From Pseudomonas sp. R84 (GTDB lineage Bacteria > Pseudomonadota > Gammaproteobacteria > Pseudomonadales > Pseudomonadaceae): a DNA stretch of 64,000 nt. A model generated the notes under the pieces. The model made no database searches, was not told where the DNA came from, and worked only from the letters and a program-made list of their open reading frames with translations. The position numbers were made by a program, and so were the translations under genes. The stretch is from NCBI RefSeq assembly GCF_009834515.1, contig NZ_CP019426.1:682001-746000 (forward strand). The letters run 5' to 3'. Below are positions 1 to 64,000 of the stretch, one piece after another. The first letter of the stretch is position 1, and every line of letters starts with the position of its first letter.

Positions 1-2366
1 CGGCGCAACTGGTACAGCGTCAGGCATTGCTGGCGCGGCAGATTCAGGAAAACGGTGTCACGTATAACGTCTATGCCGATCCCAAAGGCGCGGATCGGCC
101 TTGGGAGCTGGATCTGCTGCCGCATGTGATTGCTGCAGATGAGTGGCAGCAATTGTCGGCAGGCATCGCTCAGCGTGCGCGCCTGCTCAATGCTGTGCTG
201 GCGGACTTGTACGGCCCGCAAAGGCTGATCAGCGAAGGTTTGTTGCCGGCAGAGCTGGTCTTCGGTCACAACAATTTTCTCTGGCCGTGTCAGCATATCG
301 CGCCGCCGGAAGAGATATTTCTGCACCTGTACGCCGTGGATCTGGCACGCACGCCGGACGGGCGCTGGTGGGTCACGGCGGATCGCACACAAGCGCCGTC
401 GGGCGCCGGCTATGCCCTGGAAAACCGCACCATCGTGTCCCGTGCCTTTCCCGAGTTGTACCGTGATCTCAAGGTGCAGCATCTGGCGGGTTTCTTCCGC
501 GCATTGCAGGAAACCCTCGCACGACAGGCGCCGAGTGACGATGACACGCCGCTGGTGGTGCTGCTCACACCGGGGCGCTTCAACGAAAGTTATTTCGAAC
601 ATTTGTATCTGGCTCGCCAGTTGGGTTACCCGCTGGTCGAGGGCGGTGACCTGACGGTGCGCGATGCCACGGTCTACCTGAAAACCCTCAGTGGTCTGCG
701 TCGGGTGCACGCGATCATGCGCCGGCTCGATGATGATTTCTGCGATCCGCTGGAGCTGCGCACGGACTCGGCGCTCGGTGTTCCCGGTCTGCTCGAAGCG
801 GTGCGTCAGGGCCGCGTGCTGGTGGCCAATGCATTGGGCAGTGGCGTGCTGGAGTCGCCGGGATTGCTTGGGTTTCTGCCCAAGATCAATCAATACCTGT
901 TTGGCGAAGATATGATCCTGCCGTCGATCGCAACGTGGTGGTGCGGTGAGGCGCCGGTATTGGCGCAAGCCCTGGAAAAACTGCCCGAACTGCTGATCAA
1001 ACCGGCCTTCCCCTCGCAAAGCTTCGCGCCTGTGTTCGGCCGTGATCTGAGTGAAAAACAGCGCCAGGCGCTTGCCGAGCGCATGCAGGCGCGCCCGTAT
1101 GCCTATGTGGCGCAAGAGTTGGCTCAATTGTCCCACGCGCCGATCTGGCAGGCGGAAAATGGACAACTGCAACCACGGGCGATCGGCATGCGTATGTACG
1201 CCGTGGCCAGTGGTGAGGGTTATCGCGTGCTTCCCGGTGGTTTGACCCGGGTGGCCGCCGAGGCGGATGCCGAAGTGGTATCGATGCAGCGCGGCGGGGC
1301 GAGCAAGGACACTTGGGTACTTGGCGATCGTCCACCCAGCGGCGAGCAATGGAAGAGCCAGCGTAATGTCGGCGTGCACGATCTGGTGCGGCGCGATCCG
1401 TATCTACCCTCGCGAGTGGTGGAGAACCTGTTCTGGTTCGGCCGTTACTGCGAACGCTGCGACGACAGTGCGCGGCTGCTGCGGATCATGCTCGCGCGGT
1501 ATGTCGATGGCGATGACCCGCAAGCGCTACAGGCGGCGGTCGACCTCGGTGAGCGGCTGACGTTGCTGCCGGACGAAGGTGAACTCCCTGAGCGCCTGTT
1601 GGCAGCGCTGCTGGGTGAGGACTGGTCGTTCAGTCTGCGCTCCAACCTGCAGCGGTTGCAGTGGGCAGCCTCGCAGGTGCGTGGCAAGCTTTCGCGCGAG
1701 AACTGGCAGGCGCTGGTGGAGTTGCAGCGCGAAGCGATGGACCTGGACACCGACGAACCCGACTTCGGCGAGCTGCTGGATTTCCTCAACCGGCTGGTGA
1801 TGTCGCTGGCGGCGCTGTCCGGGTTTGCCCTCGACGACATGACCCGCGACGAAGGCTGGCGGTTTCTGATGATTGGCCGGCGCATCGAGCGACTGCAATT
1901 TCTCAGCAGCAGTCTGGCGGCATTTCTGCGTGGTGCCGGCGCATTCGATCAGGCGGGCCTGGAGTGGTTGCTGGAGTTGGGCAACAGCAGCATCACCTAT
2001 CGCTCACGTTATCTGGCCGTGGCGCAATTGATTCCGGTGCTCGACCTGTTGCTGCTGGACGAGCAGAACCCGCACGCGGTGTTGTTTCAGTTGAAGCTGG
2101 TGACCCGCACGTTAAAGCGCTTGAATGATGATTTCGGTGTCCCACGGGAAGCGGGGTTGCCACAGTTGGTCGAGCGTCTTGCGCGTTTTGATCTGGGTTG
2201 CCTGGAGAATCCATTGTTCGGAGAGGCCAGCGTACGAGCGGCTTTGAGTGGTCTAGCGGATCTGCTGCAGGACATTGCCGACGCCAGTAGTCAGGTCTCG
2301 GATCGTCTGGCCCTGCGCCATTTCGCCCATGTCGATGACGTCAGCCAACGCACGGTGTCTGTCTGA
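1..2366 (+). CDS. Circularly permuted ATP-grasp / alpha-E fusion protein (5' partial)
   Basis: The open frame runs into the left edge without a stop, so the true start lies outside; about 780 residues are visible. The first part (to about nt 1350) looks like a circularly permuted type 2 ATP-grasp domain: NALGSGVLES, LFGEDMILPSI and TWWCGE near nt 820-945 match the family. From about nt 1400 an alpha-E (DUF403-type) helical domain follows, starting with SRVVENLFWFGRYCER. ATP-grasp enzymes ligate carboxylates to amines. The ATP-grasp, alpha-E and transglutaminase combination has been predicted to be a peptide-synthesis or protein-tagging system, but no substrate is known. The stop TGA overlaps the ATG of the transglutaminase gene (TGATG), so the two are translationally coupled. 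Family assignment is secure; cellular role is inference. Confidence 0.9.
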   Translation, partial: AQLVQRQALLARQIQENGVTYNVYADPKGADRPWELDLLPHVIAADEWQQLSAGIAQRARLLNAVLADLYGPQRLISEGLLPAELVFGHNNFLWPCQHIAPPEEIFLHLYAVDLARTPDGRWWVTADRTQAPSGAGYALENRTIVSRAFPELYRDLKVQHLAGFFRALQETLARQAPSDDDTPLVVLLTPGRFNESYFEHLYLARQLGYPLVEGGDLTVRDATVYLKTLSGLRRVHAIMRRLDDDFCDPLELRTDSALGVPGLLEAVRQGRVLVANALGSGVLESPGLLGFLPKINQYLFGEDMILPSIATWWCGEAPVLAQALEKLPELLIKPAFPSQSFAPVFGRDLSEKQRQALAERMQARPYAYVAQELAQLSHAPIWQAENGQLQPRAIGMRMYAVASGEGYRVLPGGLTRVAAEADAEVVSMQRGGASKDTWVLGDRPPSGEQWKSQRNVGVHDLVRRDPYLPSRVVENLFWFGRYCERCDDSARLLRIMLARYVDGDDPQALQAAVDLGERLTLLPDEGELPERLLAALLGEDWSFSLRSNLQRLQWAASQVRGKLSRENWQALVELQREAMDLDTDEPDFGELLDFLNRLVMSLAALSGFALDDMTRDEGWRFLMIGRRIERLQFLSSSLAAFLRGAGAFDQAGLEWLLELGNSSITYRSRYLAVAQLIPVLDLLLLDEQNPHAVLFQLKLVTRTLKRLNDDFGVPREAGLPQLVERLARFDLGCLENPLFGEASVRAALSGLADLLQDIADASSQVSDRLALRHFAHVDDVSQRTVSV

Positions 2367-3256
2367 TGAATGCTCGATACCAGATTTTCCACGACACCTG
2401 TTACCACTACGACAGCCCGGTTTCTCTGGCACAGCAATTGGCGCACTTGTGGCCGCGAAAGTGCGATTGGCAGCGTTGTACCGCACAGCAATTGCTGATC
2501 AGTCCGGACCCGACCGCACGGCGCGATGAGCTGGATGTGTTTGGTAATCCATTGACCCGATTGGCCTTTGAGCGGCCGCATGACGAATTGCAGGTCAATG
2601 CACAACTCACCGTTGAAGTGCTGGCGCGGCCGGCGCTGGACTTCAAGCAGTCGCCCGCGTGGGAGCTGACCCGCGATGCGCTGAGTTACAGCAGTCAGCC
2701 GTTGTCCGCTGAGTTGCTCGAAGCCTGTCGCTACCGGTTCCAGTCACCGTACGTGCATCTGAAACGCAGTTTCGTCGAATTCTCGCAAAGTTGTTTTCCG
2801 CCGGGCAGGCCGTTGCTGCTGGGCGTGCAGGACTTGATGCACAAGATCTTCAGCGAATTCACCTTCGATGCTGAGGCGACCCAGGTGGCGACACCGCTGG
2901 TGGAGGTGCTGGAGCGACGACGCGGGGTTTGTCAGGACTTCGCTCACTTGATGCTGGCATGCGTGCGCTCGCGAGGCTTGGCAGCGCGCTACATCAGTGG
3001 TTATTTGCTGACGCAGCCGCCGCCGGGGCAGCCACGCTTGATCGGCGCCGATGCGTCGCATGCCTGGGTGTCGGTGTTTTGTCCGGTGCTGGGCTGGGTG
3101 GATTTCGATCCGACCAACAATGTGCAGCCGGCGCTGGAGCACATCACGCTGGCGTGGGGGCGGGATTTTTCCGATGTGTCACCGTTGCGCGGGGTGATTC
3201 TCGGCGGCGGCAATCATGACCCGGAAGTGCGCGTCACCGTGATGCCGCTGGATTAA
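2366..3256 (+). CDS. Transglutaminase-like cysteine peptidase family protein
   Basis: A 296-residue protein with a bacterial transglutaminase-like N-terminal beta region and a C-terminal transglutaminase core. The catalytic triad is visible: Cys189 in RRGVCQDFAH, His232 in ADASHAWVSV and Asp248 in VDFDPTNN. No signal peptide is seen, so it is probably cytoplasmic. It overlaps the upstream ATP-grasp/alpha-E gene by one base. This pairing recurs in many proteobacteria, where a peptidase or amidase-like role linked to the ligase is assumed. REP sequences follow the stop. Confidence 0.92.
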   Translation: MNARYQIFHDTCYHYDSPVSLAQQLAHLWPRKCDWQRCTAQQLLISPDPTARRDELDVFGNPLTRLAFERPHDELQVNAQLTVEVLARPALDFKQSPAWELTRDALSYSSQPLSAELLEACRYRFQSPYVHLKRSFVEFSQSCFPPGRPLLLGVQDLMHKIFSEFTFDAEATQVATPLVEVLERRRGVCQDFAHLMLACVRSRGLAARYISGYLLTQPPPGQPRLIGADASHAWVSVFCPVLGWVDFDPTNNVQPALEHITLAWGRDFSDVSPLRGVILGGGNHDPEVRVTVMPLD

Positions 3257-3270
3257 CGACGATCAAAAAA

Positions 3271-3360
3271 TGTGGGAGCGAGCCTGCTCGCGAAGGCGTC
3301 AGGTCAGTCAACTTATAGGTAGCTGGTACACCGCTTTCGCGAGCAGGCTCGCTCCCACAG
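3271..3360. repeat. REP pair (BIME), GAGCCTGCTCGCGA type
   Basis: Two head-to-head copies of the palindromic element GTGGGAGCGAGCCTGCTCGCG separated by about 35 bp. The same element flanks many genes in this window. It follows the transglutaminase stop and may act in mRNA stabilisation or termination. Confidence 0.9.
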
Positions 3361-3467
3361 GGAATTCGGGTGTATTGGGGAATGGAAGGCTGTGAGGGCC
3401 GGCAGTGAAACCGCCAGCCCCGTCACAAATCCGCAGGGTCTGATTCGATCATCAAACCCGGTGGGGT

Positions 3468-3656
3468 TCAGGCGTCGGGCGCCTGATCTTTCGGTGTTTC
3501 AGTTGCATCAACATCATCTTCCGGTGCCACTTCACCCTCAGGGTTCAGTGCTGCTTCTTCAGCGGTTTGTTTCTTGCGCTGAAGCTTTTCCTCTTTCTTC
3601 TGTTCCTTTGCCAGGTCTCGTTGACGTTTGGCGAAGGAGTAATTGGGTTTGGCCAT
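3468..3656 (-). CDS. Small lysine/glutamate-rich protein
   Basis: A 62-residue highly charged protein starting MAKPNYSFAKRQRDLAKEQ. The ATG at 3656 is preceded by AGAGGAAC at good spacing; the longer upstream open frame lacks a ribosome binding site. The first half is basic and probably helical (KKEEKLQRKK); the tail is acidic (EGEVAPEDDVDATETPKDQAPDA region). I recognise the conserved Pseudomonas small-protein type but know no function. It lies 67 bp downstream of the LOG-family gene on the same strand and could be co-transcribed with it. Confidence 0.75.
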   Translation of the reverse strand: MAKPNYSFAKRQRDLAKEQKKEEKLQRKKQTAEEAALNPEGEVAPEDDVDATETPKDQAPDA

Positions 3657-3723
3657 GGGCGTTCCTCTTGGTCGAAGGTGAGGTTGAGCGGCGCGTATTC
3701 TGCCCTGTATCGGTGCCCGGTGG

Positions 3724-4311
3724 TTAGCCGGGTTTTTGCTCGACCCATTTGGGCGTGACGGTCGGCTTCCAGTTATCCAGGGCATCGAGCAGTGCTTGCG
3801 GCGATTCGCTCACTTGCAGCATGTCACGGTGTGGCGCGCGAACGAAGCCTTCGCCGACGATATGGTCAAGAAAAGCAGTGAGTTTGCTGTAGAAACCGTT
3901 TACTTCCAGCAGGCCCAAAGGTTTGCCGTGGTAGCCAAGCTGGCCCCAGGTCCATACTTCGAACAATTCTTCCAGTGTACCGAGGCCGCCGGGCAGGGCG
4001 ATAAACGCATCGCTCAGTTCAGCCATGCGCGCCTTGCGCGCGTGCATGCCATCGACCACTTCCAGGCGTGTCAGGCTTTTGTGGCCGATTTCCTTGTCCA
4101 TCAGGCTTTGCGGGATGATGCCGATCACTTCGCCGCCGGCAGCCAGTGCCGCATCGGCAACGATGCCCATCAAACCCACGGCGCCACCGCCGTAGACCAG
4201 GGTCAGTTTACGTTCGGCCAAGGCCCGGCCAAGGGCAATGGCGGCTTCGGTGTAAGCCGGATCAGTGCCCGCATTGGCACCGCAAAATACACATACGGAT
4301 TTCAGAGACAT
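3724..4311 (-). CDS. LOG-family protein (TIGR00730; cytokinin riboside 5'-monophosphate phosphoribohydrolase-like)
   Basis: A 195-residue Rossmann-like protein. The family motif [16 protein letters not shown] is present, as is the N-terminal [10 protein letters not shown] and the glycine-rich [14 protein letters not shown] enzymes release ribose 5'-phosphate from nucleoside monophosphates, giving free cytokinin-type bases. In bacteria the physiological substrate is often unclear. The start at 4311 has AGGAGG nine bases upstream; the 61 extra upstream codons have no such site. It lies next to azurin, the same neighbour as in P. aeruginosa (PA4922/PA4923). Confidence 0.9.
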
Positions 4312-4369
4312 GCCTTCCTCCTGGGTCAATCCGTCACAGGGTAATGGCTGGCACGCCGTGATCCAAGGC

Positions 4370-4459
4370 CTAAACTTCGCGTTCAGGCGATTCAAAGGTG
4401 CCGCTGGCGCCACAGGCGTAGGCGGCGAGCAAACTGCACAACAGACCGTTAAAGAACAT
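4370..4459 (-). CDS. Possible 29-residue peptide upstream of the LOG gene
   Basis: A short frame (ATG 4459, TAG at 4370) begins [24 protein letters not shown] lies eight bases before the ATG. The peptide has a hydrophobic N-terminal half with two cysteines, so it could be a tiny membrane or exported peptide. It ends 58 bp ahead of the LOG start. No homologue is recognised; conservation across strains would decide. Confidence 0.35.
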
Positions 4460-4565
4460 GACAGGCACTCCGTCTCAGTAGATGCGCCGATCATAGGGCC
4501 GGTCGGGGAATCTGGCCGTTAGATTGTGTCGATGAGTGTCATAGCCTGAAAGTTGTATACAATTT

Positions 4566-4579
4566 TTGACTCAAGTCAT
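4566..4579 (+). promoter_or_regulatory. Candidate Anr/FNR box ahead of azurin
   Basis: TTGACtcaaGTCAT matches the Anr/FNR consensus TTGAY-N4-RTCAA except at the last base. It lies 73 bp before the azurin ATG. Azurin expression under low oxygen depends on Anr in pseudomonads, so the placement makes sense. Confidence 0.4.
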
Positions 4580-4651
4580 AGGAACTTGCGAAGATTTCAG
4601 GCAGTCTTTCCACCATTCGTGTTTTTGTTAACCCTGCCTTGGAGATTCACC

Positions 4652-5095
4652 ATGTTTTCCAAAGTTGTTGCGGTATCCCTGCTGGCGTTGGCCAGCAGCC
4701 AATTGATGGCTGCTGAGTGCAAAACCACCGTTGACTCCACCGATCAGATGTCCTTCAGCACCAAAGCCATCGAAATCGACAAGAGCTGCAAGACTTTCAC
4801 TATCGAACTGACTCACTCCGGCAACCTGCCGAAGAACGTCATGGGCCATAACCTGGTGATCAGCAAAGAAGCTGACATGCAGCCAATCGCCACCGCTGGC
4901 CTGGCCGCCGGCATCGACAAGAACTACCTGCCTGAAGGTGACGCGCGCATCATCGCTCACACCAAGATCATCGGCGCCAAGGAAACCGACTCGCTGACCT
5001 TTGACGTAGCGAAGATTGCTGACGGTGGCTACGGCTTCTTCTGCTCGTTCCCTGGGCACATCTCGATGATGAAAGGCACGATTACTGTTAAGTAA
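4652..5095 (+). CDS. azu: Azurin, blue copper protein
   Basis: A 147-residue precursor of the periplasmic type I copper electron carrier. A signal peptide of about 19 residues ends in LMA before AECKTT. In the mature protein the copper ligands fall where expected: His46 (VMGHNL), Cys112, His117 and Met121 ([11 protein letters not shown]). Cys3 and Cys26 can form the conserved disulfide. The ATG at 4652 is preceded by TTGGAG. The longer upstream frame would bury the signal peptide, so it is rejected. Azurin passes electrons between the cytochrome chain and periplasmic reductases or peroxidases. Confidence 0.97.
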
Positions 5096-5118
5096 GCCGT
5101 TCAACCGCGTCATCGTTC

Positions 5119-5210
5119 TTCGCGAGCAGGCTCGCTCCCACAGGTTTTAGTTGTGCACAAATGCTGGGTCCGACAGCGAACCATGTGGGAGCGAGCCTGC
5201 TCGCGAAGGG
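5119..5210. repeat. REP pair, GAGCCTGCTCGCGA type
   Basis: Two inverted copies of the element lie about 40 bp apart downstream of azurin, oriented tail to tail. Confidence 0.88.
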
Positions 5211-5242
5211 GCCATCCGCATCAATGAAAGCAATGGCCAAAG

Positions 5243-5280
5243 AAAAGCCCGCTGAGGATCACTCCTCAGCGGGCTTTTTC
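5243..5280. terminator. Strong bidirectional rho-independent terminator
   Basis: A GC-rich stem of about 15 bp (AAAGCCCGCTGAGGA pairing with TCCTCAGCGGGCTTT) with a four-base loop, flanked by A and T runs on both sides. It separates the convergent azurin and nadE genes. Confidence 0.93.
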
Positions 5281-5293
5281 ATTCCATCAGCGC

Positions 5294-6121
5294 TTACGGC
5301 GCAAACGGCATCACACGTTTGTGATGGGTCTTGTTGTAAGTCGCAACGATGATGTCGAACGCTTCCTGACGCACCGGCTCGCCGTGCAGGAACGCGTCAA
5401 TCTCGGCGTACGTCACACCATGGGACGCTTCGTCGGGTTTGCCCGGCGACAAATCCTCAAGGTCCGCCGTTGGCACTTTCTCGACCAGTGACTCCGGCGC
5501 ACCAAAGCTGCGCGCAATCGCGCGAACCTGGTTTTTCACCAGACCGCTGAGCGGCGCCAGATCGCAGGCGCCGTCACCGAACTTGGTGAAGAAACCCATC
5601 ACCGCTTCCGCCGCATGATCGGTGCCGATCACCAGACCATGCGCCGCGCCGGCGATGGTGTATTGGGCGACCATGCGCATGCGTGCCTTGGTATTGCCGA
5701 GCACAAAGTCCACCGACACCGCATGCTTGCCTTCAAACGCTGCCACTTCACTGGCCAGCGACTTCACTGCCGGGCCAATGTTGACCGTGTGGCGCTCGTC
5801 TGGAGCAATGAAGTCCACCGAGGCCTGGGCATCGTGTTCATCGAACTGGGTTTCGTACGGCAGGCGCACGGCGATGAATTTGTAGCTATTGTCGCCGGTC
5901 TGGTCGCGCAGCTCACGCATCGCGCGCTGGGCCAGCAGGCCGGCGGTCAGCGAGTCGACGCCGCCGCTGATGCCCAGCACCAGCGTCTTGAGCCCGGAAT
6001 TGACCAGGCAATCCTGAATAAAGGTAATGCGCCGGGCGACTTCGGCCTGCAGAGCCTGGTAGTCGGCGAACGGCGGTTGCACCTTGAGCTGCTCAGCAAT
6101 CTCACGCTGTACGGCTTGCAT
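5294..6121 (-). CDS. nadE: NAD+ synthetase, ammonia-dependent
   Basis: A 275-residue enzyme that amidates nicotinic acid adenine dinucleotide to NAD+ using ATP and ammonia. The ATP pyrophosphatase P-loop SGGVDSLT is present and there is no nitrilase/glutaminase domain. [15 protein letters not shown] near the C-terminus is typical. The ATG at 6121 follows AGGAG at good spacing; 23 upstream in-frame codons lie inside the spacer to pncB and the pncB tail. It starts four bases after the pncB stop, forming a two-gene NAD salvage operon as in P. aeruginosa. Confidence 0.96.
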
Positions 6122-6125
6122 GAAT

Positions 6126-7349
6126 TCACTCCTTGCTAGATAGACTGGAATCGGCAGGAACCTGGAAAACGTGTCGCAAATAGGCAACAAAATTGGGGTC
6201 TTTGCAGTGGGACTTGCCTGGCTCGTCGGAGATCTTCGCCACCGGTTGGCCGTTGCAGGCAGTCATTTTAAGCACGATGCTCATCGGTTCGACACCCGGA
6301 ATGTCACAGGTGAGGTTGGTGCCGATGCCGAAGCTGACGTTGATCCGACCGTGCAGCGCGCGGAAGATCTCCAGCGACTTGGGCAGGGTCAGGCTGTCGG
6401 AGAACACCAGGGTCTTGCTCATCGGGTCGATGCCGAGCCTGTGATAGTGCGCAATGCATTTTTCGCCCCACACCACAGGATCACCGGAGTCGTGGCGCAG
6501 ACCGTCGAAAAGCTTGGCGAAAAACAGGTCGAAATCGCCGAGGAACGCATCGGTGGTGATGCAATCGGTGAGCGCGATGCCCAGCAGACCACGGTACTCG
6601 CGAACCCAGCAATCGAGTGCGGCGATCTGGCTGTCGATCAGCCGTGGACCGAGTTGCTGGTGGGCCATGATCCATTCGTGGGCCATGGTGCCCAGCGGTT
6701 TCATGTCCAGTTCGCGGGACAGGTGCACGTTGCTGGTGCCGACAAAACGTCCGGGGAAATCGTGTTTGAGCACGTTCACCACTTCAGCTTGCACGCCGTA
6801 CGAAAAGCGTCGACGGGTGCCGAAATCGGCGACTTGCAGTTGCGACAACTCATCGGCCGAAGCGTTGGCGGTCAGCCAGTCGAACTTGCGATAGAGCTGC
6901 TCGCGCGCCTGTTCCAGTGCGGTTTCACGGTAGCGATAGCGGTTACGCACTTCGCTGACGATCGCCAGCAATGGCACTTCATAGAGAATCACATGCAGCC
7001 ACGGCCCGCGCAGACGGATGAACAACTCGCCGTTTTCGATACCAGTGTGCACATAGCGCAGGTTGAAGCGGAACAGTCCGAGGAAACGCAGGAAGTCCGG
7101 TTTGAGGAAGCTGATCCGCTCAAGGAAACTCAGTTGGTCGGCGCTCAGGCTCAGCTCGGCCAGACGCTCGATCTGATAACGGATCTCGGCCAGATACGGG
7201 CGCAGATCCTCGCTGTTACGGCAACGAAACTCCCATTCGACTTCGACGTTGGGGTAGTTGTGCAGCACCGCCTGCATCATCGTCAATTTGTAGAAGTCGG
7301 TGTCGAGCAGGTTCTGCACGATGCGATCGGCAAACACGCTCTCGCTCAT
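6126..7349 (-). CDS. pncB: Nicotinate phosphoribosyltransferase
   Basis: A 407-residue cytoplasmic enzyme that joins nicotinate and PRPP to form nicotinate mononucleotide, with ATP hydrolysis. Family motifs are [13 protein letters not shown] near the N-terminus, [12 protein letters not shown] carrying the histidine that is phosphorylated in the family, and the phosphate-binding SFGIGTNLT. The ATG at 7349 follows GGAG; the 15 extra upstream codons are discarded. First gene of the pncB-nadE operon. Confidence 0.96.
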
Positions 7350-7460
7350 AACGGGGTCTCCAGGTGCGCCGCGCCTGTGCGCGGACTCAATCAATGGCGC
7401 TAGTGGCGCATATCAGGGACGAAGATTGCCAGCAGTTTTTTAAATCACCGCAGAACCCTG

Positions 7461-7550
7461 GTGGGAGCGAGCCTGCTCGCGAAGGCGTCATTTCGGTCAA
7501 CATTGATACTGAATATGCCGGTCTCTTCGCGAGCAGGCTCGCTCCCACAT
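7461..7550. repeat. REP pair, GAGCCTGCTCGCGA type
   Basis: Inverted pair between the pncB start and the LysR stop, same family as the elements at 3271 and 5119. Confidence 0.88.
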
Positions 7551-7562
7551 TTTTCAATCGAG

Positions 7563-8465
7563 TCAAATTTCCGGGCTGTCGATCTGTTCGAGCATCCACT
7601 TCACAAAATCCCGCACCTTGGGCACTTCCGCCGCATGCTCCGGGTACGCCAGGTAATAGGCATCAGTGCTGGGCATGGCATGCTCAAACGGAATGACCAG
7701 TTTGCCGTCAGCCAATTCCTCTTCCACTAGAAAACGCGGTAACAACGCCACACCACAGCCAACCTGCGCGGCGCGAATGCACATATAAAAGGTTTCGAAG
7801 CGCGGCCCATGGTAGCTGTGTTCGGTCTGGTAACCCTGACTGTCGAACCAGTCGTGCCAGGCTTGCGGGCGCGAGGCATTTTGCAGCAGGACCAGATCGG
7901 TGAGTTGTGTCGGGTCAGTAAATGGTGTGTCCGGCAGGCTGCCCGGCGCGCAGACCGGCACAAGTTCTTCGCCGAACAGTTTCAGGCATTCAGTCCCTGG
8001 CCGTGAGCCCTGACCGAAATAGAACGCCAGGTCGCTGCGCCCTTGCAGCAGATCATCTGCTTCCTGTTCATTGCACAGATCCAGGTGAATCGACGGATGG
8101 CGCAGACGCCAGCCTTTCAGGCGCGGCACCAGCCAGCGTGCGCCGAATGTCGATGGCGTAGACACGCGCAGGACTTCTGTTTCGCCGCCGTAGGAGCGCA
8201 GGTAATGCGTCGACATTTCCACTTGGGTGAGGATTTTTCGTACTTCAACCAAGTACAAATCCCCGGCCGGGGTCATCTGCAAACGCCGACGCACGCGGCG
8301 GAACAACAGGTGCTGCAGCAGCTCTTCAAGCTGTGCGACCTGTTTGCTCACCGCACTCTGGGTCAGGTTCAGTTCCTCGGCGGCGCGGGTGAAACTCAAG
8401 TGCCGGGTCACGGCCTCGAAACACTGCAGGGCGGTGATCGACGGCAAGTGGCGTTTGTTCAGCAT
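7563..8465 (-). CDS. LysR-family regulator, GcvA-like, divergent from amaB
   Basis: A 300-residue LTTR. The winged helix is at about residues 8-65 (SITALQCFEAVTRHLSFTRA, then NLTQSAVSKQVAQLEE), followed by a co-inducer domain. The ATG at 8465 gives the canonical short N-terminus; 55 upstream in-frame codons would put a non-family extension in the promoter gap. It is transcribed away from amaB across a 163-bp gap, so it probably controls amaBA and itself, with a lysine catabolite as likely inducer. The target is inferred from position. Confidence 0.9.
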   Translation of the reverse strand: MLNKRHLPSITALQCFEAVTRHLSFTRAAEELNLTQSAVSKQVAQLEELLQHLLFRRVRRRLQMTPAGDLYLVEVRKILTQVEMSTHYLRSYGGETEVLRVSTPSTFGARWLVPRLKGWRLRHPSIHLDLCNEQEADDLLQGRSDLAFYFGQGSRPGTECLKLFGEELVPVCAPGSLPDTPFTDPTQLTDLVLLQNASRPQAWHDWFDSQGYQTEHSYHGPRFETFYMCIRAAQVGCGVALLPRFLVEEELADGKLVIPFEHAMPSTDAYYLAYPEHAAEVPKVRDFVKWMLEQIDSPEI

Positions 8466-8628
8466 GGCTGATCCTTTTCTTGTCTTTCTATGCCCAGCAT
8501 GAATAAACGGAATGATATCTCGCGTAAAGGTCGTTTGTTGACTCGCCATTGTGACGCTACAACTAAAGGCCTGCCCGGTCGCGAAAAAGCGTCCGCACAC
8601 ATTCAGTTTTTTGCTTGAGGAGTGACCC

Positions 8629-10119
8629 ATGGTTGCCGCATTGCTTGATCGTCTAGGTGTGAACCCGGCCCTTTATCAGAACGGCAAAGTGCCGGTGCAT
8701 TCGCCGATCGACGGCAGCCGTATCGCTGCGGTCAACTGGGAAGGCCCGGCCGAAGTCGAGCAGCACATCAGTCGCGCAGATCATGCGTTCGAGCAATGGC
8801 GCAAGGTGCCGGCCCCGCGTCGCGGTGAGCTGGTGCGTCAGTTTGGTGAGGTGTTGCGCGAATACAAAACCGACCTCGGCGAACTGGTTTCCTGGGAGGC
8901 GGGCAAGATTACTCAGGAAGGTCTGGGTGAAGTGCAGGAGATGATCGACATCTGCGATTTCGCCGTCGGCCTGTCCCGTCAGTTGTACGGTTTGACCATC
9001 GCCTCCGAGCGCCCAGGCCACCACATGCGTGAAACCTGGCATCCGCTGGGCGTGGTCGGGGTGATCAGCGCGTTCAACTTCCCGGTCGCGGTGTGGGCGT
9101 GGAATACCACGCTGGCGCTGGTCTGCGGCAACCCGGTGGTGTGGAAACCGTCGGAGAAAACCCCGCTGACCGCACTGGCCTGTCAGGCACTATTCGACCG
9201 CGTGGTGAAGAACTTCACCGATGCCCCGGCGAACCTTTGCCAAGTGATTATTGGTGGCCGCGACGCCGGCGAAGCGCTGGTCGATGACCCGCGTGTTGCC
9301 CTGATCAGCGCCACCGGCAGCACACGCATGGGCCGCGAAGTGGCGCCGAAAGTCGCCGCACGTTTTGCCCGCAGCATCCTCGAGCTGGGCGGTAACAACG
9401 CGATGATCCTCGGCCCAAACGCCGATCTGGACATGGCGGTACGTGCGATTCTGTTCAGCGCCGTCGGTACTGCCGGGCAGCGTTGCACCACCCTGCGTCG
9501 ACTGATTGCCCATGAGTCGGTGAAGGAAGAAATCGTCACCCGTCTCAAGGCCGCCTACTCGAAAGTGCGCATCGGCAATCCGCTGGAAGGCAATCTAGTC
9601 GGTCCGCTGATCGACAAGCACAGCTTCGAAAATATGCAGGACGCGCTGGAGCAGGCGATGAGCGAGGGTGGTCGGGTGTTCGGTGGCAAGCGTCAGCTCG
9701 AAGACCAATTCCCCAATGCCTATTACGTTTCGCCGGCCATCGTTGAAATGCCGGAGCAAAGTGATGTGGTCTGCAGCGAAACCTTCGCACCGATTCTGTA
9801 TGTGGTCGGTTACAGCGATTTCCAGGAAGCGCTGCGCTTGAACAACGCGGTGCCACAAGGTTTGTCGTCGTGCATCTTCACCACCGATGTGCGCGAGGCC
9901 GAGCAGTTCATGTCGGCGGTTGGCAGCGACTGCGGCATCGCCAATGTCAACATCGGCCCGAGCGGTGCGGAAATTGGCGGCGCGTTTGGTGGCGAGAAAG
10001 AAACCGGTGGCGGGCGTGAGTCCGGCTCGGATGCATGGCGCGCATACATGCGCCGTCAGACCAACACCGTGAATTATTCGCTGGAGTTGCCGCTGGCGCA
10101 GGGCATCACATTCGATTAA
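8629..10119 (+). CDS. amaB: L-2-aminoadipate 6-semialdehyde dehydrogenase
   Basis: A 496-residue aldehyde dehydrogenase. Catalytic Glu252 (LELGGNNA) and the nucleophile Cys286 (AGQRCTTLRR) are visible. The ALDH7-type sequence GGNNAMILGPNADLDMA and the pairing with an amaA-type oxidase identify it as the enzyme converting aminoadipate semialdehyde/piperideine-6-carboxylate to 2-aminoadipate, in the pipecolate branch of lysine degradation. ATG 8629 has GAGGAG upstream. It is separated from amaA by a 90-bp gap containing a repeat hairpin. A general NAD+-dependent aldehyde dehydrogenase is the fallback call. Confidence 0.92.
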   Translation: MVAALLDRLGVNPALYQNGKVPVHSPIDGSRIAAVNWEGPAEVEQHISRADHAFEQWRKVPAPRRGELVRQFGEVLREYKTDLGELVSWEAGKITQEGLGEVQEMIDICDFAVGLSRQLYGLTIASERPGHHMRETWHPLGVVGVISAFNFPVAVWAWNTTLALVCGNPVVWKPSEKTPLTALACQALFDRVVKNFTDAPANLCQVIIGGRDAGEALVDDPRVALISATGSTRMGREVAPKVAARFARSILELGGNNAMILGPNADLDMAVRAILFSAVGTAGQRCTTLRRLIAHESVKEEIVTRLKAAYSKVRIGNPLEGNLVGPLIDKHSFENMQDALEQAMSEGGRVFGGKRQLEDQFPNAYYVSPAIVEMPEQSDVVCSETFAPILYVVGYSDFQEALRLNNAVPQGLSSCIFTTDVREAEQFMSAVGSDCGIANVNIGPSGAEIGGAFGGEKETGGGRESGSDAWRAYMRRQTNTVNYSLELPLAQGITFD

Positions 10120-10120
10120 G

Positions 10121-10192
10121 CAGCAGCGAGCCTCAAGCCCCAAGCTACAAGCAGATCGGCTTGCTGCTTGTAGCTTAAAGCTTGCAGCTGCT
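10121..10192. repeat. Inverted repeat, CAAGCTACAAGC type
   Basis: CAAGCTACAAGCAG and CTGCTTGTAGCTTAAAGCTTGCAG form a stem between amaB and amaA. The same repeat family occurs at 36140-36256. It may modulate expression of the downstream gene, but this is inference. Confidence 0.75.
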
Positions 10193-10209
10193 CCGACAGG
10201 AGCTTGGCA

Positions 10210-11493
10210 ATGCCGTTACGCGAAGAGTGTCTGTGGGAAAAGCTCACGCCGCAAAGGCCGGATAACACCGCGCTCAAAGGCGAAGTCAAAGTCGATGTCT
10301 GCGTGATCGGCGCCGGGTTCACCGGATTGTCGGCGGCGCTGCATCTGTTGGAAAAAGGCAAAAGCGTCTGCGTGCTGGAAGCTCATCGCGCCGGTCATGG
10401 CGGTTCCGGCCGCAACGTCGGGCTGGTCAACGCCGGCATGTGGATCCCGCCGGACGAGATCGAAGCCGGTTTCGGCGAAGCGGTGGGCAGTCAGCTCAAT
10501 CGTATGCTCGGGGCCGCGCCGGCGCTGGTGTTCAGCCTTGTGGATAAATACAACATCGATTGCCAGTTGCGCCGCGAAGGCACGTTGCACATGGCGCACA
10601 ACGCCAAGGGTGAGGCGGATCTGCGCAGTCGTGAACAGCAATGGAAACGCCGAGGTGCGCCGGTAGAATTGCTCACCGGCAAGGCCTGCGAACAGGCCAC
10701 CGGCACGCAAAAAATCGCCGCTGCGTTGCTCGACGGTCGCGCTGGCACGCTCAATCCGATGGCTTACGTCACCGGGCTGGCCAACGCGGTGAAAGATCTC
10801 GGTGGGCAAATGTTCGATCATTCGCCGGTCACTCGCCTTGAGCGTCAGGGCGCGAACTGGTCAGTGCAGACCGAGCATGGTTCGGTACTGGCCGAGCAAG
10901 TGGTCATCGCCTCCAACGCCTACACCGAAGGCGACTGGACCGAACTCAAGCGCAACTTCTTTCCCGGTTACTACTATCAGGTCGCCTCGGTGCCGCTCAC
11001 CGAAGACGCCGCGCAGGAAATCCTCCCGGGCGGGCAGGGCTCGTGGGATACGCGTCAGGTCCTGAGCAGCATCCGCCGCGACAAAGAAGGGCGGTTATTG
11101 CTGGGTAGCCTGGGCAACGGCAATCAGAAACCGACGTGGTTTCTCAAGGCCTGGGCCGATCGCGTGCAGCAGCACTATTTCCCCAATCTGAAGCCGGTCG
11201 AATGGGAGTGCACCTGGACCGGGCGCATCGCATTCACCCCCGATCACCTCATGCGCCTGTTCGAACCGGCGCCGGGACTGGTGGCCGTCACCGGTTATAA
11301 CGGCCGGGGCGTCACGACTGGCACCGTGGTCGGCAAAGCCTTCGCCGATTACTTGTGTCACGGCGACCCTCAAGCTTTGCCGATTCCCTTTGCACCGATG
11401 CAGCCCTTGGCGGGTGTGGGCTTGCGCAGTTGTTTGTATGAGGCCGGGTTCTCGCTGTATCACGCGGGCCAGTGCCTGCGCATCGTGATTTGA
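10210..11493 (+). CDS. amaA: FAD-dependent oxidoreductase, L-pipecolate oxidase type
   Basis: A 427-residue DAO-family flavoenzyme. The FAD-binding Rossmann motif VCVIGAGFTGLSAALHLLE lies at about residues 31-50, ending in a Glu (CVLEAHRAGHGGSGRN) that binds the ribose. C-terminal TGYNGRGVTTGTVVGKA is the conserved second FAD contact. The start chosen is ATG 10210, with AGGAG eight bases upstream, rather than the TTG two codons earlier. Position after amaB supports L-pipecolate oxidation to piperideine-6-carboxylate; a related puuB/ordL-type amine oxidase is the alternative. Confidence 0.88.
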   Translation: MPLREECLWEKLTPQRPDNTALKGEVKVDVCVIGAGFTGLSAALHLLEKGKSVCVLEAHRAGHGGSGRNVGLVNAGMWIPPDEIEAGFGEAVGSQLNRMLGAAPALVFSLVDKYNIDCQLRREGTLHMAHNAKGEADLRSREQQWKRRGAPVELLTGKACEQATGTQKIAAALLDGRAGTLNPMAYVTGLANAVKDLGGQMFDHSPVTRLERQGANWSVQTEHGSVLAEQVVIASNAYTEGDWTELKRNFFPGYYYQVASVPLTEDAAQEILPGGQGSWDTRQVLSSIRRDKEGRLLLGSLGNGNQKPTWFLKAWADRVQQHYFPNLKPVEWECTWTGRIAFTPDHLMRLFEPAPGLVAVTGYNGRGVTTGTVVGKAFADYLCHGDPQALPIPFAPMQPLAGVGLRSCLYEAGFSLYHAGQCLRIVI

Positions 11494-11548
11494 GTGTTGA
11501 AATATGTTGCCGGAAGCGGCGCTTTTCGATGCAGCGACTAGCCTGTAA

Positions 11549-11576
11549 TGGTGCGGGTTGTAGCAGTCCCGCACCA
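11549..11576. promoter_or_regulatory. Inverted repeat TGGTGCGGG/CCCGCACCA upstream of braC
   Basis: Perfect 9-bp arms with a 10-bp spacer. No T-run follows, so it is a poor terminator for amaA. The arms contain TGGTGC and GCACCA, the half-sites of NtrC-type enhancers. It lies about 235-262 bp upstream of the predicted sigma-54 start site. Confidence 0.45.
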
Positions 11577-11784
11577 GCAGTGTGCAGTTCGGTGACGCGG
11601 GCTGTTACAGGCTGGTTGCACGTCGTTTGGCGCCGCGGTTGCAATGATGGCGCGTGCGGGTTGCGCCGGAAAAAATAATTGGTTTCACCTTCCGCGGTTT
11701 AGACGGTTGCACGCCCAATGAAAATGGGAACGAAACAGTCGAAATAACAAGAAAGCAGCGACTTTTTGAAGAATAAAAAACCGA

Positions 11785-11800
11785 TGGCACGGCCCTTGCT
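11785..11800 (+). promoter_or_regulatory. Sigma-54 (RpoN) -24/-12 promoter of braC
   Basis: TGGCACGGCCCTTGCT matches the consensus TGGCACGRNNNTTGCW at every fixed base. Transcription would start near 11811, giving a leader of about 50 nt to the braC ATG. The rest of the 368-bp gap (11494-11861) shows only the inverted repeat at 11549. Confidence 0.75.
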
Positions 11801-11861
11801 CTGAGCATTCAGTGAAGTGAAGTCGCAGTGCCAACTAAAAAAAACCTTGGAGCACCACCTC

Positions 11862-12995
11862 ATGTCCCAGACGTTTTACAAGAAAGGCTTTCTGGCCCTC
11901 GCAGTGGCTACTGCGTTGGGTGTTTCTGCGTTTGCTCAAGCTGATGTGAAAATCGGTGTAGCGGGTCCAATGACTGGCGCCAACGCGGCATTTGGCGAGC
12001 AGTACATGAAGGGTGCACAGGCAGCGGCTGACGCGGTGAACGCGGCTGGCGGTGTCAACGGGGAAAAAATCGTACTGGTCAAGGGCGATGACGCCTGCGA
12101 GCCGAAACAGGCCGTGACGGTCGCCAAGGACCTCACCAACCAGAAAGTCGCCGGCGTGGTCGGTCACTTCTGCTCCTCTTCGACCATTCCAGCGTCGGAA
12201 ATCTACGACGAAGCCGGGATCATCGCGATCACCCCGGGTTCGACCAACCCGCAAGTCACCGAGCGCGGTCTCAGCGCCATGTTCCGTATGTGCGGGCGTG
12301 ACGACCAGCAAGGCATTGTGGCTGGTGACTACATCGTCGACGTGCTCAAGGGCAAGAAAGTCGTCGTGCTGCACGACAAGGACACCTACGGCCAAGGCCT
12401 GGCGGATGCCACCAAGGCGCAACTGGTCAAGCGCGGCGTGACGCCTGTGTTGTACGAAGGCCTGACCCGTGGCGAAAAAGACTTTAGCACCATCGTCACC
12501 AAGATCCGTGGCGCCGGCGCCGACGTCGTCTACTTCGGCGGTCTGCACCCGGAGGCCGGCCCGCTGGTTCGCCAACTGCGTGAACAAGGCCTGAAAGACG
12601 TCAAGTTCATGTCCGATGACGGCATCGTGACTGACGAACTGGTGACCACCGCCGGTGGCCCGCAATTCACCGATGGCGTGCTGATGACCTTCGGCGCCGA
12701 CCCGCGTCTGTTGCCTGAGAGCAAGACCGTAGTGGACGCATTCCGCAAGGCCGGTACCGAGCCTGAGGGCTACACCCTGTACGCCTACGCTTCGGTGCAG
12801 ACCTTGGCTGCCGCGTTCAATGGCGCGAAGTCCAACAAGGGCGAAGAGGCTGCGGCCTGGCTGAAGAAAAATCCGGTGAAAACCGTCATGGGCGAAAAAA
12901 CCTGGGATTCCAAGGGCGACCTGAAAGTCTCCGACTACGTGGTTTACCAGTGGGACAAGGACGGCAAATATCACCAGCTGGAAAAACAGAAGTAA
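11862..12995 (+). CDS. braC: Branched-chain amino acid ABC transporter, periplasmic binding protein
   Basis: A 377-residue LivJ/LivK-type binding protein. A signal peptide spans about 25 residues and ends near SAFAQA before DVKIGVAGPMTGANA. VGHFCSSSTIPASEIYDEAG and ITPGSTNPQVTERG are ligand-pocket segments of this family. ATG 11862 has TGGAGC upstream. It is the first gene of the bra cluster; a REP pair and about 240 bp separate it from braD, which usually allows more binding protein than permease to be made. It delivers Leu, Ile, Val (and often Ala/Thr) to BraDEFG. Confidence 0.95.
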   Translation: MSQTFYKKGFLALAVATALGVSAFAQADVKIGVAGPMTGANAAFGEQYMKGAQAAADAVNAAGGVNGEKIVLVKGDDACEPKQAVTVAKDLTNQKVAGVVGHFCSSSTIPASEIYDEAGIIAITPGSTNPQVTERGLSAMFRMCGRDDQQGIVAGDYIVDVLKGKKVVVLHDKDTYGQGLADATKAQLVKRGVTPVLYEGLTRGEKDFSTIVTKIRGAGADVVYFGGLHPEAGPLVRQLREQGLKDVKFMSDDGIVTDELVTTAGGPQFTDGVLMTFGADPRLLPESKTVVDAFRKAGTEPEGYTLYAYASVQTLAAAFNGAKSNKGEEAAAWLKKNPVKTVMGEKTWDSKGDLKVSDYVVYQWDKDGKYHQLEKQK

Positions 12996-13030
12996 GGGCT
13001 GACGCGATCAGCTGATCCCACGGTTCCTTT

Positions 13031-13120
13031 GTAGGAGTGAGCCTGCTCGCGATGACGGAGTTACAGGCAACACATGTGTTGAATGTTAATCCGCTATCGC
13101 GAGCAGGCTCACTCCTACAG
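13031..13120. repeat. REP pair, GAGCCTGCTCGCGA type (variant with ACTCCTAC)
   Basis: Inverted pair of the GTAGGAGTGAGCCTGCTCGCGA variant between braC and braD. Placed to stabilise braC mRNA or reduce read-through. Confidence 0.88.
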
Positions 13121-13234
13121 GGGGCGGTGGGGACGGGTGGATCGTGGCTGACATTGCTCCGACGTAAATCTGTATTTTTCCTAGAAGAGCCGCACGCCAC
13201 AGGTGTGCAGGTTCTCACTGCGTGAGATTGCGTT

Positions 13235-14149
<915 letters not shown>

Positions 14150-14152
14150 GCG

Positions 14153-15454
14153 ATGTCTTCAACCACTCAAAAATCCATCGATATCAAAAAAAGCCTGGTT
14201 GAGGCGATTCTTGCCGGCCTGATTGCCCTGATCGTTTTCGGCCCGATTGTCGGCGTCGTGCTCGAGGGTTACAGCTTTAACCTCGAACCGACCCGCGTGG
14301 CCTGGATCATCGGCATTGTCATGATTGGCCGCTTTGCCCTCAGCCTGTTTATGCAAACGCCCAAGGGCCTGAAAATTCTCGACGGATTCGAGAGCACCGG
14401 TTCCGGTGTGCACGTGCTGCCTGCCGATCACAAATCCTCGCTGCGCTGGATCATCCCGCTGTTGATTGTGCTGGCCGTCATTGTGCCGTTTGTCTCCAAC
14501 TCCTATCTGCTCGGCGTGGTCATCCTCGGCTTGATCTACGTGTTGCTAGGGCTGGGGCTGAACATCGTGGTCGGTCTGGCCGGTCTGCTCGATCTGGGTT
14601 ACGTGGCGTTCTACGCCATCGGTGCGTACGGTCTGGCTCTGGGTTATCAATACCTTGGTCTGGGTTTCTGGACGGTGCTGCCACTGGCGGCGATCACTGC
14701 CGGGTTGGCCGGCTGCATCCTCGGCTTCCCGGTGTTGCGTCTGCACGGCGACTATCTGGCAATCGTGACTCTGGGCTTTGGTGAAATCATTCGCCTGGTC
14801 CTCAACAACTGGTTGTCGCTGACCGGCGGCCCGAACGGCATGCCGGCGCCACTGCCGACGTTCTTCGGTCTGGAGTTCGGCAAACGGGCGAAGGATGGCG
14901 GGGTGCCGTTTCACGAGTTTTTCGGCATCGCCTACAACCCGGACGTGAAGTACTACTTCATCTACGCGGTACTTTTCCTCGTGGTGCTGGCCGTGCTGTA
15001 CATCAAGCATCGTCTGGTGAAGATGCCGGTCGGCCGCGCTTGGGAAGCTCTGCGTGAAGATGAAATCGCCTGCCGCTCGATGGGCCTCAACCACGTGCTG
15101 GTCAAGCTCTCGGCGTTCACCATCGGTGCGTCGACCGCAGGTCTGGCCGGGGTGTTTTTCGCCACCTACCAAGGCTTCGTCAACCCGACCTCGTTCACCT
15201 TCTTTGAATCGGCGCTGATCCTCGCCATCGTCGTCCTCGGCGGCATGGGCTCGACCATCGGTGTGGTGATCGCCGCGTTTGTGTTGACCGTCGCCCCGGA
15301 ATTGCTGCGCGGCTTCGCCGAATATCGCGTGCTGCTGTTCGGCATCCTGATGGTGTTGATGATGATCTGGCGACCACGCGGGCTGATTCGCATCAGCCGT
15401 ACCGGGGTCACTCCACGCAAAGGTGCCATTCACTATGAGAGGACTGCGCCATGA
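14153..15454 (+). CDS. braE: Branched-chain amino acid ABC transporter permease (LivM type)
   Basis: A 433-residue inner membrane permease pairing with BraD. The N-terminal 120 residues carry extra membrane segments typical of high-affinity LivM. The core has GLGLNIVVGLAGLLDLGYVAFY and the ATPase-contact loop SALILAIVVLGGMGSTIGV. The stop overlaps the braF ATG in ATGA, so translation is coupled. Confidence 0.95.
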   Translation: MSSTTQKSIDIKKSLVEAILAGLIALIVFGPIVGVVLEGYSFNLEPTRVAWIIGIVMIGRFALSLFMQTPKGLKILDGFESTGSGVHVLPADHKSSLRWIIPLLIVLAVIVPFVSNSYLLGVVILGLIYVLLGLGLNIVVGLAGLLDLGYVAFYAIGAYGLALGYQYLGLGFWTVLPLAAITAGLAGCILGFPVLRLHGDYLAIVTLGFGEIIRLVLNNWLSLTGGPNGMPAPLPTFFGLEFGKRAKDGGVPFHEFFGIAYNPDVKYYFIYAVLFLVVLAVLYIKHRLVKMPVGRAWEALREDEIACRSMGLNHVLVKLSAFTIGASTAGLAGVFFATYQGFVNPTSFTFFESALILAIVVLGGMGSTIGVVIAAFVLTVAPELLRGFAEYRVLLFGILMVLMMIWRPRGLIRISRTGVTPRKGAIHYERTAP

Positions 15455-16319
15455 GTGAAGTCGTACTCTCTGTTGAAAAACTGATGATGCATTTCGGTGG
15501 CATCAAGGCCTTGAGTGATGTCAGCCTGAAGGTCAAACGCAACTCGATCTTCGCCTTGATCGGCCCCAACGGCGCCGGCAAGACCACGGTGTTCAACTGC
15601 CTGACCGGGTTCTACAAGGCTTCCGGCGGCAAGATCGAACTCAACGTACGCGGCCAGCAGACCAACGTCATCCAGTTGCTGGGCGAGTCGTTCAAGCCGA
15701 CGGATTTTGTCTCACCGAAATCTTTCCTCAGCCGCATGTACTACAAGATGTTCGGCGGCACGCACCTGGTAAACCGTGCTGGCCTGGCGCGGACATTCCA
15801 GAACATTCGCCTGTTCAAGGAAATGTCGGTGCTGGAAAACCTGTTGGTGGCCCAGCACATGTGGGTCAACCGCAACATGCTCGCCGGTATTCTCAACACC
15901 AAGGGCTACCGCAAGGCGGAGAGCGACGCGCTGGACGTGGCGTTCTACTGGCTGGAGGTGGTCGATCTGGTCGACTGCGCCAACCGTCTCGCCGGTGAGC
16001 TCTCGTACGGCCAGCAACGCCGTCTGGAGATCGCCCGGGCCATGTGCACGCGGCCGCAGATCATCTGCCTCGACGAACCGGCCGCCGGCCTCAACCCTCA
16101 GGAAACCGAAGCGCTCAGCGCGATGATCCGGCTGCTGCGCGACGAGCACGATCTGACCGTGGTGCTGATCGAACACGACATGGGCATGGTTATGAGTATT
16201 TCCGACCACATCGTGGTGCTGGACCACGGCATTGTCATCGCCGAAGGCGGGCCTGAAGCCATTCGCAACGACCCGAAAGTGATTGCCGCCTACCTGGGCG
16301 CCGACGAAGAGGAGCTGGT

Positions 16320-16323
<4 letters not shown>
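15451..16323 (+). CDS. braF: Branched-chain amino acid ABC transporter ATPase (LivG type)
   Basis: A 290-residue ATPase with Walker A GPNGAGKTTVF, signature LSYGQQRRLEIARAM and Walker B IICLDEPAAGL, followed by the H-loop IEHDMGMVM. The insert between residues about 60 and 105 is typical of LivG. Overlaps braE and braG by four bases each. Confidence 0.96.
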
Positions 16324-17036
<713 letters not shown>

Positions 17037-17053
17037 TTCCTCGACGTTATGCA

Positions 17054-17087
17054 CAGCCCCGGCGACGCAAGTCCCGGGGCTTTTTTA
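17054..17087 (+). terminator. Rho-independent terminator of the bra operon
   Basis: AGCCCCGG and CCGGGGCT arms with an 11-base loop, followed by TTTTTT. Located 17 bp after the braG stop. Confidence 0.88.
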
Positions 17088-17110
17088 TATCCTAAATTCA
17101 CCGCAAACCC

Positions 17111-17202
17111 CTGTAGGAGTGAGCCTGCTCGCGATCGCGGTTTCCCATTCGCCATCACCGGTGACTGATATACCGCTATCGCGAGCAGGCTCACTCCTAC
17201 AG
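17111..17202. repeat. REP pair, ACTCCTAC variant
   Basis: Inverted pair of the GTAGGAGTGAGCCTGCTCGCGA element following the bra terminator. Confidence 0.88.
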
Positions 17203-17219
17203 TTGATCTGCGCCGGATT

Positions 17220-17780
17220 TCAGAATTGTGGAAAACAAATTCCCCAAGCTGCCAAAGCGCGACATATAGACGCTGCAAATGGCTGTTTTTCCACAGTTTT
17301 GACTTGTCCCCGGTTACTGTGGAGCTGGCTGTGAATAACGTGGGTGTATCTGGCTGCGCGCCACGTAAACCGTGGCCTGCAAGCGTGTGGTTGTTTTTTG
17401 GTCAGTCGTTTTTGCGGGGGTTGAAGTCTTCGTTGTCAACCTTTTTATAGAGGCGCCAGTAGCAGCGATTACCGGTTGACAAGCCTGTGGATAAGTCTGT
17501 GATTAAACTCTGGAAAGACTGCGCTGAGGGCCGTAATTACTGGCCTCGCGCAATCACTGTGCTGACTGACCAGTCGTGCAGAATGCCATCTCCCGCACAT
17601 CCGCCACTTCAGGGTCAAGCAAAAAACTTTCTATTTCCCCCGCAAAGCCTTGTGTGGCGCGGCTTTGCGCGTTTGCACTTGCCCCCGGAAACTGTGGAAG
17701 GGACTGTGGATAACATGCGTGCACATGGCTACAGGCCACGGTGGCTATGGTGTTGGTGCGGTTGGTCGTTTTTTGTACAG
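17220..17780. other. Non-coding region rich in DnaA-box-like 9-mers with a 105-bp imperfect direct repeat
   Basis: No credible gene is present between the REP pair and 17876. Two perfect DnaA boxes (TGTGGATAA) occur at 17486-17494 and 17705-17713. One-mismatch versions are at 17227-17235 (TGTGGAAAA), 17287-17295 (TTTTCCACA) and 17330-17338 (TGTGAATAA); further TGTGGA cores are near 17319 and 17692. Segments 17301-17405 and 17676-17780 align without gaps over 105 bp; by eye about three-quarters of the first 65 bases are identical. Both contain the box followed by a G/T-rich tail ending in TTTTTTG. The role is unknown; DnaA binding or titration is inference. Confidence 0.6.
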
Positions 17781-17875
17781 CTTGTGGGTGTTGCCCGTGA
17801 ATGCGCGGGCGGGCATGCTGCCTGCTGATTTTCTATTCCAAGGGCTGCCCCGGCGGCCGAAGCAAGGAGAACACG

Positions 17876-18640
17876 ATGTCCAACACCCTGTTTATCACCG
17901 GCGCAACTTCCGGATTTGGTGAAGCCTGTGCCCGCCGTTTTGCCGAGGCAGGCTGGAAACTGGTGCTGACCGGTCGTCGTGAAGAACGCCTCAATGCGTT
18001 GTGTGCTGAATTGTCGAAGCAGACAGAAGTGCATGGCCTGGTGCTCGATGTGCGTGATCGCAAAGCGATGGAAGAGGCGATTGCCAATCTGCCGCCATCG
18101 TTCGCCAAGCTGCGCGGCCTGATCAACAACGCCGGTCTGGCATTGGGCGTGGACCCGGCACCGAAGTGCGATCTGGACGATTGGGACACCATGGTCGACA
18201 CCAACGTCAAAGGCCTGATGTACGCAACCCGCCTGCTGCTGCCGCGCCTGATCGCCCATGGTCGTGGCGCTGGCATCGTCAACCTTGGCTCCATTGCCGG
18301 CAATTATCCGTACCCGGGCAGCCACGTGTATGGCGCGACCAAGGCGTTCGTTAAACAGTTCTCGCTGAACCTGCGTTGCGACTTGCAGGGTACCGGTGTG
18401 CGGGTCAGCAATATTGAGCCGGGGCTGTGCGAAAGCGAGTTCTCGCTGGTGCGTTTCGCTGGCGATCAGGAGCGTTACAACGCGACTTACGCCGGTGCCG
18501 AGCCGATCCAGCCGCAGGACATCGCCGAGACGATTTTCTGGGTGATGAATGCGCCGGCGCATATCAACATCAACAGCCTGGAATTGATGCCGGTGAGTCA
18601 GACCTGGGCGGGTTTTGCCATCGAGCGGAACAAGGCTTAA
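17876..18640 (+). CDS. ydfG: SDR-family NADP+-dependent reductase, YdfG-like
   Basis: A 254-residue short-chain dehydrogenase. Cofactor motif TGATSGFGEACARRF is at the N-terminus, followed by the INNAGLALGV segment, catalytic Ser in LGSIAG and the YGATK pair. The sequence IEPGLCESEFSLVRF and the overall layout match E. coli YdfG, which acts on 3-hydroxy acids and reduces malonic semialdehyde. ATG 17876 has AAGGAG upstream; the 25 preceding in-frame codons are ignored. No operon partner is evident. Confidence 0.88.
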   Translation: MSNTLFITGATSGFGEACARRFAEAGWKLVLTGRREERLNALCAELSKQTEVHGLVLDVRDRKAMEEAIANLPPSFAKLRGLINNAGLALGVDPAPKCDLDDWDTMVDTNVKGLMYATRLLLPRLIAHGRGAGIVNLGSIAGNYPYPGSHVYGATKAFVKQFSLNLRCDLQGTGVRVSNIEPGLCESEFSLVRFAGDQERYNATYAGAEPIQPQDIAETIFWVMNAPAHININSLELMPVSQTWAGFAIERNKA

Positions 18641-18657
18641 GACCGCGCGGAAGCCAT

Positions 18658-18724
18658 TCGCGAGCAGGCTCGCTCCCACATTGGAATGCATTTCAAAGTG
18701 GGAGCGAGCCTGCTCGCGAAGGCG
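18658..18724. repeat. REP pair, GAGCCTGCTCGCGA type
   Basis: Closely spaced inverted pair between ydfG and the CDF transporter gene. Confidence 0.87.
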
Positions 18725-18815
18725 GCAAATCGGCCAAAACACGGCGATAAGGTAAACTCCCCTCGTAACAACCCGACCGCACCCCGCGGTTTTCAAGGTT
18801 TTTCGAGGAGTCAAA

Positions 18816-19721
18816 GTGAGTAACCGAGGTGAGCAGGCACTGCTCAAACAATCGACCATTCTGATGTTGGCGGTGGCGATTGCCGGGATCGTCACCGGTT
18901 TTGTTTCAGGTTCGCAATCCATCCTGTTCGATGGTTTTTTCTCGCTGATCGCAACGTTCATCAAAGTCCTGATGCTGATCACTGCCAAGCTGATCGCCAA
19001 GCAAAGCAACCACCGCTTCCAGTTCGGTTTCTGGCATCTGGAACCGATGGTGCTGCTGATTGAGGGCAGCTTCCTGATGCTGATCGCGATCTACGCGTTT
19101 CTCAACGGCGTGTTCGGCATCATCAACGGTGGCCGCGACATCGAGTTGGGGCTGGTGATCATTTATGCCGCGGTGTTTACCGTGGTCGAATTCGCCTACT
19201 TCTTCTACGTCCGGCAGCGCAATCGCAGGCTCAAATCCAGCCTGATCCAGTTCGACAACATCAGTTGGCTGGTGGACGCGATGCTGTCCGTGGGCCTGTT
19301 GATCAGTTTCCTCGCGGCGCTGCTGCTCAAGTCCCAGGGTTATGGTCAGTGGGCGGTGTATGTCGACCCGTTGATCCTGATCGTGCTGGCGCTGACCATG
19401 CTGCCGCCGGCGTTCAAGATCCTTGGGCCGGCGCTGCGCGATGTCTTGGGGATCGCCCCGGACACGCTGGATGATCAGGTGCGACAGGTAATGGACGCGG
19501 CAAAAACCGAGCATGGTTTCGATGATTACGTGTCGTACGTGCAGAAGCACGGGCGGGCACGGTTTATCGAGATTCATGTGGTGTTGCCGGCGGATTATGC
19601 GCTGAGCAATGTCGGGCAGCTGGATGCGTTACGCGAAAAGATTTCGGCGAAGCTGGGCAAGCCGGATGCGGCGCGCTGGTTGACGATCAGCTTTACCGGG
19701 GACAAGAAGTGGATCGCCTAG
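18816..19721 (+). CDS. Cation diffusion facilitator family transporter
   Basis: A 301-residue membrane protein with about five or six hydrophobic segments in the first 200 residues and a soluble C-terminal domain of about 90 residues. ILFDGFFSLIATFIKVLM is the CDF transmembrane-2 signature, and FQFGFWHLEPMVLLIEG is typical of the family branch. Start is GTG 18816 with GAGGAG upstream. CDF proteins export divalent cations by proton antiport; the metal cannot be read here, and the classic HxxxD pair in the early helix is not obvious. Confidence 0.88.
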   Translation: MSNRGEQALLKQSTILMLAVAIAGIVTGFVSGSQSILFDGFFSLIATFIKVLMLITAKLIAKQSNHRFQFGFWHLEPMVLLIEGSFLMLIAIYAFLNGVFGIINGGRDIELGLVIIYAAVFTVVEFAYFFYVRQRNRRLKSSLIQFDNISWLVDAMLSVGLLISFLAALLLKSQGYGQWAVYVDPLILIVLALTMLPPAFKILGPALRDVLGIAPDTLDDQVRQVMDAAKTEHGFDDYVSYVQKHGRARFIEIHVVLPADYALSNVGQLDALREKISAKLGKPDAARWLTISFTGDKKWIA

Positions 19722-19755
19722 CGACCGCGTAACGGCTAATCGTCGGATCGCCGCC

Positions 19756-19820
19756 CGGAGCAGGCTCACTCCTACATTTGGAATGCGTTCCCCCTGTAGG
19801 AGTGAGCCTGCTCGCGATAG
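19756..19820. repeat. REP pair, ACTCCTAC variant
   Basis: Closely spaced inverted pair between the convergent CDF and AGE-family genes; the left copy is slightly degenerate (GGAGCAGG). Confidence 0.85.
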
Positions 19821-19831
19821 CTATTTATCCA

Positions 19832-20965
19832 TCAGCGAAGATATTCAGCCAGACCGTGGTAACAAGTCGCCAAGTGATACGGCGTAGTAGAAGGCATGTC
19901 CTTGCGACTCACCTCGCCCAATTCATCCCGGCACTCATGCCAGCCACCCGCATGCAGAAACCGCTGCTGCAACGCCTGCAACTGGCGCAGTACCACCGCT
20001 TCACTGCCCTGACGCAAGGTCAGCGCGCGCAGATATTCCGCCTGCGCCCAGATCCGCTGAGTCGAGTCGCGCGGGCGTCCATTCGTTTCCAGATCGAGCA
20101 TCGCCCGCACCGCGCCGGATGACTGCACCACACCGTATTGCTCGGTGAAGGCAAACGCCCGATCCAGCGCCGCATGCAGTTTCGAACCGCGCAGCAACGC
20201 TGACGATTCCAGCAGGAAATACCATTCGAACTGATGCCCCGGCTCATACCAGTTATCCACAGCGCCGAGCGGCTTTTCCATCAACACGCCATCTTGCGGG
20301 TCGACGAACTGCTTGTGCATGGCTGTGCATAACTCCAGCAATGCCTGCTGCGTCTGGGCATCTTCGCGAACCGCCAGGGTGGCGAGGAACGCTTCGGCCA
20401 GATGCATCAACGGGTTTTGCAGCGGACCGGTTTGCAGGGTGATCCAGTCGCGCTCCAGGCACGCTTCGTACAAACCATCGCCGGTGGCAAAGCGCCGGCC
20501 AATGATTTCCAGCGCCGCATTCAGCGTCGACTCGACCAGCGAATCGCCGGACTTTGCCCAGTAATGCGCGCAGGCAAACAGGATAAAGGCGTGGGTGTAG
20601 AGGTCCTTGCGCTGATCCAGCGGCTTGCCTTGTGCATCGATGCTGTAGAACCAGCCGCCATGCTCGGCATCATGAAAGTACCGTTGCAGCGAGCGGAAAA
20701 GCGCCGCGGCGCGGACTTCAGCGTTATCCACAACCCCGATCAGACTGGAAAACAGATACAGCTGCCGCGCACAGGCCATCGCCCGATAGCGCTGCGGTGG
20801 CAGCGGCTGATGCGTGGCGTCCAGCGCCTCAAAGGGCAGCGCCATGTCGGCGTTCCAGCCCGGGCCTTGCCAGAGCGGCACGATCACGTCGACGAAGTGC
20901 TGTTGCACATCATCAAACAGGGCGGTCAATTCGGGCAGGGCGGTGGAGCGGGAAGCGTGGGGCAT
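19832..20965 (-). CDS. AGE-family sugar isomerase/epimerase (D-mannose isomerase-like)
   Basis: A 377-residue protein of the N-acylglucosamine 2-epimerase superfamily, an all-alpha (alpha/alpha)6 barrel. GHQFEWYFLLES is the conserved active-site segment; HGGWFYSIDAQGKPLD and KDLYTHAFILFACAHY are also typical. The length (about 380) and sequence resemble bacterial D-mannose/D-lyxose isomerases more than the renin-binding type. The ATG at 20965 has no clear ribosome binding site, so the start is uncertain. It stands alone between REP pairs. Confidence 0.82.
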   Translation of the reverse strand: MPHASRSTALPELTALFDDVQQHFVDVIVPLWQGPGWNADMALPFEALDATHQPLPPQRYRAMACARQLYLFSSLIGVVDNAEVRAAALFRSLQRYFHDAEHGGWFYSIDAQGKPLDQRKDLYTHAFILFACAHYWAKSGDSLVESTLNAALEIIGRRFATGDGLYEACLERDWITLQTGPLQNPLMHLAEAFLATLAVREDAQTQQALLELCTAMHKQFVDPQDGVLMEKPLGAVDNWYEPGHQFEWYFLLESSALLRGSKLHAALDRAFAFTEQYGVVQSSGAVRAMLDLETNGRPRDSTQRIWAQAEYLRALTLRQGSEAVVLRQLQALQQRFLHAGGWHECRDELGEVSRKDMPSTTPYHLATCYHGLAEYLR

Positions 20966-21049
20966 GGGCGGACGTCGTCACGGCTGGGGCGATTGCGCGA
21001 CATGGTAGCAGAGAGACCGGCCTGAGCGATGTGGTGTCTGTCAGACCGC

Positions 21050-21124
21050 CTTCGCGAGCAGGCTCGCTCCCACAGTGGATTTGCAGCGTACACAAAACCT
21101 GTGGGAGCGAGCCTGCTCGCGAAA
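21050..21124. repeat. REP pair, GAGCCTGCTCGCGA type
   Basis: Inverted pair between the AGE-family gene start and the hupE/ureJ stop. Confidence 0.88.
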
Positions 21125-21146
21125 GTGGCAGTTCAGGCGATAGAAA

Positions 21147-21719
21147 TCAGCCGGCCAGCAACCAGGCACCGGTCACTGCCGAAGCTGCTCCGGCCAACCG
21201 CACCAACGGTGCCGCCGCCTGAGGCAGGAAACGCACCACGGCATAACCCGCCGCATGCAGCGCTGCTGTCGCAGCCACGAAACCAGCTGCATACGCCCAA
21301 GGGCTGCTCATGTCCGGTAGCTCCAAGCCATGCGCCACACCGTGGAACAACGCAAACGCCGCCGTCGCCACCACCGCCATCGCCAACGGCGGACGCACCG
21401 CCAGCGCCACCGCCAGACCCAACGCCAGCACAGACGCGGCAATCCCGCTTTCCAGCGCCGGCAATTCCAGCCCTTCAAAACCGAGCATGCCGCCAATCAA
21501 CATGGTGCCGACAAACGTGCAAGGCAGCGCCCAACGCGCCGCGCCTTGCTGCTGCGCGGCCCACAAGCCAACAGCCACCATTGCCAGCAAATGGTCGAGG
21601 CCACCGATCGGGTGGCTGATGCCAGCAATCAAACCGCTGTCGCCATGCCCCGGATGAGCGAAGGCCAATGCCGGAGTCAGCAGCAGCGCCACAGCGCCAA
21701 GAATACGTTTGAGTGTCAT
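21147..21719 (-). CDS. ureJ: HupE/UreJ family membrane protein, urease-linked
   Basis: A 190-residue inner membrane protein with a signal-like N-terminus ending ALAFA before the HPGHGDSG motif of HupE/UreJ, then about six hydrophobic helices. Members are thought to carry nickel or aid metal delivery. It starts 27 bp after ureG on the same strand, so it belongs to the ureEFG operon. Nickel supply to urease is inferred from context. Confidence 0.88.
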   Translation of the reverse strand: MTLKRILGAVALLLTPALAFAHPGHGDSGLIAGISHPIGGLDHLLAMVAVGLWAAQQQGAARWALPCTFVGTMLIGGMLGFEGLELPALESGIAASVLALGLAVALAVRPPLAMAVVATAAFALFHGVAHGLELPDMSSPWAYAAGFVAATAALHAAGYAVVRFLPQAAAPLVRLAGAASAVTGAWLLAG

Positions 21720-21746
21720 GAATAAGCTTCCTTGTTGATCAGTGAA

Positions 21747-22361
21747 TCAGGCTGCGGTCAGCAGGCCCTGGCGTTCGATGAAGGCGATGATTTGTTCAAG
21801 GCCCTGACCGGTTTTCTGGTTGCTGAAGACGAACGGCTTGCCGTTGCGCATGCGTTTGGTATCGCTATCCATCATCTCCAGAGAGGCGCCAACCAGCGGC
21901 GCGAGGTCGATCTTGTTGATCACCAGCAGGTCGGATTTGCAGATCCCCGGGCCGCCCTTGCGCGGCAGCTTGTCGCCGGCCGAGACGTCGATCACATAAA
22001 TGGTCAGGTCGGACAGTTCCGGGCTGAAAGTCGCCGATAGGTTGTCGCCGCCGGACTCCACCAGAATCAGGTCCAGTCCCGGAAAGCGCCGGTTCAGTTG
22101 ATCCACTGCTTCGAGGTTGATCGAGGCGTCTTCACGGATCGCCGTGTGCGGGCAGCCACCGGTTTCCACGCCGATGATCCGCTCGGGGGCGAGGGCTTCG
22201 TTGCGCACCAGGAAATCGGCGTCTTCGCGGGTGTAGATATCGTTGGTGACCACGGCGAGGTTGTAGCGCTCGCGCAGGGCCAGACACAGGGCCAGGGTCA
22301 ATGCGGTTTTGCCGGAACCGACCGGGCCGCCGATGCCGACGCGCAGAGGTTGTGTGTTCAT
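21747..22361 (-). CDS. ureG: Urease accessory GTPase UreG
   Basis: A 204-residue SIMIBI-class GTPase that drives nickel insertion into apo-urease with UreF, UreH/UreD and UreE. P-loop [11 protein letters not shown], nickel-binding CPH in [14 protein letters not shown], switch residues [11 protein letters not shown] and guanine motif NKIDLA are all present. ATG 22361 has AGGAG upstream; the 106 extra in-frame codons are antisense-like readthrough of ureF. Starts 11 bp after ureF. Confidence 0.97.
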
Positions 22362-22372
22362 GAATGTTTCTC

Positions 22373-23047
22373 CTAGGAGCGAAAGAGGCGGCTGTACTGG
22401 CGCTCGTGGGCCATGCACGCCAGGGACAGGCCGAACGCGGCGCTGCCCATGTGTTCGGGATTGATTCGGGTTGCGTCTTGCTGCGCCTGTTGCAGTAACG
22501 GCAGCAATTCGCTGGTCAGGCGCTGGGCGGCTTGCTGGCCGAGCGGCAGGGTTTTCATCAGCACGGCGAGCTGGTTTTCCAGCCAGCTCCACAGCCACGC
22601 GGCGAGCGCGTCCTGCGGGCTGATGCCCCACGCGCGTGCGGCCAGCGCCCAGCACAAGGCCAGATGCGGTTCGGTGCATTGATCGAGAAAGTCACGAGCA
22701 CAGGCGTCGAGTTCCGGCAAACCGTTGAGCAGTTGCTGCAACGAATAGCCCATCTGCCGACTTTCCAGATGCAACTCGCGAGTCTCGCGGCTGGCGCGGT
22801 GGCTTTCGCAGAGGCTCAGCAACTCGCTCCAGTTTTCATCCGCCGCCGCTTGGCAATGTGCAAGCAACAGCGGCGCTTCAAAGCGCGACAGATTCAGCAG
22901 CAACTGATCGCTGATCCAGCGGCGGGCGTCGTCCGGTTTTTTCACCCGGCCGTTATCTACCGCCATTTCCAGGCCTTGCGAATAGCTGTAGCCACCAATC
23001 GGCAATTGCGGACTGGCCAGGCGCAGCAGCGCCCAGGCCGGATTCAC
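22373..23047 (-). CDS. ureF: Urease accessory protein UreF
   Basis: A 224-residue all-helical protein that bridges UreG and UreD on the urease apoprotein. [20 protein letters not shown] is the family N-terminus; the conserved C-terminal GMGS-like segment appears as [17 protein letters not shown]. Start is GTG 23047, overlapping the ureE stop (GTGA), so translation is coupled. Confidence 0.95.
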
Positions 23048-23544
23048 AGGCGGACGCCGAACTGATGGAGTTTTGGCGCGTAGTTGAAGTCTTCGTCGCC
23101 GTGGCGTGAATGGTGATGGCCGCCGCCGTAGGCGCCGTGTTCCGGCTGGAACGGCGCTTCAATGGCTTCCACCTGTGCGCCAAGCTGTTCGAGCATCGCT
23201 TTGAGGACGTAATCGTCGAGCAGACGCAGCCAGCCATCGCCGACTTGCAAGGCGACGTGACGATTACCCAGGTGATAAGCGGCGCGGGTCAGTTCAAAGG
23301 CGTTGGCGCAGGTGACGTGCAGCAATTGCTCGGGGCGCGCGCAGACGCGGACGATGCGGCCGTCTTCGGCCTGCAGGCATTCACCGTCATACAGCGGCGG
23401 CTGACCGCGCTCCAAAAACAGCCCGACGTCTTCGCTCTCGGCACTGAAACAGCGCAAACGGCTTTTGCTCCGCGCTTCGAAGGTCAGGTGCAACTCGGCG
23501 GCCCAGACGGGTTGAGGGTCGATTCTGCGGTGAATCACCAGCAT
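23044..23544 (-). CDS. ureE: Urease accessory nickel metallochaperone UreE
   Basis: A 166-residue protein with N-terminal peptide-binding and C-terminal metal-binding domains. LGNRHVALQV carries the conserved metal-binding His, and the tail HGAYGGGHHHSRHGDED is a nickel-binding His-rich stretch. Start chosen at ATG 23544 (MLVIHRR) with GGAAG upstream. First gene of ureE-ureF-ureG-ureJ, behind a sigma-54 promoter match. Confidence 0.95.
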   Translation of the reverse strand: MLVIHRRIDPQPVWAAELHLTFEARSKSRLRCFSAESEDVGLFLERGQPPLYDGECLQAEDGRIVRVCARPEQLLHVTCANAFELTRAAYHLGNRHVALQVGDGWLRLLDDYVLKAMLEQLGAQVEAIEAPFQPEHGAYGGGHHHSRHGDEDFNYAPKLHQFGVRL

Positions 23545-23580
23545 CGGAAAGCTTCCAGCTATGGACAATACTCTGGCTAG

Positions 23581-23597
23581 AGCAAGGGCCTTGCCAA
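23581..23597 (-). promoter_or_regulatory. Sigma-54 -24/-12 promoter of the ureEFG-ureJ operon
   Basis: On the minus strand TTGGCAAGGCCCTTGCT matches YTGGCACGRNNNTTGCW with one substitution (C to A). Start of transcription near 23571 would leave a leader of about 27 nt to the ureE ATG. Confidence 0.72.
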
Positions 23598-23668
23598 TCG
23601 GACGAGATGTAGGAAATCCCTGTCGGAGCGTAGTGGATGTTTCAAGATGTTGCGGGAATATGGAATGT

Positions 23669-23700
23669 TTTGGTGCGTGAAGATTTTTTTATGCACCAAA
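23669..23700. promoter_or_regulatory. Inverted repeat TTTGGTGC-N16-GCACCAAA, candidate NtrC-type enhancer
   Basis: Perfect 8-bp arms about 98-129 bp upstream of the predicted sigma-54 start, the usual distance for an enhancer-binding protein. The core TGGTGC-N16-GCACCA has the same spacing as the inverted repeat upstream of braC (11549-11576). Confidence 0.5.
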
Positions 23701-23722
23701 TAGAGGCCGTGACGGCGCACCT

Positions 23723-23813
23723 TTGTAGGAGTGAGCCTGCTCGCGATAGCGGTGTGTCAGTCAGCAAATATGTAGCTGATAAACCGCTATCGCGAGCAGG
23801 CTCACTCCTACAG
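23723..23813. repeat. REP pair, ACTCCTAC variant
   Basis: Inverted pair between the ureE promoter region and the desT stop. Confidence 0.88.
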
Positions 23814-23844
23814 GGGACCGGATGTATCAGTAAGGAAGAGGTTG

Positions 23845-24477
23845 TTACTCGGTACTGCCTAGGCCCTGCCAGTGCTTGAGGCCAATAAAGATAAAGCGCA
23901 GTTGCTGGGTGATCTTCGCCTGTGGCGTGAGATGCTCCGGCAGGGCTTCGGCGGGCGGGTCGATGATGTCGGGGAGGGTGGCAAACACCGATTTGACGAT
24001 CAGATCTGCCATTACGCTCAGGCCCTCGGCGTCCAGATGCTGAAGCTTGGGCATCATCGTCAGGTCAGCCGCCAGGTCGGAACTGATGTTCTCGCGCAAC
24101 CGGCCGATCGCCTGACGCACCGGCAGCGAGCCGCCATATTGCTCACGGGCGAGAAACAGGAATTGCGAGCGATTGGCGCTGACCACGTCGAGGAAGATCC
24201 GCACCGAGGCATCAATAATGCCGCCCATGACGAATTCGTTGTGCCGTACCAAGCGGATGGTTTCGCGGAAGGTCTGGCCGACTTCGCTGACCAGCACCAG
24301 GCCCAGTTCGTCCATATCGGCGAAATGCCGGTAGAAACCGGTGGGCACGATCCCGGCAGTTTTCGTCACTTCGCGCAGGCTCAGGCTGCCGAATCCTCGG
24401 CCGCTTTCCATGAGGTGGCGGGCAGCGTCCATCAAGGCGTTGCGGGTCTGTTGTTTCTGTTCGGCGCGGGGCAGCAT
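23845..24477 (-). CDS. desT: TetR-family fatty-acid-sensing regulator DesT
   Basis: A 210-residue TetR-type repressor. The N-terminal helix-turn-helix is at about residues 30-55 (FGSLSLREVTKTAG, FYRHFADMDELG). The sequence from MLPRAEQKQQTRNALMDAARH through FLFLAREQYGGSLPVRQAIG and DPPAEALPEHLTPQAKITQQLRF is close to what I know of P. aeruginosa DesT, and the length is identical. DesT senses the acyl-CoA saturation ratio and controls the desCB desaturase operon. No desCB genes are next to it here. Start 24477 gives the family N-terminus. Confidence 0.88.
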   Translation of the reverse strand: MLPRAEQKQQTRNALMDAARHLMESGRGFGSLSLREVTKTAGIVPTGFYRHFADMDELGLVLVSEVGQTFRETIRLVRHNEFVMGGIIDASVRIFLDVVSANRSQFLFLAREQYGGSLPVRQAIGRLRENISSDLAADLTMMPKLQHLDAEGLSVMADLIVKSVFATLPDIIDPPAEALPEHLTPQAKITQQLRFIFIGLKHWQGLGSTE

Positions 24478-24586
24478 CGCAGAGTGTGTTCTTTGGCAGG
24501 ACAAGCGCCGCACTCTAGCAAATCGGCTTTGTCGGCGTCGAACGGGAGGGCATGCAGCGAAGGATTTTATCGGTCCGGAAAAGTCA

Positions 24587-24618
24587 AAAGCCCAATCCGG
24601 GGATTGGGCTTTTTTTCG
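24587..24618. terminator. Rho-independent terminator
   Basis: AAGCCCAATCC and GGATTGGGCTT arms with a two-base gap, an A-run on the left and TTTTTT on the right. It lies just past the stop of the repeat protein gene, which is read leftwards; it can work in both directions. Confidence 0.85.
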
Positions 24619-24632
24619 AGGCCGCCATGGGC

Positions 24633-25100
24633 TTAGCTCAATTTGCTGTTGCGTTCGATCACACGGTCACCACCACCTTCGGCAAGGGTTTGACCTTGTG
24701 GAGTGCGGTCGCTGCCATCAGAAGCCAGGGTTTGGCCTTGTGGGGTACGGTCGCTACCATCGGACGCCAGGGTCTGGCCTTGTGGAGTGCGTTCGGTGCC
24801 GTCAGATGCCAAGGTCTGGCCTTGTGGAGTGCGATCGCTACCGTCGGAAGCCAGAGTCTGACCTTGTGGAGTCTTGTCGTAGCCGTCCTGAACCAGACCT
24901 TTCTCTTCCAGACGATCACGGCCGCCTTCAGCCAGGGTCTGACCTTGTGGAGTGCGGTCACCACCATCAGCGGCTACGGTTTGGCTGAACACTGAGTGGC
25001 TGGATTTCACTTGCGGAGTAGCTTGGTCGGCAGCGGGCAGGGCGAAAGCAGTGCTGGCTAGCATCGACAGGGTAAGGCTGAGCAGTAATTGGCGTTTCAT
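24633..25100 (-). CDS. Exported protein with 14-residue tandem repeats
   Basis: A 155-residue protein. A signal peptide of 20 residues (MKRQLLLSLTLSMLASTAFA) precedes about seven tandem 14-residue units with consensus DRTPQGQTLASDGS; the second unit is degenerate (DRLEEKGLVQDGY). Each unit is 42 bp at DNA level, so the repeats are young. ATG 25100 has AAGGAG upstream. No cysteines occur in the mature part and it is hydrophilic, likely disordered and periplasmic or secreted. I do not recognise a function. Confidence 0.82.
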   Translation of the reverse strand: MKRQLLLSLTLSMLASTAFALPAADQATPQVKSSHSVFSQTVAADGGDRTPQGQTLAEGGRDRLEEKGLVQDGYDKTPQGQTLASDGSDRTPQGQTLASDGTERTPQGQTLASDGSDRTPQGQTLASDGSDRTPQGQTLAEGGGDRVIERNSKLS

Positions 25101-25358
25101 GATGGGTTGCTCCTTGGGAGGGCGATAAAGTGGGTACGAGGGCAATGCTACTCTCGATAAGTCGATATAAAAGTTCATAAACGCAATGGTAATAATCAAC
25201 AGAATTGATTGTTCTGCCGGAAGGCTCTAGATCGCGGCTTTGCGGGCGACGGTTTTGCACCGGGGTGGGTATTTCCGACTCACTCGCGCCTCGCAAAAGT
25301 GCGGGACGCGGTAACACTGTTCGACTGATCGGTCAGAATTCGCGCGACTTTTTGCGCC

Positions 25359-25378
25359 TTAATCGATCTTTCGATTAA
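25359..25378. promoter_or_regulatory. Perfect inverted repeat ahead of the AsmA gene
   Basis: TTAATCGATCTTTCGATTAA has 8-bp arms and a 4-bp centre, with no T-run. It lies about 107 bp before the AsmA ATG, so an operator is more likely than a terminator. A second palindrome, CTGATCGGTCAG, lies at 25325-25336. Confidence 0.4.
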
Positions 25379-25485
25379 ACCTGCGGCTGGTTTGCCAGTC
25401 GTAGATTTCATGAGGGCCGCTTTGGCCCGCCGTTTCAGCCGTGCGCCGCAGTCTTTGCGTGCGGTCGTGATCAGGAGCTTTGTGC

Positions 25486-27561
25486 ATGACGCGCACTGGA
25501 AAAATCTTCAGCTGGACTTTCGCCATCCTCGTGCTGCTACTGGCCGTGCTGGTGTTGATCATCGTGTTCTTCGACTGGAACCGGATCAAACCGCCGCTCA
25601 ACGCCAAAGTCTCGGAAGAACTGCACCGACCGTTTGCCATCAATGGCAACCTCGCGGTGATCTGGCAGCGCGAGCCGGACGAGGGCGGCTGGCGCGCCTG
25701 GGTGCCATGGCCGCACGTGGTTGCCGAGGATTTGAGCCTGGGTAACCCGGACTGGTCGAAGAAGCCGCAGATGGTCACGCTCAAACGCGTTGAGCTGCGT
25801 ATCTCGCCGCTGGCATTGCTGGCGCAACGCGTGGTGATTCCGCGCATTGACCTGACCGAACCGAACGCCGAGTTGCAGCGTCTGGCCGACGGCCGCGCTA
25901 ACTGGACGTTCAAGTTCGATCCGAAGGATCCGAACGCTGAGCCGTCGAATTGGGTGGTCGACATCGGCGCCATCGGTTTCGACAAGGGCCACGTTACCCT
26001 TGACGACCAGACCCTTAAGACCAATCTCGATGTGCTGATCGATCCGCTGGGCAAGCCGATTCCCTATAGCGATATCGTCGGTGCCAAAGCGGCGAAAACC
26101 GCGCAGGACAAGGGCGGCTCACCGCAGGATTATGCGTTTGCCTTGAAGGTCAAAGGCCAATACCACGGCCAGAACCTCACAGGCCAAGGCAAGATCGGCG
26201 GGTTGCTCGCCTTGCAGGACGCGAGCAAGCCGTTCCCGTTGCAGGCCCAGGCGAAGATCGGCGACACCAGCATCGAACTGGCCGGCACGCTGACTGATCC
26301 GCTGAATCTCGGCGCCCTCGATCTGCGGCTGAAACTGGCCGGCGCCAGCCTCGGCAATCTTTATCCGCTGACCGGCGTGACCCTGCCGGACACACCGCCG
26401 TACGCCACCGACGGCCATTTGATTGCCAAGCTGCACGATGAGGCCGGGGCGAAATTCACTTATGAGCAGTTCAACGGCAAGATCGGCAGCAGTGACATTC
26501 ATGGCGACCTGACCTACGTCGCCAGCCAGCCACGGCCAAAGCTCAGCGGCGCGTTGCTCTCCAATCAACTGCTGTTCGCCGACCTCGCGCCACTGATCGG
26601 CGCCGACTCCAATGACAAGCAAAAGGCTCGCGGCGGCGAGAGCAAACAACCGGCGGATAAAGTGCTGCCGGTCGAAGAGTTCAAGACTGATCGCTGGCGC
26701 GCGATGGACGCTGACGTCGAGTTCACCGGCAAGCGCATCGTCCACAGCGAGAAACTGCCGTTCAACGATCTTTATACCCACCTGAAACTCAACGACGGCG
26801 AGCTGAGCCTGGAGCCGCTGCGCTTTGGTGTAGCAGGCGGCAATCTTGATGCGCAAATCCGCCTCAATGGTCGCACCGAGCCGTTGGAAGGCCGGGCGAA
26901 ACTGACGGCGCGCCGCTTCAAGCTCAAGGAATTGTTCCCGACCTTTGAACCGATGAAGACCAGTTTCGGTGAGCTCAATGGCGACGCTGATATCACGGGG
27001 CGCGGCAACTCGGTGGCCAAGTTGCTGGGCGGGGCCAACGGCAAATTGAAGATGTTGATCAACGACGGCGCGATCAGCCGTGAACTGATGGAGCTGGCCG
27101 GGCTCAACGTCGGTAACTATGTGGTCGGCAAGATCTTCGGCGACAAGGAAGTGAAGATCAACTGCGCGGCCGCGGACTTCGACATCAAGAGCGGTCTGGC
27201 TACAACGCAGTTGTTTGTCTTCGATACCGAGAACGCGATCATCTACATCGACGGCACCGCGAACATGGCCACCGAGCAGTTGGATCTGACGGTGACGCCG
27301 GAATCCAAGGGCTGGCGGTTGATTTCTCTGCGTTCGCCGCTATATGTGCGGGGCAAGTTCATCAAACCGGATGCCGGCGTGAAGGCTGTGCCGCTGCTGC
27401 TGCGCGGGGCGGGGATGGTTGCTCTAGGTGTGATTGCAGCGCCGGCGGCGGGGCTCTTGGCGCTGGTGGCGCCGAGTGGCGGTGAGCCGAACCAGTGTGC
27501 GCCGTTGCTGGAGCAGATGAAGGCGGGCAAGGCGCCGGTTACCGTCAAACCTACCAAGTAA
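25486..27561 (+). CDS. AsmA-family protein
   Basis: A 691-residue protein anchored by one N-terminal helix (FAILVLLLAVLVLIIVFF) followed by a large periplasmic domain. The opening DWNRIKPPLNAKVSEELHRPFAI and the C-terminal AsmA module (ELNGDADITGRGNSVAKLLGGANGKL, then an EQLDLTVTPESKG strand) identify the family. AsmA proteins are bridge-like lipid transfer or outer-membrane maintenance factors. ATG 25486 with AGGAG upstream is preferred to the TTG two codons earlier. The short C-terminus ends in a hydrophobic stretch (GMVALGVIAAPAAGLLALVAP). Confidence 0.9.
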   Translation: MTRTGKIFSWTFAILVLLLAVLVLIIVFFDWNRIKPPLNAKVSEELHRPFAINGNLAVIWQREPDEGGWRAWVPWPHVVAEDLSLGNPDWSKKPQMVTLKRVELRISPLALLAQRVVIPRIDLTEPNAELQRLADGRANWTFKFDPKDPNAEPSNWVVDIGAIGFDKGHVTLDDQTLKTNLDVLIDPLGKPIPYSDIVGAKAAKTAQDKGGSPQDYAFALKVKGQYHGQNLTGQGKIGGLLALQDASKPFPLQAQAKIGDTSIELAGTLTDPLNLGALDLRLKLAGASLGNLYPLTGVTLPDTPPYATDGHLIAKLHDEAGAKFTYEQFNGKIGSSDIHGDLTYVASQPRPKLSGALLSNQLLFADLAPLIGADSNDKQKARGGESKQPADKVLPVEEFKTDRWRAMDADVEFTGKRIVHSEKLPFNDLYTHLKLNDGELSLEPLRFGVAGGNLDAQIRLNGRTEPLEGRAKLTARRFKLKELFPTFEPMKTSFGELNGDADITGRGNSVAKLLGGANGKLKMLINDGAISRELMELAGLNVGNYVVGKIFGDKEVKINCAAADFDIKSGLATTQLFVFDTENAIIYIDGTANMATEQLDLTVTPESKGWRLISLRSPLYVRGKFIKPDAGVKAVPLLLRGAGMVALGVIAAPAAGLLALVAPSGGEPNQCAPLLEQMKAGKAPVTVKPTK

Positions 27562-27582
27562 TCTTCAGCGTTAATAAAGACG

Positions 27583-27655
27583 CCATCGCGAGCAGGCTCA
27601 CTCCTACATGGGAACGCATTCCAAATGTAGGAGTGAGCCTGCTCGCGATAGGGGT
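27583..27655. repeat. REP pair, ACTCCTAC variant
   Basis: Closely spaced inverted pair between the convergent AsmA and ferritin-like genes; it abuts the stop of the latter. Confidence 0.87.
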
Positions 27656-28188
27656 TAGAGGTCTTTCAGGATGTCAGCCATGTCATCGGCATGCTCTTCT
27701 TCCTGCGCCAGAATATCTTCGAAGATCCGTCGGGTTGTCGGGTCTTTCTCGCCGATGTACTGGATGATTTCGCGGTAGCTGTCGATGGCGATGCGCTCGG
27801 CCACCAGGTCCTCGTAAACCATTTCTTTCAGGGTTTCCCCGGCCACGTATTGCGCGTGGGACATTTTCGACAGCATGTCGGGGTTGAACTCCGGCTCGCC
27901 GCCCAACTGCACGATGCGCTCGGCCAGACGGTCGGCGTGCTCGGCTTCCTGATTCGCATGTTCGAGAAACTCTTCGGCGGCCACATGGGCTTTCACGCCA
28001 TTGGCCATGAAGTAGTGGCGCTTGTAGCGCAGCACGCAGACCAGTTCAGTGGCCAGCGATTCATTAAGCAAGCGCAGCACCTCTTCACGGTCGGCGCTGT
28101 AGCCCTCGGTGACGGCGCCGTTCTCGACATGTTGGCGCGCACGGTCGCGCAAGGTTTGAACATCTGACAGATGCAGGTCGTCGCTCAT
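27655..28188 (-). CDS. Ferritin-like/Dps-type protein (PA4880 type)
   Basis: A 177-residue four-helix protein. Glu-rich segments LNESLATELVCVLRYKRHYF, EEFLEHANQEAEHADRLAERI and EDILAQEEEHADDMADIL place Glu and His residues as in a ferroxidase diiron site. It corresponds to the protein P. aeruginosa annotates as probable bacterioferritin (PA4880). Likely an iron-storing mini-ferritin in the cytoplasm. ATG 28188 follows GGAG-like bases (CAGGAGATCGAA). Confidence 0.88.
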   Translation of the reverse strand: MSDDLHLSDVQTLRDRARQHVENGAVTEGYSADREEVLRLLNESLATELVCVLRYKRHYFMANGVKAHVAAEEFLEHANQEAEHADRLAERIVQLGGEPEFNPDMLSKMSHAQYVAGETLKEMVYEDLVAERIAIDSYREIIQYIGEKDPTTRRIFEDILAQEEEHADDMADILKDL

Positions 28189-28286
28189 TTCGATCTCCTG
28201 GAGGCTAATCCGATGGGCGCCACGTTCTGCGGACGCGGTCGCTTCCTAAGCTGTGAGTCATGAGCATTGCAAAAAGTTTTATTGGT

Positions 28287-29222
28287 TTACGCAACCCCTG
28301 TAGGAGCTGCCGAAGGCTGCGATCTTGGCGCCAGCCCGGACAAAACTGCTTCCTCGCGCAACCAGGCAAAAAACGCCCGCACCGGCGGATGCCGCTCGCG
28401 CCCCGGTACACACAACGCGCTGTACCCGGCGCCATCAACTTGAACCTGACCCATGAACGGCACCAGCAAGCCACTGGCAACGCTCTCCGACACCAGAATA
28501 TTGCTCGCCAGTACCAGCCCTTGCCCGGCGATCGCCGCTTGCAGGGCGTAGTGCTCTTCATCGTATTCGCGGATGGCTGGCTGCTGGTTCAACCAGTTTT
28601 CGCCAGCCTTCGTGCACCACGCTTCCCAGCCATGGGCGTAAAGCTTGGAGTTGTGCCAGCGCACGCTGATCAACGTCGGTGTGCGCCGCGCGGCCAGCGC
28701 TACTTGCTCGGGCGAGCCGTATACGCCGAATGATTCATCGAACAGGCACAGACCATAGAGGTTCGGGTATTCGTCGAGGCTATAACGCAGAACCAGATCG
28801 ACACTGGCGTCCTGATGCAGATCGATGACCTCGCAATGGGTATCGAGGCGCACGTTGATGTTCGGATGCTGCGCATAAAACCGCCCGAGGCGCGGCACCA
28901 GCCACAGCGCCGCAAATGCCGCGGTCGTCGAGAGCGTCAGTGTGCTGGCGTTGCGCTGCGGGCGCAGGGTATCGACGCTTTGCGCCACCTCCAGCAGCGC
29001 GCCATGCAAGCTGCGAAATAGGCGCTCGCCGCCCTCGGTCAGACGCACCTGACGCGGCAGGCGCTCGAACAGCGCGACGCCGAGCCAGTCTTCCAGCGAA
29101 CGAATCTGGTGCGAAATCGCTGTCGGCGTGACCGACAGTTCTTCGGCGGCAGCCTTGAAACTCAGCAACCGTGATGCCGATTCAAAGGCGCGCAGGGCGG
29201 TGAGTGGCAGCGAGGCAAACAT
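28287..29222 (-). CDS. LysR-family regulator, GcvA-like, divergent from azoreductase
   Basis: A 311-residue LTTR with helix-turn-helix at about residues 20-40 (FKAAAEELSVTPTAISHQIRSLE). ATG 29222 has GGAG six bases upstream. It diverges from the broken azoreductase gene over 120 bp and probably regulates it. Its last 12 codons (RSQPSAAPTGVA) and stop come from a REP-type element (28298-28328), so the native C-terminus may have been shorter or different. Confidence 0.9.
   Translation of the reverse strand: MFASLPLTALRAFESASRLLSFKAAAEELSVTPTAISHQIRSLEDWLGVALFERLPRQVRLTEGGERLFRSLHGALLEVAQSVDTLRPQRNASTLTLSTTAAFAALWLVPRLGRFYAQHPNINVRLDTHCEVIDLHQDASVDLVLRYSLDEYPNLYGLCLFDESFGVYGSPEQVALAARRTPTLISVRWHNSKLYAHGWEAWCTKAGENWLNQQPAIREYDEEHYALQAAIAGQGLVLASNILVSESVASGLLVPFMGQVQVDGAGYSALCVPGRERHPPVRAFFAWLREEAVLSGLAPRSQPSAAPTGVA
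28298..28328. repeat. REP-type element, GGCAGCTCCTACAG family
   Basis: CTGTAGGAGCTGCCGAAGGCTGCGATC-type sequence, the same family as 31263, 32616 and 57866. It lies inside the 3' end of the LysR coding region. Confidence 0.8.
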
Positions 29223-29342
29223 TGATATCTCCATGGATGAAATCAATTCATCCAGACTGACTTTTGCTCATTTGAGGCTTAGGCGTGTCGCCTGCAATCT
29301 GCGACGACACAGCAACCAAAGTCTAGTCTCAAGGAGTTTCAG

Positions 29343-29981
29343 ATGAGCAAAATTCTTGCGGTCCATGCCAGCCCCCGTGGCGACCGTTCGCACTCGCGGC
29401 GGCTGGCGGAAAGCTTTCTCAGTGCCTGGCAGGTGCGTCATCCACAGGCGCAAGTGACCCGCCGCGAGGTCGGGCGGGCCATGATTCCGGCGGTAAACGC
29501 AGCCTTTGTCGCTGCCGCGTTTTATCCCTAGCCTGATGCACGGCCACTGTCGATGCAGGCCGATCTGGCCCTGAGCGATCAACTGGTCGGCGAGTTGTTC
29601 GACCACGACCTGCTGCTGATTTCCACGCCGATGTACAACTTCAGCGTACCCAGCGGCCTCAAGGCCTGGGTAGATCAGATCGTGCGCCTGGGTCTGACCT
29701 TCGATCACACGCTGGACAACGGTGTCGCCCAGTACACGCCTTTGTTGCAGGGCAAGAAAGCCTTGATCGTCACCAGTCGCGGCGGTTTCGGTTTTGGTCC
29801 GGGTGGTGAGCTGGAGGCCTTGAATCACGCCGATCCATGGCTGCGCACGGCGCTGGGGTTCGTAGGCATCAACGACGTCAGCGTGGTTGCGGCCGAGGGC
29901 GAAGAGTCCGCCGAGCGCACCTTCGCGGTATCGGTGGCCGAGGCGGAGCAGCGTTTGCTCAACCTTGCCCGGGAGTTCTAG
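29343..29981 (+). pseudogene. azoR: FMN-dependent NADH-azoreductase, interrupted by an amber stop
   Basis: The frame encodes a 212-residue azoreductase of normal length except for TAG at 29529-29531. The first 62 codons ([20 protein letters not shown]) hold the flavodoxin-like FMN phosphate loop. The rest in the same frame holds [23 protein letters not shown] and [11 protein letters not shown]. The stop follows AAFYP, where homologues have Glu or Gln, so a single G or C to T change explains it. No other damage is seen. Restart at ATG 29553 would lack the first beta-alpha unit and FMN loop. A sequencing error cannot be excluded. Confidence 0.85.
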
Positions 29982-30287
29982 GTGGCCTGGCTGTTCCTGC
30001 TGATCGCCGCCGGGTTTGAAGTGACCTTCGCTATGGGCATGAAGTACGCCGAAGGCTTCACCCGGCTCTGGCCTTCGTTTATTACGGTGGTTGCGGCGGT
30101 TGGCGGGATCTACTTCCTCACGTTGGCGATGCGCGAGTTGCCGGTCAGCATCGCCTATCCGATCTGGACGGCGATTGGCTCACTGGGCACGGTGTTCCTC
30201 GGGTTTGCGTTGCTCGGCGAGAGCCTGACCCTGGTCAAACTGCTGTCAGTCGGGCTTATTGTGGCGGGAGTGGTGGGCCTGAAGTAG
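29982..30287 (+). CDS. SMR-family small multidrug/guanidinium exporter
   Basis: A 101-residue inner membrane protein with four hydrophobic helices. The essential Glu is in the first helix (AAGFEVTFAMGMKYAEGF), and LPVSIAYPIWTAIGSLGTV is the family signature. The sequence is closest to the SugE/Gdx branch (guanidinium exporters), with an EmrE/QacE-type pump as alternative. Start GTG 29982 directly abuts the azoreductase stop, with GGAG upstream, so it is co-transcribed with the interrupted gene. Confidence 0.88.
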   Translation: MAWLFLLIAAGFEVTFAMGMKYAEGFTRLWPSFITVVAAVGGIYFLTLAMRELPVSIAYPIWTAIGSLGTVFLGFALLGESLTLVKLLSVGLIVAGVVGLK

Positions 30288-30378
30288 GCTGGTGGTTGAG
30301 TTGTCATCATCAGGGAGGATGCTTGGCGGGCGTTTTGCACGCCTTGCATCCACTCACCGACCACAAGGATGTTTGCCC

Positions 30379-31257
30379 ATGTCGACGCGTTATCCATTGG
30401 TGCTGGTGCCCGGAATGCTCGGGTTTATCCGGCTGGTGCTCTATCCGTACTGGTACGGCATCATCAAGGCATTGCGCCGTGGTGGTGCGACGGTGATTGC
30501 GGTGCAGGTGTCGCCGCTGCATTCGACTGAGGTGCGTGGCGAGCAGTTGCTCGCGCGGATCGATGAGATCTTGCGTGAGACAGGGGCGCAAAAGGTCAAC
30601 CTGTTCGGCCACAGTCAGGGCTCGCTGACGGCACGGTATGCCGCGGCGAAACGGCCGGATCTGGTGGCCTCGGTGACATCGGTGGCCGGGCCGAATCATG
30701 GTTCGGAACTGGCGGATTATCTGGAAAAAAATTATCCGGCCGACAGCGCCAAGGGCCGACTGCTTGAGGCGTTGCTACGGTTTGTCGGCTGGCTGATGGC
30801 GCTACTGGAAACCGGTTATCGCGGGCCGAAATTGCCGGTGGATATCCACGCCTCGCACCAATCGCTGACCACTGAGGGCGTGGCGCTGTTCAATCAACGT
30901 TATCCGCAGGGCCTGCCTGAAACGTGGGGCGGGCATGGGCCGGAAGAGGTTAACGGCGTGCGTTATTACTCGTGGTCGGGGACGTTGCAGCCGGGCAAGA
31001 CCGATCGTGGCGGTAATCTGTTTGACGGTACCAATCGCAGCTGTCGCTTGTTTGCGAAAACCTTTGTCCGTGAGCCGGGGCAGTGCGATGGGATGGTCGG
31101 GCGGTATAGCTCGCATCTGGGCACGGTGATTGGCGATGACTATCCGCTGGATCACTTCGACATCGTCAATCAGTCGCTGGGGCTGGTCGGTAAAGGAGCG
31201 GATCCGGTGCGGCTGTTTGTCGAGCATGCGGCGCGGCTTGAGGCTGCAGGCGTTTAG
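30379..31257 (+). CDS. Triacylglycerol lipase, family I, without signal peptide
   Basis: A 292-residue alpha/beta hydrolase. The oxyanion segment PLVLVPGMLGFIRL is at the N-terminus. The catalytic triad reads Ser79 (GHSQG), Asp237 (CDGMVGRYSSHLG) and His259 (LDHFDIVNQ); flanking residues resemble the calcium site of Pseudomonas lipases. Cys residues in RSCRL and GQCDG could form the conserved disulfide. ATG 30379 has AAGGA upstream. The 29-codon upstream extension has no RBS and no signal peptide. No Lif foldase gene is nearby, so it may be a foldase-independent or intracellular lipase. Confidence 0.87.
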   Translation: MSTRYPLVLVPGMLGFIRLVLYPYWYGIIKALRRGGATVIAVQVSPLHSTEVRGEQLLARIDEILRETGAQKVNLFGHSQGSLTARYAAAKRPDLVASVTSVAGPNHGSELADYLEKNYPADSAKGRLLEALLRFVGWLMALLETGYRGPKLPVDIHASHQSLTTEGVALFNQRYPQGLPETWGGHGPEEVNGVRYYSWSGTLQPGKTDRGGNLFDGTNRSCRLFAKTFVREPGQCDGMVGRYSSHLGTVIGDDYPLDHFDIVNQSLGLVGKGADPVRLFVEHAARLEAAGV

Positions 31258-31262
31258 GATCA

Positions 31263-31288
31263 AAAGATCGCAGCCTGCGGCAGCTCCT
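31263..31288. repeat. Left half of a REP split by the IS110 element
   Basis: AAAGATCGCAGCCTGCGGCAGCTCCT, cut at its CT (31287-31288). The missing part, ACAGGTTCGG, is found at 32571 on the other side of the element. Confidence 0.88.
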
Positions 31289-31294
31289 TGTATG

Positions 31295-31500
31295 TTGCCC
31301 TCACACCAGTCAATTGAGATCTAAGCTCGCTGGTGCGGACATACGAAGATGTGTTTCTGGGGGAGACCGATCGCTCCTAAAGGCAGGACTTGCTCCTGAC
31401 CTTGTCTGTAGAGAGGTCCCCCCGCCTCATTGCCCACCACGAAGAGTATCGAGAAGCCGACAAGTCGGACTTCGCATTACAAGGTTGCAGTGGCATGAAG
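31295..31500 (+). ncRNA. Candidate IS110 bridge RNA
   Basis: The left end shows a 5' hairpin (CACCAG/CTGGTG, about 31315-31335) and two guide-bearing loops. Target loop (about 31381-31427, stem AGGC-GGAC/GTCC-GCCT): GCTCCT at 31392-31397 equals the left target up to the core, and CTGTAG at 31406-31411 is complementary to the core plus right target CTACAG. Donor loop: AGAGTATC at 31443-31450 equals the right end of the element, TACAAG at 31478-31483 is complementary to CTTGTA at the core/left-end join, and a GAAGCCGA/TCGGACTTC hairpin lies between. Exact 5' and 3' ends are not known. Confidence 0.75.
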
Positions 31501-31557
31501 TTCGAGGTCAGGGGAACCAGGATGCATTTCTAACCCAGTTCACTCGGAGTTGAAAGC

Positions 31558-32553
31558 ATGAGCATGCATGTCGGTTTGGATGTGGGGTCTCGCACGACCG
31601 CCATGGGCTGGCGCAACGACGGCCGTTTTGCAGGGGCCTGCAACATCGACCAAACACCCGCCGGGCGCAAAGCAGCGGTCAACAGGTTGCTCGAGCTCAA
31701 GCCTTTATCCGTAGTGATGGAGGCCACCGGCATCTATTACCTGGATTTGGCCATGGAGCTCACCGCGGCGGGTTTGCCCGTTTCGGTTATCAACCCGAAG
31801 AGCTTTCATAACTTTGCCAAGCTGATGCTGAAAAACAGCAAAACCGATGCGATCGATGCCCAGTTGCTAGCCGAATACGGCGAACGCATGAGCCCAAAAT
31901 TGTGGACGCCGCCCACGACCATACAGTTGGAACTGCGGGCTATCGGAAGGCATATCAATCGTTTGACGTGTCATCGCACCCGAGCCAAGAACGAGCTGCA
32001 TGCGCTGAAAGCTACTCAAACAACCGTGAAAATGCTGATTGAAGACGAAGAAGAAGCCATTGAAGCTTTTGACAAGCGAATCGAGCGTTTCAGGCTCGCA
32101 GGTCGGGCGCTGATCGACAACTGCCCGACGCTAAGCGCCCAGTTTGGGCACATGATCGCAGCGCCGGGCATGGGCGAAATTTCAGTATTTGCGGCACTGG
32201 CTGAATTGACGACCTTGCCAGTGACACTTAAGTCCGCGCAGGTCAGCCGACATGCAGGACTCGATGTGCGGCTTACGCAATCAGGTACCAGCATCGATAA
32301 ACCTGGGCGGATAAGTAAGGGCGGAAACGCCTACCTACGTTCAGCGATGTACATGCCAGCGCTGACTGCCATACGTTGCGACAGCAACGTGAAAGCCTTT
32401 TACGAAGCGTTGATCGGGCGAGGGAAGAGAAAGATGCAGGCTATCGTCGCCGTCATGCGCAAATACCTGACAGGCTTGTGGGCCTGCATGCGAGCCGGCG
32501 AAGATTTCAATACGGCCAAGCTTTTTAGCGCAAAAGATCTCGCAAAAGCTTGA
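31558..32553 (+). CDS. IS110-family transposase (DEDD recombinase)
   Basis: A 331-residue transposase. The RuvC-like DEDD residues read Asp8 (VGLDVGS), Glu55 (VMEATG), Asp97 and Asp100 (SKTDAIDAQLL). A central helical coiled region (about 125-190) is followed by the Transposase_20 domain from APGMGEISVFA (about 202), with QSGTSIDKPGRISKGGNAYLR holding the likely catalytic serine (Ser242 or Ser245). The gene looks intact and so could be active. The long non-coding 5' end places it in the IS110 rather than the IS1111 subgroup. The stop codon overlaps the predicted -35 of the junction promoter. Confidence 0.95.
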   Translation: MSMHVGLDVGSRTTAMGWRNDGRFAGACNIDQTPAGRKAAVNRLLELKPLSVVMEATGIYYLDLAMELTAAGLPVSVINPKSFHNFAKLMLKNSKTDAIDAQLLAEYGERMSPKLWTPPTTIQLELRAIGRHINRLTCHRTRAKNELHALKATQTTVKMLIEDEEEAIEAFDKRIERFRLAGRALIDNCPTLSAQFGHMIAAPGMGEISVFAALAELTTLPVTLKSAQVSRHAGLDVRLTQSGTSIDKPGRISKGGNAYLRSAMYMPALTAIRCDSNVKAFYEALIGRGKRKMQAIVAVMRKYLTGLWACMRAGEDFNTAKLFSAKDLAKA

Positions 32554-32570
32554 CCGTGAACAGAGTATCT

Positions 32571-32646
32571 ACAGGTTCGGTGTCGAACACAAATTTTGTG
32601 AACGCCCCGAACTCATGTAGGAGCTGCCGCAGGCTGCGATCTTTTC
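32571..32646. repeat. Right half of the split REP plus its inverted partner
   Basis: ACAGGTTCGG at 32571 completes the left REP. CATGTAGGAGCTGCCGCAGG (from 32614) begins the second, inverted REP copy, ending in GATCTTTT. Together with 31263-31288 this was one BIME before insertion. Confidence 0.87.
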
Positions 32647-32648
32647 TA

Positions 32649-33536
32649 TCAGGCAACGCTGATCCGGCGGCCTAACACGGTTGTCCAACGCTCGGAAAGA
32701 ATCACCCCGGCCAACGTCAACAACCCACCCACCAAGTGATACATCGCCAACTGCTCCTTCAACACCACCGCCGCGATCAGCGCGGTAATCAACGGCAGCA
32801 AGTTAAAGAACAACGTCGTGCGGCTCGGCCCCAGACGCTGCACTGCCTGCATCCACGCCAGCGGCGCGAGCATCGATGCCAACAGGCACGCATACAGCAC
32901 CAGCGGAATGTTCTGCAGAGTCAAACCGGTCTTCGGCGAAGCGGCATACAACGGAAACAACACGACAATCGCCACCAGCACCTGCAAATACAACAACACC
33001 AGCGGCGGCAGGCGCAGCTGCCATTTTTTCAGCAGCGTGCTGTAGATCGCATAGGCCAGGGTCGCGATCAGCATCATCGCATCACCCATGTTCACGCCGT
33101 GTTGCAGCAGTGCGCCGAGGCTGCCCGACGACACCACCACCAGCACGCCAGCAAATGACAATACTGCACCGACCAGTGCTCCCGCCGTCAGGCGCTGCCC
33201 AAGGCTGATGATCGCCATGGCCAGCGACATCAATGGCATCAGCGACAGGATGATGCCCATGTTGGTCGCGGTAGTCAGAGTCGCAGCGAAATAGGCGAGG
33301 CTTTGATACACCGCCATGCCAAGTACGCCGAGGACGAAAATCTTGCCCAGGTTCGGACGGATCTGCGGCCAGTGCGCGATCACCGCTTTGAGCATGAACG
33401 GGGTGAACAGCAAGCCGGCCAGCAGCCAGCGGTAGAAACCGATCTCGGCGGGGAAAATCGCCCCGACCGCGAGTTTGTTGATCACGGTATTGCCGGCCCA
33501 GATAAAAATCGCCAGCAGCGGAAACGCGTATTGCAT
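32649..33536 (-). CDS. EamA/DMT-family transporter
   Basis: A 295-residue inner membrane protein with ten predicted helices and two EamA repeats (starts near IFIWAGNTVINK and ATLAYAIYSTLLKKW). The drug/metabolite superfamily exports amino acids or small metabolites; the substrate cannot be read. It diverges from an AraC-type gene over 96 bp, a common exporter/regulator arrangement. The ribosome binding site is weak, so the start is moderately certain. Its stop lies right at the REP boundary. Confidence 0.9.
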   Translation of the reverse strand: MQYAFPLLAIFIWAGNTVINKLAVGAIFPAEIGFYRWLLAGLLFTPFMLKAVIAHWPQIRPNLGKIFVLGVLGMAVYQSLAYFAATLTTATNMGIILSLMPLMSLAMAIISLGQRLTAGALVGAVLSFAGVLVVVSSGSLGALLQHGVNMGDAMMLIATLAYAIYSTLLKKWQLRLPPLVLLYLQVLVAIVVLFPLYAASPKTGLTLQNIPLVLYACLLASMLAPLAWMQAVQRLGPSRTTLFFNLLPLITALIAAVVLKEQLAMYHLVGGLLTLAGVILSERWTTVLGRRISVA

Positions 33537-33600
33537 GAGTTGAAACCAGTACGTTGATGAAAGGCAATTATCCGTTGTCTGGATGCAAGCCTATACTTCG

Positions 33601-33630
33601 AACCGGACAACCTGCCTCTGAAACCGGACA
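33601..33630. promoter_or_regulatory. Two direct AACCGGACA repeats, candidate AraC-type binding sites
   Basis: AACCGGACA occurs at 33601-33609 and 33622-33630, 21 bp apart, i.e. two helical turns on the same face. The second ends two bases before the AraC-type gene ATG. This suits autoregulation and control of the divergent exporter. Confidence 0.45.
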
Positions 33631-33632
33631 GC

Positions 33633-34427
33633 ATGAACAGTAAACACATCGATCTGCTGGATTTCAGCGAACTGCCGTCGGCGGTGTACTTCCGCTACGC
33701 CGATTTCAACGCCCATGAATACGCCGCGCCGCACCGCCATCCGTGGGGCACGCTGGAGTATGCCGCACACGGCGTGTTGCACATGGACGTCGATGGCAGT
33801 CGCTTCATGTCGCCGCCGCAATACGCGGTGTGGGTGCCGCCGCAGATCGAGCACAGTTTCTACAGCCATCAACCGGTCAACTATCGCGCGGTGTGCCTCG
33901 ACCCGAAGGTCTGCGCCGAACTGCCGACACGCGCCTGTACTCTGGCGATCAGCGATATTCTCAAGGCGATTCTCAAAGACTTCGCCGCCCGTGACGTGAA
34001 GATTCCCGAACTCGATGCCGACCAGCGTCTGGCGCAAGTGTTGGTCGATCAACTGCAACAGGCGCCAGTGCACGAATGTTATCTGCCGTACGCGAGCAGT
34101 CCGGGGTTGCTGGCGATCCTCGAAACCTTGCAGGCCGAGCCGGGCAACAATCAGCCGTTGGCGCATTGGGCGCTGCAGGTGCACGTCAGCGAACGTACGC
34201 TGGCCCGGCAATTCGTTCGGGAGCTGGGGATGAGTTTTGGCGAGTGGCGTCAGCGCTTGCGCTATCTCGCCGCGATCGAGGCGCTGGAAACATCGCGCAG
34301 CGTGCAGGAAATCGCCTTCGATCTCGGTTACAGCAGCGGCTCGGCATTCATCGCCATGTTCGCCCGGCAGGCGGGGTGTACGCCGGAGCAGTATCGCCGC
34401 AGCCATCTGGAAGGGAGGAAGGTGTAA
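33633..34427 (+). CDS. AraC-family regulator with N-terminal cupin domain
   Basis: A 264-residue regulator. The N-terminal cupin (EYAAPHRHPWGTLEYAAHG, metal-ligand-like histidines) senses a ligand; the C-terminal AraC domain holds two helix-turn-helix units (VSERTLARQFVRELGMSF and SVQEIAFDLGYSSGSAFIAMF). It diverges from the EamA transporter, its most likely target. No clear Shine-Dalgarno sequence is seen before ATG 33633. Confidence 0.9.
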   Translation: MNSKHIDLLDFSELPSAVYFRYADFNAHEYAAPHRHPWGTLEYAAHGVLHMDVDGSRFMSPPQYAVWVPPQIEHSFYSHQPVNYRAVCLDPKVCAELPTRACTLAISDILKAILKDFAARDVKIPELDADQRLAQVLVDQLQQAPVHECYLPYASSPGLLAILETLQAEPGNNQPLAHWALQVHVSERTLARQFVRELGMSFGEWRQRLRYLAAIEALETSRSVQEIAFDLGYSSGSAFIAMFARQAGCTPEQYRRSHLEGRKV

Positions 34428-34490
34428 CAGGATTTGGCTACACTCCAGCAGAGGCCGCCCCCCTCGGTGCGGCGCCAAGGAGAAAACTCC

Positions 34491-34796
34491 ATGAAGATGT
34501 TGCGTGTGCCGTTGTTGATGATTGGTTTGCTCCTGTGTTCCCAGGGTTTCGCCGCCACGGCGCAACAGAACAAGATGACCACCTGCAATGCCGATGCGAC
34601 CGCCAAGAGTCTGAAAGGCGATGAGCGCAAAACCTTCATGAGCACCTGCCTCAAGGCAGCGCCAGCGGCCAACGATGCCAAGGCCCTGACCCCGCAGCAG
34701 CAGAAAATGAAGACCTGCAACGCCGATGCCGCCACCAAAGCCCTGACCGGCGATGCGCGCAAGACCTTCATGAGTGATTGCCTGAAGAAAAAATAA
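34491..34796 (+). CDS. PsiF-repeat periplasmic protein
   Basis: A 101-residue exported protein. A signal peptide of about 22 residues ends QGFAA; two PsiF repeats follow (KMTTCNADATAKSLKGDERK and KMKTCNADAATKALTGDARK, each with a second CL cysteine), so two disulfides are likely. PsiF is phosphate-starvation-inducible in E. coli; its function is unknown. ATG 34491 has AAGGAG upstream; the longer frame is not used. It starts 63 bp after the AraC gene and could be read through from it. Confidence 0.9.
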   Translation: MKMLRVPLLMIGLLLCSQGFAATAQQNKMTTCNADATAKSLKGDERKTFMSTCLKAAPAANDAKALTPQQQKMKTCNADAATKALTGDARKTFMSDCLKKK

Positions 34797-34840
34797 CCTG
34801 GTTCTGTGGGGTGACTGGTTTAGGCGTTCGCTTGAGATTT

Positions 34841-35019
34841 GCCCTCACCCTAACCCTCTCCGAGAGGGAGAGGGGACTGACCGCGGTGTTTTCAGATATC
34901 CATCGACCTGAACTATCCGGCCGATTCTGAATTCAATACAGCACTGGCAGGTCACCGGATTTCTTCGCCATTCCTTGATCGGTCCCCTCTCCCTCCGGGA
35001 GAGGGCTAGGGTGAGGGCT
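34841..35019. repeat. Long inverted repeat, CTCACCCTAACCCTCTCC family
   Basis: GCCCTCACCCTAACCCTCTC and its inverted partner (GAGAGGGCTAGGGTGAGGGC) lie about 130 bp apart. The same family occurs at 42508, 44381 and 49763. It fills most of the 329-bp gap before the AI-2E gene; nothing else is visible there. Confidence 0.85.
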
Positions 35020-35125
35020 GGATCTCAAGCCGTGCAGCAAAACCCGAAACACCGCATATACCTAGTGCTCCCCCGGGAACGCTGGCAGACTGCCAATCCT
35101 TTTACGCCGTTCGTTTTGAGGCTGT

Positions 35126-36139
35126 ATGCCAACGTTTTCTGAGCGTCATGTAGTGTTCTGGGTCAGTTGCATCATCATTTTCGGCGGTTTGCTGCTGGTG
35201 CTGCCGCTGCGCTTGTTGCCCAGTCTGTTGGCCGGGCTGTTGGTCTATGAGCTGGTCAACATGCTCACTCCGCAACTGCAACGGCTGATCGAAGGCCGCC
35301 GCGCGCGTTGGCTGGCGGTGGCTTTGCTCGGCACCCTGGTGGTAAGTGTGCTGGCGCTGATCTTCGCCGGCGCGATCAGTTTTCTCCTGCACGAAGCAGA
35401 AAATCCCGGCGCGTCACTCGACAAATTCATGGGCGTGGTTGATCGCGCACGGGGGCAATTGCCACCGTTCATCGACGCCTATCTACCGGCCAGTGCTGCG
35501 GAGTTTCGCGTGGCGATCGGCGAGTGGATGAGCAAGCACCTGTCGGACCTGCAACTGGTCGGCAAGGACGCGGCGCACATGTTCGTGACGCTGCTGATCG
35601 GCATGGTCCTCGGCGCGATCATCGCCTTGCAGCGCATCCCCGACGTTACCAAACGCAAACCGCTGGCCGCGGCGCTGTTCGACCGTTTGCACCTGTTGGT
35701 GCAGGCGTTCCGCAACATCGTCTTCGCGCAGATCAAGATTTCCCTGCTCAACACTTTCTTCACGGGGATCTTCCTCGCGGTGATCCTGCCGATGTTCGGC
35801 ATCAAACTGCCGCTGACCAAAACCCTGATCGTGCTGACCTTCCTGCTCGGCCTGTTGCCGGTGATCGGCAATCTGATGTCGAACACGCTGATCACCATCG
35901 TCGGTCTGTCGCTGTCGATCTGGGTGGCATTGGCGGCGCTGGGTTATCTGATTTTTATCCACAAGCTCGAGTACTTCCTCAACGCACGCATTGTCGGCGG
36001 TCAGATCAGTGCCAAGTCGTGGGAGTTGCTGCTGGCGATGCTGGTGTTCGAGGCCGCGTTCGGCCTGCCGGGGGTGGTGGCGGGGCCGATTTATTACGCG
36101 TATCTGAAGAGTGAGTTGAAGCTGGGCGGGATGGTTTAA
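35126..36139 (+). CDS. AI-2E/PerM-family membrane transporter
   Basis: A 337-residue inner membrane protein with about eight hydrophobic segments. The N-terminal helices, the large loop (about residues 90-150) and the C-terminal ALGYLIFIHKLEYFLNARIVGGQI with GLPGVVAGPIYYAYLK are typical of the PerM/UPF0118 family. Some members export autoinducer-2 or act as Na+/H+ antiporters; the role here is unknown. ATG 35126 has only a weak GAGG (11 bases upstream). Confidence 0.88.
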   Translation: MPTFSERHVVFWVSCIIIFGGLLLVLPLRLLPSLLAGLLVYELVNMLTPQLQRLIEGRRARWLAVALLGTLVVSVLALIFAGAISFLLHEAENPGASLDKFMGVVDRARGQLPPFIDAYLPASAAEFRVAIGEWMSKHLSDLQLVGKDAAHMFVTLLIGMVLGAIIALQRIPDVTKRKPLAAALFDRLHLLVQAFRNIVFAQIKISLLNTFFTGIFLAVILPMFGIKLPLTKTLIVLTFLLGLLPVIGNLMSNTLITIVGLSLSIWVALAALGYLIFIHKLEYFLNARIVGGQISAKSWELLLAMLVFEAAFGLPGVVAGPIYYAYLKSELKLGGMV

Positions 36140-36256
36140 CAGCAGCTTCGAGTTGCAAGCTTCAAGCTTCAAGCTACAAGTAAAAGCAGAAGCGAGAGCG
36201 CAGTGGCTCTTGCTTTTGCTCTTACTTACCGCTTGCAGCTTAAAGCTTGCAGCTGC
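36140..36256. repeat. Inverted repeat, CAAGCTTCAAGCTACAAG family
   Basis: Arms CAGCAGCTTCGAGTTGCAAGC and its complement GCTTGCAGCTGCCG flank a smaller stem AGTAAAAGCAGAAGCGAGAGC/GCTCTTGCTTTTGCTCTTACT. It sits between the convergent AI-2E and Hsp70-like genes, probably acting as a terminator-like hairpin. Confidence 0.78.
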
Positions 36257-36258
36257 CG

Positions 36259-37527
36259 TTAAACGCCATAGCGTTTCATGGCTTCAATCGCCAAGCCGCT
36301 ACCAATGCTGCCGAAGATGTTGCCTTCAACATGTCGCGCATTCGGCAGCATCGCCGAGACGCTGTTGCGCAGCGCCGGAATCCCGCTCGAACCGCCGGTG
36401 AAGAACACCGTATCGACCTGATTCACTGCCACACCGGCATCGTTCAACAGCTGGGTAACACTGCCACGCACCCGCTCCAGCAGCGCATCAATCGCCGATT
36501 CGAACAGCGCACGGGTCAGTTCCACGCTCAGCCCGGCTTCGATCCGGTCCAGCGGCACATGGCGGCTGTCGGTGTGGGTCAATTGAATCTTGGTTTCTTC
36601 AACCTCCATCGCCAACCAGTGGCCGGCGCGCTGTTCGATCAACTTGAACAGGCGATCGATGCCGCCAGTGTCTTCGATGTCGTAGCGCATGCTGCCCAGC
36701 GCCAGGCTGGATTTCTGCGAGTAAACCGAGTTGATGGTGTGCCAGGTCGCCAGGTTCATGTGGTGGCTGGTCGGCATGTAGGCGCCGCTTTTCATGCGGC
36801 TGCCATAGCCGAACAGCGGCATCAGGCCTTGCAGGCTCAATTGTTTGTCGAAGTCGGTCCCGCCGATGTGCACGCCGCCGGTGGCGAGGATGTCATCGTG
36901 ACGGTTGTCGAAGCCGCGGCGCTCAGGCGACAGACGCACCAGCGAGAAGTCGGAGGTACCACCGCCGATGTCGACGATCAGTACCAGCTCTTCTTTCTCG
37001 ATGGTCGACTCGTAGTCGAAGGCCGCCGCAATCGGTTCGTATTGAAAGGAGACTTCCTTGAAACCGATCTTCTTGGCTACGTCGACCAGGGTGTCTTCGG
37101 CTTCCTGGTCAGCCAGCGGATCGTCATCGACGAAGAACACCGGACGACCGAGCACCACTTGCTCGAATTCCCGACCGGCGGCGGTTTCCGCACGGCTCTT
37201 CAATTGGCCGATAAACAGGCCGAGCAAGTCCTTGAACGGCATCGCCGTACCGAGCACGCTGGTGTCGTGCTTGATCAGCTTGGAACCGAGCAGGCTTTTC
37301 AGCGAGCGCATCAGCCGGCCTTCGTAGCCTTCCAGGTACTCGTGCAGCGCCAGACGACCGTACACCGGGCGGCGTTCCTCGATGTTGAAGAAGACCACCG
37401 ACGGCAGGGTGATCTTGTCGTCTTCCAGCGCGATCATTGTTTCCATGCCGGGGCGCAGCCAGCCGACGGTGGAGTTGGACGTGCCGAAGTCGATGCCGCA
37501 GGCACGGGCTGGAGAGGCGTCTTTCAT
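36259..37527 (-). CDS. yegD: Hsp70-family chaperone, YegD-like
   Basis: A 422-residue protein with the actin-like ATPase fold of Hsp70 and no C-terminal substrate-binding domain. Phosphate-1 (CGIDFGTSNST), phosphate-2 (IVDIGGGTSDFSL) and adenosine (VFFTGGSSGIPA) motifs are all present, so it should bind ATP. The size matches E. coli YegD. It diverges from cbpA over 291 bp, placing two chaperone-related units together. Client proteins are unknown. Confidence 0.9.
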   Translation of the reverse strand: MKDASPARACGIDFGTSNSTVGWLRPGMETMIALEDDKITLPSVVFFNIEERRPVYGRLALHEYLEGYEGRLMRSLKSLLGSKLIKHDTSVLGTAMPFKDLLGLFIGQLKSRAETAAGREFEQVVLGRPVFFVDDDPLADQEAEDTLVDVAKKIGFKEVSFQYEPIAAAFDYESTIEKEELVLIVDIGGGTSDFSLVRLSPERRGFDNRHDDILATGGVHIGGTDFDKQLSLQGLMPLFGYGSRMKSGAYMPTSHHMNLATWHTINSVYSQKSSLALGSMRYDIEDTGGIDRLFKLIEQRAGHWLAMEVEETKIQLTHTDSRHVPLDRIEAGLSVELTRALFESAIDALLERVRGSVTQLLNDAGVAVNQVDTVFFTGGSSGIPALRNSVSAMLPNARHVEGNIFGSIGSGLAIEAMKRYGV

Positions 37528-37818
37528 GTCTTTCGGTTCCGGTCAAAAAAACGGCCGCGCAGTGTATGTCAGTGCGCGCCAGATTCGAAGGCCGGTCATC
37601 TGCTATTTCACGACTAAACTGGTTGAAAATCGCAGCTTTGCCCCAAACTTGCTGGCATGGGCCGGCAGAACCACCGGCGGTCGCAAGAACCGCCGTCCAC
37701 TGCCGATAAACTTCTGCTGCGCCACCCGGTCACAACCTTGAGATCGGTCAACCTGGCACGCGCGAATCGGCGCATGCTGGCATCGGCGCGAAATCGATAA
37801 CGGATGGTGATTCCTTCA

Positions 37819-38769
37819 ATGGACTTCAAAGACTATTACAAGATACTCGGCGTGGAGCCGACAGCAGACGACAAGGCAATCAAGGCTGCCTATCGCAAGC
37901 TGGCGCGTAAATACCACCCCGATGTCAGCAAGGAAAAGGACGCCGAGGCCAAATTCAAAGATGCCTCGGAAGCCTATGAAGCGCTGAAAAGCGCCGACAA
38001 ACGCGCCGAATACGACGAACTGCGCCGCTACGGCCAGCACGGTCAACCGTTCCAGGGGCCACCGGGCTGGCAGAGCCGTGGCGGCTTTGGCGGCGGCGGT
38101 GGCGACACCGGTGACTTTTCGGACTTCTTCAGTTCGATCTTCGGCAATCGCGGCCCCGGTTTCGGTGGCGGTGAAGGTCGGCAACAACGCAGTGCTGGGC
38201 GCCGAGGGCAAGACGTGGAAATGGAACTGCCGATCTTCCTCGAGGAGACGCTGTCGAACGAGTCGAAGAAAGTCACCTTCCAGGTGCCGCAATACAACGC
38301 CAACGGCCAGCACGTCAGCAATACCAGCAAGAGCCTGAACGTGAAGATCCCGGCGGGCGTGACCGACGGCGAGCGCATCCGCCTCAAAGGCCAGGGCGCA
38401 CCGGGCGTCGGTGGCGGGGCGAATGGCGACCTGTACCTGACCATTCGTTTTGCGCCGCACCCGAAATTCGATGTCGAAGGCGAAAACCTCATCATCACTT
38501 TGCCGCTGGCTCCGTGGGAGCTGGCGCTGGGAGCGGAAGTGGCGGTGCCGACGCTGACCGGCAAGATCAATCTCAAGGTGCCGGCCGGCAGTCAGAACGG
38601 CCAGCGCATGCGCGCCAAAGGTCATGGCTTGAAAAACAAGGCCGGCGAGCGCGGTTATCTGTTTGTGCAACTCAAAGCGGTGATGCCGAAAGCGGCCGAC
38701 GACGAGGTCAAGGCGCTGTGGCAGGAACTGGCGAAGAAAGCCGCCTTCAATCCGCGAGAGAACTTCTGA
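37819..38769 (+). CDS. cbpA: Curved DNA-binding protein, DnaJ homologue
   Basis: A 316-residue DnaJ-type co-chaperone. The J domain spans residues 1-70 with HPD in [13 protein letters not shown]; a Gly/Phe-rich linker (about 80-115) and two beta C-terminal domains follow, with no zinc finger. CbpA stimulates DnaK and binds curved DNA in stationary phase. ATG 37819 ([11 protein letters not shown]) is the family start. The cbpM gene follows 23 bp later. Confidence 0.95.
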
Positions 38770-38792
38770 ATTCGACGACGGAGTAGCCCATC

Positions 38793-39098
38793 ATGAGCAG
38801 CCCCCTGATCGTTCAACTGGACCTGGCAGAATTCTGTGAGGCGGCCGATTTGTCGGACGTCTACGTGATCGAAATCGTCGAGCACGGCATCCTCGAACCT
38901 CAGGGCGCGCAGCCCCGGGAATGGCGCTTCACCGATTACGAATTGGCTCTGGCCAAACGCGCCGCCAAGCTGCGGCGCGATCTGGAGCTTGAGTGGGAAG
39001 GCGTCGCCCTGGCGCTGGACCTGCTGGAAGAGGTGCATGAATTGCGCGCTGAAAACCGCATGTTGCGCCAGCGTCTGGGGCGCCTGGTGGTCGAGTAG
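38793..39098 (+). CDS. cbpM: CbpA modulator CbpM
   Basis: A 101-residue MerR-HTH-like protein that binds the J domain of CbpA and inhibits both its DNA-binding and chaperone roles. VYVIEIVEHGILEPQG and the coiled C-terminus (ALDLLEEVHELRAENRMLRQRL) match the family. ATG 38793 has GGAG at 38780, same operon as cbpA. Confidence 0.94.
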   Translation: MSSPLIVQLDLAEFCEAADLSDVYVIEIVEHGILEPQGAQPREWRFTDYELALAKRAAKLRRDLELEWEGVALALDLLEEVHELRAENRMLRQRLGRLVVE

Positions 39099-39303
39099 TT
39101 TTCCGCCGGTTTTGCTTGGCCGGATCGACCTTGCTCATGAAGCGAAGCCGCTTGCGCAAGGTTAATGTTTTTGCAGGTGTTTCCCCGGTTTTAACCGGCG
39201 AATCTCTCTGATAGTTTCGAGCAAGGATCGGCAATGGATGCCGGTCACCGCAGCGCCAGCCATGCCGGCGGGCGCAGCGTAACGCTCACAAGGAAACGTA
39301 AAA

Positions 39304-40710
39304 ATGCCAGTCAAACCCAAACCGCCAACGCCGGCAACGGGCCGCGTCGATGTGCCCGCGAGCCCGCGTACATCCGCTGATGCGGATTCTTCAGGAACCG
39401 GGACAGCGCATCTCGCCCCAGACCCCTTTCTGCGCAAAACGCCCGGTCCTACGCCTGAAACGGCGGGTGGCGCGCCTGAGTCTTCGGTGGCTGCGGCAAC
39501 GTCGAGAGTGCATGTGCATGAGTCGACGTCCGTTTCCACCGGTGCCAGTACTACCGATGCCCCAGGGCTGCAGCAATACCTGATCCCCGCGTCGAGCGCG
39601 TTACCCGCCGCCGATGCCGAGGGCTTTCGCACTTTCAAGGGCCGGCAATACGCCGATATTCAGGATGGCGGCACGGTATTGCTTGCCGTCGATGCGCAAA
39701 CCGGTCTGCACAGGGCCCGTCTGGCGAGCGAACTGCAACCGTCAGGGCCGGCGCTTGCATTTGATCCTGCGAGCAATCACTGGTTTCCATTGCAGGACTT
39801 CTCCGCTTCCACGCCGCAGGCTGTCATGCCGCGCAAGAGCCGTCGTTCTCCGCGCAGAAGTGACGATGAGTTCGAGTTGGCGCTGGAGGAGTTGCCGCGC
39901 AATGACGACGGTGCGTCGGAGCAGTTTTATCTGGCCTCCGAGTCCATGCCGATCAAGCCTTACACGGCGCAAGAGCTGAATCTGATGCGCAGTGAAACGC
40001 GCTATTCGTTTCTCGGTAATCAGATGGGCACTTACAACCGCGCCAACAACGGCAAGTACCCGCTCCGTGACACCGCCGGCCGGCCGATCCGCATTCGCAA
40101 GCTGGAGACCAAAGTGCGTCTTGCAGACGGCGAGTTGTATACCTCTGAGCAGATCAAGCCCTACATCAAGTTCGAAGGCCATGAAGATGTCGCGATGCTT
40201 TATGAGCAGAAACTGCAATGGCGATTGTTCACCGCGGCCGATGTAAAAGTCCCCGGTGAAAAAGCGTTGATCGGACAGTCCATGGTGGTAGCCAACAGGC
40301 GTATCGCCAAGGGCGAGGCGGTTGGGGTCTACGGCGGGGTCATTACCCCGGCACGGTTCGTAGGGCCCCATGAACAAACATTCAGCATGCTGGCGGGGGT
40401 GCGTCTGCAATATGGTCCGGGGCAAATGCTGCCCGACCCGTTGGCCATACTGGGCGACAACATCATTTCCAGGATCAACTCCAACTTTGAGTATGACGCG
40501 ACGGGCAAGCCCGTTCGCCAGGCACCGGATGGCTATAACGTTGTAACGGTGCCCTTCGACATCGAGGCGCAACAGTGGGTCGGCAAGCAATTGGTGACCA
40601 AGGACTTCATCCTCAACGTCGTGTTCGCTTCGCAAGACATCCCGGCAGGCACTGAGCTGCGCCTGGATTACAACTACACCGAACAACAGATGTCGTGGGC
40701 ATTTCCCTGA
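39304..40710 (+). CDS. SET-domain-like, effector-like protein
   Basis: A 468-residue protein without a signal peptide. The first 90 residues are Pro/Ser/Thr/Ala-rich and low-complexity. Residues about 110-165 (TFKGRQYADIQDGG, AFDPASNHWFPLQ) resemble a linker I associate with large secreted toxins of plant-associated pseudomonads. The C-terminus resembles a SET methyltransferase: GEAVGVYGGVIT (about 337-348), RINSNFEY (about 390) and GTELRLDYNYTE (about 449-460). The usual NHxC motif is replaced by INSN, so activity is uncertain. ATG 39304 has AAGGA upstream. It separates cbpM from ureC, so it looks like an accessory insertion. Host-targeted effector is a hypothesis only. Confidence 0.65.
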   Translation: MPVKPKPPTPATGRVDVPASPRTSADADSSGTGTAHLAPDPFLRKTPGPTPETAGGAPESSVAAATSRVHVHESTSVSTGASTTDAPGLQQYLIPASSALPAADAEGFRTFKGRQYADIQDGGTVLLAVDAQTGLHRARLASELQPSGPALAFDPASNHWFPLQDFSASTPQAVMPRKSRRSPRRSDDEFELALEELPRNDDGASEQFYLASESMPIKPYTAQELNLMRSETRYSFLGNQMGTYNRANNGKYPLRDTAGRPIRIRKLETKVRLADGELYTSEQIKPYIKFEGHEDVAMLYEQKLQWRLFTAADVKVPGEKALIGQSMVVANRRIAKGEAVGVYGGVITPARFVGPHEQTFSMLAGVRLQYGPGQMLPDPLAILGDNIISRINSNFEYDATGKPVRQAPDGYNVVTVPFDIEAQQWVGKQLVTKDFILNVVFASQDIPAGTELRLDYNYTEQQMSWAFP

Positions 40711-40729
40711 TTGATCTGGCATCGCCGCT

Positions 40730-40755
40730 GAATACGGATTTCAACGTCCGTATTC
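40730..40755. terminator. Hairpin between the SET-like gene and ureC
   Basis: GAATACGGA and TCCGTATTC, perfect 9-bp arms with an 8-base loop, between two convergent genes. No long T-run follows, so termination strength is uncertain. Confidence 0.5.
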
Positions 40756-40770
40756 AGACGGCGACGCTTG

Positions 40771-42471
40771 TCAGAACAGGAAATAGCGCTGCGCCATCGG
40801 CAACGTTTCCGCCGGTTCACACCACAGCAACACACCATCCGCCTTGACCTGATAGGTTTGCGGATCGACATCGATGTCCGGCAAGTAATCGTTGTGGATC
40901 AGATCGGTTTTCTGCACGTCACGGCAGCCTTTGACCACGCCGATTTTCTTCTTCAACCCCAATGCCTCAGGCAGCCCGGCTTCCTGCGCCGCCTGACTGA
41001 TAAAGGTCAGGCTGGTGGCATGCAGGGAGCCACCGTAGCTGGCGAACATCGGGCGGTAGTGCACCGGTTGCGGGGTCGGAATCGAGGCGTTGGCATCCCC
41101 CATCAGGCTTGCGGCAATCGCGCCGCCCTTGAGGATCAGCGTCGGTTTCACGCCAAAAAATGCCGGGCGCCACAGCACCAGATCCGCCCATTTCCCCACT
41201 TCCACCGAACCGACTTCATGGCTGATGCCATGGGTGATTGCCGGGTTGATTGTGTACTTGGCGATGTAGCGTTTGGCGCGAAAGTTGTCGTTGCCTGCGC
41301 CGTCCTGCGGCAGTGGCCCGCGCTGCTTTTTCATCTTGTCGGCGGTCTGCCAGGTGCGTGTGATGACTTCGCCGACGCGGCCCATGGCCTGGCTGTCGGA
41401 GCTGATCATCGAGAACGCGCCGAGGTCGTGAAGGATGTCTTCGGCGGCAATCGTTTCGCGGCGGATGCGGCTTTCGGCGAACGCGACGTCTTCGGCGATG
41501 CTCGGGTCGAGGTGGTGGCAGACCATCAGCATGTCGAGGTGTTCGTCGATGGTGTTGCGGGTGAACGGCCGGGTCGGGTTGGTCGAACTCGGCAGCACGT
41601 TAGGGAAGCCGCAAGCCTTGATGATGTCCGGTGCGTGACCGCCACCGGCACCTTCGGTGTGATAGGTGTGAATGGTGCGGCCTTTGAATGCGCCGAGGGT
41701 GGTTTCGACGAAACCGGACTCGTTGAGGGTGTCGGTGTGGATCGCCACCTGCACATCGAACTGATCGGCGACGCTCAGGCAGTTATCGATGCTTGCTGGC
41801 GTGGTGCCCCAGTCTTCGTGCAGCTTGAGGCCGATGGCGCCGGCCTTGACCTGCTCGATCAGCGGCTCCGGCAGGCTGGCGTTGCCCTTGCCAGTGAGGC
41901 CGATGTTCATCGGGAACGCATCGGCGGCCTGAAGCATGCGTGCCAGGTGCCAAGGTCCGGAGGTGCAGGTGGTGGCGTTGGTGCCGGTGGCGGGGCCGGT
42001 GCCGCCGCCGATCATGGTGGTGACGCCGCTCATCAGCGCCTCTTCGATCTGCTGCGGGCAAATGAAATGGATGTGCGTGTCGATGCCGCCAGCGGTGAGG
42101 ATCATGCCTTCACCGGCGATCACTTCGGTGCCGGCACCAATGGCGATGGTCACGTTGGGCTGCACGTCGGGGTTGCCGGCCTTGCCGATGGCGGCGATGC
42201 GACCGTCCTTGAGGCCGACGTCGGCTTTGACGATGCCCCAATGGTCGATGATCAGCGCGTTGGTGATCAGCGTGTCGACGACTTCGGCCGCCAGCAGTTG
42301 GCTCTGGCCCTGGCCGTCGCGGATCACTTTGCCGCCACCGAATTTCACTTCTTCGCCGTAGGTGGTGAAGTCTTTTTCGACTTCGATCCACAGCTCGGTG
42401 TCGGCCAGGCGCACCTTGTCGCCGACGGTGGGGCCGAACATGTCGGCGTAGGCTTGTCTGGAGATTTTCAT
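40771..42471 (-). CDS. ureC: Urease subunit alpha
   Basis: A 566-residue catalytic subunit that hydrolyses urea to ammonia and CO2. Nickel ligands and catalytic residues are visible: HIHF, the carbamylated Lys in GLKLHEDWG, the HTDTLNESG and [12 protein letters not shown] histidines and the flap [13 protein letters not shown] 42471 ([13 protein letters not shown]) follows AAGGA. A long inverted repeat sits between ureB and ureC inside the operon. Confidence 0.98.
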
Positions 42472-42507
42472 GCAGCGTCCTTCAGGAAAATAGTGGTGAG
42501 CCATCGA

Positions 42508-42609
42508 CCCTCACCCTAGCCCTCTCCCAGAGGGAGAGGGGACTGTACGCGGTGAGGCTGCTATCGGTGATCGGCTCCCTCTCCCTCGGGAGAGGGCTGG
42601 GGTGAGGGG
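42508..42609. repeat. Long inverted repeat, CTCACCCTAGCCCTCTCC family, inside the urease operon
   Basis: Two inverted arms between the ureB stop and ureC start, same family as 34841 and 49763. The RNA hairpin may affect processing between ureB and ureC. Confidence 0.83.
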
Positions 42610-42627
42610 CCGCGGTGCACGCAGATA

Positions 42628-42932
42628 TCAGAGGTCCCCCATGATTCGTCCGGCAAACCCGAATACCCGCCGCTTTCCGGCGTAATCCACCAACTCAACC
42701 TCACGGCTTTGCCCCGGCTCAAAGCGCACGGCGGTGCCCGCCGGAATATTCAGACGCATGCCCCGGCTCGCCGCGCGATCAAAGGTCAGCGCGTCGTTGG
42801 TTTCGAAAAAGTGATAGTGCGAACCGACCTGAATCGGCCGGTCGCCGCTGTTGGCGACTTTCAGGCTGAGGGTGCGACGGCCGACGTTGAGTTCGATGTC
42901 GCCGGGCTGGATCTGGTATTCGCCAGGAATCA

Positions 42933-42933
<1 letters not shown>
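42628..42933 (-). CDS. ureB: Urease subunit beta
   Basis: A 101-residue structural subunit, typical length, with [15 protein letters not shown] and [18 protein letters not shown] 42933 has AGGAG seven bases upstream and is chosen over the GTG one codon earlier. It overlaps the upstream acetyltransferase stop. Confidence 0.97.
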
Positions 42934-44005
<1,072 letters not shown>

Positions 44006-44014
44006 GACGCGGCC

Positions 44015-44317
44015 TCAGACGATCGGTTGGTGAACGGTGACCAGTTTGGTGCCGTCGGGGAACGTCGCTTCGACCTGGATTTCCGGGATCATTTCCGCGA
44101 TGCCTTCCATCACTTGTTCGCGGCTGAGCAGGGTAGTGCCGAAGTGCATCAGCTCGGCGACGGTCTGGCCGTCACGCGCGCCTTCGAGCAGTGCGGCGGA
44201 GATGTAGGCCATGGCTTCCGGGTAATTGAGTTTCACGCCGCGCGCCAAACGCCGCTCGGCGACGAGGCCGGCGGTGAAGATCAGCAGCTTGTCTTTTTCG
44301 CGTGGGGTCAGGTCCAT
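44015..44317 (-). CDS. ureA: Urease subunit gamma
   Basis: A 100-residue structural subunit, canonical in length and sequence ([48 protein letters not shown]). It follows ureD across a repeat-filled gap of about 220 bp. Confidence 0.97.
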
Positions 44318-44380
44318 TGTGGGGTTCCATCAGGGCAGATTTGTGAGGTTCTTGCCGGTGTGGGGTGCCAGTTGGAGCAG

Positions 44381-44534
44381 CCCCTCACCCTAGCCCTCTC
44401 CCGAAGGAGAGGGGACTGATCTCGGTTGTTTTCAATGGCCGGTTCAGTCAGCGGTATTCGTTCAGTCAGTTAAATTCATTTCAAGCGACTCGGTCAGGCT
44501 CCCTCTCCCTCCGGGAGAGGGCGGGGGGTGAGGG
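44381..44534. repeat. Long inverted repeat, CTCACCCTAGCCCTCTCC family, between ureD and ureA
   Basis: Arms at 44381-44418 and about 44500-44534 with the same inverted arrangement as 42508-42609. Confidence 0.83.
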
Positions 44535-44540
44535 TTGCTT

Positions 44541-45380
44541 TCAGGTGTTCCATATTCTCGGTGACACCGCCTCGCGATCCAGAAGCACCGGACGCAGCAA
44601 GCGCCATAAATCGATGAGCCAGGCCCGTGCGAGCAACGCTTCACTGGCCAGACAACGGGCAACCAAAAGTCCCGGCAATTGCGTCAAATCCCCGCGAACC
44701 TGGTTATCCAGCGAACGACAACGCTCCAGCAATTCAGCATCAATTTCACCGGTGACCAACAACGTCGCAAACACCGGATTGCCATCCAGGCCAATCGGCG
44801 AATCAAGCAAACCGTCATCACCGACAATGCGCTGGCGTTCATGCCAGAGCAATCGACCATCACGGCGAATATCCAGATGCGCCTGAAAATGCCCACGGTC
44901 GAAACGCTCGCCACTGGCCGGGCGACCCAGCGCCACCACATCCCAGTAAAACAGCCGTGCATCACCCTCAAGTTCAATCGAATTGCTCAGCTCAGCCTGC
45001 GCGGCGCTATAGACGATGGTCTCCTGCGGCAGCCATTCCAGCGTCGCCCCGGCCGCCACTTTCAAGTCGAGCTTCTGATAAGCCGGCCCACCGGCGCGAT
45101 ACCATTTGGCCGCGCCGGGGCTGGTGATCTGCGCCCAGGCGTCCTGTTCGACGCGGGCGCTGATGTCCAGTCGATCACCGCCGGCAATCCCGCCCGGCGG
45201 GTGGACGATGATGTGCTGGCAGACCTCGGGGCCCTCGGCGTACAGGTGTTTTTGCACGCGCAGCGGGCCAAGGTGCCGGCGCATGACCGGACGCGTGCAG
45301 TCGCCGAAACGGGCGTAAGCCAGTTCCAGCTCGGCGTGCCAGCTCGGGGTAAACAGGGCAGGTGCAACAGTCGAATTCAT
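44541..45380 (-). CDS. ureD: Urease accessory protein UreD
   Basis: A 279-residue protein that binds apo-urease and recruits UreF/UreG for nickel insertion. HHIVHPPGG-type segment ([16 protein letters not shown]), [11 protein letters not shown] and WLPQETIVY are the family motifs. It is the first ure gene after urtE, 43 bp downstream, on the same strand. Confidence 0.95.
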
Positions 45381-45423
45381 GGTTTGTAATTATCGTTAGG
45401 AAGCTACAGATTAGTTCGTTGTA

Positions 45424-46122
45424 CTAGATCGTTACCAGCCCGCGCACACCCTCGGCCTCCATATTTTCACCGCGACCCTGCTGGACGATCTCGCCCCGGG
45501 ACATCACCAGATACTGATCGGCCAGTTCCGCGGCGAAATCGTAGAACTGCTCGACCAGCAAAATCGCCATATCACCGCGCGCCGCGAGTTTCTTGATTAC
45601 CGCGCCGATCTCCTTGATCACCGAAGGTTGAATGCCTTCGGTAGGCTCGTCGAGGATCAATAAACGCGGACGACTGGCCAATGCGCGACCAATCGCCAAC
45701 TGCTGTTGCTGACCACCGGAGAGGTCACCGCCGCGACGCTGCTTCATTTGTAGCAGCACCGGGAACAATTCGTAGATGAAACCTGGGACTTCCTTGGCTT
45801 CACTGCCGGGAAAACGCGACAAACCCATCAGCAGATTCTCTTCCACGGTCAGGCGGCCGAAGATTTCCCGGCCCTGTGGCACGTAGGCAATCCCGGCGTG
45901 AACACGCTGGTGTGGCTTGAACGTGGTGATCGGTTTGCCTTCCCAATTGACTGCGCCTTCTTTGGCCGGCAGCAGGCCCATCAGGCATTTGAGCAGGGTG
46001 GTTTTGCCGACACCGTTACGGCCGAGCAGGCAGGTGACTTCGCCGACTTTCACGTCGAACGAAAGGCCACGCAGGATGTGGCTACCGCCGTAGTACTGGT
46101 GCAGCTTGTCGACTTGCAGCAT
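45424..46122 (-). CDS. urtE: Urea ABC transporter ATPase UrtE
   Basis: A 232-residue LivF-type ATPase. Walker A GRNGVGKTTLL, signature LSGGQQQQLAIGRAL and Walker B LLILDEPTEGIQ are present. ATG 46122 (MLQVDKLHQYYGG) has AAGGAAT upstream, so the TTG two codons earlier is not used. A REP pair lies between urtD and urtE. Confidence 0.95.
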   Translation of the reverse strand: MLQVDKLHQYYGGSHILRGLSFDVKVGEVTCLLGRNGVGKTTLLKCLMGLLPAKEGAVNWEGKPITTFKPHQRVHAGIAYVPQGREIFGRLTVEENLLMGLSRFPGSEAKEVPGFIYELFPVLLQMKQRRGGDLSGGQQQQLAIGRALASRPRLLILDEPTEGIQPSVIKEIGAVIKKLAARGDMAILLVEQFYDFAAELADQYLVMSRGEIVQQGRGENMEAEGVRGLVTI

Positions 46123-46151
46123 GTTCAAATTCCTTAAAATTCACCCAAATC

Positions 46152-46243
46152 CCTGTGGGAGCGAGCTTGCTCGCGAATGCGGTTGACCTGTCACTGAGAT
46201 GTCGGATGTGCTGCCGTCTTCGCGAGCAAGCTCGCTCCCACAG
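46152..46243. repeat. REP pair inside the urt operon
   Basis: Inverted pair with the GAGCTTGCTCGCGA variant between urtE and urtD. Confidence 0.85.
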
Positions 46244-46259
46244 TGACTTTGTTTGCAGT

Positions 46260-47129
46260 TCAGCGGCCGAGGTAGACCTCGATCACACGCTCGTTTTCCT
46301 GCACTTGTTCCAGTGAGCCTTCCGCCAGAACACTGCCCTGATGCAACACGGTGACGTGGTCAGCAATCGAGCCGACAAAGCCCATGTCATGCTCCACCAC
46401 CATCAACGAATGCTTGCCCGCCAGGCTCTTGAACAGTTCAGCGGTGAACTCGGTTTCCGCATCGGTCATGCCCGCCACCGGCTCATCGAGCAGGAGCAAT
46501 TGCGGGTCCTGCATCAGCAACATGCCGATCTCGAGAAACTGCTTCTGACCGTGGGACAACAGCCCGGCCTGACGATTGACCGAGGTGGTCAGGCGAATCG
46601 TCTCCAGCACTTCGCTGATTCGATCTTTTTGCTCGCCGCTCAAGCGCGCACGCAAACTGGCCCACACCGACTTGTCGGTTTTCTGCGCCAGTTCAAGGTT
46701 TTCAAACACGCTCAGCGCTTCGAACACCGTCGGCTTCTGAAACTTGCGACCGATGCCGGCCTGGGCAATCTGCACTTCGCTCATCTGCGTCAGATCCAGG
46801 GTTTCACCGAACCAGGCCTTGCCGTGACTCGGCCGGGTCTTGCCGGTGATCACGTCCATCAGCGTGGTTTTACCCGCGCCGTTAGGGCCGATGATGCAGC
46901 GCAATTCGCCGACGCCGATGTACAGGTTGAGATTGTTCAGCGCACGAAAGCCATCGAAGCTGACGCTGATGTCTTCCAGGGTGAGGATCGTGCCGTGACG
47001 GGTATCCAGCCCCGGTCCGACCCGCTGGCCAAGGCCGATGGAGTCGCGGCTGGTGCCGGCGTCCTTGTTCGGTTCGACGGGAAAGAAGGCCGGTTCCAGC
47101 ATGAATTCAGCGCTCGCTGTGACTCTCAT
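46260..47129 (-). CDS. urtD: Urea ABC transporter ATPase UrtD
   Basis: A 289-residue LivG-type ATPase with an N-terminal extension of about 45 residues. Walker A GPNGAGKTTLMD, signature LSHGQKQFLEIGMLL, Walker B LLLLDEPVAGM and H-loop VEHDMGFVG. Its ATG overlaps the urtC stop. Confidence 0.95.
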   Translation of the reverse strand: MRVTASAEFMLEPAFFPVEPNKDAGTSRDSIGLGQRVGPGLDTRHGTILTLEDISVSFDGFRALNNLNLYIGVGELRCIIGPNGAGKTTLMDVITGKTRPSHGKAWFGETLDLTQMSEVQIAQAGIGRKFQKPTVFEALSVFENLELAQKTDKSVWASLRARLSGEQKDRISEVLETIRLTTSVNRQAGLLSHGQKQFLEIGMLLMQDPQLLLLDEPVAGMTDAETEFTAELFKSLAGKHSLMVVEHDMGFVGSIADHVTVLHQGSVLAEGSLEQVQENERVIEVYLGR

Positions 47130-48205
47130 TGTTCACCTCGTTTCTTCAGCAGGCCGATCACACCTTTAGGCAAGTACAGCGTGACGACGATGAACAGCGC
47201 GCCGAGAAAGAACAGCCAATATTCCGGGAAGGCCACGGTGAACCAACTCTTCATGCCGTTGACCACACCGGCACCGAGCAGCGGGCCGATCAAGGTGCCA
47301 CGACCGCCAAGGGCCACCCAGACCGCCGCTTCAATCGAGTTGGTTGGCGACATTTCGCTCGGGTTGATGATGCCCACTTGCGGCACGTACAACGCACCGG
47401 CCAGACCACACAACACCGCGCTCAACACCCACACGAACAACTTGAAACCGCGCGGATCGTAGCCGCAGAACATCAAGCGGTTTTCCGCATCACGAAGTGC
47501 CGTCAGCACACGACCGAACTTGCTCTGCGCCAGGCGCCAGCCGATGAACAGACTCGCCACCAGCAACAACACTGTGGCCAGAAACAACACCGCGCGGGTG
47601 CCCGGATCGGTGATGCCGAAACCGAGGATCGTGCGGAAATTGGTGAAGCCGTTGTTGCCGCCAAACCCGGTCTCGTTGCGGAAAAACAAGAGCATGCCGG
47701 CGAAGGTCAAGGCCTGGGTCATGATCGAGAAATAAACGCCTTTGATTCGCGAACGGAAGGCGAAGAAACCGAAGACCAGCGCCAGCAATCCCGGTGCCAG
47801 CACCACCAGACACATCGCCCAGACGAAGCTGCTGGTGCCGGTCCAGTACCACGGCAGTTCGCTCCATGACAGGAAGGTCATGAACGCCGGTAGACCATCG
47901 CCGGCAGCCTGACGCATCAGGTACATGCCCATCGCATAACCACCGAGGGCGAAGAACAGGCCGTGACCCAGCGACAGCAAACCGGCGTAACCCCAGACCA
48001 GATCCAGCGCCAAAGCGACGATGGCGTAACAGAGGATTTTGCCGACCAGCGTCAGCGTGTACGCCGAGATGTGCAGCGCATTGTCGGGCGACAACAACGA
48101 CAGCAGCGGCAGGGCGATCAGCAGAGCGAGGATTACTGCGCCGACCGCAATCGTGACTTTCGGCCCGGCCTTTTGTGTCGCGGTAACAAGCAGAGGCTGG
48201 TTCAT
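47126..48205 (-). CDS. urtC: Urea ABC transporter permease UrtC
   Basis: A 359-residue LivM-type inner membrane permease with many hydrophobic helices; LVWGYAGLLSLGHGLFFALGGYAMGM and VWVALGGRGTLIGPLLGAGVV are characteristic of urea permeases. ATGA overlaps on both sides. Confidence 0.95.
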   Translation of the reverse strand: MNQPLLVTATQKAGPKVTIAVGAVILALLIALPLLSLLSPDNALHISAYTLTLVGKILCYAIVALALDLVWGYAGLLSLGHGLFFALGGYAMGMYLMRQAAGDGLPAFMTFLSWSELPWYWTGTSSFVWAMCLVVLAPGLLALVFGFFAFRSRIKGVYFSIMTQALTFAGMLLFFRNETGFGGNNGFTNFRTILGFGITDPGTRAVLFLATVLLLVASLFIGWRLAQSKFGRVLTALRDAENRLMFCGYDPRGFKLFVWVLSAVLCGLAGALYVPQVGIINPSEMSPTNSIEAAVWVALGGRGTLIGPLLGAGVVNGMKSWFTVAFPEYWLFFLGALFIVVTLYLPKGVIGLLKKRGEQ

Positions 48206-49707
48206 CAGTCGATCACCCGTCCTTTCAGTGCGAAGAGGCCTTGCGGACGTTTCTGGATAAACAGAATGATCAGCGCGAGGATCAGGATCTTGCCGAGCAC
48301 CGCACCGATCTGCGGTTCAAGAATCTTGTTGGCGATACCGAGGCCGAACGCCGCGAGCACGCTGCCGGCCAACTGGCCAACACCGCCAAGCACCACCACC
48401 AGGAACGAGTCGATGATGTAGCTCTGACCGAGGTCCGGGCCGACGTTGCCGATCTGGCTCAGCGCCACACCGCCGAGACCGGCAATGCCCGAGCCGAGGC
48501 CGAAGGCGAGCATGTCGACACGACCGGTCGGCACGCCACAGCAGGCGGCCATGTTGCGGTTCTGTGTGACGGCGCGGACGTTGAGGCCCAGACGCGTTTT
48601 GTTCAGCAGCAGCCAGGTCAGCACAACGACGAACAGTGCGAACGCGATGATCACGATGCGGTTGTATGGCAGAACCAGATTTGGCAAAACCTGAATCCCG
48701 CCGGACAGCCATGCCGGGTTGGCCACTTCAACGTTCTGCGCGCCGAACAACAGGCGCACCAGTTGAATCAGCATCAGGCTGATGCCCCAGGTGGCGAGCA
48801 GGGTTTCCAGTGGGCGGCCGTAGAGGTGACGAATCACCGTGCGCTCCAGCGCCATGCCGATCGCCGCTGTGACGAAGAACGCCACCGGCAAGGCAATCAA
48901 CGGATAAAACTCAATCGCTTGCGGTGCGTAGCGCTGGAACATCAACTGCACCACGTACGTCGAGTAGGCACCGAGCATCAGCATCTCGCCGTGAGCCATG
49001 TTGATCACGCCGAGCAGGCCGAACGTGATTGCCAGACCGAGCGCTGCCAACAGCAGAATCGAACCGAGCGACATGCCGCTGAACGCCTGGCCGAGGATCT
49101 CGCCGACCAGCAGTTTGCGTTTGACTTGGGCGAGGCTGGTTTCGGCCGCCGTGCGTACGCCGGCATCGGCTTCGACGCCGGGTTCGACCAAACCTTCGAG
49201 GCGCGTGCGCGCCAGTGGATCGCCGGTTTCGCCAAGCAATCGCACCGCCGCGAGTCGTACGGCCGGATTAGTGTCGACCAGTTGCAGATTGGCCAGCGCC
49301 AGGCTCAGTGCGGCATGGACGCTTTCATCTTTTTCGCCAGCGAGTTGCTGGTCGAGGAATTTCAGCTGCGCGGGTTTCGCGCTTTTCTGCAATTGCTGCG
49401 CGGCAGTCAGACGGATTTTGGCGTCGGCGGCGAGCAATTGATGGCTGGCCATGGCGGTGTCGATCAGACCCCGCAGGCGATTGTTCAGGCGCAGGGTTTT
49501 GGGTTGGCCGTCGATGGTCAGCTCGCCTTGTTGCAGGGCGTTGAGCAATTCGATACGGGCCGGATCGGGCTGCGCGGCCCAGGTTTCCAACAGTTTGGCT
49601 TGCTGCACGGGATTGGCCGCGACGAAGTCTTCGGCATCACCGGCGTGGGCCAGCATTGGCAGCAACAGTGCGATGGCTATGAGAAAGCGGTGTATGGCAG
49701 TGGGCAT
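48205..49707 (-). CDS. urtB: Urea ABC transporter permease UrtB
   Basis: A 500-residue protein. A signal-like N-terminus ends PMLAHA, then a soluble region of about 190 residues with HEAT-like helical content (RLAAVRLLGETGDPLARTRLEG), then a LivH-type membrane domain (GSILLLAALGLAITFGLLGVINMAHGE). The extended N-terminal part is normal for proteobacterial UrtB. Confidence 0.95.
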   Translation of the reverse strand: MPTAIHRFLIAIALLLPMLAHAGDAEDFVAANPVQQAKLLETWAAQPDPARIELLNALQQGELTIDGQPKTLRLNNRLRGLIDTAMASHQLLAADAKIRLTAAQQLQKSAKPAQLKFLDQQLAGEKDESVHAALSLALANLQLVDTNPAVRLAAVRLLGETGDPLARTRLEGLVEPGVEADAGVRTAAETSLAQVKRKLLVGEILGQAFSGMSLGSILLLAALGLAITFGLLGVINMAHGEMLMLGAYSTYVVQLMFQRYAPQAIEFYPLIALPVAFFVTAAIGMALERTVIRHLYGRPLETLLATWGISLMLIQLVRLLFGAQNVEVANPAWLSGGIQVLPNLVLPYNRIVIIAFALFVVVLTWLLLNKTRLGLNVRAVTQNRNMAACCGVPTGRVDMLAFGLGSGIAGLGGVALSQIGNVGPDLGQSYIIDSFLVVVLGGVGQLAGSVLAAFGLGIANKILEPQIGAVLGKILILALIILFIQKRPQGLFALKGRVID

Positions 49708-49762
49708 TAGTGGTGTTTCCTTTCTTGCGGTGGCCGATGGAGCGGTGTCCGGCTGTGAATCC

Positions 49763-49926
49763 GCCCCTCACCCTAACCCTCTCCCAAAGGGAGAGGGGAC
49801 TGACCGAGTTGTCAGGGCATCCAACATCGACCTGACATTCCTGCGTCGAACTCAGGTTCTGAAAGCCGTAGAGATCTGCTCCCTTCCCCCTCGCCCCCCC
49901 TGGGGGAGAGGGTTGGGGTGAGGGGG
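49763..49926. repeat. Long inverted repeat, CTCACCCTAACCCTCTCC family, between urtA and urtB
   Basis: Arms GCCCCTCACCCTAACCCTCTC and GAGAGGGTTGGGGTGAGGGGG with about 120 bp between. Located between urtA and urtB (256-bp gap), where differential expression of the binding protein over the permease is expected. Confidence 0.85.
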
Positions 49927-49963
49927 AAAAGATCTCCGCCCCAGCCCAAAATCCAAGTCAGAC

Positions 49964-51229
49964 TCAGTTGCTCTTCACCGCATAATCCGGCTTCTTGTCG
50001 TTGCCCTGAATGAACGGGCTCCACGGTTGCGCGCGGATCGGCCCTTCGGTCTGCCATACAACGTTGAACTGACCATCAGCCTGAATCTCGCCGATCATCA
50101 CCGGTTTGTGCAGGTGGTGATTGGTCTTGTCCATGGTCAGCGTGTAACCGGACGGCGCGGCAAAGGTCTGGCCGGCGAGGGCTTCGCGGACTTTGTCGAC
50201 GTCGGTGGATTTGGCTTTTTCCACCGCCTGCGCCCACATATGAATGCCGACATAAGTGGCTTCCATCGGGTCGTTGGTCACGGCTTTATCGGCGCCCGGC
50301 AGGTTGTGTTTCTTCGCATAGGCCTTCCAGTCAGCGACGAATTTCTTGTTCTGCGGGTTCTCTACCGACTCGAAGTAGTTCCACGCCGCGAGGTTACCCA
50401 CCAGCGGTTTGGTGTCGATGCCGCGCAGTTCTTCTTCGCCGACCGAGAACGCCACAACCGGCACGTCGGTGGCTTTCAGACCCTGGTTGGCCAGCTCTTT
50501 ATAGAACGGCACGTTGGAGTCGCCGTTGACCGTCGAGATGACCGCAGTCTTGCCACCGGCGGAGAATTTCTTGATGTTGGCAACAATGGTCTGATAGTCG
50601 CTGTGACCGAACGGCGTGTACACCTCTTCGATGTCCTTGTCGGCGACACCTTTGGAATGCAGGAACGAGCGCAGGATCTTGTTGGTGGTGCGTGGGTAGA
50701 CGTAGTCGGTGCCGAGCAGGAAGTAGCGCTTGGCGCTGCCACCTTCTTCGCTCATCAGATATTCAACCGCCGGGATCGCCTGCTGGTTTGGCGCTGCGCC
50801 GGTGTAGAAGACGTTCGGCGACATCTCTTCGCCTTCGTATTGCACCGGGTAGAACAGCAGGCCATTGAGCTCTTCGAACACCGGCAATACCGATTTGCGC
50901 GACACCGAGGTCCAGCAGCCGAACACCACGGCGACCTTGTCCTGGGTCAGCAACTGCCGGCCCTTTTCGGCGAACAGCGGCCAGTTCGACGCCGGGTCGA
51001 CCACCACCGGTTCAAGCATCTTGCCGTTCACACCACCCTTGGCGTTGATCTCGTCGATGGTCATCAGCGCCATGTCTTTGAGCGACGTTTCGGAGATCGC
51101 CATGGTGCCGGACAACGAATGCAGAATCCCGACCTTGATGGTCTCGGCGGCCTGGACTGTCCAGGTCATGCCCATCGCGGCAATGGATGCCGTGAGTGTG
51201 AAAGCCTTGATCAAACTGCGACGCTTCAT
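49964..51229 (-). CDS. urtA: Urea ABC transporter substrate-binding protein UrtA
   Basis: A 421-residue periplasmic binding protein. MKRRSLIKAFTLT resembles a Tat twin-arginine signal; cleavage is likely after VQA before AETIKVGILHSLSG. VVFGCWTSVSRKSVLPVFEE and YEGEEMSPNVFYTGAAPNQQ are the family ligand segments. First gene of urtABCDE. Confidence 0.95.
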   Translation of the reverse strand: MKRRSLIKAFTLTASIAAMGMTWTVQAAETIKVGILHSLSGTMAISETSLKDMALMTIDEINAKGGVNGKMLEPVVVDPASNWPLFAEKGRQLLTQDKVAVVFGCWTSVSRKSVLPVFEELNGLLFYPVQYEGEEMSPNVFYTGAAPNQQAIPAVEYLMSEEGGSAKRYFLLGTDYVYPRTTNKILRSFLHSKGVADKDIEEVYTPFGHSDYQTIVANIKKFSAGGKTAVISTVNGDSNVPFYKELANQGLKATDVPVVAFSVGEEELRGIDTKPLVGNLAAWNYFESVENPQNKKFVADWKAYAKKHNLPGADKAVTNDPMEATYVGIHMWAQAVEKAKSTDVDKVREALAGQTFAAPSGYTLTMDKTNHHLHKPVMIGEIQADGQFNVVWQTEGPIRAQPWSPFIQGNDKKPDYAVKSN

Positions 51230-51295
51230 TGTGCGATCTCCATGAACGTTTGAAGTTTTTTTTGGTTGGCAGATGCGAACGACTGAAGGGTGTTT

Positions 51296-51311
51296 TGCAA
51301 GGGCTGTGCCC
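51296..51311 (-). promoter_or_regulatory. Sigma-54 -24/-12 promoter of the urt operon
   Basis: On the minus strand GGGCACAGCCCTTGCA fits the -24 GG and -12 GC pattern with correct 10-bp spacing (consensus TGGCACGRNNNTTGCW). Start of transcription near 51286 gives a leader of about 57 nt. Confidence 0.68.
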
Positions 51312-51364
51312 GGTCGGGATCGGGCAGGAAAATGTCATTTCAGAGCGGTTGCGCGGTAGTGGCG

Positions 51365-51409
51365 CGCACCAGGAAAGGACAGGTTGCGGGCGTTGGTGCG
51401 TCGAGGTGC
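51365..51409. promoter_or_regulatory. Candidate NtrC-type half-sites upstream of urtA
   Basis: GCACCA at 51366-51371 and TGGTGC at 51394-51399 (7-bp inverted arms including flanks), with another GGTGC at 51405-51409. Located about 80-120 bp upstream of the predicted urtA start, in the divergent gap with the giant protein gene. Confidence 0.42.
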
Positions 51410-51539
51410 GCCAGATTGGGGCGCGCCTGTGTTGGCAGATGAGGATACATAAACGATAAACATGTACCACGGTCCGGCAGACCTGGGGGACCACACTCAT
51501 TCGATCGTTATCCCGATTATTTTTCGCAGGATGCTCAAG

Positions 51540-54500
51540 ATGAATGACGTGTCAGGCCAGACCGGCCGTGCTGCAAAACCTTCCCGCAAGTTCAGGCTGC
51601 CTTCCCTGAGTCCCGCGTTCCTCACCGAGGAGGATGCAGCCTATTGGGTCCATACCCGTATTCCCCTGAAGCCGGACAGGGAATATGGCAGCGTGATTCT
51701 GCTGCGTCCGGATGGACGCTTTGTCGCCACCGTACCCATTCCGGGAGAGGTCACCCGCTTCGATTTCGGCACCATTATCGAAGTCGATGCTGCAGGGCAA
51801 TACGTGCACCCTCGTGGATACAGATGTGTGGCGAATCTGCATTGCCATGCGCCTCTGTACGAGGATGTTCGCAAGAACAATCCGCGTCAGGATGAAAGGC
51901 TGGTGAGGCTGTTCATCAATTTTTTCTCCGATCTGGATTTCGTCGCGGATGTGGCCGCGCGGGATTTTTTTCGCAGCGCGTACCTTTCTGGACCCGATGG
52001 AACATTGCTCAAGTATTCATCGAGCGGTTCGAAAGAGGAGTTCAGTTACTACCTCTGGCGCAAGGCCGGCTCGCCGTCGGGTAATCCGGTGGGGACTTAT
52101 GACGTAATGAGCATCATCAACAAACTGGCGTCTGTAGGTGAGCTTAAAGTTATCGTTTCGAACGCAGATTGGGGGCATTCCGTTGGCCAAGTGCCGCCGG
52201 ACTGGAAAGCGGGCCAGGCATTTTCCAGTGGCAGAGTGACCGAATTACCGCTGATGACCCGCGTCTGCGTGAATGCCGAGCGCGCCGTGCTCGCGGCATT
52301 GAAATCCAGAGGTGCGCAGACCGCCGGACTGATACTGAAAAAACTCATCAGCGAAGAATATGTTGCGACCCATGCGCGTCAGACCGGGTTGCCTGCCTGG
52401 GATGCCGAGCACCTGTTTCCGTTGGATGCCAAAGGACAATTGCAACTGCCGCGGGGCTATCGGCTAGAAGGTTTTTACTTCGCTTCGCAACCCGATCCCA
52501 AACAGTTTCCGCCTACGCAGCCGTGGCTCTACGAAAACTTCTTCAGCCCGCATGACCTGGCCGTGGCGATCGCAGCCTTTGCGCGTAATCAGCATTTGGC
52601 AAAGGTCGGGCGCGGCTTGGCGCTGTACATGCAGGCGCCGGACTTTGCCATGTTGAAATATACGTTCAGCGGCAGTCCGATCGAAGCAGCACTGAGCGTC
52701 GAGCATGCCGACGCCACGATAGGCGATAACGGTGTGCAGGCAAGGTTGTCGGCCGGCACGCTTCGCCCCCGCGAATTTGTCTCGATGCTGGTGCTGGCCG
52801 GACAGCTGGAGGTGCTGCGCGGCAGTGCATTGTGGGCAAGCCTGGGCGCGGTGGATCTGGAGTGGCAGCCTTTCGATCATTTCTCCTGGCCGGTATTAAG
52901 CCGGGAGTTTTTATCTGCCGACGACGCAGCTCGCTATGCCCACGAGCAGGTCGGCCTCCGCCGGGATCGACAATACGCCGGTTACGTCTTCCAGTGCAGC
53001 AACAAGCATTTCGTGGTAACCGAGCCGCTGGAGGGCGATATCGATGCACTCAGCCAGGGCCGGCTTTATCCGCTGGACAATAAAGGTCGCTCGATTTTTC
53101 CCGACGATCATGTCGTGCACGCGCGCTATGTATCCCATGTTGCATTGTCGCGGCTCAATCCCGTAGAGGTTGACTACTTCAAATGGACCTATCATGAAGC
53201 GGTGCTGAGTCTGCAGATGTTCAATGTCGATGAGATCAGACAGGTGCTACTTGATCAGATCGACCTGTACGTATCAGCTGTCCCGAAGTCTCTGCTGCGA
53301 TATGAATCCAATGGCTCTTCGTCCGCAAAGAGTCTGGGCAGACGTCTAGGCACGCGCCAAAATCCCGGTGCGTTGGCTACGGAACTGGCCAGTGGCAGCA
53401 AGCGCCCTCAGGAATTCATTCGTGAGCAGGCTGCAGGCGGTCGGTTGACCAGTCTTTTGGATAATCAGCTATGGGGCTATCGCGGCCGGATAGCGTCGAC
53501 CTGGTCAGTGCGCGAAGCGCCACTTGCGGCAGACGCGCCCGTCTGGCAAGTGATTCACGAGTTTCCCAAACCTATAGCGGAGCTTCCTGCCGCGCAGTTA
53601 CCTGGGCAAACCCGGCCAGCAACGGCTTTGCTTCCGTTGGCCTTACCGTTGCCGTTGCCATGGCGTCTCCCGGACACGGTGGCCTACGGTGCGGTGTTCG
53701 CTTCAGCCGACGAGGCGGCCCAGAGTCAACATGTGCTTGACCGAGATTGGCAAGAAGAGGCAAGCGCCTGTTTCTCCTTCATCCTCAAACATCGGGAACG
53801 TGACGAGTACATCGCCACTGAGCGGGTTCCCGTCAGCGCTGTGCAGAGCAATCTGTTTGAGTTGAATAGCCTGTTTGCCGTGCAACGAACCGCTCCTTGG
53901 TATCGATTCCCTGAAGGCTTCGAGTTACACGCCAACTGGTATTCGCATCATCACGTGGAGGATCCGGCAAAAAGTCCGGACGACTGGCTGGCCCATTACT
54001 TCATTTCGCCAGATAACCTGACAACCTCGATGTATTACGGACGCCGTCGTCCGGTAATAGCATCAGACGATCCGGCAGCTCTTTATATAACAGCGCGCGA
54101 TGGCGCCCTGTTGAAATACGCAAGAAGCAAGTCCAGCAAGCTGTTTCATGACGCTACGTCGCAAGGTACGCTCGAGACAATCAAGAACCATCTGGCATCC
54201 GGGAAATGGCTGCCGACCGATTTTGTTCATGAGGTCGCCAACAGTGGCGAACTCGCAGTGATGCGCGCCGGTTTATGCTGGGACCGGACCGGGCCGGTCA
54301 ATGTGACCTGGCAGCCGTACGCCAATCTGCAGCGGTGCTGGCTCGGCCCGGTTTTTCAGACGGCTGACGACGCGGCTATCCACGCCAGAACGTTGCTTCC
54401 CGTTGTGACCGACAGCGTATATGGCGGCCTGATTCTGGAGACGGCCGAGAAGCGTTATGTGGCCACCGCACCGATTGAAGTCAGCCATGAAGATTTCGAT

Positions 54501-56396
54501 GTCACCCAGGTTTGCCCTGAGGAAAGCCGGACCTATGGATTATTTCCCCTCGGTTGTCACATCGTGGCACGCTACCGATCACGCATCGCTCGTGAGGCGT
54601 CGCTGGTCGTATCGCCGGTTCAGAAACAGATCTATCTGAACATGTTTTCGGTCGACGTACTGGAGTCGGCATTCAACAGGCGCGGGGTGACAGACCGCTA
54701 CCGCGTGCTGGCGGACGGCTCGCTGGTGCGCTACAAACCGGAGCCATTGCACGAATACCTGTTTGCACCGGACGGTTCGGTGCTCAGTTACCAGCCGCAA
54801 GCCGAACTTTTTTCGCAGCTGCTTGGCCAGGGCGATCGATTTCCCGCCATTGATGCAAAGGCGATAAAGCAGGGCTTGCGCAGCAGGCATTTGCAGCCCG
54901 TTGAATGGATCAACGTCCTGGCCAAGGGGGGGCGTCTGCAGGTGATCAAGGGTAGCGACATCTGGGGGCTGCCACGCCGGGTATCCGTCTGGGCGCCTTA
55001 TTCGACCGATCTTTTGCGGACGAGAGACTACGACAAGGCCCTGAGCAGACCCGCCTGCAGTCCACAGTTCGTTCAGGTAGATGCTGCCGCCAGATATGTT
55101 CACGAAGCGTCTGTGAGCCGGGAAACGGCGGCCTTCGGTTACATTCTGGGTAATCCGGAGGGGATTTTTCTCGCAACCCTGCCCGTGGCGGTACAGCGTT
55201 CGGCGTTGGCTCTGGATCGGGTCTTCGAACAGGGCAAGCTGTTTTCAGATTTTACTCTGCACGCCATGTATCTTCGAGCAGCGCTGCCGCCGTTGGGCGT
55301 GCGATCTGACGATGTGCGCCAGTTCTTTTTTCTGCCGAGCGATATTCAGTTGGCGTGCTTGCGGGCCGACACACCGCAGGGATATCTGCCAATCTACTTT
55401 TCCTGCGCGGATGGGGCGTTGTTGAAACTGCAGTTGCATGCGTTCGAGCCAGGCGAGTTTTACGACCAGTTCGGACAGATCGAGTTTCGTCCCAATGCAT
55501 TTGTATCAGTACAACAGGCCGCAGCCGATGAAAGGGAAATTGCCAAAGGCACGTTCAGGATTTCTGCCTATGTTCACCGAATGGCACGAGCGGGCAAGTT
55601 AGAGGTTATCGAGAGCAGCGATCACTGGTCGCGACATGGCGAGGTGGTAGACAGTTGGCAACCACGACAGGTCGATGTCGACCGTGAGCAACGTTGGCAG
55701 GAAAATCCGGTCCCGGCGCTGGGCCCGGTTTTCCATCACCCCGACGATGCTGCACGCCATACACAAAAGCGTGCGACCGAGTCCGTTTTCGATGTCGGCC
55801 ATGAGAGCGCCATCCTGGCTTCGGCAACCGGCAGTCAATTTGTGCCGCTCGAGCCCATGCTATGGTCCGCACATGACCGAAACCCGCTGGCGCGGATATT
55901 CCTGTCGGCGAATGACGCATCGGCCAGTTGGCGACACCCGGCGCCGCATTATCCCGAAGGTTACACACCGGTCGCTGCTCATCAGTTGCACCTGTCAGGC
56001 AACACCACTCTGGGGCAGGACGCGGAGGAGGTGGGAGTCAACTTTGCCGCACCTGAGCTCGTGTACGCCCACACCCATGATCTGAAGAGCAGGGGTTTTG
56101 ATATCCAGCATTATTTTTACTCGACGCCACATCAGGTATTGCTTAAATACACACCAAGTTATTCAGATGCCGAAAGGGATCTGTTGCTGACCCGATCGGT
56201 GTTTTTCCTGGGTGGGCGCTGGACCAACCGGCTAAGTCCCGGGGAATTCATTTCACGTCTCATGGCACTCGGTGAGTTCCGGGTACTCGTCGCAGGACAC
56301 TACTGGCGGCAGACCGGGCTGATAAGACGCGGCTGGAACCTGCTGCGCCAACAGCCGTCGCCCCAAGGCCCTGTCCGTGTCCGGGATGAGTTGTAA
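51540..56396 (+). CDS. Giant protein of seven related modules (DUF4329-like)
   Basis: A 1618-residue protein. It has no signal peptide and no membrane segments. Seven modules of about 210-270 residues start near nt 51598, 52230, 52885, 53690, 54346, 55060 and 55722. Most modules open with a FxSADDAAR-type helix, then a YGxxIL strand and a VATxP strand, then His-containing (HCHA, HANWYSH, YAHTHD) and FFSxxD-like segments. A LLKY motif and a closing EFxxxLxxxGxLxVxxGxxxW block follow. The His/FSxxD layout recalls DUF4329/JAB-like domains, often found in polymorphic toxin systems. ATG 51540 has AGGA upstream; the frame could start at 51462. No enzymatic function can be assigned. Confidence 0.7.
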   Translation: MNDVSGQTGRAAKPSRKFRLPSLSPAFLTEEDAAYWVHTRIPLKPDREYGSVILLRPDGRFVATVPIPGEVTRFDFGTIIEVDAAGQYVHPRGYRCVANLHCHAPLYEDVRKNNPRQDERLVRLFINFFSDLDFVADVAARDFFRSAYLSGPDGTLLKYSSSGSKEEFSYYLWRKAGSPSGNPVGTYDVMSIINKLASVGELKVIVSNADWGHSVGQVPPDWKAGQAFSSGRVTELPLMTRVCVNAERAVLAALKSRGAQTAGLILKKLISEEYVATHARQTGLPAWDAEHLFPLDAKGQLQLPRGYRLEGFYFASQPDPKQFPPTQPWLYENFFSPHDLAVAIAAFARNQHLAKVGRGLALYMQAPDFAMLKYTFSGSPIEAALSVEHADATIGDNGVQARLSAGTLRPREFVSMLVLAGQLEVLRGSALWASLGAVDLEWQPFDHFSWPVLSREFLSADDAARYAHEQVGLRRDRQYAGYVFQCSNKHFVVTEPLEGDIDALSQGRLYPLDNKGRSIFPDDHVVHARYVSHVALSRLNPVEVDYFKWTYHEAVLSLQMFNVDEIRQVLLDQIDLYVSAVPKSLLRYESNGSSSAKSLGRRLGTRQNPGALATELASGSKRPQEFIREQAAGGRLTSLLDNQLWGYRGRIASTWSVREAPLAADAPVWQVIHEFPKPIAELPAAQLPGQTRPATALLPLALPLPLPWRLPDTVAYGAVFASADEAAQSQHVLDRDWQEEASACFSFILKHRERDEYIATERVPVSAVQSNLFELNSLFAVQRTAPWYRFPEGFELHANWYSHHHVEDPAKSPDDWLAHYFISPDNLTTSMYYGRRRPVIASDDPAALYITARDGALLKYARSKSSKLFHDATSQGTLETIKNHLASGKWLPTDFVHEVANSGELAVMRAGLCWDRTGPVNVTWQPYANLQRCWLGPVFQTADDAAIHARTLLPVVTDSVYGGLILETAEKRYVATAPIEVSHEDFDVTQVCPEESRTYGLFPLGCHIVARYRSRIAREASLVVSPVQKQIYLNMFSVDVLESAFNRRGVTDRYRVLADGSLVRYKPEPLHEYLFAPDGSVLSYQPQAELFSQLLGQGDRFPAIDAKAIKQGLRSRHLQPVEWINVLAKGGRLQVIKGSDIWGLPRRVSVWAPYSTDLLRTRDYDKALSRPACSPQFVQVDAAARYVHEASVSRETAAFGYILGNPEGIFLATLPVAVQRSALALDRVFEQGKLFSDFTLHAMYLRAALPPLGVRSDDVRQFFFLPSDIQLACLRADTPQGYLPIYFSCADGALLKLQLHAFEPGEFYDQFGQIEFRPNAFVSVQQAAADEREIAKGTFRISAYVHRMARAGKLEVIESSDHWSRHGEVVDSWQPRQVDVDREQRWQENPVPALGPVFHHPDDAARHTQKRATESVFDVGHESAILASATGSQFVPLEPMLWSAHDRNPLARIFLSANDASASWRHPAPHYPEGYTPVAAHQLHLSGNTTLGQDAEEVGVNFAAPELVYAHTHDLKSRGFDIQHYFYSTPHQVLLKYTPSYSDAERDLLLTRSVFFLGGRWTNRLSPGEFISRLMALGEFRVLVAGHYWRQTGLIRRGWNLLRQQPSPQGPVRVRDEL

Positions 56397-56462
56397 CTGA
56401 CGATAGCGGGCCTCGACAAAGGAGTGTGCCGCCGCCGGCGGCCACTCTTCGTTGAGTCCGAC

Positions 56463-57833
56463 TCAAGTCGAGACCGACTCAGTCCGCCCAACGCGCGACA
56501 GCAGCAGGCGGTCAAGCAACCACACCACCACCAGCGAAGCCCCCACCAGCGGAAATATCGCCGCCAGCGCCAACATGATCACCACGCCGGTTTTCCATTT
56601 CGGCAGGTCATGCCGTAGCGGCGGTACGCCGAATTTGCCTTGCGGCCGACGCTTCCACCAGATCACCACGCCGCTGACGGCGCTGAGCAGAATCATCAGG
56701 CAGATCAGCAGCACGACGATCTGATTAAAGGTGCCGAACATTTTTCCTTCGTGGAGCATCACGCCAATTTCGGTGGCCCGCGCTACTGCGCCGTATTGCT
56801 CGAAACGCACATCGGCGAGGACCTTGCCGGTGTACTGATCGACATGCAGAGTCGCGTCGTTGCGCGGGTCATCGGCGAACACGGCGATGGTGAACACGCC
56901 GGTGGCAGTGATCGGCAGGGTGATGCTGTAACCCGGCTCGACCTTGCGCTGGGTGGCGATGTTTTGCACGTCTTGCAGGCTGATGGCGGGTGCTGCGGGG
57001 CCCGCGTTGGCGGCACCGTGGGCCATGTGCTCGGCGTGATCGCCGGACATCGGCATCGGCGTATTTTCCATCGCCCATGGCACGGTCTGGCGGGTGGCGG
57101 TGTTCAGGCTGCGCGCCTCGACGTCGGAGGTCGGCACGTTGTCCCACATCGCGGCCGGGAACACGTTCCACACTTGCGCATATTGCTTGCCCCAGAAACC
57201 GGTCCAGGTCATGCCGCTGAGCAACATTACCAGCAACAGTGTGGCCCCCCAGAACCCGGTGACCGCGTGCAGATCACGCCACAACACGCGGCCGCGACTG
57301 TTCAGGCGCGGCCACAGAATCCCCGCTGCCTGACCGCGGGGCCACCACAGGAACAGGCCGGACACGACCAGCACCACGCCCCAACCGGCAGCCATTTCGA
57401 TAAGACGGTCACCGACGGTGCCGATCATCAATTCACCGTGGATCGCGCGGGCGATGGCTTGCAGATTCTGCTTGGCATCCTGCTCGCCAAGGATGTCACC
57501 GTGGTATGGATCGACGAATACGTTGAGTTCGTGGCCGGCGTTCTTCACCACAAACTGTGCGCTGCGCTCGGCGTTGACCGGTGGCAGGTATTGGGTGACC
57601 TGGCCTTGTGGATAAGCGTTCTTGACCCGTTGCAACAGGTCATCGGCCGAGACGGTGTGATGACCGGCGGGGACGTTGAGCAGGCTGCTGTACATCAGTG
57701 AATCGAGCTGTGGTTTGAACAGATAAATGATGCCGGTCAGGGCCAGCATCACCATGAACGGGGCGACGAACAGGCCGGCGTAAAAATGCCAACGCCAGGC
57801 CAGGTTGTAGAAGTTCGGTTTGGGCTGTTTCAT
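56463..57833 (-). CDS. PepSY-domain inner membrane protein, copper/iron-uptake linked
   Basis: A 456-residue protein of the PepSY-TM family. The N-terminal helix (FYAGLFVAPFMVMLALTGIIYLF) and three later helices are visible, with a periplasmic Met/His-rich loop (MPMSGDHAEHMAHG). Such proteins accompany TonB-dependent receptors and may reduce or move metal across the inner membrane. ATG 57833 has GGAG upstream. It is read in the same direction as the copper receptor gene 120 bp upstream, across a REP-type pair. Confidence 0.88.
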   Translation of the reverse strand: MKQPKPNFYNLAWRWHFYAGLFVAPFMVMLALTGIIYLFKPQLDSLMYSSLLNVPAGHHTVSADDLLQRVKNAYPQGQVTQYLPPVNAERSAQFVVKNAGHELNVFVDPYHGDILGEQDAKQNLQAIARAIHGELMIGTVGDRLIEMAAGWGVVLVVSGLFLWWPRGQAAGILWPRLNSRGRVLWRDLHAVTGFWGATLLLVMLLSGMTWTGFWGKQYAQVWNVFPAAMWDNVPTSDVEARSLNTATRQTVPWAMENTPMPMSGDHAEHMAHGAANAGPAAPAISLQDVQNIATQRKVEPGYSITLPITATGVFTIAVFADDPRNDATLHVDQYTGKVLADVRFEQYGAVARATEIGVMLHEGKMFGTFNQIVVLLICLMILLSAVSGVVIWWKRRPQGKFGVPPLRHDLPKWKTGVVIMLALAAIFPLVGASLVVVWLLDRLLLSRVGRTESVST

Positions 57834-57865
57834 CACGTGTGCTCCGCTTGGCGAATTTTTTAGAG

Positions 57866-57943
57866 CAAAAGATCGCAGCCTTCGGCAGCTCCTACAGGGT
57901 TTACGCGCTCCCATGTAGGAGCTGGCGCAGCCTGCGATCTTTT
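57866..57943. repeat. REP pair, GGCAGCTCCTACA family
   Basis: AAAAGATCGCAGCCTTCGGCAG and its inverted partner ending GATCTTTT; same family as the one split by the IS110 element. Confidence 0.88.
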
Positions 57944-57953
57944 GACTTTTTTT

Positions 57954-60074
57954 TTAGAAACTCATGTCGACCTTGGTCCAGAGCGTGCGCCCCGGTTCAT
58001 TGATCGCTTGCGGGTCATTGGCCGGGTAGCCGAACCCGGCGTTGCCCGCCAGGTTCAGGTGTTCGGCGTAAGCCTTGCCGAACAGGTTGTCGACGCCGCT
58101 GCTGACCTTCCAGTTCTTGTTGATCCGATAGGCACCGTTCAGCGAGAACACGCCGAAGCCGGAACTCTTGTCGTAATCCTTGCCGACCACGTTGCCCTTG
58201 TTCTGGTCGATACGGTTTTGCGCGGCAACCACCCTCCACAGTGCGCCAGCGCTCCAGCTGTCTTCGGTATAGGTCAGACCGAAGCGTGCATCCAGTGGCG
58301 GCATTTGCGGCAGGGCCGAACCGTCGCTGCTGTTCTTGCCCCAGGCGTAGGCCAGGGTCGCATCGGCTTTCCAGTGGTCGGTGAGTCTGTAGGCGGCACC
58401 GAGTTCACCACCCATGATTCGCGCGTCGATGTTTTCGGCGCGCGAGGTGCTCATGCCCATCATCCCGGGCGTGTAATCAAAGAGGATGTAATCGCGCACC
58501 ACGCCGATATAACCCGAGGCCCAGGCTTCGAGGTCGGCGCTCTTGTAGTTCACGCCAAAATCGAACTGAGTGGTCTTTTCCGGTTTGATCGAATCGAACG
58601 CGTTGACCGATCCTGCTGGGCCGGACTTGGGCGAAAACAGCTCCCAGTAATCCGGGAAGCGTTGCGCGTGGCCCAAACCTGCATAGAGCGTGGTCGGGCT
58701 GTCGGCAAGATCATGCTCGTAGCGGATGAAACCACTCGGCAGGGTGTCTGCGCGGGTGGCGTCGGCGGTCGGGTTCGGGCGAGTCATCATTCCCGAGCCA
58801 GTGGTCTGTCGGTAATCCTTGGCCGAGGCACGGTCGACGCGGGCGCCGCTGATCAGCCGGTCGCGGTCGGCGGCGTACCAGGTCATCTCGCTGAACACGC
58901 CGTAGTTATGGAAATCGGCGTCCTTGCTGTACGGCTGATCCTTGTAGGTGTCGATGCCCATGCCGCTGCGCTGACGGTGTTCGTTGGTCTGCGCATCGAG
59001 GCCGGTGATCAGTTGAATATCAGCCCAGCGCCAGGTCGCCTTGATCCGTGCGCCGAGGGTGCGGCGGTCGACGTTGGACGCCATCGGCCCCGACATCATG
59101 CCGGTGCCGGACGGCGTGCGCAGGGTGTAGTTGTCCATGACGTGGTCGGCGTAGTTGTAGTAGACCTGCGCTTCGAGTTTCTCCAGCACGTCGGTGATGT
59201 TGGATTTTTCGAAACGCAGGCCGAGGCTTTCACGCAAGAACTGCGAACCATCCATGCCGCGTCCCGCGTAGCGTGCTTCGCCATCACCCTTGCCGGCGGT
59301 CAGTTCGATCAGGGTGTCGGCGTCCGGTGTCCAGCCGACGGCGATATCGCCGTTCCACTTGTCGTAGCGCGAGGCGACGATGTCGTTGTTGCCGTCACGG
59401 TAATCGTCGGAATGCGCGGTGTTGCCGATCACTCGCACGTAACCCAACGGCCCGCCGGCAGCGGCGTCGACGACCTTGTCGAAGCGTCCGTGGGAGCCGA
59501 CAAGGATGCTTGCGTTTACCCGTGTGCCGAGTTCGCCGAAGCTCTCCGGTTCACGGTCAAACAGCACCGTACCCGCCGACGCGCCCGGGCCCCAAAGCAC
59601 GGTTTGCGGGCCTTTGATCACCGTAAGTTTGTCGTAGGTTTCCGGCGAGATGTACGAGGTCGGCGCATCCATCCGACCCGGGCAGGCACCGAGCATCATG
59701 CTGCCGTTGGTGAGGATGTTCAGGCGTGAGCCGAACATGCCGCGCAGCACCGGATCGCCGTTGGTGCCGCCATTGCGCACCAGTGCGAAGCCGGGAATAG
59801 TCTTCAGATAATCGCCGCCGTCGCTGGCCGGCACCGGTTGGCGCGGGTCTTTTGGATTGGTGACGATGGTCAGCGGCGAGCTCGGGGCGATTGCGGTAAT
59901 TACCGTCGGGCTGAGTTCTTCGTTGTGCGCGGCGTGATCATCGGCCAGCGCCAGCGGGGACAGCAGTACGCCGCAAAGGACGGCGGTAGCGTGCCTGAAA
60001 CGAATCCGCGACTCGTTCAAAGCGAAGGACGCCGGGGCAGTGCCCGAGCGTGAAACAGCAGCAAACCTGGACAT
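57954..60074 (-). CDS. oprC: TonB-dependent copper receptor, OprC type
   Basis: A 706-residue outer membrane receptor with a long signal region, a plug (TVITAIAPSSPLTIVTNP) and a 22-strand barrel ending in Phe. Cys131 and Met135 (CPGRM) plus His311 and Met313 (DHVMD) reproduce the CxxxM-HxM copper site of P. aeruginosa OprC, with the same 180-residue spacing between Cys and His. ATG 60074 has GGAAA upstream; an earlier ATG at 60086 is possible. It imports copper across the outer membrane using TonB. Confidence 0.92.
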   Translation of the reverse strand: MSRFAAVSRSGTAPASFALNESRIRFRHATAVLCGVLLSPLALADDHAAHNEELSPTVITAIAPSSPLTIVTNPKDPRQPVPASDGGDYLKTIPGFALVRNGGTNGDPVLRGMFGSRLNILTNGSMMLGACPGRMDAPTSYISPETYDKLTVIKGPQTVLWGPGASAGTVLFDREPESFGELGTRVNASILVGSHGRFDKVVDAAAGGPLGYVRVIGNTAHSDDYRDGNNDIVASRYDKWNGDIAVGWTPDADTLIELTAGKGDGEARYAGRGMDGSQFLRESLGLRFEKSNITDVLEKLEAQVYYNYADHVMDNYTLRTPSGTGMMSGPMASNVDRRTLGARIKATWRWADIQLITGLDAQTNEHRQRSGMGIDTYKDQPYSKDADFHNYGVFSEMTWYAADRDRLISGARVDRASAKDYRQTTGSGMMTRPNPTADATRADTLPSGFIRYEHDLADSPTTLYAGLGHAQRFPDYWELFSPKSGPAGSVNAFDSIKPEKTTQFDFGVNYKSADLEAWASGYIGVVRDYILFDYTPGMMGMSTSRAENIDARIMGGELGAAYRLTDHWKADATLAYAWGKNSSDGSALPQMPPLDARFGLTYTEDSWSAGALWRVVAAQNRIDQNKGNVVGKDYDKSSGFGVFSLNGAYRINKNWKVSSGVDNLFGKAYAEHLNLAGNAGFGYPANDPQAINEPGRTLWTKVDMSF

Positions 60075-60158
60075 GACAATTTCCATCAAACAGTCGTAAA
60101 CGACACGGCCGGCAGCCTGAGGCTGTCTTCTCAACCGTGTGCAATCAAAGGTGCGTGT

Positions 60159-60605
60159 TTACGCTGCGATGGGCGGGGCGCGACTGCGGGCGCCGGGGAA
60201 GAAGGGTTGCCGGGCGTGGCCCAGGCGCGGGGAGGGCGGGGTGAAGGTGTTCAGCGGCGGGATGTTGAAGGCGACAAAATCGCCGGCTCCGGTCAGTGCC
60301 GGGCAATTGAACAGCAGGCTGCAATAGCCGCACTTTTCCCACAGCACGTGGTGCGAGGATTGCGGCGGGCAGTGTTCGGCATTCGATTTCGCCTCATGCC
60401 CAGAGTGATCCATGCCCAGCATGTCCATCGACATGTCCATGCTCATCGGCATCGAAGTCGAGGCGTGTTGATCCATCGGCATCGACTGAGAAATCAGTGG
60501 GCCGATGAAGATCATCAACATGGCGAACAGGGCGATCCAGCTGCCGCGAGTCAGGTGTCGAGTCTGACGGCGTTGCAGTGGCGGCCTGGCGCTCAGCGGG
60601 CGCAT
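60159..60605 (-). CDS. DUF2946-type Met/His-rich protein
   Basis: A 148-residue protein with one N-terminal hydrophobic helix (WIALFAMLMIFIGPLI), a Met-rich stretch (MSMDMSMDMLGMDHSGHE) and a C-terminal CGYCSLLFNCP motif. Met/His/Cys richness suits Cu(I) binding. It lies between the copper receptor and PCu(A)C genes. ATG 60605 has no strong ribosome binding site. The function is inferred from context only. Confidence 0.82.
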   Translation of the reverse strand: MRPLSARPPLQRRQTRHLTRGSWIALFAMLMIFIGPLISQSMPMDQHASTSMPMSMDMSMDMLGMDHSGHEAKSNAEHCPPQSSHHVLWEKCGYCSLLFNCPALTGAGDFVAFNIPPLNTFTPPSPRLGHARQPFFPGARSRAPPIAA

Positions 60606-60626
60606 GGGCGGAGTCTGCCGGAGGGC

Positions 60627-61106
60627 TTACTGAGCGTGCGCGTGGGCCTGCGTGGTTTCCGGCGGTTTCTTCTGCACCGAGACTTCGACGGTGACGTCAC
60701 CGGCCTTCTCGAAATGCATCGTCAGCGGGAAGCGTTTGCCGTCGCTGAGCAGGCTGCGATCAGGCGGGTTGAGCAGCATCACGTGATAGGCCATCGGCGC
60801 AAACGTCACGTTGCCGCCAGCCGGGATGGCCACGCTCGGCACTTGCTGCATTTTCATCAAGTCGCCCTGCATGACGTGTTCGTGCAGTTGCGCTTCTGGA
60901 GCAATCGGCGAGTCGACGCTGACCAGGCGGTCGTCCGTCTTGCCTCCGTTGTGAATGACGAAGTAGGCGGCAACGGTGGGCGCATTCGGCGGCAACTCTT
61001 GCGACCACGGATGGGCGATTTCCAGCTCGCCCACCTTGTATTCGTGAGCATGGGCAAAGCACGCCGGCAACAACAGCGCAGCGACGACGATGAATTTGTT
61101 CAACAT
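60627..61106 (-). CDS. Periplasmic copper chaperone PCu(A)C
   Basis: A 159-residue exported chaperone with a signal peptide of about 20 residues. The copper motif H-X10-M-X21-H-X-M fits exactly: LHEHVMQGDLMKM then AYHVM. PCu(A)C proteins deliver Cu(I) to cytochrome oxidase or other periplasmic targets. A His-rich tail (QAHAHAQ) adds metal ligands. ATG 61106 has TGGAGA upstream. Confidence 0.94.
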   Translation of the reverse strand: MLNKFIVVAALLLPACFAHAHEYKVGELEIAHPWSQELPPNAPTVAAYFVIHNGGKTDDRLVSVDSPIAPEAQLHEHVMQGDLMKMQQVPSVAIPAGGNVTFAPMAYHVMLLNPPDRSLLSDGKRFPLTMHFEKAGDVTVEVSVQKKPPETTQAHAHAQ

Positions 61107-61154
61107 GGCAGTTCTCCAGAACGGTTTGAAACGCAGGTCAATTGCGCGAACAAA

Positions 61155-61553
61155 TCAAACCAGAGGGGAAGCGCGGGGATTGAGACTCGGCCATTGCTGG
61201 CGCGGCGTGGGCGTTTGCAGCAAGGCGGGCGCCACGCTGCGATTGCTTTCATAGCGGGCGAAATACAGCTGCGGCGAATGCCCCGGCAGCGCCACCAACG
61301 GCGCAGAACCCGAGCAGCACCAGCAATGCTGCATGTTCGAATGAGTGTCGTTGTTCGGGGCCTTCTGATCGGTGGCGCCGATGTTGATCGCCACCATCTT
61401 CGTCCCGCTACCGGTGCAGAAACTGCTCCAGAGCAATTGCTCGGCCGGTGAACTGGCCGCCTGCGCCATCGCCCCGGTCATCGGCATGGCGAGCATGTTG
61501 AACAGCACTGCAAAGCAGGCGATCCAGGCAATTGCCAGCCGGTGTCGGTTCAT
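61155..61553 (-). CDS. DUF2946-family protein with CWCC motif
   Basis: A 132-residue protein with a signal-like N-terminal helix and the conserved MQHCWCCSGSAPLVALPGH core of DUF2946. First gene of the copper set (DUF2946, pcuAC, DUF2946, oprC, PepSY), all on the minus strand. No function is established; metal binding by the Cys cluster is inferred. Confidence 0.84.
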   Translation of the reverse strand: MNRHRLAIAWIACFAVLFNMLAMPMTGAMAQAASSPAEQLLWSSFCTGSGTKMVAINIGATDQKAPNNDTHSNMQHCWCCSGSAPLVALPGHSPQLYFARYESNRSVAPALLQTPTPRQQWPSLNPRASPLV

Positions 61554-61665
61554 GGGACAGATCCATTGGGTGGGCGATCAGGCGCGGCTATTTAGCCTGA
61601 TCAGGGCCGATAAGTAAAAAAGCGTCGTGCGGTTTGGTGTCGCAGCGAACTCTTCAATTACTCAC

Positions 61666-61989
61666 TCAATTCACGGGTACGGCATGAACTTGCATATCTA
61701 CACCAAGCGTAGCGCGGATTACCGAAAATATTTTGGCCAGGTTGTCCATGCTCGGATTGCCTTTGGCTGAAAGCATTCGATGCAAGCTTTTACTCGGCTT
61801 TTCGGTCTCCCTCGCGAGCTCTTCGAAGCCGACAGTCGCATTGACGAGGTCGCGCAGAATTATTCTGGCCATTTCTGGCTCGCCATTCAGGAACAGAGTT
61901 GCGGCCTCATCCAGTAATGCTTGAGCAAACTCAGGGTCACGTTGGGCGCGTTCTGCGATTGAATGTTTGTAGCTTCGAGTGAGAACCAT
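61666..61989 (-). CDS. Type II antitoxin, HTH domain (HI1420/HigA-like)
   Basis: A 107-residue protein. The C-terminal Xre-type helix-turn-helix reads VGFEELARETEKPSKSLHRMLSAKGNPSMDNLAKIF. This is the antidote of RelE/ParE-type modules in which the toxin gene is first. ATG 61989 has GGAGG six bases upstream, inside the end of the toxin frame, so translation is coupled. It seems intact, while its partner is broken. Confidence 0.87.
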   Translation of the reverse strand: MVLTRSYKHSIAERAQRDPEFAQALLDEAATLFLNGEPEMARIILRDLVNATVGFEELARETEKPSKSLHRMLSAKGNPSMDNLAKIFSVIRATLGVDMQVHAVPVN

Positions 61990-61992
61990 CAA

Positions 61993-62327
61993 TTACCTCC
62001 GGTTCTGTTCAGCTTTTTTCCGAATTCGGAATTCGGCTATCAAGGCTTTCGCCTGTTTGATGTCTTTCTTTTGAGTCGATTTGTCGCCGCCACCAAACAA
62101 AATGATCAGACGTTTTCCTTCTTGTATCAGGTAGATCCGGTAACCTGGTCCCCAATTGATTTTGTATTCACCCAAGCCATCGAACATTTGATATTGGAAG
62201 TATTGCCCAATTCCAACCTGACCATGGCATTTGAGACCTTCAGTGCCGCCTGCACGCTCAAAGTGGAGATCCACCGACCAAATGGGCTTGATTCGTCTTC
62301 TTGTAGATATTCTTCGAGTGTGATCAC
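61993..62327 (-). pseudogene. RelE/ParE-family toxin, frameshifted
   Basis: The N-terminal half (from GTG 62327: VITLEEYLQEDESSPFGRW to LELGNTSNIK) and the C-terminal half (MFDGLGEYKINWGPGYRIYL to the stop) lie in different frames. Homologues read ...SNVKWFDGIGEYKINWGPG; here one G appears lost after AAATG near 62184-62187. The C-terminal catalytic half therefore cannot be made in frame from the normal start. A sequencing error or slippage is possible but not shown. Confidence 0.82.
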
Positions 62328-62383
62328 GACTAGCCCTGAAGGTAACAAATAGGTTACTTATCATGCAAGCTGTGGATCTTGCC

Positions 62384-63109
62384 TTATGAGGTGAACTCCG
62401 CCAACGCAGCAAGTGTTTCTGGAAGCGACAGAAGCTCGCGATCAACCTCTGGCAACCCCGGCCGCTTCAACACCAGCACCGGCACCCCACGCTCGCGCGC
62501 CACTTCCAGCTTCGGCTCGGTGGCGGTGCTGCCGCTGTTCTTGCTGATCAACACATCAATCTGCCGCCGCTCGAACAGCGCTCGCTCATCCTCCAGCAGA
62601 AACGGCCCGCGTGCGCCGATCACTTCGCAGCGTTCGTTGCCGGGGTAGACGTCGAGCGCGCGCAGGGTCCAGAACTGTTCCGCAGGGATCTCATCGAGGT
62701 GTTGCAGCGGTTCACGGCCGAGGGTGAACAGTGGACGGCGGAAAGGCTTGAGGGCAGCGATCAGCTCGGCCCAGTCGCTGACTTCACGCCAATCATCACC
62801 GGGCTGCGGCTGCCATGCCGGGCGGCGCAAAGCCCAGCAGGGGATGTCGGTCAGTCGCGCGGCGGTCGCGGCGTTCTGGCTGATCTGTGCGGCATAGGGA
62901 TGCGTGGCGTCGAGCAACAGCTCGATGCCTGCGTCACGAATGAATTGCGCCAGACCCTCAGCGCCACCGTAACCACCGACGCGGACCTGACAGGTCAGAT
63001 CCGTCGGCACCCGACCAACACCGGCGAGGCTGTAGATATGTTCTGGCCCAAGCGTGCGGGCAATCGCCAGTGCCTCAGTGACGCCGCCGAGCAGCAAAAT
63101 CCGCTTCAT
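62384..63109 (-). CDS. cobK: Precorrin-6A reductase
   Basis: A 241-residue cobalamin biosynthesis enzyme using NADPH to reduce precorrin-6A. The N-terminal nucleotide fold [32 protein letters not shown] and the C-terminal [21 protein letters not shown] are typical. Its ATG 63109 overlaps the cbiD stop (ATGA), so it is translated from the same mRNA. Confidence 0.95.
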
Positions 63110-64000
63110 GCAAAACCTCCGGCATGCCCGACAATCCCGCCCTGACGATCAATTGCAAACACCTCGACCTGCACCTGCGCGGGCACCACGCTGCGAGCGA
63201 AATTCAAGGCATGGCGGCAGACCTCATCACCGAGGCCAACCCCCGCCGCACTGGCCATGGCCAGCGCCTGCTGACTGGTATTGGCCTCACGAATGCCTTG
63301 CTGCAATGCCTCGTCGGCGCCAATCGCCGCGGCCCAGTCAGCCAGTTGCGGCAGGTCGATGCTCGAATGCCGCGAGTGCAGGTCCATGTGCCCGGCGGCC
63401 AGTTTGCTGATCTTGCCGAAGCCGCCGCACAGGCTGAGTTTATCCACAGGCACTTTGCGCAGATGCTTGAGCACCGCGCCGACGAAGTCGCCCATTTCGA
63501 TCAGGGCGATTTCCGGCAGGTTGTAGACCCGGCGCATGGTGTCTTCGCTGGCATTGCCGGTGCACGCGGCGATGTGCAGATAACCATTGGTTTTCGCCAC
63601 ATCGATGCCTTGATGGATCGAGGCGATGTAAGCCGCGCAGGAAAATGGCCGGACGATGCCGCTGGTGCCGAGGATCGACAAACCGCCAAGAATGCCCAGC
63701 CGTGGATTCATGGTTTTCAGCGCCAGCGCTTCGCCGCCCTCGACGTTGACCGTGACGTCGAAGCCGCCGGCATAACCGGTTTCGGTGGCAAGCAGTGTCA
63801 GGTGATCACTGATCATCTTGCGTGGCACCGGGTTGATTGCCGGCTCGCCGACACCCAGCACCAGTCCCGGCCGCGTTACGGTGCCCACGCCGGCGCCGGC
63901 ATTGAAACGAATCCCCGGTTCACTCAAAAGCCGAACCCGCGAATAAAGCAGCGCACCGTGGGTCACGTCCGGATCGTCGCCGGCATCCTTGATCGTCCCG
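63106..64000 (-). CDS. cbiD: Cobalt-precorrin-5B C1-methyltransferase CbiD (5' partial)
   Basis: The frame is open at the right edge; the visible 297 codons correspond to the C-terminal four-fifths of a roughly 365-residue protein. The segment [14 protein letters not shown] at the very edge, then [23 protein letters not shown] and [13 protein letters not shown], are the family motifs. It methylates C-1 of the corrin ring in the early-insertion (anaerobic-type) or hybrid pathway. Its pairing with cobK is normal in pseudomonads. Confidence 0.95.

Follow-up and report, generated by a model that had tools for sequence, protein, structure and literature searches.

A predicted bridge RNA in an IS110-group element of Pseudomonas sp. 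R84, with guides that appear to change together with their targets among relatives

In the window (the whole stretch of 64,000 nucleotides of Pseudomonas sp. R84 DNA that was analysed), the left non-coding end of an IS110-group element very probably encodes a bridge RNA of the IS621 type that guides insertion into REPs, with the GCTCCT at 31373-31378 as its left target guide; its expression and activity we infer from sequence comparison. Relatives in other bacteria change their guide together with their target, and we therefore regard the element as a new and well-supported instance of a mechanism already known. The original prediction had placed four guides in this region: GCTCCT (31392-31397) for the left target, CTGTAG (31406-31411) for the core and right target, AGAGTATC (31443-31450) for the right end of the element and TACAAG (31478-31483) for the join of core and left end. 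All four words are found at these coordinates, in the order of a bridge RNA; the order was reproduced in 0/20,000 dinucleotide shuffles of 31289-31557, and a spaced search of both strands found the words spaced likewise at no other place in the window. Judged from the relatives, three of these four assignments hold, and the left target guide has to be reassigned to a second GCTCCT, 19 nt upstream of the segment first chosen, which had been overlooked.

The element itself is an intact IS110-group IS (Table 1). It carries one ORF, whose product exceeds the curated cut-offs of both PF01548 (RuvC-like, 78 bits) and PF02371 (Tnp, 59.1 bits) and scores 178.6 bits with the NCBIfam IS110 model NF033542 (cut-off 140). 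The solved relatives of this transposase are ISCro4 (5.6e-35) and IS621 (1.4e-26). Residues D8, E55, D97, D100, and S242 are invariant across an alignment of 20 transposase sequences and, counted by hand and with the IS621 chain numbering taken as +2, align with D11, E60, D102, D105, and S241 of IS621, the structure and catalytic residues of which are given in an excerpt of PMC11208158; D8 precedes the aligned IS621 stretch and was placed via ISCro4. With 269 nt of non-coding sequence before the transposase gene (31289-31557) and 15 nt after its stop codon, the element fits the IS110 and not the IS1111 group. Its closest named relatives in a scan of genome contigs are in Pseudomonas, and a plasmid scan returned matches that were all under 60% identity.

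The element borders, originally set by rejoining the interrupted REP, were borne out by six near-identical copies in the element's own genome (G000; 6.6 Mb, single contig) and by an IS-free REP doublet at the orthologous site in the relative G002 (L132). Each copy sits in a REP as GCTC-CT-ACAG, and the junctions read ...GCTCCT/TGTATG on the left and ...AGAGTAT/CTACAG on the right in 6/6 copies. The sequence GCTCCTACAGG occurs 179 times in G000, against 9 occurrences of a reversed control. Both flanks of the window element could be placed in five relatives (G002, G004, G005, G007, and G011). A short spacer, with no REP doublet or palindromic repeat, lies between the flanks in G004, G005, and G007; in G011 (L130/L139), on our reading, the homologue of the right flank (ACAGGTT...) seems to continue unbroken from a different palindromic repeat.

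Table 1. Features of the element and its insertion site, in window coordinates
Feature	Coordinates	Strand	Basis or remark
Interrupted REP, left part; left target GCTC+CT	31258..31288	+	Common to sister copies; many genome matches
CT core, left copy	31287..31288	+	GCTC-CT, element, CT-ACAG in all six own-genome copies
IS110-group element body	31289..32568	+	1280 bp and a single CT core; ends defined by six near-identical copies located in different REPs
TATGTT, putative junction promoter -10 half	31291..31296	+	Separated from TTGACC by 17 bp that include the core
Predicted bridge RNA	31303..31518	+	37-element alignment, consensus fold, covariance model R1; 5' end deduced from the promoter, 3' end set by the limit of the aligned block
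5' stem-loop CACCAG...CTGGTG	31304..31335	+	Single-sequence fold
Predicted target-binding loop	31360..31423	+	Outer stem 31360-31368 with 31415-31423 (helix 1)
Left target guide GCTCCT, corrected position (predicted)	31373..31378	+	6/6 own-target match in 50/57 loci; top of the unbiased scan
Target-loop apical hairpin	31380..31403	+	Helix 2; includes the 31392-31397 segment of the original prediction
Right target guide CTGTAG, complement of CTACAG (predicted)	31406..31411	+	6/6 match in 36/54 loci
Left donor guide AGAGTATC (predicted)	31443..31450	+	Right end plus core C; 230/238 positions match, 34 distinct elements
Hairpin separating the donor guides	31454..31472	+	Helix 4 covariation
Right donor guide TACAAG, complement of CTTGTA (predicted)	31478..31483	+	ACAAG or GCAAG in 37/37 elements
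IS110 transposase (recombinase), 331 aa	31558..32553	+	PF01548 and PF02371, NF033542; ISCro4/IS621 homology; DEDD and Ser conserved
TTGACC, putative junction promoter -35 half	32550..32555	+	Overlaps the transposase stop codon
CT core, right copy	32569-32570	+	Six own-genome copies
CT core, right target ACAG, remaining REP doublet	32569..32645	+	Own-genome copies; IS-free REP doublet in G002

Since the non-coding end contains two copies of GCTCCT (at 31373 and at 31392), this element alone cannot show which of them is the guide. We thus turned to its relatives with a usable left end, a set of 57 loci with 37 distinct left ends: 3 of 20 loci from the own genome, 17 of 30 from 298 genomes of the genus, and 37 of 78 from a scan of genome contigs, many of which are fragmentary. 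Dropped from the set were L069 and L078, which lack a left end, together with fragments, Bacteroidota-type matches that are only distantly related (28-30%), distant Pseudomonas loci (L030-L034, L041-L044, and L050; 31-35%), L028, L029, and L040 (broken or at contig ends, with L091 representing G131), and L056 and L057, which lie on contigs already represented by L025 and L027; additional copies from G020, G213, and G217 are absent from the table of loci. The flanks of L087 and L093 are identical, and the two probably represent a single locus from two assemblies. The L025/L056 transposase copy (78% identity) has an internal TGA stop, and the L057 record, labelled Pantoea sp. Ap-967, shares its span with G134, which is of the window's genus, so the label may be wrong.

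The segment at 31373 equals the left target of its own locus in all six positions in 50/57 loci (33 of the 37 distinct elements), and the segment at 31392 does so in 13/57 loci (4/37). Among the 11 distinct elements in which the 31392 segment aligns without gaps, 31373 matches in nine and 31392 in four. An unbiased scan of all alignment columns against the left target placed the best diagonal at 31373 (23.6), with the next at 11.6 and the 31392 site at 5.4. Hence the bridge RNA as first drawn, with 31392-31397 as left target guide, is highly improbable, even though that segment equals the left target of all six own-genome copies and retains a weak excess of matches across relatives (44/148 versus 36.1 ± 3.9 shuffled; 495/20,000); it sits inside the covarying apical hairpin, of which it forms the 3' arm, and does not track the target. 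Comparison of guides among sister copies, the check put forward with the original prediction, thus leaves the bridge RNA as a whole standing and refutes this one segment. When guides are read from a single element, the arm of a hairpin can be taken for a guide, an ambiguity that relatives settle.

With shuffles that ignore kinship among the elements, the four non-core nucleotides of the left guide at 31373 matched the target at 143/148 positions over 37 distinct elements (88.0 ± 6.0 shuffled; 0/20,000), the right guide matched target nucleotides 4-6 at 85/102 positions over 34 elements (64.1 ± 3.3; 0/20,000), and the left donor guide matched the right end at 230/238 positions over 34 distinct elements (215.7 ± 2.1; 0/20,000). 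The left-target signal lies at -6, -5, and -4 (36, 35, and 36 of 37 versus 16-18 shuffled) and is weaker at -7 (24/37 versus 18.8); the right-target signal lies at +5 (30/34 versus 17.8) and +6 (21/34 versus 12.3). Target positions -3 to -1 and +1 to +4 are almost invariant and hence uninformative, and the core plus CTA is not independent evidence, as the element ends were set from conserved end words. Twelve left-guide words occur among the 37 distinct elements. Sixteen of these elements have a guide other than GCTCCT; 13 of the 16 show a 6/6 match to their own target, and none is inserted at GCTCCT. The left match is imperfect in 7/57 loci (L037, L048, L038, L024, L074, L089, and L094), with only 2/6 positions matching in L024 and L089.

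The remaining three assignments hold. CTGTAG covaries with the core-flanking right target, for which the unbiased scan gave its best diagonal at 31408-31406 (13.7; next 6.0); at least five positions match in 50/54 loci and 18/54 fall below 6/6, with L074, L090, and L094 having no usable right target. AGAGTATC, present again at the right end of the element (32562-32569), covaries with that end and follows its rare changes (GGAGTAT, TAAGTAT, and GAGTGT), with 8 mismatches in the 238 positions. In the window, TACAAG can form six base pairs with the core plus left end; the left end is nearly fixed among relatives, so covariation is uninformative for this guide.

The alignment of the 37 elements also supports a conserved RNA structure with 97.8% of cells paired, in which 19/28 pairs are changed on both sides; 0/500 shuffles reach this covariation, and slid structures give 1 to 8 such pairs. 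Both-side changes affect 4/8 pairs in helix 1 (the outer target stem, with 99.0% of cells paired), 5/7 in helix 2 (the apical hairpin, 31380-31386 with 31396-31403), and 7/7 in helix 4. Two loops can be recognised, the target loop clearly (helices 1 and 2) and the donor loop as a strong inner hairpin with weaker outer pairs. Between the outer stem and the apical hairpin lie GATCGCTCCT on the 5' side and TTGTCTGTAG on the 3' side. The apical stem occurs in Pseudomonas copies as CAGGA/TCCTG, CAAGA/TCTTG, and CAGGG/CCCTG, and the longer stem covaries. The 5' stem-loop, being too variable, is absent from the consensus fold, and the single-sequence fold of the window RNA was no better than those of shuffles (z = -0.70).

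Rfam scans, at gathering and at permissive thresholds, gave no match in the element. Elsewhere in the window, 42039-42322 matched the Rfam family 5_ureB_sRNA with 126.1 bits; this family was described from Helicobacter and would be unexpected here. Covariance model R1 gave exactly six matches in G000, one for each element and thus no orphan bridge RNA. Over the 298 genomes of the genus, nine were matched by the bridge RNA model, all of them among the 14 with transposase matches. The eighth bridge RNA of G217 has its own transposase, the transposase of one bridge RNA in G134 runs off the contig, and the other matches in G134 and G058 lie at contig starts. L024 in G020 has two bridge-RNA left ends in tandem, 286 nt apart, ahead of one transposase gene; the first unit is cut after its first codons, which amounts to one extra RNA in G020.

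When the right and left ends are joined over the core, they form a candidate promoter, TTGACC-17-TATGTT. Such a promoter with a spacing of exactly 17 bp is found in 33/34 distinct elements, the exception being L073, where another pair scored higher. The score of the window's promoter was reached by 17/1000 shuffles, so its weight lies in its conservation. The bridge RNA with a REP-specific target loop that was originally proposed is thus supported by covariation of the structure, by covariation of guides with targets over 37 elements, and by the conserved junction promoter. Among the relatives, all four G213 copies (L036, L046, L022, and L163) have two right ends: CG rather than the CT core follows the first, then comes a repeat of about 400 nt of the 3' part of the transposase gene, and the second right end is followed by CT. 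This composite, present at four sites, fits a need for a CT core at the donor end.

We considered whether the left-end RNA might instead regulate transposase expression, as Asr9/Ssr9 of ISPpu9 may do, with the guide matches being secondary. ISPpu9 belongs to the IS110 family, targets REPs in P. putida, and has two sRNAs of ~180 nt that are reported in an excerpt of PMC8450116 to act on transposase expression. Regulation alone would nevertheless not explain why the left guide covaries with DNA that lies beyond the element, which makes this explanation just as improbable as the bridge RNA as first drawn; regulatory and guide roles of the RNA are compatible with each other. Least credible of all is recognition of REP hairpins by the transposase itself, with guide matches from shared ancestry or chance: many insertions adjoin palindromes (by eye) and the relatedness of the elements is not removed by the shuffles, but the target is tracked solely by short internal-loop segments, and among proteins of 92-98% identity left-guide nucleotide -6 differs (G in the window and G034, A in G213 and L051) and is followed by the target in all those loci except L037 (a G034 copy).

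To relate the guides of the predicted bridge RNA to host repeats, five patterns (CCGGTCCTAC, CCCACCCTAC, TCGGCCCTAC, GCTCCTACAG, and CACGACCTAC) were each counted in 13 genomes together with a control. CCGGTCCTAC, the target of the guide in the G020 element, showed a clear excess only in G020 (188, control 27) and was found 0-8 times in the 12 others. A clear excess of CCCACCCTAC was confined to the three hosts that share this guide (310, 176, and 23; controls 13, 3, and 3), with 1-6 occurrences in the remaining 10 genomes. Similarly, TCGGCCCTAC was in clear excess only in G307 (134, control 12), in agreement with the guide of its own element, and occurred 1-9 times in the 12 others. CACGACCTAC was not enriched in any of the 13 genomes, a set that does not include its own host. 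GCTCCTACAG was enriched in G000 (242 versus 51), G217 (184 versus 50), G309 (119 versus 26), and G311 (179 versus 71), whose elements all carry the GCTCCT left guide, and also in G306 (55 versus 24), though the guide of the G306 element differs. No excess of GCTCCTACAG was seen in the GCTCCT-guided hosts G034 (49 versus 62), G310 (2 versus 6), and G308 (5 versus 49); the right guide in G308 specifies ACAC, not ACAG.

G213, with the guide ACTCCT, contains 488 occurrences of CACTCCTACAG (control 5) and 56 of GCTCCTACAG (control 48), and 4/4 of its copies sit in ACTCCT. CACTCCTACAG was also enriched in G000 (334 versus 3), G034 (57 versus 7), G020 (58 versus 8), and G312, the host of L051 (80 versus 5), with a smaller excess in G313 (18 versus 8) and no enrichment in G217; it is therefore not a host-specific word, and the guides in G034 and G020 differ from it despite its excess there. 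Because CACTCCTACAG is commoner than GCTCCTACAG in G000, this genome offers a test of guide choice within one genome. Although 334 CACTCCTACAG stand against 242 GCTCCTACAG, 6/6 copies are in GCTCCT, matching the guide, a choice with P of about 0.0055 if the element were indifferent, provided that insertions are independent and that the two REP types differ in nothing else. We incline slightly to the view that the target loop of this clade has repeatedly been retuned to the abundant palindromic repeat of the host, that these repeats act as host-specific safe harbours, and that a few guide nucleotides, those for target positions -6 to -4 (left) and +5 and +6 (right), determine the fit to the host and even the choice of REP subtype within one genome.

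Taken together, the proposed mechanism is as follows. Excision would join the right and left ends over the CT core and create the junction promoter, which is seen in the sequence and may drive the bridge RNA. In the target loop, the left guide (31373-31378) would pair with GCTC+CT on its bottom strand and the right guide (31406-31411) with CT+ACAG on its top strand; in the donor loop, 31443-31450 would pair with the right end and 31478-31483 with the core plus left end. By analogy with IS621, the DEDD/Ser recombinase would then exchange strands at CT and place the element in host REPs. In relatives, the guides have been altered to fit other dispersed palindromic repeats. The clade is a compact natural collection from which guides, targets, and ends can be read side by side (37 left ends, 12 left-guide words), and it illustrates how host repeats may allow bridge RNA elements to adapt to new hosts.

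Several parts of this picture are already published. Insertion of the Pseudomonas IS110-family elements ISPa11, ISPpu9, and ISPpu10 into REPs was reported in 2006 (PMC1525189, in excerpt); excerpts of PMC11208160 describe bridge RNAs and the junction promoter, covariation of guides with targets in 5,511 natural pairs, and a bridge RNA predicted for ISPpu10; and those of PMC11187229 describe natural retargeting between relatives. In searches of titles and abstracts of open-licence papers, we found no report of guide changes across the REP families of hosts in this clade. What is new is the member itself, along with a clear instance in which guides follow the repeats of their hosts.

The nearest counterparts of the element include IS621 of E. 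coli (PMC11208160, PMC11208158), with which it shares a homologous recombinase, a CT core, a REP target, a promoter at the junction of right and left ends, and a left-end RNA with target and donor loops carrying two guides each (PMC11208160). The IS621 target ATCAGGCCTAC also contains CCTAC, as does that of the window element. In contrast, the proteins are distantly related (1.4e-26), the window guides GCTCCT/CTGTAG suit a Pseudomonas REP, the left guide covaries mainly over target positions -6 to -4 versus a nine-base left guide in IS621, and the predicted RNA is about 216 nt long versus 177 nt. ISPpu10 of P. putida, compared by description only, is likewise an IS110-family element with a Pseudomonas REP target and a 2-bp direct repeat (PMC1525189, in excerpt), and a figure legend of PMC11208160 counts it among six elements for which a bridge RNA is predicted. 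ISPpu9, also REP-targeting and of the IS110 family, has sRNAs of ~180 nt at its ends, described in the excerpt of PMC8450116 as regulators, one of them antisense, and extra RNA copies in some loci; unlike ISPpu9, G000 has no extra RNA copy. Finally, the seekRNA of the IS110-family element ISEc21 and that of its relative ISMch6 (PMC11187229, in excerpt) resemble the predicted RNA in being upstream and non-coding, with the match to the bottom strand lying 5' of that to the top strand, and in natural retargeting between relatives; the element and the target are different ones, and that work, as excerpted, treats one IS110 pair and one IS1111 pair, versus 12 left-guide words in 37 elements here.
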